Assembly (NCBI GenBank): GCA_003970805.2
Contig: CP051152.1
Span: 3,224,001-3,288,000, forward strand
Direction: 5' to 3'
DNA: 64,000 nucleotides
From: Undibacterium piscinae
GTDB lineage: Bacteria; Pseudomonadota; Gammaproteobacteria; Burkholderiales; Burkholderiaceae_D
Shown: piece by piece, positions 1 to 64,000 of the stretch
Position numbering within the stretch: position 1 is the first letter of the stretch
How the letters are laid out: every line of letters starts with the position of its first letter
Made by a program: the position numbers and the translations under genes
The notes under the pieces: model-generated
What the model was told of the DNA's origin: nothing
Databases searched by the model: none
What the model saw: the letters and a program-made list of their open reading frames with translations, nothing else

Positions 1-1
1 G

Positions 2-727
2 GTCTATGCCACTTCCTCGATCGCGATTTTGTCGTTTATCGTTTGGGCTCACCATATGTTCACTACTGGCATGCCGGTAACGGCGCAATTGTTCTTTATG
101 TACGCAACCATGCTGATCTCGGTTCCTACCGGTGTAAAGGTCTTTAACTGGGTTGCGACCATGTGGAAAGGTTCGATGACTTTTGAGACCCCAATGTTGT
201 TTGCGGTTGGTTTCATTTTCGTATTCACCATGGGCGGCTTTACAGGGCTGATCCTGGCAGTTACTCCTATCGATATCCAATTGCAGGATACTTACTATGT
301 GGTTGCTCATTTTCACTATGTGTTGGTAGCGGGTTCCTTGTTTGCCTTGTTTGCCGGTTTTTATTACTGGAGTCCGAAATGGACCGGTTTTATGTATAAC
401 GAGACACGCGGCAAGATCCATTTCTGGGGTTCCTTGGTCTGGTTTAACATTACTTTCTTCCCTATGCACTTTTTGGGCTTGGCTGGTATGCCGCGTCGTT
501 ATGCCGATTATCCGGCCCAATTTACTGACTTCAATGTCATTGCCTCAGTCGGCGCATTTGGTTTCGGGTTGATGCAAGTGTACTTCTTGCTCTTCGTTGT
601 TATCCCTTGCATTAAAGGTGGCAAGCCAGCGCCTGCTCAGCCTTGGGATGGCGCCGAAGGATTGGAATGGACAGTACCAAGTCCAGCGCCTTTCCATACA
701 TTTGAAGAACCGCCAGTAGTTAAATAA
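2..727 (+). CDS. ctaD: Cytochrome c oxidase subunit I, C-terminal part (5' end outside window)
   Basis: Catalytic subunit of the inner-membrane aa3-type cytochrome c oxidase, which reduces O2 to water and pumps protons. The frame is open from base 2, so the start lies outside the window. The Cu-B histidine pair is visible in VWAHHMFT near the left edge, and the heme a/a3 ligands in VVAHFHYVL. Hydrophobic segments continue to a short charged tail ending PPVVK. It opens a cta cluster (assembly factors and subunit III follow on the same strand). Identification is secure. Only about 241 residues are present. Confidence 0.97.
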   Translation, partial: VYATSSIAILSFIVWAHHMFTTGMPVTAQLFFMYATMLISVPTGVKVFNWVATMWKGSMTFETPMLFAVGFIFVFTMGGFTGLILAVTPIDIQLQDTYYVVAHFHYVLVAGSLFALFAGFYYWSPKWTGFMYNETRGKIHFWGSLVWFNITFFPMHFLGLAGMPRRYADYPAQFTDFNVIASVGAFGFGLMQVYFLLFVVIPCIKGGKPAPAQPWDGAEGLEWTVPSPAPFHTFEEPPVVK

Positions 728-771
728 GCTTTAGGCAGGAGGTGCGATACAAGTCGCACTTCCTTTAAAAA

Positions 772-880
772 ATGAAAAATCAAAAAAAAACCGAATAATC
801 TGAGAACAGCACTCATGTTGTTTTCTGTAGTCTTGGTGTTTTTTATTGGCGTGTTTGTTAAGCAAACCTGGTTACGTTGA
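772..880 (+). pseudogene. Cytochrome oxidase small assembly protein, frameshifted in an A9 run
   Basis: A tiny single-helix membrane protein expected between ctaD and ctaG in Burkholderiales. From ATG 772 the frame reads MKNQKK and then stops early. The next frame carries the family-like stretch NNLRTALMLFSVVLVFF and ends at TGA 878-880. The two join into a 35-residue protein if one A is removed from the nine-A run at 782-790; the second frame has no start codon of its own. The product is one transmembrane helix with a basic N-terminus. Most likely the gene is intact and the A run was miscounted; slippage on the run is a possible alternative. Confidence 0.72.
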
Positions 881-895
881 CAGGACATAGAGCCC

Positions 896-1489
896 ATGTC
901 CGAACAACCGAAAATCCAAGAATTAGCGCAACGCCAGTCTGGCACTAAGAAGCTTAATCTCACCATGCTCAGCAAGTTATCAGTGATTGCAGTGGTGATG
1001 TTTGGATTCGGTTATGCCTTGGTGCCTATCTATAAGCAAATTTGTGAATTGACAGGGGTAAATATCCTGACTCCAAAAGATATCTCGATAAAAGAAATAT
1101 CTAATTCACAAATAGATAGAACGCGTGAAGTCACCGTGGAGTTTGATGCAAATACCCAAGGTCCATGGCGCTTTCGCCCTACGGTGTCGAGTTTGAAAGT
1201 ACATCCGGGCGAAATGGCGCAGATTATGTACGAAGTGGTGAACAAGCAATCGTACAAGATGGAGGCGCAGGCTATACCTAGCTATGCTCCGCAACAGGCT
1301 GCGGCCTACTTTAAAAAGATGGATTGTTTTTGTTTTAAGCAGCAAACCCTGGAAGCGAACGAAGCTAGACAAATGCCGGTAGTCTTTTATATCGACCCTG
1401 ATTTGCCGAAAGATGTGAAAACCATCACTTTGTCATATACGTTTTTTGAGGTTGGAATGAAGCCAAAATCTGCTCCTGAAGGTATATAA
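896..1489 (+). CDS. ctaG: Cytochrome c oxidase assembly protein CtaG/Cox11
   Basis: Copper chaperone that delivers Cu to the Cu-B site of subunit I, anchored in the inner membrane with its domain in the periplasm. The 197-residue protein has one N-terminal transmembrane helix (about residues 25-48) and the Cox11 copper motif CFCF at residues 144-147, followed by a beta-rich domain ending near YTFFEVG. Start ATG 896 follows an AGGACA ribosome-binding site. It lies directly downstream of the small assembly ORF and 3 bp ahead of the DUF2970 gene, as in related cta clusters. Confidence 0.96.
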   Translation: MSEQPKIQELAQRQSGTKKLNLTMLSKLSVIAVVMFGFGYALVPIYKQICELTGVNILTPKDISIKEISNSQIDRTREVTVEFDANTQGPWRFRPTVSSLKVHPGEMAQIMYEVVNKQSYKMEAQAIPSYAPQQAAAYFKKMDCFCFKQQTLEANEARQMPVVFYIDPDLPKDVKTITLSYTFFEVGMKPKSAPEGI

Positions 1490-1492
1490 CGG

Positions 1493-1708
1493 ATGGACGA
1501 ATTGAAACCGGCAAGTAAGCGTAATGTCTCTTTTGCGGCAACGGCAAAAGCCGTTTTTTGGTCGTTTCTAGGAATACGTAAAAAAAGTGATTACGAACAG
1601 GACGCGGCTCAGCTTAATCCTATTCATGTGATTATCGCGGGTGTGATCGGAGCATTGATTTTCATCGCGACACTCATATTGATTGTAAAAAGTGTAGTTG
1701 GAAAATAA
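1493..1708 (+). CDS. DUF2970 family small membrane protein
   Basis: 71-residue protein with a basic N-terminus, the segment AVFWSFLGIRKK, and one C-terminal transmembrane helix (about residues 45-67). It matches the DUF2970 family, which sits between ctaG and ctaE in many betaproteobacteria. Its role is not established; context suggests oxidase assembly or stability. It starts 3 bp after ctaG, so translation is probably coupled. Confidence 0.88.
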   Translation: MDELKPASKRNVSFAATAKAVFWSFLGIRKKSDYEQDAAQLNPIHVIIAGVIGALIFIATLILIVKSVVGK

Positions 1709-1746
1709 AAAAAATTTAGATTAAAAATTGTAATCGGGAGATAGAA

Positions 1747-2607
1747 ATGAGTTCTCACAATACTAAGGCACCTTATTATTTTGTACCGGGACCTTCTCAG
1801 TGGCCAGTACTTGGCGGCGTCACTTTATTGCTGACCATGCTAGGCGCATCTGCCTGGGTAAACGGCGCAACCTGGGGAGCTTACTTGAATTTCGCAGGTA
1901 TTTTCCTGACGCTCATCGTATTGTATAAGTGGTTTGGTGATGCCATCGCGGAGTCTGAGGGCGGTCAATACAGTGCACGGGTTGATGTATCGTATCGCTG
2001 GAGCATGAGTTGGTTTATTTTTTCTGAAGTCATGTTCTTCGGTGCATTTTTCGGAGCCCTGTTTTATGCCCGCAGCATCACTATGCCATGGCTGGCAGAT
2101 CTGGATCACAAATTGTTATGGCCTGATTTCTCCGCGCAATGGGGTAATCTCGGACCTGCCGGTACGGTAGAGGCCTTTAAGACTATGGGGCCGTTTCCCA
2201 TCCCTACCATTAATACCGCCTTGTTGCTGACATCAGGCCTGACTTTGACGATTTCTCATCATGCGCTGCGTGCCGGTCATCGTGCCAAGACTGCATTCTG
2301 GTTAGCGGCAACGGTATTGCTCGGTGCGGTATTCATGGGCTTCCAGGTTTATGAATACATGCATGCGTACAGCGAACTGAATTTGAAACTGACCTCAGGT
2401 ATTTACGGTTCTACGTTCTTCATGCTGACGGGTTTTCATGGCTTTCATGTGACTATGGGCGCCATCATGTTATCGGTGATTTTGTATCGCGTGATGAAGG
2501 GGCATTTTACGCCTGAGCAGCATTTCGCCTTCGAAGGAGCCGCCTGGTACTGGCACTTTGTTGACGTGGTCTGGCTTGGCTTGTATGTGGTTGTTTATTG
2601 GCTTTAA
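1747..2607 (+). CDS. ctaE: Cytochrome c oxidase subunit III
   Basis: Integral membrane subunit III of the aa3 oxidase. The 286-residue protein has seven predicted transmembrane helices. Family hallmarks are visible: SEVMFFGAFF, TGFHGFHVTMG and the C-terminal AAWYWHFVDVVWLGLYVVVYWL, shown here only in parts. Start ATG 1747 follows GGGAGATAGAA. A strong hairpin terminator follows the stop, closing the ctaD-ctaE transcription unit. Confidence 0.97.
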   Translation: MSSHNTKAPYYFVPGPSQWPVLGGVTLLLTMLGASAWVNGATWGAYLNFAGIFLTLIVLYKWFGDAIAESEGGQYSARVDVSYRWSMSWFIFSEVMFFGAFFGALFYARSITMPWLADLDHKLLWPDFSAQWGNLGPAGTVEAFKTMGPFPIPTINTALLLTSGLTLTISHHALRAGHRAKTAFWLAATVLLGAVFMGFQVYEYMHAYSELNLKLTSGIYGSTFFMLTGFHGFHVTMGAIMLSVILYRVMKGHFTPEQHFAFEGAAWYWHFVDVVWLGLYVVVYWL

Positions 2608-2643
2608 TCAGTTGTAATCAGCCTGGATAATCTTGCCTATGAC

Positions 2644-2676
2644 ACGAAAAAGCCGCACTGTGTGCGGCTTTTTCGT
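2644..2676 (+). terminator. Intrinsic terminator after ctaE
   Basis: Perfect 15-bp stem (2644-2658 with 2662-2676) around a TGT loop. The stem arms begin and end with A and T runs, so it may work in both directions. It lies between ctaE (+) and the DUF2909 gene (-). Confidence 0.88.
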
Positions 2677-2722
2677 GCTTATGCCTGAATGCCAAGTATG
2701 ATGTGCTAACTCGCTACTGAAA

Positions 2723-2923
2723 TCAGTGAATGCCGGTTGGCTGTATTAATCCAAAATGGTTAGCGACGAGAATCAGAATAAACAGACCGATAGAAAATCC
2801 TACCCGAAATGCTAAAGCTTTCACTGTACGGTTACTTTTTCCCTTATCTTTCATGAGATAGACCAGAGCTGAACCCAAGCTGAAAAAAATCAGCAAGAAT
2901 GCGATAGCGACAAAAATTTTCAT
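2723..2923 (-). CDS. DUF2909 twin-transmembrane protein
   Basis: 66-residue protein with two hydrophobic helices (about residues 3-24 and 40-58) separated by a basic loop KDKGKSNR. This is the DUF2909 twin-transmembrane arrangement found in cta clusters of Burkholderiales. It is read opposite to its neighbours and is divergent from the SURF1 gene, starting 33 bp away from it. Its function is unknown; involvement in oxidase biogenesis is only suggested by location. Confidence 0.82.
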   Translation of the reverse strand: MKIFVAIAFLLIFFSLGSALVYLMKDKGKSNRTVKALAFRVGFSIGLFILILVANHFGLIQPTGIH

Positions 2924-2956
2924 AGCTGATTATCCATACAGAAAACCTTAATTGTA

Positions 2957-3673
2957 ATGCCTTTTTTCTTTCGTCTTCGCCTCATTCCCTTGTTTGCTAC
3001 CATAGCCATGGTTGCGTTAGGCGTGAGCCTGGGCCAATGGCAAAGTCAACGTGCAGCCGAAAAGGAAAATATTGCATCGGCGATGCAGCAGCGTAGCAAA
3101 ATGCCCGAACTCCAATCTTCTCAATTACTGACCACAGGTTCCGATAATGCCTTTCGTCGCGTAGTCTTGCATGGGCGCTTTGTGCACGGGTGGCCCTTGT
3201 ATCTGGATAATCGCCCGTTGCATGGAGTGGCCGGATTTTATGTAATGATGCCGTTTAGCATTGGGGGTAGCGATCAGCATGTCTTAGTCTTGCGTGGCTG
3301 GCAGCCGAGAAACCCTGTTGATCGGCTCCGTATGCCGGAGTTAGTCACACCTAAAGGTGAGCTAGTGCTTGAGGGGGTGATCAGATCAGGCGTTGATAGG
3401 GTGATGCAATTAGGGCAGCCAGGGGTAATACTACCCGGGGCTATCGTACAGAATTTGTCGCTGGCCGATGTGTCGAAACAAACACATTTAAAGATGCTCG
3501 ACTTCGTCGTTGAGCAAACCTCCGCTTCATCAGATCGCTTATTGCGTGATTGGCCGGTTCCGTCGGCAGGAGCTGATAAACACCGTGGCTATGCATTTCA
3601 GTGGTATGCCTTGGCACTGATGGCGGTCATTTTTTTCGTTGTAACAGGATTTCGTCGTGGAAAAAATAGATAA
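2957..3673 (+). CDS. SURF1 family cytochrome oxidase biogenesis protein
   Basis: Membrane protein that helps place heme a in subunit I. The 238-residue protein has the SURF1 layout: an N-terminal transmembrane helix (about 5-25), a periplasmic domain with YLDNRPLHGVAGFYVMMPF and VLVLRGW, the conserved HRGYAFQWYALALM segment, and a C-terminal helix. Its 3' end overlaps the next gene by 17 bp, so the two are probably coupled. The family call is secure; the exact role follows from family knowledge. Confidence 0.92.
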   Translation: MPFFFRLRLIPLFATIAMVALGVSLGQWQSQRAAEKENIASAMQQRSKMPELQSSQLLTTGSDNAFRRVVLHGRFVHGWPLYLDNRPLHGVAGFYVMMPFSIGGSDQHVLVLRGWQPRNPVDRLRMPELVTPKGELVLEGVIRSGVDRVMQLGQPGVILPGAIVQNLSLADVSKQTHLKMLDFVVEQTSASSDRLLRDWPVPSAGADKHRGYAFQWYALALMAVIFFVVTGFRRGKNR

Positions 3674-4253
3674 AAGAACTTTAGCGGGTCGTTGGAAATT
3701 GTTTGCGGTACTGGCGGTTTGCGCCGCGCCTATGGTGCTGTCGTACTTGACCTATTACGTGATTAAGCCTAGCGGTCGCACCAATTACGGCAACATACTT
3801 GATCCGCAGCTTTACCCTATGCCCAAATTGGGTGGCGCGCTGTTAGGCGGAGAGCCCAAAGAGTTAGACGCATACAGAGGCAAGTGGATTATGCTCCAGG
3901 TAGACAGTGGCACATGCGCTGAGAATTGCCAGAAAAAACTCTACGATATGCGGCAGTTACGCCTGATTCAAGGTAAAGAGATGGATCGCCTTGAGAGAGT
4001 CTGGCTAATTACCGATGATGCTCCGGTTGATACCGTACTGATACGCGCATTTGATGGCACCAGGATGATTAAAGTTGATCCTGCCGCTTTAAAAAAAAAT
4101 GGCTGCCGCCAGAAGACAATACTCAACTTAGCGAACATATTTTCATGATAGATCCGCGCGGGAATCTGATGATGCGTTTCCCGAAAGACGGCGATCCGCA
4201 AAAAATGAAAAAAGATATCTCCAAGTTGCTACGCGCTTCCGCTATCGGTTAGG
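3657..4253 (+). pseudogene. Sco-like thioredoxin-fold membrane protein, frameshifted in an A9 run
   Basis: Predicted inner-membrane protein with a periplasmic Sco/thioredoxin-like domain, probably an oxidase assembly factor. It starts at GTG 3657 inside the SURF1 gene. It has one helix (about 15-35) and a CxxxC pair at residues 87 and 91 (CAENC), the spacing used by Sco proteins for copper. The frame breaks at the nine-A run 4091-4099. With ten A's it reads on through IDPRGNLMMRFPKD to a stop at 4251-4253, giving about 198 residues. As read, it stops at 4148 and loses the C-terminal 50 residues. The remainder is clearly coding, so a base-count error is likely. Confidence 0.78.
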
Positions 4254-4262
4254 CGAACGCTT

Positions 4263-5327
4263 ATGTGGATACAACTGGCTTTAACAGGCTTGCTGATCGC
4301 CTTGTTTCCTCTGATCTTGGTCTGGATATCGAGAGACACGGATAAATATCGGAAATTGATAGGGGTCACCTTATTTCTGACTTTAGACCTGATCATTTTC
4401 GGTGCCTTTACCCGCTTGACTGATTCAGGTCTGGGTTGCCCTGACTGGCCCGGTTGCTATGGTCAGGCGAACCCATTTCAGTCGCATGGCGCGATTAAGG
4501 CGGCGCAAGACTTGATGCCCGGCGGACCGGTGACTTTGCAGAAAGCCTGGATAGAAATGATTCATCGTTATCTGGCGATGTGCGTGGGGATGCTGATCGT
4601 GGTTCAGATGCTCGTGGCCTGGTGGCGTCGCGCCATGCTAAAACATAGCCCTTGGCTGGCAACTGGCTTATTCTTTTTCGTTTGTTTGCAAGGCGCCTTC
4701 GGAGCCTGGACCGTGACCCTGAAGTTGCAACCTGTTATCGTCACCATGCATCTGTTATTGGGAATGGGTTTATTAGGTTTATTGACCTGGGCTTGGGCAC
4801 GTGAGGATACTGACGCAGTGGTCGCGGCAGTAATGCGACCGGGCTTGATCCGGGTAGCGAGTTTGGCGCTGATTTTGTTGATCGTGCAAATCGCTTTAGG
4901 TGGATGGGTAAGCACTAACTATGCCGCATTAGCTTGTCATGACTATCCGCTGTGCAATGGTGCGCTTATACCTGAACTCGATTTTGAGCATGGATATACG
5001 CTTTGGCGTCAGTTGGGTTTGACGGCCAATGGAGATTATTTGCCATTTTCTGCACTTGTTGCGATTCACTGGGTACATAGAAGCTTCGCTTGGCTGGTCA
5101 TTGCCGTGGTTTTATGGGCGGCTTATCAGGCCAGAAAAATCCCAAAACTGAGTTGGTTGTCTAAGGCTCTGGGCTTAGTCATTTGCCTGCAATTTTTAAG
5201 TGGTGTCTCAACCGTATTTTTTTCATGGCCACTGTTGATCGCGGTGGTTCATAACGCTGGAGCGGCTTTGCTCATGCTTTTACTGTGCATGCTAAACTAC
5301 CAAGTCCGGCATGCTGCAGCACCTTGA
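4263..5327 (+). CDS. ctaA: Heme A synthase (COX15/CtaA family)
   Basis: Converts heme O to heme A by oxidising the C8 methyl group, in the inner membrane. The 354-residue protein has eight hydrophobic segments, the conserved [22 protein letters not shown] region near residues 45-66 (quoted in part), EMIHRYLAM with a heme-ligand histidine, a mid-protein HLLLG, and a C-terminal VHNAGAA. It lies between the Sco-like gene and ctaB, matching the order of heme A biosynthesis clusters. Confidence 0.95.
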
Positions 5328-5332
5328 TTGAC

Positions 5333-6217
5333 ATGACTACTTTAAGCCTTTCTACTAATCGTCTTGCCCAGTATCTGGCGCTGACCAAGCCGCGTGTGAC
5401 TCAACTTGCGGTATTTTGTGCCGTTATAGGGATGTTTCTGGCAACCCCGGAGTTACCTGATTGGCGTTTGGTGGTGGCCGCAACGATAGGAATCTGGCTA
5501 CTTGCCGGTGCAGCCTTTGCGGTCAATTGCCTGATTGAGCGTGAAGTAGACTCACGCATGGCACGTACCGCCCGTCGGGCTAGCGCCAGCGGTGAAATTA
5601 CGGTGCCTCAAATTCTGCTGTTTTCAGGGGTTCTTGGTGGCCTAGGAATGTGGATACTGTACGCCTTGGTGAATCCCCTGACCATGTGGCTGACCTTCGC
5701 TACCTTTGTCGGTTACGCCGTCATCTACACCATCATTTTAAAGCCGGCAACACCGCAGAATATCGTCATCGGCGGTTTGTCCGGCGCAATGCCACCAGCG
5801 CTTGGCTGGGCAGCTATCGCTAACGATCTGCCTATGCAGGCATGGTTGCTGGTGTTGATCATTTTCATCTGGACCCCGCCGCATTTTTGGGCATTGGCGA
5901 TGTATAGACGTGATGACTATGCCAGATCCGGTTTACCCATGTTGCCAATTACCCATGGCCCTGAATTTACCCGTTTTCACATCTGGTTGTATACCATCGC
6001 CTTGTTTGCGACTACCATGTTGCCGTATGCAGTGCATATGAGCGGCTTGATCTATCTGGCAAGTGCGGTAGTTCTTGGCCTGATGTTTCTCTGGTATGCA
6101 TGGCGCATCTATCGTCATTACGACGATTTGCTGGCTCGTAAGACCTTTACATTTTCTATCGTCTACTTATCGCTGCTGTTTATCGCATTGCTGGTGGATC
6201 ATTACATCAAACTATAA
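5333..6217 (+). CDS. ctaB: Protoheme IX farnesyltransferase (heme O synthase)
   Basis: UbiA-superfamily prenyltransferase that farnesylates protoheme to heme O, the substrate for CtaA. It has nine hydrophobic helices; the prenyl-diphosphate site [18 protein letters not shown] is visible near residues 65-82, and the second loop [17 protein letters not shown] farther on. I chose ATG 5333 (294 residues), 5 bp after ctaA stops. An in-frame ATG at 5285 would overlap ctaA by 43 bp and add a non-conserved leader. Confidence 0.95.
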
Positions 6218-6223
6218 AAAAAC

Positions 6224-6814
6224 ATGTATAAATTGCAGCACTTCTTGAAACTAGCCTGTCTATCTTTATTACTGTGTTTGAGCGCTTGCTCTGATCTTAA
6301 CGATAAATTTATCAATACGGATCTGACCGGCTTGGATTACGCAAAAGATTTTGCGCTTACCGATCACAATGGGAAAGCGCGCAGTTTGGCTGATTTTAAG
6401 GGCAAGGCGGTCGTCATTTTTTTTGGTTATACCCAATGTCCGGATGTCTGTCCGACTACCATGGCGGAAATGGCGAGCGTTATGAAGTTGCTTGGCAATG
6501 ACGCTGAAAAAGTCCAGGTCTTGTTCGTCACGGTTGACCCTGAACGTGACACGCAAGCTTTGCTGTCAGCCTACGTACCGACATTTGATCCGCGTTTTCT
6601 AGGTTTATCCGGTGATCAGGCCGCGACCGTTAAGGTGGCCAAAGAATTTAAGGTGTATTACCAGAAAGCTGCCGGCAAGACCGCCGATAGTTACACTATG
6701 GATCATACCGCAGGCAGCTATGTATTTGATCCACAGGGTCGTATTCGTTTGTTCTTGAAGCACGGTCAAGGCGCAGAACCGATTGCGCATGATCTTAAAA
6801 TCTTACTGAAATAA
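6224..6814 (+). CDS. SCO1/SenC family copper chaperone lipoprotein
   Basis: Periplasm-facing lipoprotein that metallates the Cu-A site of the oxidase. The 196-residue protein has a lipobox LSAC with Cys22, the CxxxC copper motif QCPDVCP (Cys72, Cys76) and the third ligand His161 in MDHTAGSYV. This is the complete classical Sco set. It starts 6 bp after ctaB and ends at a terminator shared with rpoH, which converges on it. Confidence 0.94.
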   Translation: MYKLQHFLKLACLSLLLCLSACSDLNDKFINTDLTGLDYAKDFALTDHNGKARSLADFKGKAVVIFFGYTQCPDVCPTTMAEMASVMKLLGNDAEKVQVLFVTVDPERDTQALLSAYVPTFDPRFLGLSGDQAATVKVAKEFKVYYQKAAGKTADSYTMDHTAGSYVFDPQGRIRLFLKHGQGAEPIAHDLKILLK

Positions 6815-6841
6815 AAATGGCACTCAATGAGTGCCATTTTT
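6813..6841. terminator. Bidirectional terminator between senC and rpoH
   Basis: Perfect 14-bp inverted repeat (6813-6826 with 6828-6841) whose outer arms are A5 and T5. It separates the convergent senC (+) and rpoH (-) genes and can serve both. Confidence 0.88.
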
Positions 6842-6855
6842 ATTATTGCCTACCG

Positions 6856-7757
6856 TTAAGCGAAGCTTGCTAAAGATCCCTTCATCTTTTTCAGGGCAGC
6901 GCTTTCTATCTGACGGATACGTTCGGCAGAAACGCCATACTCATCTGCCAGTTCATGTAGGGTAGAGCCTGAACCATCATCGTTTTTCAACCAGCGAGAT
7001 TCAATGATGTGACGGGAACGCGCATCTAACTTAGATAATGCCGATTCCAGACCTTCGCTTTGCAATCGGTCATAGCGTTGCGCTTCGATGACCTGAGTCG
7101 GTTCATCGACTTCTGTCTTCAGATAGGCAATCGGCGCGAATTTATCGTCTTCGTCATCGCTTTGGGAATCCATAGCGATATCACGACCAGACAGGCGCAT
7201 TTCCATCTCTATGACTTCTTCGCGCTTGACATCAAGTTTTTTTTCGCGAGAGCCTCAATCTGGGTCGGCGACATTGCATCCAGACCCTCTTTGTTGCTGC
7301 GCAGATTAAAGAACAGTTTACGCTGCGCTTTAGTTGTCGCTACCTTTACCAGGCGCCAGTTTTTCAGAATGTATTCATGCATTTCAGCCTTGATCCAGTG
7401 CATCGCATAGGAAACCAGACGTACGCCTTGGTCAGGGTCAAAACGTTTTACCGCTTTCATCAAACCAATATTGCCTTCTTGAATCAGATCGGCGTGCGGC
7501 AAACCGTAACCGAGATAACCGCGGGCAATAGACACTACCAGACGCAAATGTGACATAACCAATTGCTGCGCGGCATTAAGATCATTGCTTTGACGCAGTT
7601 GATTGGCTAAGTCCATTTCTTGTTCATGAGTCAGCATGGGCAGACGATTTACTGCAGAAATATAGGCATCTATATTGCCTAATGTACCGCTAAACCCCAA
7701 AGCCAATGCTGTGCTATTCGAAGATGGCATAATGGTTTGTGTCGCTGAATAAGTCAT
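6856..7757 (-). pseudogene. rpoH: RNA polymerase sigma-32 factor RpoH, frameshifted in an A8 run
   Basis: Heat-shock sigma factor. The first 182 codons (7757 down to 7209) carry sigma region 2 with [20 protein letters not shown] and the core-binding [19 protein letters not shown]. The remaining codons (to 6856) carry region 4 with ERIRQIESAALKKMK. The two frames meet at the T8 run 7237-7244 on the plus strand. A count divisible by three restores ALAKK(K)LDVKREEV and a protein of about 300 residues. A perfect CIRCE operator lies 79 bp upstream of the start. RpoH is normally important for growth, so a miscounted run is likelier than a true null. Confidence 0.9.
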
Positions 7758-7836
7758 TCTTCCTCCTGATTTGCTGCCGGTCTGTGGCGATAAAATGATG
7801 AAAATTACATTAGACCAGTCACTTCAAGTTCTTATA

Positions 7837-7863
7837 TTAGCACTCTCTGAGTTTGAGTGCTAA
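7837..7863. promoter_or_regulatory. CIRCE operator (HrcA binding site) upstream of rpoH
   Basis: Exact match to the CIRCE consensus: TTAGCACTC, nine bases (7846-7854), GAGTGCTAA. The centre is about 93 bp upstream of the rpoH start on the minus strand, and the opposite side has no gene start for almost 3 kb. HrcA is the known CIRCE repressor, so heat-shock derepression of rpoH is inferred. Confidence 0.93.
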
Positions 7864-7995
7864 TAACCTCTCATTATAAGAACAATGCGAACAATAATTG
7901 TTGTTGCATAATAATCAATTTCAATTAATTATAAAAGTTAGAGAGCAGAATGCTGGAAAAGTTGCAGAATTTTTTGAGTTTTCTCAAGGGAATGC

Positions 7996-8910
7996 TCAAT
8001 TAATGCGCGATAGTTGTCGCCGTACCGAGAAAAAGGCACCACATAAGCCCAGGCTCATGCTCAAGGCGAGTAAGGCCATGCTTGGCAATACGCCAAGCGG
8101 GGTTAAATGGAATTCGGATGCGTATAGTTTCGCGAATTCAGCGATCGACTGATTTAATGGATGTAAAGAGAGCGCAATGAGTGCCAATGCCGAGCAGCCC
8201 GCCAAAAATCCTAATAGTGCGCCGGTGTAATAATAAGGTTTGTGGATGAAACTATTGGTGGCGCCCAATAAACGGGCGATAGAGATTTCTGCCTGATGGG
8301 AAATCACTTGTAAGCGGGTTGCGTTAAATATGACGACCACGACCACGACACTTAATGTTCCCGCCAAAAAGAGCAAGGACATTTGCAGTACTTGTACCAA
8401 TGCAGAGAGCCGCTTTACCCAGGCTGAATCAACTTGTACCACATCCACATAGTCCAATGACCTAAGCTGCGTCACCAGGGCTTCGACTTTGTGCGCATCC
8501 GAATTTGACATTGACAATACATAGGCGTCTGGCAGCGGGTTGCCGCCCAGGGTGGCGAGAACTTCCGCCAGACTGGAGGTTTGCTCCATTGCTGCCAATG
8601 CCTTATCCTTCGTGACAAAATTGAGTTTGGCCGGGATGCCGGCTTCTTTCAGTATTTTTTTGATGGGAATCGACAGGGCTGTGGCATCAGCGCGGGCGGT
8701 GGCCGGATGCATGAAAATACTGATTTCAGGCTCTATCGACAACTGCGAGGAAACCGGGCGAATATTTTCGATCAGCGTCAGACCGGCGATCGGCAGGGCG
8801 AGCGCGATGGCAACCACCAGCACATTGAACAAAAAGTTACCGGGGCTGGCGCGCAGATGTGACAGGGCACTTTTAATGGCGAACAGATGTTGGCGAAACC
8901 AGATAGTCAT
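7996..8910 (-). CDS. ftsX: Cell division protein FtsX
   Basis: Membrane partner of FtsE in the FtsEX complex, which activates septal peptidoglycan hydrolases at the division site. The 304-residue protein has a cytoplasmic N-terminus, one helix (about 28-48), a large periplasmic domain, and three C-terminal helices, the FtsX topology. The motif SIARLLGATNSFI matches the family. It starts 12 bp after ftsE. The 7864-7995 stretch beyond its end holds only AT-rich sequence. Confidence 0.95.
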   Translation of the reverse strand: MTIWFRQHLFAIKSALSHLRASPGNFLFNVLVVAIALALPIAGLTLIENIRPVSSQLSIEPEISIFMHPATARADATALSIPIKKILKEAGIPAKLNFVTKDKALAAMEQTSSLAEVLATLGGNPLPDAYVLSMSNSDAHKVEALVTQLRSLDYVDVVQVDSAWVKRLSALVQVLQMSLLFLAGTLSVVVVVVIFNATRLQVISHQAEISIARLLGATNSFIHKPYYYTGALLGFLAGCSALALIALSLHPLNQSIAEFAKLYASEFHLTPLGVLPSMALLALSMSLGLCGAFFSVRRQLSRIN

Positions 8911-8922
8911 GGGAGTTCCTAG

Positions 8923-9597
8923 TCAGGCAGCCAGCGAAGATGTCCAAGAGTCGCTGATACAGCCCTTGTTCAGGTAGATCACGCGAGTGGCATGATCAAA
9001 CAGTTGTTCATCGTGGCTGGAAATAATGCAGGTAACACCGGCACTTTGAAATGCCTTTAAGGCGCTCAAGACCTTATTGGCGTTGTCTTTGTCGAGAAAG
9101 GCGGTTGGTTCATCGGCCAGGATGATTTGCGGACGGTTCACGATGGCACGGGCAATCGCAACGCGTTGTTGCTCGCCGCCCGAAAGACTTAGCGGAAGTG
9201 CCTCTGCCTTGTCGGATAAATTCACTTTTTCCAGCGCGGTTCTGGCGCGCATTTCAGCTTCTGAACCGGAGGCACCGGTGACAATCAAGGGCAGCATGAC
9301 ATTGGCCAACACGTTCCTGTCTAGCAGTAAACCTTGACCTTGCAGGATTAAGCCGAGTTTACGGCGTAAGTAGGGCAGGCTGCCGGTCTTGAGCGTGCCT
9401 ATGTCTTGTCCATTGACGGTGACGGTGCCACTGGTCGGGCGTTCGACTCCTGCGATCATTTTCAACAGGGTAGATTTTCCCGCACCGGAAGGTCCGGCCA
9501 AAAAAACTAGTTCACCCTGAGTAATGGACAGCGAGATGTCGCGCAAGGCGAACACTTCGCGCGAGTACTCCTTGTTGACTTGCTGGAATTGAATCAT
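8923..9597 (-). CDS. ftsE: Cell division ATP-binding protein FtsE
   Basis: ABC ATPase that powers FtsX. The 224-residue protein has Walker A GPSGAGKST, Q-loop region RRKLGLILQGQGLL, signature LSGGEQQRVAIARA, Walker B IILADEPTA, and the switch histidine in IISSHDEQLF. It lies between ftsY and ftsX in the usual ftsYEX order, 18 bp downstream of ftsY. Confidence 0.96.
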   Translation of the reverse strand: MIQFQQVNKEYSREVFALRDISLSITQGELVFLAGPSGAGKSTLLKMIAGVERPTSGTVTVNGQDIGTLKTGSLPYLRRKLGLILQGQGLLLDRNVLANVMLPLIVTGASGSEAEMRARTALEKVNLSDKAEALPLSLSGGEQQRVAIARAIVNRPQIILADEPTAFLDKDNANKVLSALKAFQSAGVTCIISSHDEQLFDHATRVIYLNKGCISDSWTSSLAA

Positions 9598-9615
9598 GGT
9601 CGCAAATTGAGGGCG

Positions 9616-10680
9616 TTAATCAAACAGGGCGTCGACAAACTCTTGGGCATTAAAAGCCTGCAAGTCTTCGATCTGTTCACCAATTCCAATGAAGTACACC
9701 GGAATCGGGCGAATTTTAGCAATGGCCGCCAATACGCCGCCTTTGGCTGTGCCATCGAGCTTGGTGATGATCAGTCCGGTCAAATTCAGGGCCTCGTCAA
9801 ATGCTTTTACTTGTGCCAATGCGTTCTGGCCGGTATTGCCGTCAATCACTAGCAAAATCTCCTGCGGTGCGCCATCCATACCCTTGGCAATCACACGCTT
9901 GATTTTTTTTAATTCTTCCATCAGGTGCAGTTGGGTTGGCAGACGGCCGGCGGTATCGACCATCACGACATTGGTGCCACGCGCCTTGGCAGAGGCTACC
10001 GCATCAAACGCCACCGCGGCAGGATCACCGGATTCCTGAGCGATGACGGTGACATTATTTCTTTGGCCCCAGATAGTGAGTTGCTCACGCGCGGCGGCAC
10101 GGAAAGTATCGCCCGCGGCCAGTACCACCGATTGACCATGGCTTTGCAGATGCTTGGCAAGTTTGCCTATAGTCGTGGTTTTGCCGGCACCGTTGACACC
10201 GGAAATCATCATTACCAGAGGCTGATGGCGACCAAGCTCGAAGGGTTTTTGCAGAGGAGTGAGTAAATCACGCAACAGTGTCTTGAGTGCAGCCTTGACC
10301 TGCTCGGCTTCCGTCAGTTTTTCTTCCTTAACTTTTTTCTTCAGGCTATCGAGTAAAAATTGAGTCGCTTCGACACCGGCGTCTGACACCAGTAATGCCG
10401 TTTCCAGTTCGTCGTAGAGGTCGTCATCAATTTTCGCCCCGACAAACAGGGTGGTCAGGCTTGAGGATGTCTTGGCCAGGCCAGCTTTCAGGCGGCTCAG
10501 CCAGGAAGTCTTGGCGGGGGGCGTTGGTGCCGCCGACTCTAGCGCTACAGGCGCTACTGCAATCGGCGCTGCCGCTGCCGGTTCTGCAACCGGAGGCAAG
10601 GGAGCTGCTGTGATGGCGGGAATCGCTTCTGCGGGAGAAGCGGGCTCATCTTTGGGTTTTTTCTTGAAGAAGCTAAACAT
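9616..10680 (-). CDS. ftsY: Signal recognition particle receptor FtsY
   Basis: SRP receptor GTPase that docks ribosome-nascent chains at the membrane. The 354-residue protein has an Ala/Pro-rich acidic A domain (about 1-60), an N domain four-helix bundle, then the NG GTPase with G1 SGVNGAGKTTT, DTFRAAAREQL, G3 DTAGRLPTQ and G4 TKLDGTAKGG. It contains an A8 run (at 9902-9913) that is read correctly, unlike similar runs elsewhere in this window. It is divergent from rsmD. Confidence 0.96.
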   Translation of the reverse strand: MFSFFKKKPKDEPASPAEAIPAITAAPLPPVAEPAAAAPIAVAPVALESAAPTPPAKTSWLSRLKAGLAKTSSSLTTLFVGAKIDDDLYDELETALLVSDAGVEATQFLLDSLKKKVKEEKLTEAEQVKAALKTLLRDLLTPLQKPFELGRHQPLVMMISGVNGAGKTTTIGKLAKHLQSHGQSVVLAAGDTFRAAAREQLTIWGQRNNVTVIAQESGDPAAVAFDAVASAKARGTNVVMVDTAGRLPTQLHLMEELKKIKRVIAKGMDGAPQEILLVIDGNTGQNALAQVKAFDEALNLTGLIITKLDGTAKGGVLAAIAKIRPIPVYFIGIGEQIEDLQAFNAQEFVDALFD

Positions 10681-10710
10681 CGGGGATTTCAGTCGTTGCG
10701 GTAAGTACAG

Positions 10711-10732
10711 GTTAGAATGCTGCCATTCTAAC
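10711..10732. repeat. Short perfect palindrome in the ftsY/rsmD divergent spacer
   Basis: Nine-base inverted repeat GTTAGAATG/CATTCTAAC around CTGC. Each arm contains TAGAAT, which resembles a -10 box on either strand, so it could lie in a divergent promoter or be an operator. No good -35 partner is visible. The role is unknown. Confidence 0.4.
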
Positions 10733-10782
10733 AGACCCCTGTTGGTAAATTTGACTCACATTTCCAACTATATGCTACGCCC

Positions 10783-11442
10783 ATGAAAGCCAACAACAAA
10801 AAAACACCAGTTCATAGCCGCCCGTCGCATCAGGTGCGGATTATTGGCGGGATCTGGAAACGTACTCCGCTGACGGTCATTGTCGCTGAAGGCTTGCGTC
10901 CCACCCCGGATCGGGTCCGGGAAACGGTATTCAATTGGCTAAATTTTTTACTGGCCGGCGGATGGCAGGAGCAGCGTTGTCTCGATTTGTTTGCCGGTAG
11001 TGGGGCGCTTGGCTTCGAAGCTGCCAGTCGCGGCGCTTCTGAACTTACCATGGTTGAGTATCACACCCCGGCGTTTAAACAACTCGAACAGGTTAAGCAA
11101 AAATTGGGGGCGGATACCGTCACTTTGCTGCGCGCCGATGCACTGACCGTCGTCACCGGTATGGCGACGCGCCAGCAAAAGGTCGATCTGATTTTTCTTG
11201 ACCCGCCATTTGGCCAGGGGATATTGCAGAAAATTTTGCCGGTTTGCGCAAAACTGCTGAGCGCGAAAGGTTTGCTTTATGTTGAGGCGGAGCACTCTTT
11301 AATTATTGATGATAAAACGCAAGAGAAACCGGATTGGCTGGAGGGTTGGGAGATCATTCGTGCCGATCAGGCCGGCAGTGTGTACTTTCATATACTGCAA
11401 CGCAGCAATTTGGTGCATGATATGCCAGAAATTCAGGCATAA
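10783..11442 (+). CDS. rsmD: 16S rRNA (guanine966-N2)-methyltransferase RsmD
   Basis: SAM-dependent methyltransferase acting on G966 of 16S rRNA. The 219-residue protein has the family start VRIIGGIWKRTPL, RPTPDRVRETVFNWL, SAM motif LDLFAGSGALGFEAASRGA, and the catalytic DPPF in LIFLDPPFGQG. It sits upstream of coaD, the usual order. The first 20 residues are a basic extension before the conserved core. Confidence 0.95.
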   Translation: MKANNKKTPVHSRPSHQVRIIGGIWKRTPLTVIVAEGLRPTPDRVRETVFNWLNFLLAGGWQEQRCLDLFAGSGALGFEAASRGASELTMVEYHTPAFKQLEQVKQKLGADTVTLLRADALTVVTGMATRQQKVDLIFLDPPFGQGILQKILPVCAKLLSAKGLLYVEAEHSLIIDDKTQEKPDWLEGWEIIRADQAGSVYFHILQRSNLVHDMPEIQA

Positions 11443-11496
11443 TGCCCGATCGTATTGATGCATATTCATATTTGAGAAGTGAATAAGGGAGCAAAG

Positions 11497-11988
11497 ATGG
11501 TCACAGCCGTATATCCGGGAACATTCGATCCGTTGACTCGTGGTCACGAAGATTTGGTGCGTCGCGCCTCAGGTCTTTTTGATACCTTGGTCGTTGGTGT
11601 GGCAGACAGCAAGAATAAAAAGCCTTTTTTCTCGCTGGAAGAACGTCTGACTATCGCCAATGAAGTATTGGGGCATTACCCTAATGTTCGCGTGGAAAGT
11701 TTTTCAGGATTGCTGAAAGATTTTGTCCGTAAGAATGATGCTCGGGTGATTGTGCGTGGTTTACGTGCAGTATCTGATTTTGAGTATGAATTTCAGATGG
11801 CAGGTATGAACCGTTATCTGTTGCCGGATGTCGAGACCCTGTTTCTGACGCCTTCGGACCAATATCAGTTTATTTCCGGTACCATAGTGCGCGAAATCGC
11901 CATGTTTGGCGGAGATGTATCAAAATTTGTGTTTCCTTCCGTCGATAAATGGCTCAAGCAAAAAGTGGCGGCCGCGGAAGAAAATTAA
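11497..11988 (+). CDS. coaD: Phosphopantetheine adenylyltransferase
   Basis: Transfers AMP to 4'-phosphopantetheine, the penultimate step of coenzyme A synthesis. The 163-residue protein begins [17 protein letters not shown] with the nucleotidyltransferase T/HxGH motif and contains [21 protein letters not shown]. The usual ISSTxVR motif reads ISGTIVR, a mild variant. I chose ATG 11497 behind GGGAGC; an in-frame GTG at 11479 lacks support. Confidence 0.96.
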
Positions 11989-12043
11989 GTGCCGTTCGTG
12001 GTCTGGTATCGGTGATGCCAGGCTGCTTTAATACAAGAAATGA

Positions 12044-12328
<285 letters not shown>

Positions 12329-12338
12329 TCCGTCTCAA

Positions 12339-13493
12339 TTAGTTTGCCAGACAGACCCGGTTGCGCCCTTGTTGTTTCGCTTCATACAGGGCGCGATCCG
12401 CATTCCATAGTAGTTCAGCGGCGATCATCTCCATATCTCCATGATTGCCGGATGCCACTAACGTCGCGATACCTATCGATATCGTGCTATTGCATACTCC
12501 CGTCATGCTGAGGAAAAATGGCTGGCCGGCGATACTCAGGCGTATCCGCTCGGCGACCTGCGCCGCAGCCTGCTGATCAGTATTCACCAGCAGTACGACA
12601 AACTCTTCTCCGCCGAAACGCCCCAGAGTATCGCTTAGGCGTAACTCAGCCTTGATTCTGCTGGCAACCTCTTTCAATACGTCATCCCCGCTTTGATGGC
12701 CATATTGGTCATTGACCTGCTTGAAAAAATCGATATCCAGATACATGCATGAAATACTGTATTGCTGACGGCGTGCGCGACCGATTTCTTCCAGCATCCT
12801 GCGTTCCACATTGCGCCGGTTGCTGACATTGGTGAGCGGATCGGTCAGGCCTATATAGGTCAGTCGTTCATGATTGATGACGTTTTCCAGGCAGGTAGCG
12901 ATGATGAAACCCATTTGCTCGATAAAATCGGTCGCCATGTTGGCGGTGAAGCGGGAGGCATGAAAACTTCCCAGATTGAGACAGCCGATCAGGCGGTTCA
13001 GCCGTATTAGCGGGACGATGGCGACACTAACCGGCTTTTTGACGCAAGTCGAGAAAAACGAACCATGCTGCTTAGCGGAGTAGCGGCCGAGTACAGGTTT
13101 GTTTTTGGTATGCGGTGGCAAGGCCAGTTCGGTCTCATTGGCGACAAACATGAGCTGCGGGAAGTCGCTCAGGTCAAGGCTAAGATCTTGCAGGATGGAA
13201 CGTAAATTACTTTGATGGTCAATCAGGGTCAGGCTGACTACATCCAGATCGGAACTGGTTGGCAGTGTACTAAAAATAGTGTCTATGAGTTCGCGAAAGC
13301 TGCTGGCACCTATCAGTTCCAGATTGAAACTCTGATGGCGCGACATGATGCGTTGATTGTGGTGCGCCTGTTTGAGGAACTCGTGCATTTGCTCGCGTAG
13401 CATGCGGTTTTCTTCGGCCAATTCCTGATTCGCCATAGCGAGTGCCGCTTCAGTAAGCGCTGGTGTGACTAGCGTATCCATTTTGCCTTTCAT
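12339..13493 (-). CDS. Diguanylate cyclase with DUF484/GAF-like sensor
   Basis: Predicted cytoplasmic enzyme making cyclic di-GMP. An N-terminal coiled coil (ELAEENRMLREQM) leads into a GAF/DUF484-like domain (about 45-205), then a GGDEF domain with the catalytic GGEEF. An RxxD inhibition site (RLSD) lies five residues before GGEEF, so product feedback is likely. There is no transmembrane helix. I place the start at ATG 13493 (384 residues); an ATG at 13481 with an AAAGG upstream is equally plausible. The ligand sensed is unknown. Confidence 0.88.
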   Translation of the reverse strand: MKGKMDTLVTPALTEAALAMANQELAEENRMLREQMHEFLKQAHHNQRIMSRHQSFNLELIGASSFRELIDTIFSTLPTSSDLDVVSLTLIDHQSNLRSILQDLSLDLSDFPQLMFVANETELALPPHTKNKPVLGRYSAKQHGSFFSTCVKKPVSVAIVPLIRLNRLIGCLNLGSFHASRFTANMATDFIEQMGFIIATCLENVINHERLTYIGLTDPLTNVSNRRNVERRMLEEIGRARRQQYSISCMYLDIDFFKQVNDQYGHQSGDDVLKEVASRIKAELRLSDTLGRFGGEEFVVLLVNTDQQAAAQVAERIRLSIAGQPFFLSMTGVCNSTISIGIATLVASGNHGDMEMIAAELLWNADRALYEAKQQGRNRVCLAN

Positions 13494-13548
13494 GTGCGAT
13501 TCGCATTCCAAGCTAAACCCAGGCTTATATCGAAAACTGTCATAAATA

Positions 13549-14164
13549 TCAAAAAGCCAGCTGTAATTCTAGCTCATCGCCAAGACTCATAGTTTGACCC
13601 AGACCCTGGACGATGATGGTATTCATGCCAAACGTGACCGCGCCATCTAGTAAGGGGTTGCTACGGTAGTGCTGCAGTATATCGACCGGGTTAGGGCCAA
13701 CTTCTGCCGTACTTTGATCCACTGCCGGCACCGGACAGCGCGGGCAGGGCTTGACTGGCTTGAGACGGATATTCTGGCCACCAAGCCTGCTGCTGTCGAT
13801 GAGCAGCACTTCGGCATAATCCTCTTCGAATGCCTCCACCCCAGAAATCACAAGATTTGGCCTGAAGCGATTCATGGGAATTGGATTACGCCCCTGCGCC
13901 TGCAATTTCTGGTTTAAGTCTGCCAGCGAGGCTTCGGAAATAAGCAGGATAGGATAACCATCAGAAAACAGCGCCGGCACTTTGATATCGCCCGTCCATT
14001 TCGGATTGGCATAGCGTTGCGCCGTCGGATGGCTGCGTACCAATCTGCAGTTCATGCCCAGGAAGCGGCTGATCCAGTCTGCTGCGGGCTCGCCGCATCT
14101 GGCATACGGTCATCCCGACTTTACTTGTATGCTGTTGGCGTTCGGGCGGCTTGCACCCTTGAAG
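13549..14164 (-). pseudogene. MOSC domain protein, 5' truncated and frame-disrupted
   Basis: The C-terminal part of a MOSC (molybdenum cofactor sulfurase C-terminal-like) protein. About 168 codons from ATG 14055 are intact, with NRFRPNLVISG, LKPVKPCPRCPVPAVDQ and FGMNTIIVQG. Upstream, the alternative frame still encodes [14 protein letters not shown], which belongs to the same family, but several small frame breaks occur at about 14060-14120. The usual N-terminal beta-barrel (roughly 90-110 residues) is missing, and the sequence runs directly into broken ychF. Either a real deletion or poor sequence and assembly is possible. Confidence 0.75.
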
Positions 14165-15264
14165 TTCTCCCGCATGAATGATGTAGTCGTCAAACGCGAT
14201 GGTCTGGGCGCGGATGAAACCGCGTTCGAAGTCGGTGTGGATCACGCCAGCCGCTTGCGGGCCGGTGTCGCCGATGTGGATGGTCCAGGCGCGTACTTCC
14301 TTGACGCAATCGGCACCAAGCTCAATGTGAGTCTTCGAGGTAGGTTTGACGCCATTTTTCTTGCTGGCTGATTCGCGGCGCACATCAGCAGCTTGTACTG
14401 CGGCTCCCCGGCGGTGAAGTAGGTTTGCAGACCGAGCAGCTTGTAGGCGGCGCGGATCAGGCGATCCAGGCCAGGCTCTTCCATGCCCATATCAGCCAAA
14501 AACTCGGCTTTGTCGGCATCTTCCAGATCGGCGATTTCGGACTCTATCGAAGCGCAGATGGCAACGATAGGCGCGTTTTGCGTGGCTGCGTAGGCGGTCA
14601 GCTGATCCAGCAATGGATTATTGGTGAAGCCGCTGTCAGAGACGTTGGCGACATACATGGCTGGCTTGGCGGTGATCAGGCACATAGGCTTGAGCAGAGC
14701 CATTTCATCGGCATCCAGACCCATAGCGCGTACCGGCTTGGCATCGTTCAGCGCTGGCAGGATACGTTCTAAAATCTCGACCAGTTTGGCCGCATCTTTA
14801 TCGCCGGAACGGGATTTCTTGTTTTCGCGATGGATGGCTTTTTCTACCGCGCCCATATCGGCCAGGCACAATTCGGTCTGGATTACTTCGATATCGTCGA
14901 GCGGGCTGACCTTGCCGGCAACGTGGATCACGTTGTCGTCTTCAAAGCAGCGCACCACGTTGACGATCGCATCGGTTTCGCGGATGTGGGCCAAGAATTG
15001 GTTACCCAGGCCTTCGCCTTTGGAGGCACCGGCGACCAGGCCTGCGATATCGACGAATTCGACGATGGCGTTCTGGACACGCTCAGGCTTGACGATGGCA
15101 GACAGTTGCGCCAGACGCGGATCTGGTACTTCGACCACGCCGACGTTAGGTTCTATCGTGCAGAAAGGGTAGTTTTCTGCCGGAATGCCCGCTTTAGTCA
15201 GGGCATTGAAGAGGGTAGATTTGCCGACGTTAGGCAGGCCGACGATGCCGCATTGGAGACTCAT
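14165..15264 (-). pseudogene. ychF: Ribosome-associated ATPase YchF, interrupted and 3' truncated
   Basis: Obg-family P-loop protein (binds ATP, associates with ribosomes). Residues 1-286 are intact: [38 protein letters not shown] and YFTAG. Then 101 unexplained bases (14306-14406 on the plus strand) separate YFTAG from the expected continuation [12 protein letters not shown], which resumes in another frame and runs to [10 protein letters not shown] near 14165. The last 30 or so residues of the TGS domain are absent, replaced by MOSC sequence. Elsewhere ychF lies next to pth; here they are 3.8 kb apart on the same strand. Confidence 0.88.
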
Positions 15265-15305
15265 GGTGATCTTTTTAAAAAGGAAACTGCAAGAAAATAC
15301 GTAAA

Positions 15306-16706
15306 TTAACCCGCTATTTTACCGGAACTGGCCGCAAAGCTGATCTTTCTTAATGAAAGCCTCTGTAAAAAAGCGACTAGCAGCAGTGCCGCCACGGTCA
15401 GACCGAACACCAGACCTATCCAGAAACCATCGGCTGCCATAGGTTGTTGCGGTCGCCATGGCATCCATTCCGGCAACATGCCCAAGCCCAGCGCACAGCC
15501 TATCGGTAAGGCAAAACCATAAAACGCCATCAGGTGGATCAGCATAGGCGTGCGGGTTACCTTGTAGCCGCGGATCGCGCATGAAGCCGATACCTGGGTG
15601 GCATCGGACAATTGGAAGATGGCGGCAAACAGCAATAAGCTGGCGGCCATTTCCTGTACTGCGGCATCCGAGGTGTAGGCGGCGGCAATCTGATAGCGGA
15701 AAATTGCGATAAAGACGGCAGAGAGCACCGCAAAGCCGAGCGACAGTCCGACCCCGACTAGTGAAACAAAGCGCGCTCTGATCACATCGCCTTCGCCCAG
15801 AGTTTGGCCGACCCGCGTGGTCAGCGCAATGCCCAGGCTAAGCGGCACCATGAATACCAGGGACGAGAAATTGAGCGCGATCTGATTGGCTGATACCGGC
15901 ACGATGCCAAAGCGCGCCACCAGCAAGCCGACCGCGCAAAATGCCGAGACTTCGGCAAAATAGGTTACGCCTATCGGCAAACCTATGCGCAGCATCGAGC
16001 GGATCTCCGGCCAGTGCGGCGCTTCCTTGTGGGTAAACGGGAAGGTTTGCTGATACACGGGTGCCCGGTGTGTCCACCATAGCATGGCGCCTAGCATCAG
16101 CCATAGGCCCAGTCCGGTGGCCACCGCGCAACCGGTCGCGCCCAATTGCGGGAAACCCCAGTGACCATAGATCAGCAGCCAATTGACCACAATATTAAAA
16201 CCAAGACCGAGCAGGGCGATCACCATCACCGGTTTGGTCTGGTTGATGCTGGTGGTGTAGCCGTACAGCGCGCGGTACATGGCAAAGGCTGGCATCCCTA
16301 TGCTGATCACATGCACGAATTGCGCAGCCTTGGCATGTACGCCGGGATCAAGCTGCAGGTAGTCAAATACTAAGGTGGATAGATTGAGTAGCAGACAGGC
16401 GATCAGGCCGACCCCGGCCGCCATCCACATCGATTGCCGCATGATGTGCGGAATCCGTTCAAACTTGGCGGCACCGACTTCGTGCGCGACCACCGCGTTA
16501 ATCGCGATCATGATGCCCATCACCGTGACCAAAACGATAGTCCATAGCGATGCGCCCAGCGCCACTGCCGCCAGATCTTCGGCGCTTAAGTGGCCGGTCA
16601 TGGCGACGTCGGCGACTGACATGCCGACCGTGGCGAGCTGGCCGATCAGGACGGGCCAGGCGAGTTGCCACAATGCGGCGGCTTCGGTGCGGATTTTGGT
16701 TTTCAT
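15306..16706 (-). CDS. MATE family multidrug/Na+ efflux transporter
   Basis: 466-residue inner-membrane antiporter of the MATE (NorM-like) family with twelve hydrophobic segments. Seen features include [17 protein letters not shown] near the N-terminus, the paired half-repeats, and [14 protein letters not shown] in the second half. I chose ATG 16706 ([13 protein letters not shown]). The frame is open for 55 more codons upstream, but that leader is rich in Cys and Phe and not family-like. The substrate cannot be told. A paralogue of NorM is the best description. Confidence 0.9.
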
Positions 16707-16865
16707 GCGAAGGTGCTGAGTTGACTTAAAGCTGGACATGCATCTTAACCGATATGCATCCATTTGGTGCATGAAGGCAAATCTACATAGGAACAAGATT
16801 TGCTTATGGGAAAGGAGATAGCAAACTACGCAGCAACTCACCAGTCGATTAAATAAGGAGTCAAT

Positions 16866-17675
16866 ATGCATTGCACAGCCAACCGCAGGACATTTTTGAT
16901 ACGCGGCAGCGTACTGATAGCCGGCACTTCGCTGATGTCACTGGCTTTCGCCAAAATCGAGGACATCAATGACGCCATCAATAAGTCGGGGCGGCAACGC
17001 ATGTTGTCGCAGCGTTTAACCAAGGCTTATTTGCAAATGGGGCAGGGCGTCGCCCCGGAGGCTTCACGCAAGATACTGGCGGCATCAATCGTTACTTTTG
17101 AAAATCAGCTCACCGAACTGAGCGCCTTTGCGCCGACCGCCGAAAACAAGCAGGTGTTACAGACGATGGAAAAGAACTGGAGCACGTATAAAACCCTGTT
17201 GAGCACCACCGAGCCCAATCCGGGTGCAGCGCGCAACCTGATGCTGCAAAGCGATGAGATGCTGGCGCTGGCGCAAACCGCGACCGTGCAGCTGGAAAAG
17301 CACTCCGGTACCAGCAGCGGCAAACTGGTGAATATCGCCGGACGCCAGCGCATGCTGTCGCAACGCATGGCGAAATACTATCAAGCCTTGCAATGGGGCG
17401 TGGCACCGCCCGATGGCATCGCCAAACTCGATCTTGCCCGCAAGGACTTCGTGGCTGGCATGGCGCTACTCAGCGCAGCGCCTGCTAATACGGCAAAAAT
17501 ACAAGAGGGACTAGCACTGGTGCAGCAGCAGTGGCTATTTTTTGATCATGCCTTGCAGCAGTTCGGCGAAGCCTCTGCCGGCAAGCAACTCTTACTTAGT
17601 AACGTTGCCACTAGCAGCGAGCGGATACTCGAAGTGATGGATGGGGTAACCGCGTTGTACCAAAAACTTGCCTGA
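16866..17675 (+). CDS. Exported protein with two PilJ N-terminal (type IV pili chemotaxis sensor) modules
   Basis: 269-residue protein with a twin-arginine-like signal (NRRTFLIRG, then a hydrophobic core to about residue 29). The mature part is all-helical, with two copies of the sensor signature GRQRMLSQR at residues 42-50 and 159-167. This box is found in PilJ-type and nitrate-sensor (NarX/NarQ) periplasmic domains. There is no HAMP, kinase or methyl-accepting domain, so the protein is a free periplasmic sensor-like module. The partner is unknown. It faces patatin in convergent orientation. Confidence 0.82.
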   Translation: MHCTANRRTFLIRGSVLIAGTSLMSLAFAKIEDINDAINKSGRQRMLSQRLTKAYLQMGQGVAPEASRKILAASIVTFENQLTELSAFAPTAENKQVLQTMEKNWSTYKTLLSTTEPNPGAARNLMLQSDEMLALAQTATVQLEKHSGTSSGKLVNIAGRQRMLSQRMAKYYQALQWGVAPPDGIAKLDLARKDFVAGMALLSAAPANTAKIQEGLALVQQQWLFFDHALQQFGEASAGKQLLLSNVATSSERILEVMDGVTALYQKLA

Positions 17676-17713
17676 AGAAATTTGATGACAGACTGCCCAT
17701 AGTTTGAAAGCTC

Positions 17714-17808
17714 AAAAACACCCCTGCCAGCAGGCAGCATTCATGCGCCTGGTGGCAGGGTATGCCTGCAAACCCGCATGGATATTGTGCGCTGGGCCAG
17801 GTGTTTTT
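17714..17808. terminator. Nested inverted repeat between convergent genes
   Basis: Outer arms AAAAACACC (17714-17722) and GGTGTTTTT (17800-17808) enclose an inner stem CCCTGCCA (17722-17729) with TGGCAGGG (17753-17760). It sits between the PilJ-N gene (+) and patatin (-). A bidirectional terminator is the simplest reading; a structured RNA is possible. Confidence 0.5.
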
Positions 17809-17938
17809 CACAAACTTGACGTGTCATTCTTCAATTTGCGGAGAGGACGAGGGCAAATAGACGTGTAAACAAGAACGAAAAATCTGCGCCTTTGCGGAAA
17901 AAGCTTTTTATCATTGATGGTGAACAGTTGCTTTGAAA

Positions 17939-19054
17939 CTAAAAATTCAGCGGTTTGACGGTTGCCATGTCAGGTTTTGCTACAAAGGCTGCGAAGGCTT
18001 CGGCCAGTCTGGCGCTGGCGCTGATCGCCAGTTTCCAGTTGCGTATGCGTGCCTCGTGGTCTATGCCGTAGTGAAAAAAATCGGTGCGATCCGGTAGCTT
18101 GGCGCGCGGTAGCGTGCGTATGAAACTAGCCGATGGCGATAGCATAATCAGGTTGTCTAGCCAACTGGCGTGCGCGCCCTTGCCGGCACGCCGCCATGGC
18201 AGGCTCTTGTCCAGCCAGCCGGGGATGATGTGATCGGCAAAGTGCGGATATAGCACCAGACCGGCACCGGCTCCGGCACCGTGAGTGTCTTGCATTTGTG
18301 CGTAAGGAAAATCGAGGTGGTAGTCGATCATGCCGCCATCCCAGTAAGTGCCGGATGGGGTGCCGGCGATCTGGCGTACCGGCTCCATGATCAGGGGCAG
18401 GGTGCCTGAGGCCAGTAAAGACGGCAGTAAATTTTCAGTGCTGAGCGCCGCAAAATCGGTCTGGAAGGCATCGAAATGATTCGGCATCCAGGCCAGCGTA
18501 TCGCGGCTGTCACCGATCACCACGCGTGTCATATGGCGCGCCAGATGCTTGCGTGCGCCCAGGTTGGCCAGCGCGGCGCTGGCAAAGCCCAGCTTGGTGC
18601 TCAGTTCGCTTTGTGGCGCTTGCAAGCGGCCACGTCCGCGTACCGCCAGCACATGCAGGCGCTGCGTCGGATGCGTGAGAATTTCCTGTTCGTGACCACC
18701 GACGAATCCGTGCAGTAAGCCGAGAATTTCTTGCGTCACGCGCGCCGGACTCGGCTTGGCCGGATAGCGCTGCCCGCAATACAAATCTGCCAGCCGCTGA
18801 AATGCCGCCACCGGGTCAGTATGGCAAGCGGCCGCCATGCGCCACGAACCTATCGATGCACCGAGCAGGCTACGTTGGCGCGGCGCGCCAGGCAGCCACT
18901 CGCCAAACAAGTATTGATCCAGTCCTTGCAAGATCAAACCCTTGGGGCCGCCCGCCGCCGCCGGTATCACGGCCACGTCTTGGGCTTGCAAGCCGTGTTG
19001 GCGCAAATGCGCCATGGCGGTTTTTCCAGCGTGGATGTGTAATGGCGAGCTCAT
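17939..19054 (-). CDS. Patatin-like phospholipase family protein
   Basis: 371-residue predicted acyl hydrolase. The oxyanion glycines are in AAGGPKG (about 34-39), the nucleophile Ser67 in GASIGSW, and the second dyad residue in WDGGMIDYH near residue 240, so the Ser-Asp dyad is complete. There is no signal peptide, so it is probably cytoplasmic or injected; which is not clear. No ribosome-binding site is seen; the bases just before ATG are a tandem octamer repeat. Confidence 0.85.
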   Translation of the reverse strand: MSSPLHIHAGKTAMAHLRQHGLQAQDVAVIPAAAGGPKGLILQGLDQYLFGEWLPGAPRQRSLLGASIGSWRMAAACHTDPVAAFQRLADLYCGQRYPAKPSPARVTQEILGLLHGFVGGHEQEILTHPTQRLHVLAVRGRGRLQAPQSELSTKLGFASAALANLGARKHLARHMTRVVIGDSRDTLAWMPNHFDAFQTDFAALSTENLLPSLLASGTLPLIMEPVRQIAGTPSGTYWDGGMIDYHLDFPYAQMQDTHGAGAGAGLVLYPHFADHIIPGWLDKSLPWRRAGKGAHASWLDNLIMLSPSASFIRTLPRAKLPDRTDFFHYGIDHEARIRNWKLAISASARLAEAFAAFVAKPDMATVKPLNF

Positions 19055-19056
19055 GC

Positions 19057-19088
19057 TGATTGTTTGATTGTTTGATTGTTTGATTGTT
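19057..19088. repeat. Tandem octamer TGATTGTT, four perfect copies
   Basis: Four uninterrupted copies of an 8-bp unit begin 2 bp upstream of the patatin start (minus strand) and occupy the place where its ribosome-binding site should be. Changes in copy number would alter the leader spacing. Confidence 0.9.
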
Positions 19089-19098
19089 TGGTGATTGA

Positions 19099-19674
19099 TT
19101 ATTTATTGGTATGCAGGCGTAGCATGGCTTCGTTGGTATTCCCCTCTACCATCAGCGGGACGATCTGTACGCTGCGGGCGATGGCTTCATCGATAAGCGG
19201 CTGTTCTTCCTTACGCGGCCGGTGCAGTACGAAGTCGGCTACGCCTTGCTGTAAATTCAGGGTGCGCGGATGGCCTATGCCTATCCGCAGCCGCCAGTAA
19301 TCCTGGGTGCCGAGTGCCGCCGTAATGTCCTTGAGTCCGTTATGACCACCCGAAGAGCCGCCTTTCTTGAGCTTGGCGATGCCCGGGTCGAGATCGAGTT
19401 CATCATGCACCACCAGCACCTGATCGGGCGTGAGCTTGTAAAAGCGGCATAGCGCACCTACCGACTGGCCGGAGCGGTTCATGAAAGTCTGCGGTTGCAG
19501 CAACCAGACATCTTCTGAGGCGATCTTGGTTTTGGCGACTAGCGCATTGAAATTTTTATCGCGTTGCAAACCGCTGCTGGCGAGTTGGTCAACCAGCCAG
19601 AAGCCAGCGTTGTGACGGGTTTGTTCGTATTCAGGGCCAGGGTTGCCTAGGCCGACGATGAGGCGGATGGACAT
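19099..19674 (-). CDS. pth: Peptidyl-tRNA hydrolase
   Basis: Recycles peptidyl-tRNA released from ribosomes. The 191-residue protein has [21 protein letters not shown] with catalytic His21 and Asn11, FMNRSGQSV, and [11 protein letters not shown] with the catalytic aspartate. The length is normal. It is on the same strand as uvrA, 262 bp downstream, with palindromic elements between. Confidence 0.96.
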
Positions 19675-19734
19675 GGATGCTTAATTTTGATTAATCTATC
19701 GTGATAATGTTGAGTGTTTCTCAAAACCCTATCC

Positions 19735-19790
19735 GCATATTCCATGTGCCTTCTGGCAGCATTTAGGCCTGTAAGCAGCATGGAATATGC
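19735..19790. repeat. 12-bp perfect inverted repeat upstream of pth
   Basis: GCATATTCCATG (19735-19746) and CATGGAATATGC (19779-19790) form a perfect stem with a 32-base loop. It could be a terminator-like hairpin or an operator half-site pair; no T run follows on either strand. Confidence 0.7.
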
Positions 19791-19803
19791 GCAGTAGTTT
19801 TTT

Positions 19804-19925
19804 GGGAACTTCTAAAAAACCTATACTCGGGCGCATCGCAGCGTTGCAAATCCTCGCAATACCGACGTATTGCTCCGGTTTGCGCCTTGCGCTGCATCCC
19901 GATTAACGGGTTTTTAGAAGTTCCC
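19804..19925. repeat. Palindromic intergenic element of about 122 bp with 17-bp terminal inverted repeats
   Basis: The ends GGGAACTTCTAAAAAACC (19804-19821) and the matching arm at 19909-19925 are inverted copies (one A differs). Inside, GCAATAC/GTATTGC (19856-19873) forms a central palindrome, and GCAGCG/CGCTGC a middle pair. This nested design is typical of a mobile palindromic repeat or small MITE rather than a plain terminator. It lies just after the uvrA stop. Confidence 0.75.
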
Positions 19926-19936
19926 TTTCGGAACCT

Positions 19937-22888
<2,952 letters not shown>

Positions 22889-23062
22889 TGGACCGCTTTC
22901 CGCTAGGTGCTGCGTGTTGATGCATATCACTACATAGGTCGTTCGCGCCCAGCATTTCTGATTTCGGGGCAAGCAACCTGCTACTATAACGGGTTTTTGA
23001 AATTTGACGCGGGTGACCTGCCTGCTTTGTTTCACGTTTTGCCTTTGTACTGCCTTTGTATT

Positions 23063-23398
23063 ATGATAAATGCAACATCACCCGATAGCTCAATCAGCGC
23101 CGAGTCGCCAGACCTTCCCGCCGGGATGAGCCGTAACGAAATTCTTGCCAGCAGTTCGCTGGCATCGATCTTTGCCTTGCGCATGCTAGGACTATTCCTG
23201 ATTTTGCCGATTTTTGCGCTGCACGCAAAAACTCTGCCGGACGGTGGCAATATGACCTTGGTCGGCTTGGCGATGGGTATCTATGGTTTAAGCCAGGCTT
23301 GCGCGCAGATTCCTTTCGGAATCGCCTCGGATAAATTTGGCCGTAAGCGCATTATCGTGATTGGTCTGATTTTGTTCGCGCTGGGCGCGCTGAGATAG
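23063..23398 (+). pseudogene. MFS transporter, truncated after about 110 residues
   Basis: N-terminal fragment of a major facilitator: a hydrophilic leader, then FALRMLGLFLILPIFALHAK and the signature loop GIASDKFGRKRIIVIG after helix 2. It stops at GALR just as helix 3 begins, where a 400-460 residue transporter should continue. No MFS sequence was found in any frame downstream, so this looks like a deletion or rearrangement breakpoint near 23390 and not a single frameshift. Confidence 0.8.
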
Positions 23399-24030
23399 TG
23401 GTTGTTTGAGCAATCGTTGTTAGATGCTAGCGGCCGTTCGGCGATTGTGCGCTGGAGCATCGTTCAAAGCCAAAAACCGGCACACTTTAAGTTGGCGACG
23501 CGTTTTGTGCGCTGCGAAGGCTTTAATTAGCCGCATTGCAGAGTTGATGAGTGGGGCCCCTGAAGTTACCGGCGCATCCCAAGTATCTTTGCCGCAAAAA
23601 GCCGTACAGTCGAACAATCAAGCGTTTGCGCTAGCTTAATTTTTGTGCAGTAAGCGCTGTTGCGCTTACTGCGAGTTAGACACAGGCAGTATTTAAGAAA
23701 AGCCCCTCCGGATTTGATCCGGAGGGGCTTTTTTGTTAAAGATATTTTGATTTCGTTGATTTCCGACAACAATATGAAATTGTTTATTCCATTATTGCGT
23801 TGCAACATAGAACTTCCTTGTTTGTTCAAGCGATGTTGGATATAAATATTGATGAAAGCCTCTAATTTACAGAATCTCCTGCCAAGTTTTAGATGTGTTT
23901 CATGTCTTATGGGCTGTCCTGATGCCGGTGATGGTAGTGGATGGGTAAATCGCTCATGATCTTAATGACCTTTTTTAATATGCGTAAATCCTGATTGACC
24001 GGATGTTCTTTCTATTAGCAGGAGACGAAA
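23399..24030. other. Gene-poor stretch with two hairpins
   Basis: Follows the MFS breakpoint. A 71-codon open frame (23424-23639) has no recognisable homology. A perfect 11-bp hairpin, GCAGTAAGCGC with TGTT loop, lies at 23647-23672. A strong terminator is at 23698-23734. The rest to the chemoreceptor start is AT-rich leader. No flagellar sigma-28 box was recognised. Confidence 0.6.
23698..23734. terminator. Strong intrinsic terminator before the chemoreceptor gene
   Basis: 16-bp perfect stem (23698-23713 with 23717-23732), loop TTG, GC-rich core CCCCTCCGG, followed by T6 on the plus strand and preceded by A4, so it could work in both directions. Confidence 0.9.
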
Positions 24031-25773
24031 ATGATAGGTTTGAATCGGATTCACCATTTGAGCATTGCCAAGCGACTCGGCATACTTATTCTTAGTGCAG
24101 TGTTCGGTATCGCTGCTTTAACTTCTATTTTTTTGTACTCTGAAAGAAAACTCATCATCGAGGAGAGGCAGAGCAATGTCAGGCAAACCATAGAAGTTGC
24201 CCATAGTCTGGTAGTGCATTATCACAGCTTGATTGAACAAACTAAGCTCAGCGAGGAAGATGCGAAACAGGCCGCGATGAAGGCCATCAGGACTTTGCGC
24301 TATGGTGACGGTGAGTACATCTGGATCAATGACATGCAGCCAAAAATGCTCATGCATCCTATCAAGCCTGAATTGGAAGGCAAGGATTTGTCCGCTACTA
24401 AAGACCCTACCGGTAAATTTTTATTTAATGAGTTTGTTGATGTGGTCAAGGCAAAAGGTGCCGGCTTTGTGTTTTACATGTGGCCTAAACCAGGCCAGGA
24501 CAAGCCGGTGCAAAAAGTATCATATGTAAAAGGCTTTGCGCCTTGGGGTTGGGTGATAGGTTCCGGCGTCTACATTGATACCGTAGACGCTACCATACAG
24601 TTGCGTTTAATCGAGTTTGCGATAGGCGCTGCGCTGTTGGCTGCTGCATTGCTGGCGGTGGGTTTATTTATTGCACGCGGACTGCTAAACCAATTGGGTG
24701 GTGAGCCTAATTATGCTGCGAATATTACACGGCACATTGCCGAAGGTGATCTGACGGTAGCGATTGAGCTCAAAAAAGCGGATGAATCGAGTCTTTTGTA
24801 TTCGATCAAAACGATGCGCGACAGTATCGGCGCCATTATCGCGCAGGTAAGGAGTGGTACCGATACGATAGCCTTGTCCTCTAAAGAGATAGCGTCGGGC
24901 AATATGGATCTGTCAGCGCGTACTGAGACTCAGGCAAGTTCACTGGAGGAAACCGCATCCTCTATGGAAGAGTTAACCGGAACCGTTAAGCAAAATGCCG
25001 ATAATGCGCGCCAGGCTAATCAACTGGCTGCGTCCGCTTCAGAGATCGCGCTTAAAGGCGGGCGTGTGGTTGCCGAAGTGGTGGCAACGATGGGTGTGAT
25101 TAATTCTTCTTCGCAAAAAATTGTGGATATCATTTCTGTCATTGATGGTATCGCTTTTCAGACCAATATTCTGGCGCTCAATGCCGCGGTTGAAGCTGCT
25201 CGCGCCGGTGAACAGGGTCGCGGTTTCGCAGTCGTTGCTTCTGAAGTGCGTAATTTGGCGCAGCGCTCCGCAAGTGCCGCAAAAGAGATCAAAACCTTGA
25301 TCAATGATTCAGTCGAAAATGTCAGACATGGCTCTCAGCTTGTAGATCAGGCCGGTGGCACCATGAATGATATTGTCGATAGTGTCCGGCATGTTACCGA
25401 CATCATGGCCGAAATTACAGCTGCTACCTCTGAGCAAACTTCCGGTATCGAACAGATTAATCTGGCGATTTCAGAAATGGATAACGTTACCCAGCAAAAT
25501 GCGGCTTTAGTCGAGCAAGCCGCAGCAGCGGCGGCTGCCATGCAGGAACAGGCTGACAAATTGACGGAGGTAGTCAGTGTGTTTAAGGTTGATGAACATA
25601 TGTCCGGAGCGTCAGCGCAAATGCAGGCGCCCCAGCGGGCACCCATAAAGACCGCGTCACGGCCGGTCCCGGTACATAAAAAACTTAGTGCAGCGAAACC
25701 TGCTGTGGCTAAAGCGGCTCCGGTTAGCCAAGCCCAAAAAGCACCGGCGGCAGATGACTGGGAAGAGTTTTGA
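24031..25773 (+). CDS. Methyl-accepting chemotaxis protein with single Cache sensor
   Basis: 580-residue chemoreceptor. Transmembrane helix 1 (about 15-36) is followed by a periplasmic sCache_2-type domain ([46 protein letters not shown]), helix 2 (about 190-212), HAMP, and a signalling domain with the invariant hairpin [32 protein letters not shown]. An Ala/Pro/Lys-rich tail ends DDWEEF, fitting the CheR/CheB docking pentapeptide. Start ATG 24031 follows AGGAGAC. Ligand unknown; sCache_2 domains often bind small organic acids. Confidence 0.95.
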
Positions 25774-25791
25774 GTGTTGATGACAGACAGA

Positions 25792-25823
25792 TCACCCTGT
25801 GCATGCAGGGTGAATCTATTTTG
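25792..25823 (+). terminator. Probable terminator after the chemoreceptor gene
   Basis: Stem TCACCCTG/CAGGGTGA (25792-25799 with 25806-25813), loop TGCATG, followed by a weak T-rich tract. Confidence 0.6.
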
Positions 25824-26017
25824 AGCTAAATTTATCCAGAATTGAATTAAATTGAATTGCGTGGCGCTGCTAATTCCTAAGCGCTGCAACTTGGTTGCCG
25901 CTCAAATATGGTTTTACAAATGATTTTGTATATAGACTTAAATGGATAATTCACGGCGGAACGGTGCAAAACCGGTTCTTGTTTTACAATGCCGATTCCA
26001 TTTACCGATTGCATCTC

Positions 26018-26716
26018 ATGGCAAGACTTCCGCGCTTGGTCGTTCCGGACCAGCTACATCACATCATCCAAAAGGGCAACGATGGCAAGGTCATCTTTGC
26101 TGATCCTGAAGATTTTGTGATCTTTATCCGTTGGCTCAAAGAGGCATCGAAGCAATTTCAAGTCGCAATACATGCCTATGTATTAATGCCGGATCATCTG
26201 CATTTGTTACTCACGCCCAAGGACGATACCGGCTTGGGTAAGATGATGCAATGGATAGGGCGTCACTATGTCCCTTATTTTAATTCTAAATATCATCGCT
26301 CAGGCACTCTTTGGCAGGGAAGATATAAGGCCACTATCCTTGAGGCTGCCAAGTATTTTCTACCTTGTAGCCTGTATATCGAAAGCAACCCGGTGCGAGC
26401 AAGCCTGGTGGCCGATGCGGTGGATTACCCTTACTCAAGCTACTTGCATCATATCGGTCTGACTAATGATCCTTTGATTACCGATCATCCTGGTTATTGG
26501 GGTTTGGGAAATACGCCATTTCAGCGTGAGGCCGCTTATAAAGAGATGATGGAGCGTGGGTTATCTTCGGCTGAAGTTGCAGCATTGACAGATGCAACGC
26601 TCAAGGCTTGGTTGCTGGGGTCTGAACAATTTAAATTGGAAATGTCTAAGCTTACCTCCCGCAGAGTGGCGCCAGCGAAGCGTGGTCGTCCATCTAAGCA
26701 AACGAAGCCTGATTAG
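26018..26716 (+). CDS. REP-associated tyrosine transposase (IS200-like, Transposase_17 family)
   Basis: 232-residue HUH-type single-strand transposase. The metal-binding HxH is at residues 60-62 (MPDHLHLLL). GTLWQGRYKA (about 97-106) and SLYIESNPVRASLV (about 118-131) are family motifs, the latter with the presumed catalytic Tyr120. The tail is Lys/Arg-rich (KRGRPSKQ). I chose ATG 26018; the frame extends 41 codons upstream without similarity. Such genes usually act on short REP palindromes elsewhere in the genome, not on their own flanks. No passenger genes are visible. Confidence 0.9.
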   Translation: MARLPRLVVPDQLHHIIQKGNDGKVIFADPEDFVIFIRWLKEASKQFQVAIHAYVLMPDHLHLLLTPKDDTGLGKMMQWIGRHYVPYFNSKYHRSGTLWQGRYKATILEAAKYFLPCSLYIESNPVRASLVADAVDYPYSSYLHHIGLTNDPLITDHPGYWGLGNTPFQREAAYKEMMERGLSSAEVAALTDATLKAWLLGSEQFKLEMSKLTSRRVAPAKRGRPSKQTKPD

Positions 26717-26749
26717 CAAACGAGTAAGACAAAAAAATTTACGCAAAAT

Positions 26750-26813
26750 CACTATGTCCCCAATTTAAAAATGCAAGTTTCACTGGTTATTTAATTTGAC
26801 ACTGACCCTAATT
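26750..26813 (+). repeat. Two related direct boxes 3' of the transposase gene
   Basis: CACTATGTCCCCAATT (26750-26765) and the similar box GACACTGACCCTAATT (26798-26813) share the pattern CACT...CCC.AATT in the same orientation. Strings like these recur beside transposase genes in proteobacteria as far as I recall, so they may be recognition remnants. This is a low-certainty call. Confidence 0.45.
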
Positions 26814-26882
26814 GTTCTTGTTGTGTAATCTGCTGCGCTGCACTATTCTATGGACTACGTTATTTCTGAATGGAGAATCATT

Positions 26883-29800
26883 ATGCAAGCGCAAGGCCTG
26901 TACGACCCAGCTAATGAACACGACGCCTGCGGTGTAGGCTTTGTGGCGCATATTAAAGGCAAAAAAACTCACGCTATCGTTGAGCAAGGTTTGCTGATCC
27001 TGAAAAATCTTGATCACCGGGGTGCCGTTGGTGCCGATGCCCTGATGGGCGACGGTGCTGGTGTACTGATTCAGATCCCTGACCAGTACTATCGTGAAGA
27101 GATGGCTAAGTCTGGCGTGAATTTGCCACCTCCTGGTGAATACGGCGTGGGGATGATTTTCCTGCCTAAAGAACAAGCTTCCCGTCTGGCATGTGAGCAG
27201 GAAATCGAACGCGCGGTGCGCGCTGAAGGTCAGGTTGTGTTGGGTTGGCGCGATGTGCCTGTCGATAGCGAAATGCCAATGTCGCCTACCGTGCGCGAAA
27301 AAGAACCGGTAATCCGTCAGATTTTCATTGGCCGTGGCGCCGATATCATGGTCACTGACGCTTTGGAGCGCAAACTGTATGTGATCCGTAAGTCAGCCGT
27401 CCATGCGATTGAAGCTTTGAAACTGATCCACGGTAAGGAATATTTCGTGCCTTCGATGTCGGCGCGTACTATCGTGTACAAAGGTTTGCTGTTGGCTGAT
27501 CAGGTCGGCGTCTACTATAAAGATTTGCAAGATGAGCGCTGCGTTTCCGCGCTGGCGCTGGTGCATCAGCGTTTCTCTACCAATACCTTCCCTGAATGGC
27601 CATTAGCCCATCCTTATCGCATGATTGCGCACAACGGTGAGATTAACACCGTTAAAGGTAACTTTAACTGGATGCGTGCACGTGAAGGCGTCATGAAATC
27701 GGCCGTGTTGGGCGAAGATTTACAAAAGCTCTATCCTTTGATTTTTGAAGGCCAGTCAGACACAGCCAGTTTTGATAACGCGCTGGAACTGCTGGTAATG
27801 GCTGGTTATCCTATCGCCCAGGCGATGATGATGATGATTCCTGAAGCCTGGGAAAATCACAGCATGATGGACGACAATCGTCGTGCCTTCTACGAATACC
27901 ATGCCGCCATGATGGAACCATGGGATGGCCCTGCGGCAATGGCATTTACCGACGGTCGCCAGATCGGCGGTACTTTGGATAGAAATGGTTTGCGCCCTGC
28001 GCGTTATATCGTCACTGACGATGACTTAGTCGTTATGGCTTCGGAATCAGGCGTATTGCCGATTCCCGAATCAAAAATCATCAAAAAATGGCGCTTGCAA
28101 CCGGGCAAAATGTTTTTGATCGATCTGGAAGCCGGTCGTATCATTGACGACAAGGAAATTAAGGATACGTACGCCAATGCCAAGCCGTACAAGCAATGGA
28201 TCAAATCGGTACGCATCAAGCTAAATGAGCTAAAAGGCGAGCAAGCCGATCAGCCGGAAACCGCGACACTGCTCGATAGACAACAAGCGTTCGGCTACAC
28301 CCAGGAAGATTTGAAATTCCTGATGGCGCCTATGGCTGCCAATGGCGAAGAAGCGACTGGTTCCATGGGTAACGATTCATCGTTGGCTGTGATGTCGAAC
28401 AAACTCAAGCCTTTGTACAACTACTTTAAACAGTTGTTTGCACAGGTAACCAATCCGCCTATCGATCCTATCCGTGAAGCGATGGTGATGTCGCTGGTTT
28501 CTTTCATCGGTCCAAAACCGAATTTGTTGGATACCAATAACATCAACCCGCCTATGCGTCTGGAAGTTTCGCAGCCGGTGCTCGATTTTGCCGATATCGC
28601 CAAGTTGCGCAATATCAGCGCCAATACCGGCGGCAAATTCAAGTCCTATGAGCTCGATATCTGCTATCCGGTCGCATGGGGTAAAGACGGTATCGAAGCG
28701 CGTCTGGCTTCTATCTGCGCTGAAGTAGTTGATGCGGTTAAATCCGGTCATAACATCGTGATCATTACCGATCGCAAAATGGACGCAAATTTTGTCGCGA
28801 TCCCGGCATTGCTGGCAACTTCCACCGTGCATCAGCATTTGGTCAGCAAAGGTATGCGTACCATTACAGGTCTGGTAGTTGAGACAGGATCTGCTCGTGA
28901 GACCCATCATTTTGCCCTGTTGGCAGGCTATGGCGCGGAAGCGGTCCATCCTTACCTGGCAATGCAAACCCTGGCCGATATGGCGAAGGATTTGCCTGGT
29001 GATTTGTCGCCAGAAAAAGCCATCTACAACTACACCAAGGCGGTTGGCAAAGGCTTGATGAAAGTCATGTCCAAGATGGGTATTTCCACCTACATGTCTT
29101 ACTGTGGCGCGCAGATTTTTGAAGTCATCGGTCTCAATAAGTCTTTGGTCGACAAATACTTCAAAGGCACGGCTTCAAATGTAGAAGGTATTGGCGTCTT
29201 TGAAGTGGCGGAAGAGGCGTTGCGCCTGCATAAACTGGCCTTCGGTAATGACCCGGTATTGGCTAATGCACTCGATGCCGGCGGCGAATACGCTTACCGT
29301 GTACGTGGCGAAGACCATATGTGGACACCGGACGCGATCGCGAAATTGCAGCATTCGACGCGTTCGAATAACTTTAATTCATACAAGGAATATGCGCAGA
29401 TCATTAACGATCAATCCAAGCGCCATATGACTTTGCGCGGCCTGTTTGAATTTAAGATCGATCCGACCAAGGCAATTCCTTTGGATCAGGTTGAACCAGC
29501 CAAGGAAATCGTTAAGCGTTTCGCCACTGGTGCGATGTCGCTCGGTTCCATTAGTACTGAAGCGCATGCCACATTGGCGGTTGCGATGAACCGTATCGGT
29601 GGTAAATCGAATACCGGTGAAGGTGGTGAAGATCCTATCCGTTACCAGCAAGAGCTGAAGGGCATCCCTATCAAACAGGGTTCTACTCTGGCGTCCGTGT
29701 TGGGCAATGAAGTGGTGCAGGTAGATATTCCCCTGATCGAAGGCGATTCTTTACGCTCACGTATCAAGCAGGTGGCGTCCGGTCGTTTTGGGGTTACCGC

Positions 29801-31571
29801 TGAATACCTGGCTTCCGCTGATCAGATCCAGATCAAGATGGCACAGGGCGCCAAGCCTGGTGAAGGCGGTCAGTTGCCTGGACATAAGGTCTCTGACTAT
29901 ATCGCTAAGCTGCGTTTCTCGGTTCCTGGCGTAGGCTTGATTTCGCCGCCACCGCATCACGATATTTACTCTATCGAGGATTTGGCGCAGTTGATCCATG
30001 ATCTGAAGAACGTTAATCCTAGCGCTTCGATTTCTGTGAAATTGGTGTCCGAAGTTGGTGTCGGTACGGTTGCCGCCGGTGTTTCCAAAGCTAAGGCCGA
30101 TCACCTGGTCATCGCCGGTCATGACGGTGGTACTGGCGCTTCGCCTTTGTCATCGGTCAAGCATGCCGGTACACCGTGGGAATTGGGCTTGTCTGAAACT
30201 CAGCAGACACTGGTACTTAATGGCTTGCGTAGCCGGGTGCGGGTACAGGCTGACGGTCAGATGAAAACCGGCCGCGACGTGGTGATTGCCGCCATGCTGG
30301 GCGCTGATGAAATCGGTTTTGCGACAGCGCCATTGGTGGTTGAGGGTTGCATCATGATGCGCAAGTGTCATTTGAATACCTGCCCGGTCGGCGTTGCGAC
30401 ACAAGATCCTGAATTGCGTAAGAAATTCTCAGGTAAGCCTGAATACGTCGTCAATTATTTCTTCTTCGTCGCCGAAGAAGCGCGTCAGATTATGGCGCAA
30501 CTGGGTATCCGAACTTATGATGAATTGATCGGTCGCGTTGATTTGTTGGATAAATCCCAGGCGATCACGCACTGGAAAGCCAAGGGTCTCGATTTCAGCC
30601 GTATTTTCTATCAGCCGGAAATGCCAGCCGGTACTGAAGTGCGTCACGTAGACGTGCAAGATCATTGCCTGGAAAAAGCGCTGGATAACAAACTTATTGC
30701 GCAAGCTAAGTCCGCGCTTGATACCGGTGAAAAAGTCTCGTTTATTTCGCCTATCAAGAATCTTAACCGCACGGTTGGTGCCATGTTGTCCGGTGAAGTG
30801 GCGAAGCGTTATGGTCATGCAGGTTTGCCTGACGACACTATCCATATCCAGTTGCAAGGTACGGCCGGTCAGTCTGCCGGTGCTTTCCTGGCGCATGGCG
30901 TCACTTTGGATCTGGTGGGTGAGGGCAATGACTACGTCGGAAAAGGTTTGTCCGGCGGTCGTATCATCATCCGTCCGAATACCGAATTCCGTGGTTGGGC
31001 GGTAGATAACATCATCTGCGGCAATACCGTGTTGTATGGCGCGATCGCGGGTGAAGCTTTCATCAATGGCGTCGCCGGTGAACGTTTTGCCGTACGTAAC
31101 TCTGGTGCCGTAACCGTGGTTGAAGGTACTGGTGATCATGGTTGTGAATACATGACCGGCGGTACAGTGATCGTGCTGGGCAATACCGGACGCAATTTTG
31201 CTGCCGGTATGTCAGGCGGGATTGCGTATGTCTATGATCCTGATGGCGAGTTCGAAGCCAAGTGCAATATGTCTATGGTGACACTGGAACCCGTATTAGC
31301 CGGCGATGTGCAATTGGCTAGTATGGATAAAGCGATCTGGCATAGCGCTCTGCGTGGCGGAGAAGGCGAAACGGATGAAGCGATCTTGCGTAGTTTGCTG
31401 GAGCGTCATTTCAAACATACCGGTAGTACCCGTGCCCGTAATTTGCTTGATGACTGGGCTCGTAGCCGCGCTAAGTTTGTCAAGGTCTTCCCGACTGAAT
31501 ACAAACGGGCGCTTGGCGAAATGTATGCAGCTAAACAGTTGCTGATACAAAACGAAAAAGTCGCTGCATAG
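26883..31571 (+). CDS. gltB: Glutamate synthase (NADPH) large subunit
   Basis: 1562-residue alpha subunit. It makes two glutamates from glutamine and 2-oxoglutarate, with FMN and a 3Fe-4S cluster. A 15-residue propeptide precedes the catalytic Cys16 ([12 protein letters not shown]). Domains in order: glutaminase (to about 430), central, synthase with [23 protein letters not shown] and the cluster cysteines in [19 protein letters not shown], and the C-terminal beta-helix ([18 protein letters not shown]). Start ATG 26883 follows TGGAGAATC. Co-oriented with gltD 97 bp downstream. Confidence 0.97.
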
Positions 31572-31668
31572 TCAAGAGCGAGAGCATCCGGCACCCGTGT
31601 CGGATGCACGCTCCTGTGCATTTCAGGAATGAATGGGCGCATGGCCCGCAATAAAATTGAGGTGGAAA

Positions 31669-33132
31669 ATGGGTAAAATCACTGGTTTCATGGAATATAA
31701 GCGCTTGCAGGAAGCAAGCGAAGCGCCGCAGTTACGCAAGAAGCATTACAAGGAATTTTCATTGCATTTGGCAGATGATCAGGCAAAGATACAGGCCGCA
31801 CGCTGCATGGATTGCGGTATTCCTTTCTGTAACAACGGCTGCCCGGTAAATAACATCATTCCGGACTGGAATGACCTGGTCTACAACGGCAACTACAAGC
31901 TGGCTTTGGAGACGCTGCATTCAACCAATAATTTTCCGGAATTTACCGGACGCATCTGCCCGGCCCCGTGTGAATCTGCCTGTACCTTAGGGATCAATGA
32001 TGATGCCGTCGGTATCAAATCGATTGAGCATTTCATCATCGACAAAGGCTGGGAAAACGGCTGGGTAGTTCCACAGGTTTCTGCAGTCAAGACCGGCAAG
32101 AAAATTGCCGTGGTTGGTTCTGGTCCTGCCGGACTGGCTGCCGCACAGCAGTTAGCGCGTGTTGGTCATGATGTCACCGTATTTGAAAAGAATGATCGCG
32201 TTGGCGGCTTGCTGCGTTACGGCATTCCAGATTTTAAAATGGAGAAATCCCATATCGATCGCCGCGTGGAGCAGATGCAGGCAGAAGGTGTCACCTTCCG
32301 TACCAGCGTTTTTGTCGGTAAGGATTTTCCAGCGAATATCACTAACTGGTCAAAAGAAACGATTTCGCCAGCGCAACTGCAAAAAGATTTTGATGCAGTG
32401 ATCATTGCCGGTGGCGCAGAGCAGCCGCGTGACTTGCCGGTTCCTGGTCGTGAACTGAAAGGTGTGCATTTTGCGATGGACTTCCTGCCCTTGCAAAACA
32501 AAGTCAATGCCGGCGATAAGTTGAAAGATCAATTAATGGCGAGCGGCAAGCATGTGGTCGTCATCGGTGGTGGTGATACTGGTTCGGATTGCGTGGGAAC
32601 CTCGAATCGTCATGGTGCCAAATCAGTCACGCAATTTGAATTAATGCCGCAGCCACCAGAGCAAGAGAATAAGCCACTGGTATGGCCGTATTGGCCGACC
32701 AAATTGCGCACCTCTTCTTCGCATGAAGAAGGTTGCGAGCGTGATTGGGCAGTTGCCACCAAACGTCTGGAAGGCAAAGGCGGCAAGGTAGAGAAGTTGA
32801 TCGCCTGCCGCGTTGAATGGAAAGACGGCAAGATGCAGGAAGTGCCGGATTCCGAATTTGAAATGAAAGCCGATCTGGTGTTGTTGGCGATGGGATTTGT
32901 TTCGCCGGTACAGCAAGTTCTTGACGCCTTTGGTGTCAGCATGGATGCGCGCGGGAATGCCAAGGCGACTACCGATGGCGAAGGATGTTATCTGACTAAT
33001 GTTGCCAAGGTTTACGCGGCAGGTGACATGCGTCGCGGCCAATCGCTGGTGGTATGGGCGATCCGCGAAGGTCGTCAATGCGCACGTGAAGTCGATGTCG
33101 CCTTGATGGGTGAATCTGTGTTGCCGCGGTAA
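31669..33132 (+). CDS. gltD: Glutamate synthase small subunit
   Basis: 487-residue beta subunit that passes electrons from NADPH through FAD and two 4Fe-4S clusters to GltB. Cluster cysteines are in [17 protein letters not shown] and [13 protein letters not shown] site [21 protein letters not shown] site [12 protein letters not shown]; late motif [17 protein letters not shown]. Start ATG 31669 behind GAGGTGG; an in-frame ATG at 31633 would lie in the spacer and lacks support. Confidence 0.97.
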
Positions 33133-33227
33133 TTGAAGATATTGGCTGGAAAGGAGCTACTTGATTGTTAGGATGGTTTTTGCGAGGACAATTAATATCC
33201 TGATAGCAGTTTTTTTGCACTGAGTAC

Positions 33228-33258
33228 AAAACCCTGCGTTTCTGGCGCAGGGTTTTTT
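33228..33258 (+). terminator. Intrinsic terminator after gltD
   Basis: 11-bp stem AAAACCCTGCG/CGCAGGGTTTT (33228-33238 with 33246-33256), loop TTTCTGG, with the T run extending to 33258. It closes the gltBD unit. Confidence 0.9.
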
Positions 33259-33535
33259 GTTTTTTCTGCCAGGTAAATATCTACTTTTAAAATATAAATT
33301 GTAGCGAATTTGAGGTAATTTTAAATTTATCTGACTCAAAGTTCATTTATTTTCATGAAAATGTATTTTCATTTCGAATAATATTTTTAAATTCCTTATT
33401 TTTTTGAGATATAAGTCTGAATTTTAAGTAAATTCAGAATTTCAAAGAAAGTCTTTACTTACTGATACATGTTCTTCCAAACCGAACTTCCTGATCTGGA
33501 TTACAATCTTGCTTTTGCATTCAAAGCCCTCCGTC
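33259..33535. other. AT-rich spacer upstream of the mla operon
   Basis: No gene seen. The stretch 33280-33450 is strongly AT-rich with long A and T runs, unlike the surrounding coding DNA, and probably holds the mla promoter. No single -35/-10 pair stands out. Confidence 0.5.
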
Positions 33536-34351
33536 GTGCCCAATCTTGTCGAAATCCGCGATTTACACTTTAACTATGGCGACCGGCCTATTTTGTCCGG
33601 TTTGAATATGGATTTCCCACGTGGCAAAGTAATTGCCGTAATGGGAGGCTCTGGCTCGGGTAAAACAACGATACTTAGATTGATAGGCGGACAGCTACAA
33701 TCGCAGCGCGGCACTGTTGCCGTCAATGGCGAAGTTGTACAGTCACTTGATATCAAGGCCATCTATGCCTTGCGCCGCAAAATGGGGATGTTGTTTCAGC
33801 ATGGCGCACTCTTCACGGATTTAAGCGTCTTTGAAAATGTGGCATTTCCTCTGCGTGAACATACTAATCTGCCGGAAACCATGATCCGTGATTTGGTATT
33901 GATGAAGTTGCATGCGGTGGGTTTGCGTAATGCGGCAGCTCTCAAGCCTTCTGAAGTCTCAGGAGGTATGGCGCGCCGAGTCGCTTTGGCGCGTGCGGTA
34001 GCACTTGATCCTCAGTTGATTATGTACGATGAGCCATTTGCCGGGCTCGATCCTATCTCCATGGGTGTCATCGCTAATCTGATACGAAACTTAAATGACG
34101 CATTGGGGTCTACATCGATTTTGGTATCTCATGATGTGCACGAATCGTTTGCGATTGCCGATTATGTGTATTTTTTATCTCAGGGGAAAATTGTTGCGCA
34201 AGGGACACCGGAGCAGATGTTGAATTCAAGCGATCCTTACGTGAAGCAATTTGTCCATGCTGAAAGCGACGGTCCTGTGCCTTTCCACTACCCTGGTAAA
34301 ACTCTGGCGGAAGATTTTGGATTGTCCGGGTCGGTTGGGACTAAGCCATGA
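33536..34351 (+). CDS. mlaF: Phospholipid ABC transporter ATP-binding protein MlaF
   Basis: ATPase of the Mla system, which maintains outer-membrane lipid asymmetry by moving phospholipids between the membranes. It has Walker A GGSGSGKTT, signature SGGMARRVALARA, Walker B LIMYDEPFAGLDP and switch SHDVHESFAIAD. There is no ATG; GTG 33536 (VPNLVEIRDLHF) is the best start, with TTG 33509 as alternative. It overlaps mlaE by 4 bp (ATGA), indicating coupling. Confidence 0.94.
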   Translation: MPNLVEIRDLHFNYGDRPILSGLNMDFPRGKVIAVMGGSGSGKTTILRLIGGQLQSQRGTVAVNGEVVQSLDIKAIYALRRKMGMLFQHGALFTDLSVFENVAFPLREHTNLPETMIRDLVLMKLHAVGLRNAAALKPSEVSGGMARRVALARAVALDPQLIMYDEPFAGLDPISMGVIANLIRNLNDALGSTSILVSHDVHESFAIADYVYFLSQGKIVAQGTPEQMLNSSDPYVKQFVHAESDGPVPFHYPGKTLAEDFGLSGSVGTKP

Positions 34352-35118
34352 TTATTTCGAAAATTGGCGGTTTCGTGCACCAGGTCGCCGCTGATCTGGG
34401 CTATGCGACACGTAGTTTCTTTACTTTTTTACTCAATGCAATCGGCCTGTGGCGCCGGCCTAGATTGATTACCGATCAAATTCATTTTATCGGCAATTAT
34501 TCTCTGATTATTATTGCCGTGTCTGGTCTGTTTGTTGGCTTTGTGCTCGGTTATCAAGGCTATTACACATTAAATAAATATGGTTCGGAAGCGTCTCTGG
34601 GCCTGTTGGTAGCGCTGTCATTGACCCGGGAACTGGGGCCGGTGGTTACTGCATTGTTGTTTGCCGGTCGCGCCGGAACTTCGCTCACTGCTGAGATCGG
34701 CCTGATGAAGGCGGGCGAGCAATTAGCCGCGATGGAGATGATGGCGGTCAATCCTATGCAGCGTGTGATTGCCCCGCGTTTTATCGCAGGGATCATTGCC
34801 TTGCCTATATTGACTGCAATTTTTAATGCGATGGGTGTGTTTGGCGGTTATCTGGTAGGCGTTAAGCTGATAGGCGTTGATGACGGATCGTTCTGGTCGC
34901 AGATGCAGGCCGGTGTAGATGTTTGGCAAGATATCGGGAATGGCGTCATTAAAAGTATCGTATTTGGGATCGCAGTGACTTTCGTCGCCTTGTTTCAGGG
35001 ATATGAGGCCAAGCCTACGCCTGAAGGCGTGGCTAGGGCGACTACGCGTACCGTCGTCATTTCGTCCTTGCTGGTACTTTGGCTGGATTTTTTACTGACA
35101 GCTTGGATGTTTCAGTAA
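34348..35118 (+). CDS. mlaE: Phospholipid ABC transporter permease MlaE
   Basis: 256-residue inner-membrane permease with about five or six helices. The family segment SLTRELGPVVTALLFAGRAG and EIGLMKAGEQLAAMEMMAVNP are clear. It works with MlaF, MlaD and MlaB in the inner-membrane complex. Starts inside the mlaF stop (ATGA). Confidence 0.95.
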   Translation: MIISKIGGFVHQVAADLGYATRSFFTFLLNAIGLWRRPRLITDQIHFIGNYSLIIIAVSGLFVGFVLGYQGYYTLNKYGSEASLGLLVALSLTRELGPVVTALLFAGRAGTSLTAEIGLMKAGEQLAAMEMMAVNPMQRVIAPRFIAGIIALPILTAIFNAMGVFGGYLVGVKLIGVDDGSFWSQMQAGVDVWQDIGNGVIKSIVFGIAVTFVALFQGYEAKPTPEGVARATTRTVVISSLLVLWLDFLLTAWMFQ

Positions 35119-35243
35119 ATCTAAGATCGCAGATGCCAGCGTTCATGGTGTCGCGCTATTTTAAAACTTAAAGATAAATGTAATTTAAGTAATGTTGCGG
35201 TGGCCTTTTTATGGGGTGCTTGCAGTATTGCAAAAGGTTGAAT

Positions 35244-35717
35244 ATGCAAAAAAAATCAATGGATTTCTGGGTCGGAATATTTGTACTCCTTGGCGCTGCG
35301 GCATTATTGTTTTTGGCTTTAAAGGCTGGAAATATGAGCACATTTTCCTTCGATAAGACCTATGATGTAGTCACGCGATTCGACAATATTGGCGGTCTCA
35401 AGCCCAAGGCTGCGGTGAAAAGTGCCGGGGTAGTGGTCGGGCGCGTCGGTGCCATCACTTTTGATGATAAAACCTATCAGGCAACAGTAATTTTGCAGAT
35501 GGAAAATCGTTATAAATTTCCCAAAGACACTTCAGCAAAGATATTGACTTCAGGTTTGCTAGGCGAACAATACATAGGACTTGAACCCGGTGGCGATAGC
35601 AATAATCTGGTCGCTGGTGATCGCATCAAAATGACGCAGTCTGCAGTCGTACTGGAAAATTTGATCAGTCAATTTTTGTTCAGTAAAGCTGCCGAAGGCA
35701 AGGATGAAAATAAATGA
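35244..35717 (+). CDS. mlaD: MlaD, MCE-domain lipid-binding protein
   Basis: 157-residue protein with an N-terminal membrane anchor (about 8-25) and one MCE domain: VVTRFDNIGGLKPKAAVKSAGVVVGRV and LTSGLLGEQYIGLEPGG. It forms the periplasmic hexameric ring of the Mla complex. Start ATG 35244 is chosen; an in-frame start 33 bp earlier adds unrelated residues. Overlaps mlaA by 4 bp. Confidence 0.94.
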   Translation: MQKKSMDFWVGIFVLLGAAALLFLALKAGNMSTFSFDKTYDVVTRFDNIGGLKPKAAVKSAGVVVGRVGAITFDDKTYQATVILQMENRYKFPKDTSAKILTSGLLGEQYIGLEPGGDSNNLVAGDRIKMTQSAVVLENLISQFLFSKAAEGKDENK

Positions 35718-36544
35718 ACTGGCGATTAAGTCACTCAAGTAAATTAAATGCCAACTCGTATTGTGCTTGGCAGGGATTGTCGCGCCTGATTACGGTAATA
35801 GGCTTAAGCCTGTTTTTGGGGGCTTGCAGTACAGTCGGCAGTATTAAAAGTGGTGCAGGAACAACAATCGATTCGATCAAGACGGGTGCTTCGAATACGA
35901 TCGATAATCTTAGCGTTAAAACCAATATCGGGAATAATCCACGTGATCCTCTGGAGGGATTTAACCGTGTCATATTTAACTTCAATGACGGCCTTGATGA
36001 GTATTTGTTGAAGCCTACTGCGGAAATCTATCGTTCAGTGCTGCCGTCTTTTGCCCAGACAGCTATCGGGAATTTTTTCGGGAACGCCGGGGATATCTGG
36101 ACTGCTGCAAATAATGTCATGCAAGGCAAACTTGCCGACGGCGTCAATGATGCCATGCGCGTGGTATTCAATTCTACGATAGGGCTGGGCGGTGTTATTG
36201 ATATTGCCTCTGCGGCAGGTATGCCTAAACACCGGGCAGATTTTGGGCAAACTCTGGGGCGTTGGGGCGTACGTTCAGGTCCGTATGTGGTGCTGCCTTT
36301 GCTTGGCGCCTCAACCTTGCGCGATACTGTCGCTACTCCGGTTGATTTCAAGGGAGATTTTTTATTTTCCCAAACCTCGGTCAGTGTCAGAAACACCTCT
36401 ACGGCACTACGCTTTATCGATAAACGAGCTTCGGTATTGGATGCGGGCAGGCTGATTGAGGAAGCCGCATTGGATAAATACGTGTTCATCCGTGATGCCT
36501 ACCTGCAACGCAGGGCCGGGCAAATAAACCCGGATGATGACTAA
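35714..36544 (+). CDS. mlaA: Outer-membrane lipoprotein MlaA (VacJ)
   Basis: 276-residue lipoprotein that removes misplaced phospholipids from the outer leaflet. A longer than usual N-terminus precedes the lipobox LGACS (about residue 38). The family core NPRDPLEGFNRVIFNFND, FFGNAGDIW and RADFGQTLGRWGV is present. Short repeats rich in SIKSGA/TIDSIKTGA follow the lipid cysteine. In E. coli mlaA is apart from mlaFEDCB; here it lies inside the operon. Confidence 0.94.
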   Translation: MNWRLSHSSKLNANSYCAWQGLSRLITVIGLSLFLGACSTVGSIKSGAGTTIDSIKTGASNTIDNLSVKTNIGNNPRDPLEGFNRVIFNFNDGLDEYLLKPTAEIYRSVLPSFAQTAIGNFFGNAGDIWTAANNVMQGKLADGVNDAMRVVFNSTIGLGGVIDIASAAGMPKHRADFGQTLGRWGVRSGPYVVLPLLGASTLRDTVATPVDFKGDFLFSQTSVSVRNTSTALRFIDKRASVLDAGRLIEEAALDKYVFIRDAYLQRRAGQINPDDD

Positions 36545-36643
36545 AGAAGTTTGCAAATAAATTTAATCGTGTCAACCAAGTATGAGCTTGGATGCTTATA
36601 TTGTTATTGCCCGGCGCACTAAGCGCACATTGAAAGTCAAAAT

Positions 36644-37265
36644 ATGAAATTGATAGTTAAGTTATTCTTGCCTCTGTTGTTAAGTTTGGGTGTTGCCGCG
36701 ACTAGTTTTGCGGCTGACGAAGCGCCTGATCTGCTGATTAAACGTCTTAGCCAGGAAATTCTTGATATCGCCAAAAGCGATAAGGATATTCAGGCCGGCA
36801 ACCAGAAGCGGGTCTATGATCTGGTCGAAGGTAAAATTTTGCCGCATATCGATTTTGCGCGTATGACCTCGTTGGCTGCCGGAAAAAAACTGGCGCGATG
36901 CCAGTCCCGAGCAGCAAAAGCAATTGACCAATGAATTTCGCACTTTGCTGGTATTTACTTATTCCGGTGCGATTTCACAAATTAAGGATCAGCGCCTGGA
37001 ATTCAAACCTTACCGTGGTTTGCCGGAAGACACCGAAGTTGAGGTGAAAAGTCAGGTGATTCAGTCTCGCGGCGAGCCTGTGCAATTGAGTTACCGTTTG
37101 GCAAAAACGGCAAATGGCTGGAAGATCTACGATATCAACGTGCTTGGTGCCTGGTTAGTGGAAACCTATAAGGGTAGTTTTGCGGCAGAAATCAGTAAAT
37201 CGGGCATGGATGGCCTGATTAAGACTCTGGCTGAAAAAAAACAAGAAGCTAGCCGCCGGCGCTAA
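36644..37265 (+). pseudogene. mlaC: MlaC periplasmic lipid carrier, frameshifted in an A7 run
   Basis: Shuttle protein between MlaA and MlaD. A signal peptide (MKLIVKLFLPLLLSLGVAATSFA, about 23 residues, quoted in part by position 1-23) is followed by the family segment VEGKILPHIDFARMTSLAAG. At the seven-A run 36883-36889 the frame breaks; with six A's it reads AAGKNWRDASPEQQKQL and continues to the stop at 37263-37265, about 206 residues. The second part has TYSGAISQI and YDINVLGAWLVETYKGSF, typical of MlaC. A base-count error is likely. Confidence 0.88.
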
Positions 37266-37299
37266 TAACAAAACAGCTTCAAAATAATTGGAGCGTGTT

Positions 37300-37566
37300 A
37301 TGTATCAACCGACTCAGGAACTGAGTTTGCATAATGCGGTCGATGCTGCGCAAGCGGGCATGGCTGCAATTGTGGCTGGGATAACGGAATTTGACTTGTC
37401 TTCACTAAAGACGGTCGATTCCGCGGCAGTTGTAGTTATGCTTAACTGGCAACGCGAAGCTGGCAAACTGGGTAAAACCATCGCGTTTCATGGCGTCCCT
37501 TCAAGTATCGCCAGTTTGCTCGCCTTGTATGGCGTGTCTGAATTACTGCATATCGCTCAGGCATAG
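37300..37566 (+). CDS. mlaB: MlaB-like STAS domain protein
   Basis: 88-residue single STAS domain with LSSLKTVDSAAVVVMLNWQREA. In the Mla complex MlaB binds MlaF and controls ATPase activity. Start ATG 37300 follows TTGGAGCG. Position directly after mlaC supports the name over other STAS proteins. Confidence 0.88.
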   Translation: MYQPTQELSLHNAVDAAQAGMAAIVAGITEFDLSSLKTVDSAAVVVMLNWQREAGKLGKTIAFHGVPSSIASLLALYGVSELLHIAQA

Positions 37567-37722
37567 AGGCGTGCAGATTTTTATCTGAATTTGCCGGGAA
37601 TAAGATCATGCGAACATGATCTTAAAAACCGGTCATCCTGCAGTGAAAAATCCCCTATAATGCAAGGTTTCCGCTGCATCTGTGGCGATCTACCCACTAC
37701 GCGACAAGATGCCTACCGCCTT

Positions 37723-38634
37723 ATGGCTGCCATAAAAATTACCGATGTTAAAAAACGCTATCAGTCCTTGCAGGCCTTGGGTGGCGTTTCGCTGGCTATC
37801 GAAGAAGGTGAATTCTTTGGTTTACTCGGCCCGAATGGCGCCGGTAAGACTACCCTGATTTCGATTATTGCCGGACTCAATCGTGCCGATTCCGGCACCG
37901 TTAGCGTGCAAGGGCATGATGTCGTCAGTGATTATCGTGCCGCCCGAAAAAATATCGGCGTGGTGCCGCAGGAATTGGTGTTCGATCCCTTTTTTACCGT
38001 GCGCGAGACTCTGCGTATGCAGTCAGGCTACTTTGGCGTTAAGAATAACGACAAATGGATAGACGAGATTATGGAAAATCTCGACCTGACTAACAAGGCT
38101 GACGTGAATATGCGCGCCTTGTCTGGTGGTATGAAGCGCCGCGTGCTGGTGGCGCAAGCCCTGGTGCACAAACCGCCGGTAATCGTGCTGGATGAACCTA
38201 CTGCCGGGGTTGACGTCGAGTTGCGCCAGACGCTGTGGAAGTTTATTGCCCGCTTGAATAAAGAGGGGCACACCGTAGTGCTGACCACACATTACCTGGA
38301 AGAGGCGCAAGCCCTATGTAATCGTGTTGCCATGTTGAAAGCCGGTAAAGTGGTGGCGCTCGACAGCATGAGTGGTTTAATCAAGCGTATCTCCGGCGCG
38401 CAAATGAAGCTTAGATTGAGCCAGGGCAGTTTGCCTGCCGCTTTGCATGCTTTGTTAATTCCTCAGGATGGTCCGGCAGTGTTAGATCAGCATGTCCTGC
38501 GCATTACTAATTACTCCGAAGTAGAGCCGATTCTGGCAACGTTACGCATGGCTGGCTGTGTGATAGAAGACCTGCAGTTACAGCAGGCAGATCTGGAAGA
38601 TGTCTTCCTGCAAATTATGGAAGATGGCAAATGA
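37723..38634 (+). CDS. ABC transporter ATP-binding protein (YadG-like)
   Basis: 303-residue ATPase of an ABC-2 type exporter. Walker A GPNGAGKTT, signature LSGGMKRRVLVAQAL, Walker B VIVLDEPTAGVD, switch LTTHYLEEAQ. A regulatory C-terminal extension follows (about 220-303). Start ATG 37723 chosen; upstream frame is leader. A TATAAT at 37656-37661 could be its -10 box. Overlaps the permease gene by 4 bp. Confidence 0.92.
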   Translation: MAAIKITDVKKRYQSLQALGGVSLAIEEGEFFGLLGPNGAGKTTLISIIAGLNRADSGTVSVQGHDVVSDYRAARKNIGVVPQELVFDPFFTVRETLRMQSGYFGVKNNDKWIDEIMENLDLTNKADVNMRALSGGMKRRVLVAQALVHKPPVIVLDEPTAGVDVELRQTLWKFIARLNKEGHTVVLTTHYLEEAQALCNRVAMLKAGKVVALDSMSGLIKRISGAQMKLRLSQGSLPAALHALLIPQDGPAVLDQHVLRITNYSEVEPILATLRMAGCVIEDLQLQQADLEDVFLQIMEDGK

Positions 38635-39389
38635 ACGGCTTTCAAACCTTGCTTTACAAGGAAGTGCTGCGTTTCTGGAAAGTGGCGACTCAAACCATCG
38701 CTGCACCGGTGATGACGGCGATGATGTTGTATCTGCTGATCTTCGGTCATGTGCTGGAAGCGCATGTACAGGTTTATCCCGGCGTCAAATATACCGCTTT
38801 CCTGATCCCGGGATTGGTGATGATGAGCGTCTTGCAAAATGCCTTTGCCAATTCATCTTCGTCTCTGATTCAGTCAAAAATTACCGGCAATCTGGTGTTC
38901 ATTTTGCTGCCGCCCTTGTCGCATTGGGAAGTGTTCGGCGCCTATGTGCTGGCATCCGTGGTGCGTGGATTAACAGTGGGTGCCGGAGTGTTTCTGGTGA
39001 CTATCTGGTTCGGTGAAATGAGTTTTGTCGCGCCTTGGTGGATAGTGATTTTTGCGCTGCTTGGTGCCGCGATGCTGGGAAGCATGGGTTTGATTGCGGG
39101 TATCTGGGCTGAGAAATTTGACCAGTTGGCGGCATTCCAGAACTTTCTGATTATGCCCGCCACGTTTTTGTCCGGCGTGTTTTATTCTATCCATTCGCTG
39201 CCGGCTTTCTGGCAAAATTTATCGCGCTTCAACCCATTTTTTTATATGATCGACGGTTTTCGTTATGGTTTCTTTGGCCAGTCAGACGTTAATCCCTTGA
39301 CCAGTGCGGCTATCGTTGCTGTATTTTTCATTGTGCTGGCGACTATCGCTTTACAGATGTTAAAGAGCGGCTATAAGTTGCGGCACTGA
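38631..39389 (+). CDS. ABC-2 type transporter permease (YadH-like)
   Basis: 252-residue permease with six hydrophobic helices, paired with the preceding ATPase (ATGA overlap). It contains ASVVRGLTVGAGVFLVTIWF and the ABC-2 signature-like NFLIMPATFLSGVFYSIHSLP. The substrate is unknown. This pair lies between mlaB and ibaG in many betaproteobacteria, so a role in the envelope is likely but not shown. Confidence 0.92.
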   Translation: MNGFQTLLYKEVLRFWKVATQTIAAPVMTAMMLYLLIFGHVLEAHVQVYPGVKYTAFLIPGLVMMSVLQNAFANSSSSLIQSKITGNLVFILLPPLSHWEVFGAYVLASVVRGLTVGAGVFLVTIWFGEMSFVAPWWIVIFALLGAAMLGSMGLIAGIWAEKFDQLAAFQNFLIMPATFLSGVFYSIHSLPAFWQNLSRFNPFFYMIDGFRYGFFGQSDVNPLTSAAIVAVFFIVLATIALQMLKSGYKLRH

Positions 39390-39426
39390 GTTTGCAGTAT
39401 TTACTATTTTTATCGGAAAAAAAATC

Positions 39427-40913
<1,487 letters not shown>

Positions 40914-40919
40914 ACGACT

Positions 40920-41585
40920 ATGACGACTACGCCACACAATCAGCAACTGACTCTGGCCTTATCCAAGGGCCGTATTTTCGAAGAAACCCTGCCTTTGCTT
41001 GAGGCAGCCGGAATACGCGTAACAGAAGATCCGGAAACCTCGCGCAAACTGATCCTGGCAACCAATGATCCTGCGGTGCGCGTGATCATCGTGCGTGCCT
41101 CGGATGTGCCTACTTATGTGCAATATGGTGCAGCTGATTTCGGTGTGGCCGGTAAGGATGTCTTGCAAGAGCATGGCGGCGATGGCTTGTATCAACCGAT
41201 AGACCTGAACATCGCCCACTGCCGCATGTCGGTAGCGGTTTCGGAAGGTTTCGATTACGCCACCGCGGTACGGCATGGCGCACGTTTGCGGGTAGCCACC
41301 AAGTACACTGAAATCGCGCGCGAACATTTCGCCAGCAAAGGGGTGCACGTGGATCTGATTAAGCTCTACGGTTCCATGGAGTTGGCGCCTTTGGTCGGCT
41401 TGTCCGACGCCATCGTCGATCTGGTCAGCACCGGCAATACCCTGCGTGCCAATCATCTGGTGGAAGTCGAACACATCATGGAAATCTCTTCGCGCCTGGT
41501 GGTCAATCAGGCTGCGTTGAAACTTAAACGCGAACGTCTGCAACCTATACTCGAAGCTTTTGAGCGCGCTTCACAAGGAAAATAA
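40920..41585 (+). CDS. hisG: ATP phosphoribosyltransferase, short form
   Basis: First step of histidine synthesis. The 221-residue protein lacks the C-terminal ACT-like regulatory domain, so it is the HisG-S type, which by family knowledge needs HisZ; no hisZ is in the window. Motifs: [27 protein letters not shown], and the PRPP loop [15 protein letters not shown]. Its stop TAA overlaps the hisD start by one base. Confidence 0.96.
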
Positions 41586-42925
41586 TGTCCGAACTTAACT
41601 CTCTTCCGAAGCGCCAGTTGATTGCCCGTCTCGATGCCAGTCAGGAAAATTTTTCTGAACATCTCGCCAGCCTGCTGGCCTTTGAAGCGAGTGAAGATGA
41701 GGCGATTGATAGCACCGTAGCGCAGATCCTTGCCGACGTAAAAAAACGTGGCGATGCGGCCGTGCTGGAAACCACGAATCGCTTTGACCGGTTATCGGCC
41801 AATAGCGTAACGGATCTGGAGATTGGTCAGGCAGAACTGCAGGCGGCATTGGCTAGCTTGACGCCTGAGCGTCGTCAGGCGCTGGAAATGGCGGCACAAC
41901 GCGTGCGCGCCTATCACGAAGTGCAAAAAAACGAATGTGGCTCGGCCGGCTTTAGCTATACCGAAGCCGACGGTACCGTGCTGGGGCAAAAAGTAACGCC
42001 CTTGGATAGAGTCGGCATTTATGTGCCGGGCGGCAAGGCAGCGTATCCTTCATCGGTGTTGATGAATGCGATTCCGGCCAAGGTTGCCGGTGTCGCTGAA
42101 ATCATTATGGTCGTGCCCACTCCGGATGGCATCAAGAATCCCTTGGTGCTGGCAGCTGCCGCCATCGCAGGGGTGGATCGCGTGTTTACCATAGGCGGTG
42201 CGCAAGCGGTTGCGGCCTTGGCGTATGGTACCGCGACGATACCGCAAGTCGACAAGATCGTCGGCCCGGGCAACGCCTATGTGGCGGCAGCCAAGCGCCG
42301 GGTGTTTGGTACCGTAGGCATAGACATGATCGCCGGGCCTTCCGAAATCCTGGTGATTTGCGACGGCACTACCGATCCGGATTGGATTGCCATGGATCTG
42401 TTTTCCCAGGCCGAGCATGATGAGCTGGCGCAATCGATATTGCTGTGCCCTGATGCCGCTTATCTCGATGCGGTCAGTGCCAGCATAGAAAAACTGCTGG
42501 GCGACATGCCGCGTCACGAGATCATCCGTACTTCGCTGGCCAATCGCGGCGCCCTGATCAAGGTGCTTGATATGCAGCAAGCCTGTGATATCGCCAATAG
42601 TATCGCTGCCGAACATCTGGAAATCTCTACCGAAAACCCACAGCATTGGGCGGACCGGATACGCCATGCCGGTGCCATGTTCCTCGGACGTTTTTCATCC
42701 GAAGCCTTGGGCGATTATTGCGCCGGGCCTAACCACGTGTTGCCGACTTCACGCACCGCACGCTTCTCCTCGCCTTTGGGCGTCTATGATTTTCAGAAGC
42801 GTTCGTCGATGATTTTTGTTAGCGAGCAAGGTGCCCAAAGTTTAGGCAAGGTTGCTGCTGAACTGGCGTACGGCGAAGGTTTGCAGGCACATGCCCGCAG
42901 CGCCGAGTACCGTTTGAAATCCTAA
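41585..42925 (+). CDS. hisD: Histidinol dehydrogenase
   Basis: Zinc enzyme doing the last two oxidations of histidine synthesis. The 446-residue protein carries the family signature [10 protein letters not shown] and [17 protein letters not shown], plus [21 protein letters not shown] with catalytic and zinc-site histidines. The length is normal. The operon is interrupted after this gene by a hairpin and a DNA methyltransferase gene. Confidence 0.97.
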
Positions 42926-42933
42926 ATCAGTAA

Positions 42934-43006
42934 GCCTGAGACCTAATGTTTACGGGCCTTCCCAGCCTATCTGGCCGGAAAGGCGCATGGGGATTGCGTC
43001 TCAGGC
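42934..43006. repeat. Large stem-loop between hisD and the methyltransferase gene
   Basis: Perfect 9-bp outer stem GCCTGAGAC (42934-42942) with GTCTCAGGC (42998-43006). The 55-base interior is GC-rich and can pair further (GGCC segments). There is no T run, so it is not a classical terminator. It may be a processing site, a structured leader or an insertion scar. Confidence 0.6.
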
Positions 43007-43074
43007 ATGTGTAATATTGATTTTCCGAATAATGATGAGGGCAAGCGACTGCAGCAAGGCGCACAGATCAATCC

Positions 43075-44226
43075 ATGACGAGCCATATCAATACAATTTT
43101 CAATGAAGATGCTCTGCTGGGGTTGGCGCGTATTCCAGACGGCAGTATTGATTTAATTTTGACCGATCCGCCCTATAGTTTGGGTAAGGATTACGGCAAC
43201 GACTCCGATAAGCAAGCCGCGGCAGATTATCTGGCCTGGACCGAGCGCTGGATCGATGCGGTGTTACCCAAGTTAAAGCCCGCAGGCTGCCTGTACATCT
43301 TTTTGACCTGGCGCTATTCGCCGGAAATTTTCGTGATGCTGAAACAGCGCATGACGATGTTGAACGAAATCATCTGGGACCGGCGGGTGCCGTCCATGGG
43401 CGGTAGCACCAGAAGTTTTTCTTCCGTGCACGATACCATAGGATTTTTCGCCAAGGCCAAGGGGTATTTTTTCGACCTTGATGCGGTACGCATTCCTTAC
43501 GATGCGCAAACCAAGAAGGCGCGTTCGCGTTCGATTTTTATCGGAGCCAAATGGCTGGAGCTAGGCTATAACCCCAAGGATCTGTGGAGTGTTTCCAGGA
43601 TACACAAGGAAAATCCAGAGCGCGCCGATCATCCGACGCAAAAGCCGCTGGAGATTATAGAGCGCATGGTGTTGGCGTCCTGTCCGGCCGGCGGCATTGT
43701 GCTTGATCCGTTTATGGGCAGTGGCACTACCGCCGTTGCGGCCAGTCGCTGCGGTCGTGACTTTGTCGGTTTTGAATTAAATCCCGGCTATTGCGAGATT
43801 ATCCAAAGCCGTCTTGCCTCAGCCGAAGCGCATAGAGTTGATCAGAATAATCAACCGACCGAACCGGTGCGCGCCAAGCTCACCAAGCTCTCCAAGCTCA
43901 CTAAACCTGCGAAAGCAGTAAAGGCAACTAAGTTAGTTAAGGCGGTCAAGCCAGTGAAGGCAGCCAAACCAGCCAAGCTAGTTAAAGCCAAGGCAGGCCA
44001 AGCGGCCAAGCCCGGTGTCAAAAAAACTAAGCTTCTCAAGCTTCCTGAGTCGGATTCGGTAATTGCCCTATCCGATGTAGTGGTTAAGGCGGCTAGGACG
44101 GCTAAGGTGAATAAGGTGGCAAAAGCAAAGAAACCCGGAAAGAGCCTCAAAAAAATCGATGACGCTAGCGCGGATGCCGCAAGTGATGCAACAAGTGATC
44201 CGATCGCGCTGGCTGCTGCGGTATAG
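43075..44226 (+). CDS. Orphan beta-class DNA N-methyltransferase with histone-H1-like Lys/Ala tail
   Basis: 383-residue site-specific methyltransferase. Motif IV DPPY (residues 31-34) precedes motif I-like DPFMGSGTT (211-219), the order of beta-class N6-adenine/N4-cytosine enzymes; HPTQKP (186-191) also fits. The catalytic core ends near 250. Residues about 267-361 are a low-complexity Lys/Ala/Pro tail with repeated KPAK, KAVK and KLTK units, like bacterial histone-H1/AlgP tails. No restriction endonuclease is adjacent. It lies in the his operon, 149 bp after hisD and 27 bp before hisC. The recognition sequence is unknown. Confidence 0.9.
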   Translation: MTSHINTIFNEDALLGLARIPDGSIDLILTDPPYSLGKDYGNDSDKQAAADYLAWTERWIDAVLPKLKPAGCLYIFLTWRYSPEIFVMLKQRMTMLNEIIWDRRVPSMGGSTRSFSSVHDTIGFFAKAKGYFFDLDAVRIPYDAQTKKARSRSIFIGAKWLELGYNPKDLWSVSRIHKENPERADHPTQKPLEIIERMVLASCPAGGIVLDPFMGSGTTAVAASRCGRDFVGFELNPGYCEIIQSRLASAEAHRVDQNNQPTEPVRAKLTKLSKLTKPAKAVKATKLVKAVKPVKAAKPAKLVKAKAGQAAKPGVKKTKLLKLPESDSVIALSDVVVKAARTAKVNKVAKAKKPGKSLKKIDDASADAASDATSDPIALAAAV

Positions 44227-44253
44227 ATATTTAGAAAAAGTGAGTAAGAACTT

Positions 44254-45324
44254 ATGTCCTTGATTGCCAATATTATCCGTTCTGAAGTGCGGGACCTGTC
44301 CGCCTACCATGTGCCGGATTCAGCTGGTTTCGTAAAACTCGATGCGATGGAAAATCCGTATACGCTCAGTACCGAAATGCAGCAAGCCTTGGCCGAGCGA
44401 CTGGCGCGGGTCGGGCTTAACCGTTATCCGGTACCAAGTTATAGCGCTTTAAAAAGCGCGATTAAGCGCCAACTGGGCGTGCCGCCAGACTATGATCTGG
44501 TGTTGGGTAACGGCTCCGATGAATTGATCTCCATGGTTTCGGTGGCCTGCGCCAAACCTGGTGCCAAGGTGCTCGCGCCGGTGCCAGGCTTCGTGATGTA
44601 CGCGATGTCAGCACGTCTGGCCGGCATGGAGTTTGTCGGTGTACCATTAAATGCCGATCTGAGCTTGGACGCTGCGGCGATGCTCGCTGCCATCGCCGAA
44701 CATCAGCCTGCCATTATTTATCTGGCCTATCCAAATAATCCTACCGGTACTTTGTACGATACCGCAGATATAGAGGCGATTTTGCGTGCCGTTGGCGATA
44801 CCGGCGTGGTGATTGTCGATGAGGCGTATCAGCCATTTTCACCTGTGAGTTTCATGTCGCGTCTGGCCGAGTTTGATAATCTGCTGGTGATGCGCACGGT
44901 GTCCAAGTTAGGCTTGGCCGGCATTCGCCTTGGTTATATGACGGGCTGCCCGGCCTTGCTCAATGAATTTGAAAAAGTGCGTCCGCCTTACAATATCAAT
45001 GTACTCACTGAGGCGGCGGCTGAATTTATGCTGGAGCAGGTTGCGGTACTTGATGCCCAGGCGGCGCAGATATGTCAGCAACGTAGCCTGCTGGCGGCTG
45101 CTTTGGCGGCGTTGCCGGGAGTGCAGGTTTTTCCGTCTGCGGCAAATTTCCTGTTGATTCGCGTGCCGAAAGCCGAACAAGTATTCGCTAAATTGCTGAA
45201 ACAAAAAATTTTAGTTAAAAATGTAGGTAAAATGCATGTGCTTCTGGAAAACTGCCTGCGTATTACCGTCAGCACGCCAGAAGAAAATTCCCTCTTTCTT
45301 GATGCGTTTAGTGCATCATTATGA
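44254..45324 (+). CDS. hisC: Histidinol-phosphate aminotransferase
   Basis: PLP enzyme of histidine synthesis. The 356-residue protein begins [16 protein letters not shown] and shows [25 protein letters not shown] and the PLP-lysine segment [12 protein letters not shown]. It follows the methyltransferase gene by 27 bp and is probably on the same transcript. Confidence 0.96.
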
Positions 45325-45371
45325 ATACATCCCTGTAATCAAAGCCTTTATAGCCTCAATAGCCGATAATT

Positions 45372-45968
45372 ATGCAAGCTCAACGCACCGCACAAGTTAC
45401 ACGTAATACCAATGAAACGCAGATCCGTGTCGCCATCAATCTCGATGGAACCGGTAAGCAAAAGCTCAATACCGGTGTTCCTTTTTTGGATCATATGCTC
45501 GATCAGATCGCCCGTCATGGCCTGATCGATCTGGAAATTGAAGCGGTCGGTGATCTGCATATCGATGCGCATCATACGGTCGAGGATGTCGGTATCACGC
45601 TGGGACAGGCGTTTGCGATCGCCATGGGTGACAAGAAAGGCATACGTCGTTACGGCCATGCCTACGTGCCACTCGATGAAGCCTTGTCGCGCGTAGTCAT
45701 CGATTTTTCCGGCCGTCCTGGTCTGGAATTTCATGTGCCGTTCAAGCGTGCCATGATAGGTTCGTTTGACGTCGACCTGACCCATGAATTTTTCCAGGGC
45801 TTTGTGAACCATGCTTTGGTTTCGCTGCATATTGATAACTTGCGCGGCGACAACGCGCATCATCAATGTGAAACCGTGTTCAAAGCTTTCGGTCGCGCTT
45901 TACGTATGGCATCCGAACTCGATGCGCGTTCGGCAGGAACCATACCGTCCACCAAAGGTAGCCTTTAA
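45372..45968 (+). CDS. hisB: Imidazoleglycerol-phosphate dehydratase
   Basis: Monofunctional HisB (198 residues), without the phosphatase domain of the enterobacterial fusion. Metal-binding signatures [24 protein letters not shown] and [14 protein letters not shown] are complete. Histidinol-phosphate phosphatase must be encoded elsewhere. Confidence 0.97.
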
Positions 45969-46001
45969 TCCTGAAATTCCTTGCTTCGCAAGTAGTCCAT
46001 T

Positions 46002-46640
46002 ATGAATAAAATTGTAGTTGTCGATTATGGTATGGGTAATCTGCGCTCGGTGGCGCAAGCCCTGCGTGCCGTGGCTCCCGAAGCCAATGTGATCATCTCT
46101 GGCGACGTCGCCGATATCAAGAGTGCCGACCGCCTGGTATTGCCGGGGCAGGGCGCGATGCCTGACTGCATGAGTAGTTTGCGCGAATCCGGTGTGCAGG
46201 ATGCCGTGCTGGAAGCGGCGCGTAGCAAACCCTTGTTTGGCGTTTGCGTCGGCGAGCAAATGCTGTTTGATGTCAGTGCGGAAGGCGATACGCCGGGCTT
46301 GGGATTGTTGCCGGGCAAAGTCGTGCGCTTTGATCTGCGCGGTCAGTTGCAGGCCGATGGCTCGCGCTATAAAGTTCCGCAAATGGGATGGAACCGGGTG
46401 CGCCAGGCGCAGCCTCATGCGCTCTGGCAAGGCATCGACGATGATGCTTACTTCTATTTCGTGCATAGTTATTTTGCACAACCAGAAAATGCTCTCCATA
46501 CCGTAGGCACCACAGATTACGGAACGACATTTGCCTGTGCGGTAGCGCGTGACAATATTTTTGCGACGCAATTTCACCCTGAAAAAAGCGCCGCCGCCGG
46601 TTTGCAGTTGTATAAGAATTTCGTACACTGGAAGCCTTGA
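46002..46640 (+). CDS. hisH: Imidazole glycerol phosphate synthase subunit HisH
   Basis: Glutaminase subunit that feeds ammonia to HisF. The 212-residue protein has [11 protein letters not shown] and the nucleophile Cys82 in [10 protein letters not shown]. The rest of the triad is in TQFHPEKS. A 65-bp spacer separates it from hisA. Confidence 0.97.
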
Positions 46641-46705
46641 AGCTGAGGCTCTTCGCTCCCTTCGTTTTTGTTAACCATTATTTACCCTTTTCATAGATAC
46701 TCATC

Positions 46706-47497
46706 ATGCTGCTCATTCCTGCCATCGACCTGAAAGACGGTCACTGCGTACGCCTGAAACAAGGAGACATGGATCAAGCCACGGTCTTCTCTGACGCTCC
46801 TGCCGATATGGCGCGACATTGGTTGGCGCAAGGTGCACGTCGCCTGCATCTGGTGGATTTAAATGGTGCGTTCGCAGGTAAGCCTGTCAATGAAGCTGCG
46901 GTCAAGGCGATTTTGCAAGCGGTACGCGACTATGCCGAAGAAACCGGCACCGAAGAAATTCCGGTGCAACTGGGCGGTGGCATTCGCGATCTCGACACTA
47001 TAGAACGCTATCTGAATGATGGCTTGTCCTACATCATTATCGGTACCGCTGCGGTGAAGAGCCCTGGCTTTCTGGCTGATGCCTGTGCTGCGTTTCCTGG
47101 TCAGATCATAGTCGGTATCGACGCCAAGGATGGCAAAGTCGCCACTGACGGCTGGAGTAAGTTATCCGGCCACGACGTAATCGATCTGGCGCAGAAGTTT
47201 GAAGGCTATGGCGTTGAGGCGATTATCTATACCGATATCGGCCGTGACGGCATGATGGGCGGCGTAAATATTGAGGCAACCGTAAAATTGGCGCAGGCGG
47301 TTAACATTCCTGTGATTGCCTCCGGTGGCGTACACGTGCTGGCCGATGTGGAAGCGCTGTGCGAGGTTCAGGATCAGGGAATTTCGGGTGTGATCTGCGG
47401 ACGTTCGATTTACGAGGGAACGCTCGATTTGTTGTCGGCACAGGATAGGGCTGACGAATTGAGCGGCGAAACCGATACTGAAGAAGAACCGATATGA
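46706..47497 (+). CDS. hisA: ProFAR isomerase HisA
   Basis: TIM-barrel isomerase acting before HisF. The 263-residue protein has catalytic Asp8 ([13 protein letters not shown]), [16 protein letters not shown], and [15 protein letters not shown] with the second aspartate. A 12-residue acidic tail (ETDTEEEPI at the end) overlaps hisF by 4 bp (ATGA). Confidence 0.96.
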
Positions 47498-48258
47498 CGC
47501 TGGCAAAAAGAATTATCCCTTGCCTGGATGTGACCGCGGGTCGTGTCGTTAAGGGTATCAATTTTCAGGAGTTGCGCGATGCCGGTGATCCGGTAGAGAT
47601 CGCACGTCGCTACGATGCTCAGGGTGCAGATGAAATTACTTTTCTCGACATTACCGCTTCCTCAGATGACCGTGATTTGATCCTGCCTATCATTGAGGCG
47701 GTGGCTTCCCAGGTGTTCATCCCGCTGACGGTAGGCGGTGGCGTGCGCTCCGTTGCTGACGTGCGTCGTCTGCTCAATGCCGGTGCCGATAAGGTTGGTA
47801 TCAATACTTCTGCTATTACCAATCCGCAACTGGTTGCCGATGCCGCACACAAATACGGTTCGCAATGCATCGTGGTAGCGATAGACGCCAAGCGGGTAGC
47901 GCCGGGAAAGTGGGAAGTGTATACGCACGGCGGTCGCAATGCGACCGGCCTTGACGCCGTTGAGTGGGCCTGCAATATGGCGCGTCTGGGCGCCGGAGAA
48001 ATCCTGCTGACCAGTATGGATAAAGACGGTACGCGTTCCGGATTTGACCTGGGTTTGACGCGCGCCGTATCGGATGCCGTCGATATTCCGGTGATTGCAT
48101 CGGGAGGTGTCGGCAATCTGCAGGATTTAGCTGACGGCATCAAGACAGGCGGTGCTGATGCAGTGTTGGCGGCGAGTATTTTTCATTTCGGCCACCACAC
48201 GGTACAAGAGGCAAAACAGTTTATGGCAGCACAGAATATTGCGATGAGGCTTGCATGA
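47494..48258 (+). CDS. hisF: Imidazole glycerol phosphate synthase subunit HisF
   Basis: Cyclase subunit; partner of HisH. The 254-residue TIM barrel has catalytic Asp12 in [15 protein letters not shown] and the second aspartate in VVAIDAKR. Also [12 protein letters not shown]. Overlaps hisA upstream and hisI downstream by 4 bp each. Confidence 0.97.
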
Positions 48259-48654
48259 GTTCAAAGTGGTTAAATAAGGTCAGATGGGATGAGTGCGGTC
48301 TGGTACCGGTGATTGCACAAGAGGCCAGCACCAATAAGGTGCTGATGTTTGCCTGGATGAACCGCGACGCGCTTGCTAAAACGGTTGAGCTCGGTGAGGC
48401 TGTCTACTGGAGTCGGTCCCGCAAGAAGCTTTGGCATAAGGGCGAAGAGTCCGGGCATATACAAAAGGTGCTGGAGATACGTCTTGATTGCGATGAAGAT
48501 GTGGTCTTGCTCACGATAGAGCAGGTCGATGGGATTGCCTGCCACACCGGACGGCACTCGTGCTTTTTTTCAAAAATTTGAAGGTGATGCCAGTGACGGT
48601 GAGTGGTTAGCGGTCGACCCTGTGCTGAAAGACCCTGAAAGTATTTACAAGTGA
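48255..48654 (+). CDS. hisI: Phosphoribosyl-AMP cyclohydrolase, frameshifted near its 3' end in a T7 run
   Basis: Zinc enzyme opening the purine ring in histidine synthesis. The body is intact: [28 protein letters not shown], and [13 protein letters not shown] with metal-binding cysteines. At the seven-T run 48564-48570 the frame shifts and stops at 48581. With six T's it reads [19 protein letters not shown] to the stop at 48652-48654, about 132 residues, overlapping hisE by 4 bp (GTGA). This matches the other overlaps of the operon and argues for a miscounted run. Confidence 0.93.
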
Positions 48655-49016
48655 ATTCCCCTATGAGCATGAATGAAGAGCAAATTTTGCAGCGCCTGGC
48701 GGGTATTATCGAAGGCCGTAAGCTGGTAAATGGCGGAGATCCGGATACTTCGTATGTGGCAAAATTATTCGCCAAGGGCGATGATGCCATCCTGAAAAAA
48801 ATCGGTGAAGAGGCGACCGAGACCGTGATGGCTGCCAAAGACGCGCGGGTTTCCGGCGATGCTTCCAAACTATTGTATGAGTGTGCCGACCTGTGGTTTC
48901 ATACGCTTGTCATGTTGGCGCAGTATGATCTTACTCCCCAGCAAGTGCTGAATGAATTAGCGCGACGCCAGGGTATTTCAGGTCTGGAAGAGAAAGCCTC
49001 CCGCAAGGATGCCTAA
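48651..49016 (+). CDS. hisE: Phosphoribosyl-ATP pyrophosphatase
   Basis: Second step of histidine synthesis. The 121-residue protein has [15 protein letters not shown], the metal-binding [16 protein letters not shown] and [14 protein letters not shown] chose GTG 48651 because it gives the 4-bp overlap used at hisA/hisF and hisF/hisI; ATG 48663 is an alternative start. Confidence 0.94.
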
Positions 49017-49074
49017 TTGCATTGCAATGCTGCAAAAATCTGCTGAAGTTGAATTAGCCGTGATAGAGGTCAAT

Positions 49075-49440
49075 GTGGAAAACTGTATTTTCTGTAAAAT
49101 CGTAGCCAAGCAGATCCCTTCAGACATCGTTTATGAAGACGATGAGCTGATGGCATTTAAGGATATCCATCCGGCTGCCCCCGTGCATTTTTTAATTATC
49201 CCTAAACTTCATCTTGCCACTCTGGCTGAAGCGAAGCCTGAACATGCTGAGTTGCTTGGGAAAATGCTGGAACTGGCACCTAAGTTGGCGCATGAGCAAG
49301 GCTGTGGTGTAGTGAAACATGCCGATGGTAGCCGTTCCGGAGGGTATAAAACCCTCATCAATACGGGACCGGATGGCGGACAAGAGGTGTATCATCTGCA
49401 CATGCATGTAATTGGTGGATCTAAGCGTAATCGCGATTAG
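49075..49440 (+). CDS. HIT family hydrolase
   Basis: 121-residue nucleotide-binding hydrolase with CIFCKIVAKQIPSDIVYED and the histidine triad YHLHMHVIGG. GTG 49075 follows AGAGGTC; the frame is open upstream into hisE, but the N-terminal motif places the start here. It is the usual gene after hisE in Burkholderiales. The physiological substrate is unknown. Confidence 0.93.
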   Translation: MENCIFCKIVAKQIPSDIVYEDDELMAFKDIHPAAPVHFLIIPKLHLATLAEAKPEHAELLGKMLELAPKLAHEQGCGVVKHADGSRSGGYKTLINTGPDGGQEVYHLHMHVIGGSKRNRD

Positions 49441-49516
49441 ATTTGCATCAATGGTGGTGAGCGGTACATAGCGGTACATATTATTACGAGGGCAAGGCTC
49501 TCAATTTGGAGAAATC

Positions 49517-49738
49517 ATGGGTTCTTTTAGTGTTTGGCATTGGTTGATCGTACTGGTAATTGTTATGCTGGTATTCGGTACCAAAAAATTGGGTAATATC
49601 GGTGGTGATCTTGGTAAGGCTGTCAAAGGTTTCAAGGACGGCGTGAAGGGCGATGAAGAGAAATCTGTTGCCGCGACACAGCAAGTGGCTGATAAAGTAA
49701 CTGTAGACGTAGAAGCCAAGGAAAAAGCCAAGCAGTAA
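49517..49738 (+). CDS. tatA: Sec-independent protein translocase TatA
   Basis: 73-residue pore component: N-terminal helix ([20 protein letters not shown]), hinge, amphipathic helix with FKDGVKG, and a charged tail. It starts the tatABC operon, whose clients may include the Rieske protein encoded 4.7 kb downstream. Confidence 0.96.
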
Positions 49739-49759
49739 GCTGCTGGTAAACATCGATTT

Positions 49760-50251
49760 ATGATAGATCTCGGACTCAGCAAGATGGCGCTGATCGGCGT
49801 AGTTGCGCTGATTGTGATCGGCCCTAAGGATTTACCCAAGGTAGCCCGCATGGCGGGCTCCTTGTTTGGGCGCGCCCAACGTTACATCAATGAAGTGAAA
49901 TCTGAGGTGTCCCGCGAGATTGAGCTCGATGAATTACGCAAGATGCATAAGGATGCGCAAGATGTGGTGCAAGAGGTCGAGCAATCCATAGGGCAAAGTA
50001 TCGCCCAGACGGAAAATGATCTCAATGCAGCCTGGCATGGTGAGGCAACCGATACTGTGCAGTCTTCACTTCCGGCAATGGATGCGATCGCCGTCAAGTC
50101 CAAGGATTTTCGTCGCAAAAAACTGGCGCGTAACTCTGCCGTGCCGGCTTGGTATAAAAGTCGTACTGGTCATCGCGCCCACGTGATGTCAGGTTCCGCA
50201 CGCATGGCCCGTCATCGCGCCAAACCTCAATCTCCTGCAAGCTTTTTCTAA
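49760..50251 (+). CDS. tatB: Sec-independent protein translocase TatB
   Basis: 163-residue receptor component. The N-terminus MIDLGLSKMALIGVVALIVIGPKDLPK is diagnostic (quoted by its features: helix 7-22, then the GPxDLP hinge). A long amphipathic helix and a basic tail with RTGHRAHVMSGSARMARHR follow. Confidence 0.95.
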   Translation: MIDLGLSKMALIGVVALIVIGPKDLPKVARMAGSLFGRAQRYINEVKSEVSREIELDELRKMHKDAQDVVQEVEQSIGQSIAQTENDLNAAWHGEATDTVQSSLPAMDAIAVKSKDFRRKKLARNSAVPAWYKSRTGHRAHVMSGSARMARHRAKPQSPASFF

Positions 50252-50298
50252 ATGCATTTTTCATTTAATTTTTCACTCCCATTTATGGCAGGTCTTGC

Positions 50299-51063
50299 AT
50301 GACCGATACAAATTCGCAGGGCGCGGCTGACAGCTTTATTTCACATCTGGTTGAATTACGGGATCGCCTGGTCAAGGCTTCGATAGGTATTGCAATAGTC
50401 TGTGCGGCATTATTTGCCTGGCCGGGACCTTCTGCGATTTACGATATTTTGGCAGCGCCTATGATTTCCTCGCTTCCTGCCGGCGCCAAGATGATTGCAA
50501 CCGGTGTCATTTCGCCATTTCTGGTACCCATGAAGGTAACGCTGCTGGTTTCCTTTATGCTGGCCTTGCCATGGGTCTTGTATCAGGCGTGGGCCTTTGT
50601 TGCGCCAGGCTTGTACACACATGAAAAACGCCTGATAGCCCCTTTGGTGATCTCATCATCGCTATTATTTCTGTCGGGCGTGGCGTTTTGTTATTTCTTC
50701 GTATTCGGGCGGGTATTTAAGTTTATTAATGAGTTTGCCCCGACTTCGATCACGGTAGCTCCCGATATTGAGAACTACCTTGATTTCATCATGTCCATGT
50801 GCCTCGCCTTTGGCATGACTTTCGAGGTGCCTATCGTGGTTGTGGTGTTGGTACGCATGGGGCTGGTGTCATTGGAAAAGCTCAAGGCGATACGCTCGTA
50901 CGTGATCGTTGGCGCTTTTGTGATTGCCGCCATCGTCACGCCACCCGATATCGTTAGCCAGTTTGCCTTGGCGATACCGATGTGTTTGCTGTATGAACTG
51001 GGATTGCTGGTCGCGCCGATCTTCGTGAAGGCGACTCAGGCGCCCGATGAAGTGGTGGATTAA
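50299..51063 (+). CDS. tatC: Sec-independent protein translocase TatC
   Basis: 254-residue core receptor with six helices, binding the twin-arginine signal. The start SFISHLVELRDRLVKA and the conserved FEVPIVVVVLVRMG are clear. The stop codon abuts, with no spacer, the stop codon of the convergent DUF2461 gene. Confidence 0.96.
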   Translation: MTDTNSQGAADSFISHLVELRDRLVKASIGIAIVCAALFAWPGPSAIYDILAAPMISSLPAGAKMIATGVISPFLVPMKVTLLVSFMLALPWVLYQAWAFVAPGLYTHEKRLIAPLVISSSLLFLSGVAFCYFFVFGRVFKFINEFAPTSITVAPDIENYLDFIMSMCLAFGMTFEVPIVVVVLVRMGLVSLEKLKAIRSYVIVGAFVIAAIVTPPDIVSQFALAIPMCLLYELGLLVAPIFVKATQAPDEVVD

Positions 51064-51744
51064 TCAACTGCAATCAGCCGCGCTACGCAGCCAGGCGGCT
51101 AGGGGATGGGCGCTTTTAAATCCCCTGGTCAGAATTTCAAGAATTTGCTCCGCATTCATTCCTTCGATCGAGCATTCGGTCCACACCATAAAGTTCTTGA
51201 GCTTTAGTTGTTCTATATGCGGATGATTGGCATCAAAACCTTTCGGTGGCCGTATCAGTTTCCCTTCATCCTGTAAGTCACCAAAAACTTCCTTGATTCC
51301 CTTATTTTTCAGTAGCTTGGAAAATCCCGCCGGATCAGCCACGATATGATTGCGTATCGCCCGCAACCGGTCTGAGGGGGGCATGTATTCGCCTACCGCA
51401 AAAAACAATCTGCCATTGCCATCAAGTTGGAAATAATACGCAGGACCACCGCCTTCGCTAGGTTTCTTGCGACCGTTGGGTAGTATCGATGCCGAGAAAT
51501 TGGTTTTATACGGTGACTTATCTTTGCCGAAGCGCACATCCCGATTGATGCGAAACAAGGCTTTTTTCGCTTCGCAGCCAGCAATTGCCGGATCAAACTT
51601 GCTGATCTCCTTGATCAGTTGCGTTACAAATTGCAGGAACTCGGCACGTAAAATATCGTAGCGAGGCTTGTTCATGACAAACCAAGCGCGATTATTGCTC
51701 TCAGATAACTCAAATAAAAAACGGCTCAGATCACGGACATGCAT
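51064..51744 (-). CDS. DUF2461 family protein
   Basis: 226-residue protein of the DUF2461/TIGR02453 family. Typical segments are FLFELSESNNRAWFVMNKPRYD, FRINRDVRFGKDKSPYKTNF and GPAYYFQLDGNGRLFFAVGEYMP. No transmembrane helix or known active site is seen. The function is unknown. It is read against tatC with no gap between the stops. Confidence 0.88.
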   Translation of the reverse strand: MHVRDLSRFLFELSESNNRAWFVMNKPRYDILRAEFLQFVTQLIKEISKFDPAIAGCEAKKALFRINRDVRFGKDKSPYKTNFSASILPNGRKKPSEGGGPAYYFQLDGNGRLFFAVGEYMPPSDRLRAIRNHIVADPAGFSKLLKNKGIKEVFGDLQDEGKLIRPPKGFDANHPHIEQLKLKNFMVWTECSIEGMNAEQILEILTRGFKSAHPLAAWLRSAADCS

Positions 51745-51765
51745 AAAAAAACTCCAGAAATAAAT

Positions 51766-52932
51766 CTATTCTTCTCGCTTAATTGGCGGGCGCTTGCCGA
51801 TTAAAATATCGACGGTAGAGACGGAAGTCCGCCTGATGATCGTAAATTTCGCCTTATTATCGGGCTTTAACAGTGCGATAAGATTGAGTATTTCAGTTTT
51901 GTTGGCGACCGGCTTCCCATTGATTTCAGTCAGTATGTCACCCGGACGTATGCCGGCCTTATCCGCGGGGCCGCCGCGCACCACGCCGGCGACGATAGCA
52001 CCTGATGCTTCCTTGAGATTGAAGCTGTCGGCCATTTCCGGCGTAATGTCTTGCGGTTCTACTCCTATCCAGCCACGTACCACCTGACCGTTGGCGATAA
52101 TTGATTCCATCACCATTTTGATGGTGGTGACGGGAATGGCGAATCCTATTCCCAGCGAACCACCGTTACGCGAGTAAATCGCCGAATTAATGCCTAGCAG
52201 ATTGCCGTTAATGTCGACCAGCGCGCCTCCTGAATTACCTGGATTAACTGCCGCATCAGTCTGGATGAAATTCTCATAGGTATTAATGCCTACGTCATTG
52301 CGGCCGAGTGCCGAAATGATGCCCATGGTGACTGTCTGGCCGACGCCGAACGGGTTGCCTATGGCCAGCACCACGTCACCGACGAAGGCTTGTTCTGAGT
52401 GTCCCAGGGTGATCGCCGGTAGGTTAGCTAAATCGATTTTAATTACCGCCAAATCGGTTTCCGGATCGGTGCCGACTACCTTGGCGATTGCCTGACGTCC
52501 ATCCGGTAGCGAGACCGAGATTTCATCGGCCTCTTCAATCACGTGGTTATTGGTCAGAATATAACCCTGGGAGCTGACAATGACACCAGAGCCAAGGCTG
52601 GCCTGGCGCTCGGCTTGCGGACTTTGCTGCTCACCGAAAAAGCGTCTGATGAAAGGGTCGTTGAGTAAGGGATTATTGGCCTGTGGCGAGGCTTTCGCGG
52701 TATTGATGTTGACTACTGATGGCATCGCAAGTTTTGCCGCGCTCCGGTACGACGATTGCGCCGCTACCGGAGTGAGTGGTGCCTCTTGCATGCTGACTGT
52801 TGAGCTTAAGTTGAGCTTATGCGTATTCCCCCATACCTGATTGGACCAATTGGGCTTTAAGGTGGTTACAATAAACCACAGTGCCAAACCGACCGTAGCG
52901 GTTTGGGCAAACAATAACCATAAGCGACGCAT
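51766..52932 (-). CDS. Trypsin-like serine protease, DegS/HtrA type with one PDZ domain
   Basis: 388-residue periplasmic protease anchored by an N-terminal helix (about 6-24). The catalytic triad is His130 (TNNHVIEEAD), Asp160 (PETDLAVIKID) and Ser234 (GNSGGALVD). One PDZ domain follows (about 285-375). The anchor plus single PDZ resembles DegS/AlgW, which cut anti-sigma factors after envelope stress; that role here is inferred. I chose ATG 52932; the frame is open upstream across the neighbour's start. Confidence 0.93.
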   Translation of the reverse strand: MRRLWLLFAQTATVGLALWFIVTTLKPNWSNQVWGNTHKLNLSSTVSMQEAPLTPVAAQSSYRSAAKLAMPSVVNINTAKASPQANNPLLNDPFIRRFFGEQQSPQAERQASLGSGVIVSSQGYILTNNHVIEEADEISVSLPDGRQAIAKVVGTDPETDLAVIKIDLANLPAITLGHSEQAFVGDVVLAIGNPFGVGQTVTMGIISALGRNDVGINTYENFIQTDAAVNPGNSGGALVDINGNLLGINSAIYSRNGGSLGIGFAIPVTTIKMVMESIIANGQVVRGWIGVEPQDITPEMADSFNLKEASGAIVAGVVRGGPADKAGIRPGDILTEINGKPVANKTEILNLIALLKPDNKAKFTIIRRTSVSTVDILIGKRPPIKREE

Positions 52933-52946
52933 AGAGAGATTTGAGT

Positions 52947-53714
52947 ATGAAAGAGAAATCGGTGAATAGGGAAGTGCTTGCACAATATCTGGCAACAGAA
53001 TTGCAAATCGCAAGATACCGTGATTATTGCCCAAATGGCGTGCAGGTGGAAGGGCGCCCTGAGATTAAACTGATAGTCAGTGGCGTAACTGCCAGTTTGG
53101 CCTTGCTGGAGCAGGCGCTGGATGCGAAGGCCGATGCTGTGTTGGTGCATCACGGTTATTTCTGGCGTGGCGAAGATATGCGCGTGATCGGGCAAAAGCA
53201 GAAGCGATTGAAGTTGCTTCTGGAGAATGAAATATCCCTGTTTGCCTATCATTTACCTCTCGATATGCATCCGTTGATGGGAAATAACGCGCAACTGGCG
53301 CAAAAATTTGGAATCGAACCATCGTCACGTTTTGCTGAAGATGATCTGGGCTGGATCGGGCGGATGAGCGATCCAGCCATACGTACAGTCGGTGATCTGG
53401 CTGCGCATATAGCGCAGACCTTGGGACGTAAGCCTATGCTGATCGGAAATCCTGAGCAGTCGCTAGCCGATGTTGCCTGGTGTAGTGGCGCCGCACAAAA
53501 CTTGTTTGATCAGGCCATTACGGCAGGAGCCTCAGTGTATTTAAGTGGTGAAATTTCGGAGCCAACCGTACATCTGGCGCGAGAATCCGGGGTCGCTTAT
53601 CTTGCTTGCGGACATCATGCGACCGAGCGTTATGGAGTGCAGGCGCTGGGTCAGCATATCGCCGGTAGATTTGGGGTTGCGCATCAATTTATCGATATTG
53701 ATAATCCGGTCTGA
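52947..53714 (+). CDS. Nif3-like dinuclear metal center protein
   Basis: 255-residue Nif3/YbgI family protein with metal-binding [22 protein letters not shown] and the C-terminal [15 protein letters not shown]. The biochemical role of the family is unsettled. Its ATG at 52947 is only 14 bp from the divergent protease start, so each promoter must lie within the other gene or produce very short leaders. Confidence 0.93.
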
Positions 53715-53719
53715 GCATA

Positions 53720-53754
53720 AAAAAGCCACCGGCTGTGAATGCCGGCGGCTTTTT
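53720..53754. terminator. Bidirectional terminator between Nif3 gene and mscL
   Basis: Stem AAAAAGCC-A-CCGGC (53720-53733) with GCCGG-C-GGCTTTTT (53741-53754), one internal mismatch, loop TGTGAAT. It separates two convergent genes. Confidence 0.85.
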
Positions 53755-53779
53755 CAAGAGACAGAGTTCATGTCTGCAT

Positions 53780-54199
53780 TTATTTTTTTAGTGCGTCGCG
53801 AATTTCTCGTAGCAGGATCACATCTTCTGGCGTGACTGGCGCCACTGCCGGAGCGACAGGCTGTTCTTTTTTCATTTTATTAAACAGGCGTACCATCTGG
53901 AAAATGATAAAAGCCAGAATCAGGAAGTTTAGCGAAATGGTGATGAAATTGCCGTAAGCCAGTACTGCACCGGCTTTTTTGGCCTCCGCCAATGCCAGAT
54001 TGCTGGCTTGTCCGTTCAACGGCAGGTAGTAGCTGGAAAAATCGAGTCCGCCGAAAATTCTACCGACCACAGGCATAACGACATCGGCGACCAGAGAGTC
54101 GACAATTTTTCCGAATGCCGCGCCTATGATGACACCAACAGCTAAATCGACCACGTTGCCCTTGGAGGCAAAGTCCTTAAATTCTTGCATCATGCTCAT
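53780..54199 (-). CDS. mscL: Large-conductance mechanosensitive channel MscL
   Basis: 139-residue channel that releases osmolytes on hypo-osmotic shock. It has [31 protein letters not shown] (helix 1 with its gate region), the periplasmic loop, helix 2 [18 protein letters not shown], and the C-terminal bundle [14 protein letters not shown]. Start ATG 54199 follows AAAGGATTTTCC. Confidence 0.96.
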
Positions 54200-54515
54200 G
54201 GAAAATCCTTTGTAAATAGTAAATGTAAGGTGTGGCAAAACGGCAATATAGTAATACGTAAGCGCAAGATAAGAGGGAGAAATCCGGTAAATCTTTGTTA
54301 AATATTATTTCGGGCTACGCGCCCTTATGAGCATGTTGCATCCTTATCGCATGTCAAACCCCGAATAATCGACAAAAAAACCGGCAAAAATGCTCTAGTT
54401 TGCCTATCTGATCATCTTTTCCTTTAAAAGCATACTCAGCTACTTTATAATTTAAGGTTGTTAGAAGTGGGGTTGCGCTTCGTCAAGTTTTGATTTTTGA
54501 TAGATTGGGGTTGGT
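54200..54515. promoter_or_regulatory. Spacer with the probable petABC promoter
   Basis: 316 bp between mscL (-) and petA (+) with no gene. A TATAAT at 54446-54451 with TTTAAA at 54423-54428 (17-bp spacing) is the best sigma-70-like promoter for petABC. It is inferred from sequence match only. Confidence 0.5.
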
Positions 54516-55130
54516 ATGAGTATCGAAAAGCAGGTCGATTCCGGCCGTCGCGGTTTGCTCGTCGCCACGTGCGCAGCAGGTGGCGTAGTTGGTTTGGCAA
54601 CGACAGGTGCCTTGGTTAGCACTTTTCAGCCATCCGAGCGCGCAAAAGCGGCAGGTGCACCGGTAGAAGCTGATATCTCGGATTTGAAACCGGGAGAAAT
54701 GAAAGTATTCGAATGGCGCGGTAAGCCAGTCTGGATACTCAAGCGTACGCCTGAGATGATGGCGAGCTTGGCTAAGACAGAAGATAAGGTTGCCGATCCA
54801 AAATCGGAAAAGCCTTACACTATGGATATGCCAGAGTATTGCGATAAACAGAGTCGCTCCCGTAAAGAGCACAGCGATGTGCTGATCACGGTTGGTATCT
54901 GCTCACACCTCGGCTGCTCTCCAAGTTCAAAATTTGCTGCCGGTGCGCAGCCATCCTTGCCGGATGATTGGGCTGGTGGTTTCTTGTGCCCATGTCACGG
55001 GTCTACTTTTGATTTGGCTGGTCGTGTTTATAAAAACAAACCTGCTCCTCAAAATCTGGACGTTCCCCGTCACATGTACTTGTCGGACACTAAAATCCTC
55101 ATCGGTAAAGATGAGAAAGGCGAGGCTTAA
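54516..55130 (+). CDS. petA: Ubiquinol-cytochrome c reductase iron-sulfur (Rieske) subunit
   Basis: Rieske 2Fe-2S protein of the bc1 complex. The 204-residue protein starts with a Tat-like signal anchor (SGRRGLLVATCAAGGVVG). The cluster ligands are in CSHLGC and CPCHGS. The first gene of petABC, 2 bp before petB. Confidence 0.97.
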   Translation: MSIEKQVDSGRRGLLVATCAAGGVVGLATTGALVSTFQPSERAKAAGAPVEADISDLKPGEMKVFEWRGKPVWILKRTPEMMASLAKTEDKVADPKSEKPYTMDMPEYCDKQSRSRKEHSDVLITVGICSHLGCSPSSKFAAGAQPSLPDDWAGGFLCPCHGSTFDLAGRVYKNKPAPQNLDVPRHMYLSDTKILIGKDEKGEA

Positions 55131-55132
55131 TC

Positions 55133-56543
55133 ATGGCATTTGTTGAAAAAAAAACTTCCTGCTGATGCCCCTGTCGTAGACAAGGCACTCAATTGGGTGG
55201 ACTCCCGTTTCCCGCTGACTAAGCTGTGGAATGATCAATGGGGTCAGTACTACGCACCGAAAAATTTTAATTTCTGGTACATCTTTGGTTCATTGGCGAT
55301 GCTGGTGTTGGTGATACAGATCGTTACCGGTATTTTCCTGGTTATGCATTACAAGCCAGACTCGACACTGGCATTTGCCTCAGTTGAGTACATCATGCGC
55401 GACGTGCCTTGGGGTTGGTTGGTGCGTTATATGCACTCGACTGGCGCTTCGGCGTTCTTTATCATCATTTACCTGCATATGACACGCGCCTTGTTGTACG
55501 GTTCGTATCGTAAGCCACGTGAATTGATCTGGTTGTTCGGCTTCGCTATTTTCCTGTGCCTGATGGCTGAAGCCTTCTTCGGTTACCTGCTGCCTTGGGG
55601 CCAAATGTCTTACTGGGGTGCCCAGGTTATCGTTAACTTGTTTGGCGCTATTCCTTTCATAGGCCCAGATTTGTCTTTGTGGATACGTGGTGACTATGTT
55701 GTTGGTGACGCAACGCTTAACCGCTTCTTCGCTTTCCACGTGATCGCTATCCCGTTGGTCTTGCTTGGTTTGGTCGCAGCACATTTGATCGCCTTGCATG
55801 AAGTTGGTTCGAATAATCCTGATGGCATTGAAATTAAGGAAAATTTAGGTCCGGATGGACATCCTTTGGATGGCGTTCCTTCGCATCCTTACTACACTTT
55901 CCACGATATTTTCGGTGTGACGGTATTCTTGACAATTTTCAGTGCGGTCGTTTTCTTTGCGCCTGAAATGGGCGGTTATTTCCTTGAATACAATAACTTT
56001 ATTCCGGCAGATTCCCTGAAAACGCCTCCTCATATCGCTCCTACCTGGTACTTCACGCCGTTCTATTCGATTTTGCGTGCTACTACGACTGAGTTCATGT
56101 ATGTGGTTATGTTGGGTATCGTTGCTTATGTTGCCTTGATTTTCATGACGACGAAATTGCCGTCCAAGGTGAAAATGGGAATTGCCGGTGTTGCTCTGGT
56201 CGCTCTGGCCGGCATGATGCCTGGTGCACTTGATGCTAAATTCTGGGGTGTGGTCTTGTTTGGTTCATCGGTAATGATCCTGGGTGCTTTGCCTTGGTTG
56301 GATCAGTCTCCGGTTAAATCCATACGCTACCGTCCACAGTGGCATAAATATGTCTTGATCGTGTTTGGTATCTGTTTTGTGATTTTGGGTTATTTGGGTG
56401 TTCAGGCACCATCCCCTGAAAAAGAGCGTGTTTCGCAAGTTTGTACCGTGATTTACTTCGGCTTCTTCTTGTTGATGCCATGGTGGAGCGCGATGGGTAC
56501 ATTTAAGCCTGTGCCAAAACGCGTGACATTTTCAGCACACTAA
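55133..56543 (+). CDS. petB: Cytochrome b of the bc1 complex; start codon out of frame because of an A9 run
   Basis: Quinol-oxidising, proton-moving subunit with two b hemes. ATG 55133 encodes MAFVEKK and is followed by nine A's (55146-55154); only with eight A's does it continue into [20 protein letters not shown] and the intact body. As read, ATG 55133 hits a stop at codon 11, and the body is open only from TTG 55140. The body is complete: [39 protein letters not shown], and PEWYF-like [12 protein letters not shown]. Expected length 469 residues, longer than the usual 400-430, because of a C-terminal extension with extra helices. Confidence 0.95.
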
Positions 56544-56564
56544 GCGCTCAAAGGAATAATCAGC

Positions 56565-57329
56565 ATGAAATTATTTAAAAAATTGATCGCCGCACTGGCT
56601 TTGGTTCCAGTATTGGCAATGGCGAGTTCCGGAGGCTTTCCTCTGGAGCGCGCAGAAGATCGTAGTAATGATATGGCAGCTTTGCAGAATGGTGCCAAAC
56701 TGTTCGTCAACTACTGCCTGAACTGTCATTCTGCATCTGCAATGCGTTATAACCGTTTGAAAGATATCGGTTTAACGGAAGATCAGATCAAGGGTAATCT
56801 TTTGTTCACCGGTGAAAAAGTCGGTGACCTGATGAAAACCACCTTGGCACCGAAAGATGCCAAGGCATGGTTTGGCGCGGTACCTCCTGATTTGTCAGTG
56901 ATTGCACGTGCCAAAGCTTCTAGCGCAGGCTCTGGCGCGGATTGGCTTTATACTTATCTGCGTACATTCTACAAAGATGATAATCGTCCGACAGGTTGGA
57001 ATAATATGGTTTTCCCTGATGTTGGTATGCCTCATGCCTTGTGGGAATTGCAAGGTGTGCGTACTGCTAAGTTTACAGAAGAAAAAGATCCGCATGATGC
57101 AACTAAAGTCGTACATACATTTACCGGCTTTGAAAAAGTCAGCGACGGTAAAATGGCGGCTGCCGAGTACGATAGCGCCGTAACTGATCTGGTTGCCTAC
57201 CTGCAATGGATGGGCGAACCAGCGCAAAATACGCGTAAGCGTTTGGGCGTAGTAGTATTGCTGTTCTTGTCCTTGCTGAGCTTTTTGGCATGGCGTCTGA
57301 ACGCATCCTACTGGAAAGAAGTGAAGTAA
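56565..57329 (+). CDS. petC: Cytochrome c1
   Basis: 254-residue heme c subunit of bc1. A signal peptide (about 1-20) precedes heme motif CLNCH (Cys51, Cys54, His55). The axial methionine probably lies in VFPDVGMPHALW. The C-terminal helix LGVVVLLFLSLLSFLAWRL anchors it. Start ATG 56565 after AAAGGAA. Confidence 0.96.
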   Translation: MKLFKKLIAALALVPVLAMASSGGFPLERAEDRSNDMAALQNGAKLFVNYCLNCHSASAMRYNRLKDIGLTEDQIKGNLLFTGEKVGDLMKTTLAPKDAKAWFGAVPPDLSVIARAKASSAGSGADWLYTYLRTFYKDDNRPTGWNNMVFPDVGMPHALWELQGVRTAKFTEEKDPHDATKVVHTFTGFEKVSDGKMAAAEYDSAVTDLVAYLQWMGEPAQNTRKRLGVVVLLFLSLLSFLAWRLNASYWKEVK

Positions 57330-57381
57330 GCTTTGAAGTAATTTAGTCGTCCGCCGTATTGCTTGGCGGATGTGTCATCCC

Positions 57382-57420
57382 AGGGTGAGGTGCGCAAAAT
57401 AGGCGCCTCACCCTAATCGT
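57382..57420 (+). terminator. Intrinsic terminator after petC
   Basis: 12-bp stem AGGGTGAGGTGC (57382-57393) with GCGCCTCACCCT (57403-57414, one G-U pair) and a following T-rich run before sspA. A smaller hairpin lies just upstream of it. Confidence 0.75.
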
Positions 57421-57437
57421 TTTTAAGGAACTATAAA

Positions 57438-58049
57438 ATGATGGTTCTCTACTCGGGCACAACTTGCCCATTTTCGCAACGCTGCCGTCTGGTTTTGTTT
57501 GAAAAAGGCATGGATTTTGAAATCCGCGATGTCGATTTGTTCAATAAGCCGGAAGATATCTCCACCATGAACCCTTACGGTCAGGTGCCTATTCTGGTTG
57601 AACGTGAATTGATTTTGTATGAATCAAACATCATCAACGAATACATAGACGAGCGTTTTCCGCATCCGCAATTGATGCCGGCCGATCCGCTGCAGCGCGC
57701 CCGCGCACGCTTGATGTTGTTCAATTTTGAAAAAGAATTGTTCGTTCACGTGCATACACTGGAAAATGAAAAGTCTACGGCTTCTTCAAAAGTACTGGAT
57801 AAGGCAAGAGCTGAGATTCGTGATCGCCTGACTCAACTGGCACCTTTATTCGTCAAGAATAAATATATGCTGGGCGATGAATTTTCCATGCTTGATGTTG
57901 CTGTCGCTCCTTTGCTGTGGCGTCTCGACCATTACGGCATCGAATTGTCGAAAACTGCTGCTCCACTGATGAAATATGCGGAACGTATCTTCTCTCGTCC
58001 GGCATATATCGAAGCACTGACGCCTTCAGAAAAAGTGATGCGCCGTTAA
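57438..58049 (+). CDS. sspA: Stringent starvation protein A (GST-fold)
   Basis: 203-residue RNA-polymerase-associated protein with a glutathione-transferase fold: YSGTTCPFSQRCRLVLFEKG, NPYGQVPILVERELILYESNIINEYIDERFPHP. It is the usual gene after petABC and before sspB. By family knowledge it acts in stationary-phase and stress transcription. It has its own terminator. Confidence 0.95.
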   Translation: MMVLYSGTTCPFSQRCRLVLFEKGMDFEIRDVDLFNKPEDISTMNPYGQVPILVERELILYESNIINEYIDERFPHPQLMPADPLQRARARLMLFNFEKELFVHVHTLENEKSTASSKVLDKARAEIRDRLTQLAPLFVKNKYMLGDEFSMLDVAVAPLLWRLDHYGIELSKTAAPLMKYAERIFSRPAYIEALTPSEKVMRR

Positions 58050-58069
58050 TTAGCTGTAAAGCGCTCCAT

Positions 58070-58110
58070 AACAAGGCTGACACTTACCTTTTGTCAGCCT
58101 TGTTGTTTTT
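58070..58110 (+). terminator. Intrinsic terminator between sspA and sspB
   Basis: Perfect 13-bp stem AACAAGGCTGACA (58070-58082) with TGTCAGCCTTGTT (58092-58104), followed by GTTTTT. It implies that sspB has partial read-through or its own promoter. Confidence 0.85.
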
Positions 58111-58157
58111 GAGCGCAGGGTCTATTCTTCAAAAACAATACAAGAAATTATTCGCTT

Positions 58158-58637
58158 ATGTCTGCCAGCTCCACAAAACCGTATTTCATGCGCGCCATTT
58201 ACGAATGGTGTACCGATAATGGTTTTACGCCTTATCTTGCCGTCAAAGTATCCGGTGCAACACGTGTTCCCATGGAATTTGTGCGCAACGGTGAAATTGT
58301 CCTGAATATCAGTTTTGGTGCCACCAGCGGCCTTAAAATGGATAATGTTGCCGTGGCATTTAATGCGCGCTTTGGCGGTGTCTCAAGAGAGATCTATGTA
58401 CCGGTAGAAAATGTCCGTGCCGTCTATGCCAGTGAAAATGGTGAGGGGATGGCGTTTGAGGTTGATACTGAAGAGCCGCTTGAGGAAGTTACTCCCGTCG
58501 CGCCGGAATTGGCCAAACCCAGCATAGGTTTAGCTGCGGTAAGCCGGGTAGAGCCAAGTGAGATCGATGCGGATACCAAGCCAAGCAGCGAGCCGCAAAA
58601 AAAGTTTGAAAAACCTACACTGAAAATCATAAAGTAG
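58158..58637 (+). CDS. sspB: ClpXP protease specificity-enhancing factor SspB
   Basis: 159-residue adaptor that delivers ssrA-tagged proteins to ClpXP. The folded domain (about 1-105) has PYFMRAIYEWCTDNGFTPYLAVKV; a flexible acidic linker follows and the tail ends PTLKIIK, matching the ClpX-docking XB motif (E. coli ends LRVVK). Confidence 0.95.
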   Translation: MSASSTKPYFMRAIYEWCTDNGFTPYLAVKVSGATRVPMEFVRNGEIVLNISFGATSGLKMDNVAVAFNARFGGVSREIYVPVENVRAVYASENGEGMAFEVDTEEPLEEVTPVAPELAKPSIGLAAVSRVEPSEIDADTKPSSEPQKKFEKPTLKIIK

Positions 58638-58696
58638 TCTATAATACTGATCTTCAACGCAGCATAAGAAATTAAGTGGTGTTGATTAAGAGTTTT

Positions 58697-58772
58697 GCCG
58701 ACTTAGCTCATTTGGTAGAGCAGTTGACTTGTAATCATCAGGTGGCCAGTTCGATTCCGGCAGTCGGCACCA
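58697..58772 (+). tRNA. tRNA-Thr (anticodon TGT)
   Basis: 76-nt gene with encoded CCA. Acceptor stem GCCGACT/AGTCGGC, D-loop, anticodon loop CTTGTAA and T-arm GTTCGATTC are visible. One U-U mismatch in the anticodon stem. A strong terminator follows 19 bp downstream. Confidence 0.96.
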
Positions 58773-58790
58773 AGAATAAGCAGTAAAATC

Positions 58791-58826
58791 AAAGGGTAAC
58801 AGACTTCTGTCTGTTACCCTTTTGTT
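58791..58826 (+). terminator. Intrinsic terminator after tRNA-Thr
   Basis: 13-bp perfect stem AAAGGGTAACAGA (58791-58803) with TCTGTTACCCTTT (58810-58822), loop CTTCTG, then T-rich sequence. Confidence 0.92.
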
Positions 58827-59045
58827 TTGTCAGTTTACTTTTCATCTCCATGTAACCCGATTTGATTAATATAAAACTCGGAAAGGCTAAGTTCGTATTA
58901 GGTGGGAGTCGTAACTAGCCCGAAGTAGTTAGTTCGCTGGAAGTGACATGGGACATAAATCGGTGAAACTATGCGCGGGGCGCTGGCGTGGCGAGCTTAC
59001 ATTAAATGTGCCTTACACATCAAACCGCGCGCCCTAAGCCACTCC
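58827..59045. other. Unassigned stretch after the tRNA terminator
   Basis: No gene recognised. It lies where the 3' half of a minus-strand tail-collar gene should be, but no family sequence could be read in any frame. Eroded coding sequence or unrelated insert. Confidence 0.4.
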
Positions 59046-59324
59046 TTACACTCGAGATAATCGGACACTATCTGCTTCGCCCAAGCGCTTGCACATCGTG
59101 CGATTGGTCAGACCCACACCTAGCCCTTGCCCTATCTGCAAGGTTTGATTCCGATTCGGGAGTTTGACGGTAGTCACACCATCCCCGCCATAGGTAACAC
59201 CTATCAGCGCATAAAGTATTTCTAAGTTAGTAATCTGCATTGATCGCCCATCGCGGAATTCCCAACCCACCGGAGCGTAATTCCCGGCACAAATCCGGAT
59301 TTCACCTGCATATCAGTCTGACAT
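59046..59324 (-). pseudogene. Tail-collar/MdpB-like protein remnant with stop at codon 4
   Basis: Remnant of a phage tail-collar (microcystin-dependent-protein) gene. From ATG 59324 it reads MSD, then TGA, then continues in frame with YAGEIRICAGNYAPVGWEFRDG, GVTYGGDGVTTVKLPN and GQGLGVGLTNRTM, the family N-terminal domain. It degrades after ADSVRLSRV and lacks the C-terminal half. Not selenocysteine: the family has ordinary residues at this place and the 3' half is lost too. Confidence 0.78.
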
Positions 59325-59334
59325 GTTCAACTCC

Positions 59335-59883
59335 TTAATCGTGTGCTGGATACCAACCTTTAGTGGAAATCAAGAAATTGATCACTATGAAAGCTTGCAT
59401 ATTGTTATGAGCGCCCCCCCCCCGCCAAAGGGTGTACAGGCACTGGACTGCAGGGGGGTGGAGTTATCTGGCTTCGCGTACAGTTTTTTTCCCCGCTGCC
59501 GAGCGATTCGGGGTCGAGGGACTATAGATATTGCTGGCAGCCAGAACGCGGTTTGCATTCATACCTACATTGGCGGCATTGGCCGGCGCGTCCGAGACAC
59601 AAAGCAAATGATAGTGAGGTGGCATGTTCTTGCTAGTAAGTGTGACCGACTCTGCTCGACCCTTAGTGCCTATGTCGTAGCCTCCCAATTGCCCCGCCAT
59701 GGTACGTCCGCGTAAATCGGGTAGTCCGAAGGTCTTAGAACCATCTCCTCCAAATTTAGTACCCAGCAGACTATATAGCGCTCCGTTCTGGGAAATTTGT
59801 AATAAAGAGCCGTCACACAAAGACCAACCGTCTGGTGCAAATGGGAAAGCACTCATCCTGATTTCACCAAGAAATGACTCCAC
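59335..59883 (-). pseudogene. Tail-collar/MdpB-like protein, frame broken before a C10 run
   Basis: Second tail-collar gene. The N-terminal 139 codons (59883 to 59464) are intact: FLGEIRMSAFPFAPDGWSLCDG, LLGTKFGGDGSKTFGLPDLRGR, and KNMPPHYHLL. The family C-terminus GAHNNMQAFIVINFLIS is found in another frame, ending at a stop at 59335-59337. Between them is a ten-base C run (59414-59423). One or more indels between about 59420 and 59500 break the gene. Related proteins are phage-tail or surface fibre modules; the cellular role is unknown. Confidence 0.82.
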
Positions 59884-60273
59884 ATATCCTCCGAATTTTC
59901 AAGCTCCGTTTATAAAATAAGCTGCTAAAAATACATGGAACTCCGATTTGAGTTTTTTTGCTATTAAAAAGTGTGTGAGTTCAAGTGAAAATTCTGAAGC
60001 GTCTCTTTTTTGACGAAAAAACAATTTATTTTGGGAAATTTCTATTCTGCAATTGCAAATAAATGTAATATGCCGGCGTAATTTTAATCCGCTTTATCTG
60101 GCACAGCCCAAGCCTTACCTGGCCACGGCGTTTTTTGCCACCCAATTCTCCGGAGAATGCAAATGCAAGCAGTCGCCTCAACCCCAAAACTCTTCGTTCT
60201 GTTCACGCAAATTTTCTTGCATTCCCTGTCCAGATCTTCAGGATGGAGATCGTTGACAGATACCAGGACACAC
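59884..60273. other. Spacer upstream of the giant repeat gene
   Basis: 390 bp, AT-rich to about 60070, then more GC-rich. It holds the start regions of two divergent genes. The frame of the downstream gene is open back to ATG 60157, preceded by GGAGA, which would add 39 residues before the signal peptide. No clear promoter pair was recognised. Confidence 0.45.
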
Positions 60274-63200
60274 ATGAAAGCAGTCTGGCTCACATTGCTT
60301 ATGCTGTTCAGCATGGCTGGTTCAAGCTTAGCTTATGCAGCAGCTCCACCAGCTTCTTGTACCATCAACATCACCAATACCGGTGCCGCCAGTTATACAT
60401 ACAATTATACGAATCAAGATTTAACGAATTGCGATCCGGGCGTGCACGGGATGGGATCGGGCGGGGGCGTATTCACCGATTCAAATGGGAATACCGGTGC
60501 AATTGGTACGAATGCCGGAGGGACCTTTCTTCCGAATAACGCGATGACCATCAACTACAACGGTTTTATCTATACCCCTCCAAGCATCGGGTATACCGGT
60601 GACGATACAGTGGTCATTTACTATCAGGATCAATTTACGGCAGAGTTTGGTCAGGTTACTTTAACCTTACATGTGACTGGCGCTGTCACGGTTCCAGGCG
60701 CACCAACCAGTGTGAGTGCAACGCCGGGTAATGCATCGGCCTCAGTCAGCTTCACTGCCCCAGGTTCGAACGGCGGTGCGGCCATCACCGGCTATACGGT
60801 AACCGCCAGCCCTGGCGGTGCAACAGCAACAGGGGCATCCAGCCCGATTAATGTAACGGGTCTGATTAACGGTACTGCGTACACATTTACCGTTAAGGCG
60901 ACCAATTCGGCAGGAGATAGTGTCGCGTCGACTGCATCGTCAGCTGTGACCCCAAGAACGGTACCGGGCGCGCCAAGCGCCGTGAGCGCGACCGCGGGGA
61001 GTACCACCGCCAGCGTCAGCTTTACGGCACCTGCTTCTAACGGTGGTTCAGCGATTACCGGTTACACCGTGACCGTGGTAGAGACTGGAGCGACCTTTGT
61101 TGGTGCCAGCAGCCCGATCAGTGTGACGGGTCTGACCAACGGTACTGCGTATACGTTTACAGCCAAGGCAACCAATGTCGCGGGTACCGGTACAGCCTCG
61201 GCCGCATCGACGGCAGTGACACCAAAGACAGCACAGACCATTACCTTCAATAATCCAGGCAGCCAGAACTTTGGTACCTCACCGACGCTGAGTGCCAGCG
61301 CCAGCTCGACTTTGCCGGTGACTTTTACCAGCGCTACCACTGGCGTGTGTACTGTCAGCGGCAGCACCCTGACTTTCGTGACAGCAGGTAACTGTACGAT
61401 CAATGCGAATCAGGCAGGTAATAGCACTATTTATGCAGCAACGCAGGTACAGCAAACCTTTACTGTCAACGCCATCGTACCGGGTGCACCGGCTGCGCCA
61501 ACGGCGACAGCGGGTGATACTACCGCCAGCGTGAGCTTTACAGTACCGGCGTCGAATGGCGGTTCTGCGATCACCGGTTATACCGTGACCGTGGTAGAGA
61601 CTGGCGCGACCTTTGGTGGTGCCAGCAGCCCTATCAGTGTGACGGGCCTGACGAACGGTACTGCGTATACGTTTACGGTGAAGGCAACCAACAGCGCGGG
61701 TACCGGTACAGCCTCGGGCGCATCGACGGCAGTGACACCCAGGGCAGCGCAGACCATTACCTTCAATAATCCAGGCAGCCAGAACTTTGGTACCACGCCG
61801 ACGCTGAGTGCTAGCGCCAGCTCGACTTTGCCGGTGACTTTTACCAGCGCTACGACCGGTGTGTGTACCGTCAGTGGCACAACACTGACGCTGGTCACGG
61901 CTGGCACTTGTACCATTAATGCCAATCAGGCTGGTGATGCCGCCTACGGTGCTGCAACCCAGGTACAGCAGACGTTTGCGATTGCCGCCGTGGTACCGGG
62001 CGTACCAACAGCTGCCAGTGCAACGGCAGGAAATACATCAGCAACGGTCACATTCACCGCTCCGGCATTTATCGGTGGCGCAGCCATCACCGGCTATACC
62101 GTCACCGTGAGTCCGGGGGGCGCGACCTTCAGCGGTGCAGCGAGTCCGATCAATGTGACGGGGCTGACTAACGGTACAGCGTATACCTTCACCGTTAAAG
62201 CGACTAACAGCGCCGGTACCGGCACGGCATCAAGTGCATCAGCCGCAGTGACACCGCAAGTCGTACAGACCATTACTTTTAACAATCCTGGGAGCCAGAA
62301 CTTTGGTACGACACCGACGCTGAGTGCTAGCGCCAGCTCGACTTTACCGGTGACTTTTACCAGCGCTACGACCGGTGTGTGTACCGTCAGTGGCACAACA
62401 CTGACGCTGGTCACGGCTGGCACTTGTACCATCAATGCCAATCAGGCTGGTGATGCCGCCTACGGCGCTGCAACCCAGGTACAACAGACGTTTGCGATTG
62501 CCGCCGTGGTACCGGGTGCACCAACTGGCGCAACTGCAACCGTGGGCAATACTTCTGCCAGCGTAGCATTTACTGCGCCGGCCTCAAATGGTGGTGCAGT
62601 AATTACCGGCTATATCGTAACAGTGGTGGAGACAGGTGCGACCTTCAGCGGTGCAGCGAGTCCGATCAATGTGACGGGGCTGACTAACGGTACAGCGTAT
62701 ACCTTCACCGTAAAAGCGACCAACAGCGCAGGTAACAGCAGTGCATCGGCTGCATCCGGCGCGATCACACCTAAAGCTAGCCAGACGATCAGCTTCACCG
62801 CACCGGTAACTGGCGTCGTGGGTGGCGTGGTGAATGTGACGGCAATGGCCAGTTCCGGTTTGCCGGTCAGCTTTAGTTCTGTGACTTTGCCGGTTTGTAC
62901 AGTGACAGGCTCCAGCGTAAATCTGATCGCAGCGGGTACTTGTACGATCAATGCAGATCAAAGTGGTAATGCAAGCTTCGCAGCTGCAACTCAGGTCAGC
63001 CGTTCTTTCACGGTGGGTTCTACGCCTGTACCAATGCTGAATTTCACTCAGGCCGGTCCTTTGCAAATCACTTTAGGTAATAGCCTGAACAATGCCGTGA
63101 GCTCAAGCCTTAGCGGTGGCAGCTACGGTGCGATCAGCTACAGCAGCAGCAATGCAGCTGTAGCGACCGTCGATGCAAGCGGTAAAGTAACACCGGTTGC

Positions 63201-64000
63201 GGGCGGCAGCGTCGTGATCACTGCGACACAAGTTGCTGTTACCGGCATCAATGCCCAGGCTGTGGCCAGTTATAGCCTGACGGTTGGTAAAAATGTGCAA
63301 GCTGCACTTACATTGACAGCAGACAAACTGGCGATTTTCAAAGTCACAGGTAAAGCTACGCTGACTGCATCCGGTGGTTCTGGCAACGGTGCAATCAGTT
63401 TCGCCGTCAGCTCCGGTGCCTGCAGTTTGTCCGGCAATGTCCTGTCGGCTGGCAGCACAGCAGGTAATTGTGTGGTGACTGCGACCAAAGACGCTGATGC
63501 GAATTTCAGTGCGGTCTCAGCCAGCATAACGATACAGATTCAGAATCTGACCGCAGCCAGCGTAACGATTGGTACTACGCAGTTTCAGGTATTGGATGGG
63601 GTGCCAGTCACACTGACGGCAGCGGTTACACCGGCTGCCGCTACTGGTACCATCAGTTTTATGGATGGAACGGTGAACCTGGCAACGGTCACACTGACGA
63701 ATGGTTCGGCCTTGCTGGTCGCGAAAAACCTGGCCATTGGTGTTCATACCATTACTGCGGTGTATTCGGGTGATGCGTTTACTGCGCCAGGTAATAGTGT
63801 AGGCATTACGGTGACGGTGGGTAAGCGTCCTGACCCAACAGTTGACTCAGTGGTGAAAAACACGGTGGTCGCGGCAGCAAATATCAGTCAGCGCTTCACT
63901 CAGGCACAGATGACGAATATTTACAGCCACGTTCAGGTTCTGCACCATGACTTTTCGATCAAGAATCGTTTTGGTATCAACTTTAATGCACCAGGTCTGG
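60274..64000 (+). CDS. Very large secreted fibronectin-III/Ig repeat protein (3' end outside window)
   Basis: Open to the window end (1242 codons and counting). Start ATG 60274 behind AGGACACAC. A signal peptide (about 1-24, ending AYAAA) precedes a cadherin-like module with GYTGDDTVVIYYQ (about 30-139). Five FN3 domains start at residues about 140, 230, 402, 574 and 746, each ending in GTAYTFTxKATN; four alternate with an Ig-like module containing QNFGT and CTINANQAG. Bacterial Ig-like domains follow to about residue 1180. The last 60 residues (RFTQAQMTNIYSHVQVLHHDFSIKNRFG, in parts) look like the linker before an autotransporter barrel, which would lie beyond the window. Probably a surface adhesin. 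Confidence 0.85.
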   Translation, partial: MKAVWLTLLMLFSMAGSSLAYAAAPPASCTINITNTGAASYTYNYTNQDLTNCDPGVHGMGSGGGVFTDSNGNTGAIGTNAGGTFLPNNAMTINYNGFIYTPPSIGYTGDDTVVIYYQDQFTAEFGQVTLTLHVTGAVTVPGAPTSVSATPGNASASVSFTAPGSNGGAAITGYTVTASPGGATATGASSPINVTGLINGTAYTFTVKATNSAGDSVASTASSAVTPRTVPGAPSAVSATAGSTTASVSFTAPASNGGSAITGYTVTVVETGATFVGASSPISVTGLTNGTAYTFTAKATNVAGTGTASAASTAVTPKTAQTITFNNPGSQNFGTSPTLSASASSTLPVTFTSATTGVCTVSGSTLTFVTAGNCTINANQAGNSTIYAATQVQQTFTVNAIVPGAPAAPTATAGDTTASVSFTVPASNGGSAITGYTVTVVETGATFGGASSPISVTGLTNGTAYTFTVKATNSAGTGTASGASTAVTPRAAQTITFNNPGSQNFGTTPTLSASASSTLPVTFTSATTGVCTVSGTTLTLVTAGTCTINANQAGDAAYGAATQVQQTFAIAAVVPGVPTAASATAGNTSATVTFTAPAFIGGAAITGYTVTVSPGGATFSGAASPINVTGLTNGTAYTFTVKATNSAGTGTASSASAAVTPQVVQTITFNNPGSQNFGTTPTLSASASSTLPVTFTSATTGVCTVSGTTLTLVTAGTCTINANQAGDAAYGAATQVQQTFAIAAVVPGAPTGATATVGNTSASVAFTAPASNGGAVITGYIVTVVETGATFSGAASPINVTGLTNGTAYTFTVKATNSAGNSSASAASGAITPKASQTISFTAPVTGVVGGVVNVTAMASSGLPVSFSSVTLPVCTVTGSSVNLIAAGTCTINADQSGNASFAAATQVSRSFTVGSTPVPMLNFTQAGPLQITLGNSLNNAVSSSLSGGSYGAISYSSSNAAVATVDASGKVTPVAGGSVVITATQVAVTGINAQAVASYSLTVGKNVQAALTLTADKLAIFKVTGKATLTASGGSGNGAISFAVSSGACSLSGNVLSAGSTAGNCVVTATKDADANFSAVSASITIQIQNLTAASVTIGTTQFQVLDGVPVTLTAAVTPAAATGTISFMDGTVNLATVTLTNGSALLVAKNLAIGVHTITAVYSGDAFTAPGNSVGITVTVGKRPDPTVDSVVKNTVVAAANISQRFTQAQMTNIYSHVQVLHHDFSIKNRFGINFNAPGL
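60961..63018 (+). repeat. Four tandem 516-bp units inside the repeat protein gene
   Basis: Unit starts at 60961, 61477, 61993 and 62509 are spaced exactly 516 bp (172 codons): one FN3 plus one Ig-like module each. Copies two and three are nearly identical over 61750-61992 against 62266-62508. The fourth unit diverges in its Ig-like half. A single FN3 (60691-60960, 270 bp) precedes the array. Confidence 0.93.

Follow-up and report, generated by a model that had tools for sequence, protein, structure and literature searches.

A probable domesticated orphan DNA methyltransferase of the GTWWAC lineage housed in the histidine operon of Undibacterium and its relatives

RESULTS

A methyltransferase gene between hisD and hisC

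The window analyzed here is a stretch of 64,000 nucleotides of the Undibacterium piscinae genome (contig CP051152.1, positions 3,224,001 to 3,288,000), and all coordinates refer to it. It contains a run of genes that all lie on the + strand in the order murA-hisG-hisD-methylase-hisC-hisB-hisH-hisA-hisF-hisI, with the following features.

39663..41585, + strand: murA and hisG, the first two genes of the run (NCBIfam)
41585..42925, + strand: hisD, next gene upstream of the methylase (TIGR00069, E 1.5e-157)
42926..43074, + strand: spacer between hisD and the methylase, 149 bp
42934..43006, no strand: palindrome within the spacer whose 34-nt arms are 71% complementary; portions of it recur elsewhere in the genome
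42948..42953, no strand: GTTTAC, the spacer's single GTWWAC site, without conservation among relatives
43075..44226, + strand: whole methyltransferase gene, ATG start, 383 aa, PF01555 on residues 25-244
43165..43176, + strand: catalytic motif DPPY, residues 31-34 (from the translation), invariant in a 21-row alignment
43705..43731, + strand: SAM-binding motif DPFMGSGTT, residues 211-219 (from the translation), all but P212 invariant in the 21 rows
43846..43878, + strand: stem of the tail, NNQPTEPVRAK (residues 258-268), with P261 and K268 unchanged across the 21 rows
43879..44223, + strand: Lys/Ala/Pro-rich tail, residues 269-383, no Pfam domain, length and sequence variable
44254..45324, + strand: hisC, next gene downstream (TIGR01141, E 1.5e-97), 27 bp past the methylase stop
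45372..48581, + strand: hisB, hisH, hisA, hisF and hisI, downstream part of the run (NCBIfam)

In a Pfam scan, the product matches PF01555 with an E-value of 6.6e-57 and 193.4 bits against a cut-off of 26.7. Motif order with DPPY before FxGxG is characteristic of the beta class, and with the domain match above its cut-off the product is a beta-class N6/N4 DNA methyltransferase. The 21 rows used to assess motif conservation were chosen from among 120 homologues listed. The gene, both motifs, the tail and the position between hisD and hisC on the same strand, all described in the original prediction, are borne out by the ORF, its translation, the domain match and the TIGR00069 and TIGR01141 assignments of the two neighbors. 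Elsewhere in the window, an open-ended ORF of at least 1281 aa (60157-63999) carries 516-bp direct repeats in four copies.

Distribution of the histidine and tryptophan operon positions

The placing within the histidine operon proved to be no local peculiarity once relatives were included. The methylase is present in all 43 genomes of the genus, with hisD directly upstream in 43/43 loci (L001-L020, L131-L153) and hisC following in 42, the contig of L136 ending before that point. From other relatives we kept 80 loci of 87. In all 57 titled Oxalobacteraceae, Burkholderiaceae or Burkholderiales (L021-L077), hisD lies upstream of the methylase, and the downstream gene is hisC in 52 and hisB in five; the remaining 23 (L078-L100) gave no hisD, hisC or hisB match on the flanking DNA examined. 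The cluster lacks hisC, with the methylase followed by hisB, in L042, L061, L063, L064 and L065. Within the family, 158 of 195 genomes carry the methylase (E <= 1e-60), and three of the best 30 loci fetched from these 158 (L109, L119 and L120, all of genus g42) have it outside the his genes. In L109 and L119, it lies near an ORF that we take to be minC-like. Across the order, the gene was found in three of 100 genomes, all three in the family of Undibacterium; this sample is too thin to map the gene because Burkholderia carries it as well.

Empty versions of the his slot are also present among the genomes studied. We located hisD in 30 genomes, one of them a control (L162) with the methylase in the slot and the other 29 comprising methylase-minus family members, members of other families and five genomes in which it lies at another place; four of the five belong to genus g42, and the fifth, G084 of g43, carries the methylase but has none within 1.5 kb of hisD. 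No methylase occurs within 1.5 kb of hisD in any of the 29; hisC directly follows hisD in 20 of these loci, and the other nine are without a clear adjacent hisC.

A second housing was found in the tryptophan operon. All five betaproteobacterial loci outside the group (L083, L085, L095, L160 and L161) have the order trpB-methylase-trpA-accD, with trpF upstream in four and L095 starting inside trpB (trp gene names for L160 and L161 are from NCBIfam). The eight family genomes tested all have trpB next to trpA with no methylase between them, and genome G145 likewise has none at this place. The his and trp housings are mutually exclusive among the loci sampled. The his slot as originally described stands, with the amendment that the trp operon of Burkholderia and Caballeronia houses a methylase of the same lineage; the trp housing has already been published for BCAM0992, and the literature searched yielded no description of a his housing. 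One methylase-minus relative (L281, genome G113) has a second, divergent trpB with 53% identity.

The hisD-methylase junction

We measured 101 hisD-methylase junctions, with some genomes counted twice, our own 149-bp junction excluded and start codons chosen by script. Among these, 30 overlap or abut (25 of them by 4 bp), 69 are no longer than 30 bp and 19 are at least 80 bp. The hisD and methylase genes overlap in Massilia, and the 149-bp spacer with its repeat makes co-transcription less secure here than there, so that the two genes may be less tightly linked in this clade than in Massilia. Searched against its own genome, the segment 42926-43015 gave 21 matches, itself included, at E <= 0.01. 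A different palindrome made of CGCAGAG units occurs in the same spacer of L007, L011, L014, L015, L017, L027, L030, L031, L033, L036 and L104, some of which represent the same genomes. The junction seems to collect repeats.

Two candidate regulatory elements in the spacer were considered and rejected. The hairpin is not supported as an attenuator, with a z-score of -1.87 and parts that recur across the genome. Autoregulation through the GTWWAC site as a conserved element was dropped since, among 106 loci with 74 distinct spacers, the site is confined to U. piscinae itself (L001, L101) and a single relative, whose genome is represented by both L008 and L026. The Rfam scan of the window returned tRNA only, and a search of positions 40700-45500 found 2 promoter-like sites compared with 4.3 in shuffled sequences and 9 terminator-like sites compared with 6.0 (sd 2.6).

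Enzyme lineage and likely target

The best solved structures for the methylase are 8urk, 9c3s and 9c3t together with 9c3u, with an E-value of 2e-120 to 8urk over residues 8-249. A Burkholderia cenocepacia chromosome-2 protein (L161) is 68.6% identical to the methylase over residues 8-252; L160 and L161 are two taken out of eight records at 60-80% identity. We take the four structures to be those of M.BceJIV and M.BceJIV to be BCAM0992, which fits the match of L161 to PDB 9c3u (556 bits, 240/241 residues) and the title of a cited paper. That title, of a structure paper on M.BceJIV, stands in the reference list of PMC11842806. According to PMC7364216, GTWWAC was attributed to the B. cenocepacia orphan BCAM0992 on the basis of its deletion and SMRT sequencing, and the gene is found on the second replicon, flanked by trpB and trpA. 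For Ralstonia, PMC5390034 describes a methylome-based assignment of GTWWAC to an orphan methylase conserved across Burkholderiaceae and a strong bias of the sites to the upstream regions of genes, and a deletion mutant of the Ralstonia methylase served as unmethylated control in PMC11460718.

The methylase thus shares with M.BceJIV/BCAM0992 a 68.6% identical core, orphan status and a place within an amino-acid biosynthesis operon, and differs from it in occupying the hisD-hisC instead of the trpB-trpA slot and in its long basic tail, which BCAM0992 is without. M.RsoORF1982P (RSc1982), the Ralstonia GTWWAC enzyme, is likewise described as an orphan methylase conserved across Burkholderiaceae; the upstream site bias reported for it is not found in the part of the U. 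piscinae genome analyzed. CcrM and the PRK11524 type, which we take to be YhdJ, have the same PF01555 beta-class fold, yet the methylase falls outside the CcrM equivalog at only 105.8 bits against the NCBIfam NF050803 cut-off of 830, and scores 157.2 bits against the PRK11524 cut-off of 292. Given the kinship of its core to the published GTWWAC orphan lineage of Burkholderia and Ralstonia, GTWWAC is the likely target of the Undibacterium methylase.

We also analyzed the distribution of GTWWAC in 464 kb of the U. piscinae genome and in 400 kb from each of two relatives, of which one has the methylase and the other lacks it, using our own gene calls, which cover 75-81% of the DNA and leave the intergenic figures rough. 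In U. piscinae, the 24 kb of sequence that lies upstream of genes, within 150 bp of their starts, holds 6 sites and the 346 kb of coding sequence 129, a density ratio of 0.67 that is no significant depletion compared with seven like motifs (p 0.7); observed/expected values are 0.69 in coding and 0.44 in upstream intergenic sequence. An upstream enrichment of the Ralstonia type was therefore not found in the 464 kb. In both relatives the upstream bias is close to 2-fold; it therefore does not follow the presence of the methylase gene. A genome signature of GTWWAC was rejected as well, as eight motifs of like composition in the three genomes gave no pattern that follows the gene. Upstream enrichment is a property of Ralstonia genomes and not a defining one for the enzyme.

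Restriction-modification kin

The methylase is immediately preceded by a nuclease-like ORF, or by fragments of such an ORF, at 15 of the 23 more distant loci (L078-L100), and three of the eight without are trp-housed betaproteobacterial MAGs. The best aligned nuclease piece is at least 188 aa in ten loci and just 72-110 aa in L082, L086, L087, L090 and L098, where the partner, given these short lengths, looks broken or mis-assembled. The five fragmented cases look as if becoming orphan, with assembly error a possible cause. Matches of the nuclease-like proteins to the NCBIfam model of the UpaP162 type II nuclease were below threshold in four of five tested, the best reaching an E-value of 1.5e-6 and 28.1 bits against a cut-off of 100. 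A structure model of the nuclease-like ORF from ten sequences (pLDDT 84.7) matches the fold of R.SwaI first (E 5.9e-7), followed by HincII and EcoRV. The HincII structures listed carry GTTAAC or GTCGAC, which fits a partner for a GTWWAC methylase.

The methylases of these type II pairs with a SwaI/HincII-fold nuclease (15 loci among L078-L099) are 65-74% identical to that of U. piscinae and fall in the same tree; the pairs differ in the upstream nuclease-like ORF and in tails that are mostly not basic. The original prediction of a methylase without a restriction partner was upheld for the kin-type nuclease, which is found in none of 195 family genomes, the same query being positive in three of three control genomes. 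No nuclease gene adjoins the U. piscinae methylase, whose neighbors are his genes. In the methylase tree, the his and trp clades group together against the restriction-modification rows (support 82/82), with the long row L091 in between; the midpoint root was set for drawing only. From this arrangement, in a tree rooted by midpoint only, and from the lack of the kin-type nuclease in the family, we infer that the enzyme may be a domesticated restriction-modification methylase whose restriction half was lost.

Two methylase kinds in one slot

The methylase tree includes 116 of 122 rows, with identical cores and rows below 225 aa omitted, and 10 of the 25 loci fetched from other genera of the family were among the 122. 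One clade, A, has 52 rows (support 98/91) and includes this strain, U. nitidum, U. amnicola, Massilia, genus g42 and others. The other 39 his-locus rows, including U. curvum, U. rugosum, Herbaspirillum and others as well as L070, are labeled B, which does not designate one supported clade. In comparison, a tree of five flanking proteins (90 rows, with L059 omitted as too short) unites the Undibacterium rows (42 rows, support 99; this set of 42 differs from the 42 without L035 below). When the genus rows were held as one methylase clade, the AU test gave p 0.0359 for all 43 and its strongest result, p 0.0057, for the 42 without L035; adding genus g42 gave p 0.0328, and adding g42 and L076 gave 0.0447. 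These values are optimistic because the groups were defined with the tree already in view. On these comparisons, a single methylase clade for the genus appears moderately rejected, and in-place replacement of methylase alleles within Undibacterium is plausible.

The basic tail

Residues 269-383 (115 aa) include 27 K, 26 A and 7 P. Among 361 proteins predicted by a crude gene caller in 464 kb of the genome, 328 have at least 115 aa, and the methylase is the only one of these with a 115-aa window this rich in Lys. Histone H1-like and AlgP proteins have Lys-Ala-Pro tails, and the likeness to them drawn in the original prediction stands for composition and KPAK-like pieces; it does not extend to a domain, since Pfam (E <= 0.001) matched PF01555 alone and nothing over the tail. 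The tail here also differs from those proteins in being carried by an enzyme and in its fast turnover. That it could be a frame artefact or confined to this strain is refuted by a separate protein, P0002, which is 90% identical to the methylase over the full length, tail included. Indels occur between these 90%-identical proteins.

We counted as tail the residues beyond position 252 in 114 of the 116 tree rows (L160 and L161 left out). The search for tail-bearing homologues that had been proposed shows that a basic tail marks the A clade at the his locus: of the 49 A-type his-locus rows (median 55 aa), 46 carry a tail of positive net charge, as opposed to one of 39 B rows (L076; median 8 aa). 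Elsewhere, the tail is net positive in three of three g42 rows, four of 20 rows from other lineages and three of three short trp-type tails from MAGs. Tail length in the A clade ranges from 13 to 131, the longest being that of U. piscinae itself, and an NQPTEPVR-type motif is present in 26 of 49 A-type and three of three g42 rows and in none of 62 others. Since almost no other his-locus methylase has the basic tail, the tail is not needed for the shared core function. The tail is most likely a disordered, non-specific DNA tether, a reading suggested by the retention of charge while the sequence turns over.

DISCUSSION

We consider it probable that the gene between hisD and hisC encodes a domesticated orphan N6-adenine GTWWAC methylase of the M.BceJIV/M.RsoORF1982 lineage, housed in the his operon, with its restriction half lost and its A-clade tail acting as a tether. 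The ancestor would have been the modification half of a type II pair whose restriction half had a SwaI/HincII fold. After loss of the restriction half, the modification gene would have settled in an amino-acid operon: for Burkholderia and its kin the trp operon, between trpB and trpA, and for Oxalobacteraceae the his operon, between hisD and hisC. It would most likely be transcribed with the his genes, and GTWWAC would be methylated genome-wide, most likely as housekeeping or regulatory marks and not as restriction protection. In the A clade, the basic tail, often behind an NQPTEPVRAK stem, would tether DNA and so raise local concentration or processivity.

Several alternatives concern the enzyme itself. 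PADLOC calls it a type II methyltransferase (E 3.2e-145), as expected of a live restriction-modification system; the missing kin-type nuclease throughout the family and the housekeeping neighborhood common to relatives make such a system, or a phage-derived element, extremely improbable, and all 1571 matched phage records are below 60% identity, the best among those listed at about 36%. A target sequence other than GTWWAC would agree with a genome that lacks a GTWWAC signature and with the 31% divergence from the characterized enzyme. Specificity in beta-class methylases lies between the catalytic motifs, though, and this stretch is well conserved between the methylase and 8urk, while the restriction-modification kin have a HincII-like partner, so that we regard another target as very unlikely. 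As for the tail, its range of lengths in the A clade next to a median of 8 in other his-locus methylases, and the indels between 90%-identical proteins, are what functionless, drifting low-complexity sequence might look like. Drift alone would hardly retain net positive charge in nearly all A-type rows despite the turnover, nor does it account for the stem motif or for the lack of a comparable Lys-rich stretch in the other predicted proteins long enough to hold one; we therefore favor the tether and judge pure drift somewhat unlikely.

The meaning of the operon slot is a separate question. It could reflect functional coupling, in which the methylase follows amino-acid starvation control and mark density reports the supply of histidine or tryptophan. 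One lineage is found in two amino-acid operons, the position is kept across the relatives fetched with mostly tight spacing, and control by the trp operon was also proposed by the authors of the BCAM0992 study (PMC7364216). Against this stand genus g42, which carries the gene outside the his operon, the trpB-trpA junction of G145, which is empty too, the long and repeat-bearing spacers in the clade of U. piscinae and the lack of a conserved GTWWAC site in the spacer, and we find coupling unlikely. The slot may instead be neutral, a steadily transcribed junction that tolerates insertion, with the gene kept solely because the methylase is needed. The clean fit of the insertion between undamaged genes, the same flank order in methylase-less relatives and the use of different operons in different groups lean toward this explanation, which we hold to be slightly on the probable side; by itself it leaves unexplained why both slots are amino-acid operons, but two operons are too few to weigh. 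A broader proposal, that the lineage is housed in trp and his operons so that methylation capacity follows amino-acid supply, with long-standing alleles (A with its basic DNA-tethering tail, the others lacking it) exchanged at the his slot between closely related bacteria, seems quite unlikely to us.

Dam, CcrM and other orphan methylases influence gene expression, and the control of their own level is often unclear. The housing of what would be the same marking enzyme under trp control in some groups and his control in others offers a natural experiment, with free-living relatives available for deletion. Because enzymes with and without the basic tail occur in the his slot, what such a tail does for a DNA methylase can be tested directly. 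In these bacteria, the supply of amino acids may possibly be linked to the marks on their DNA.
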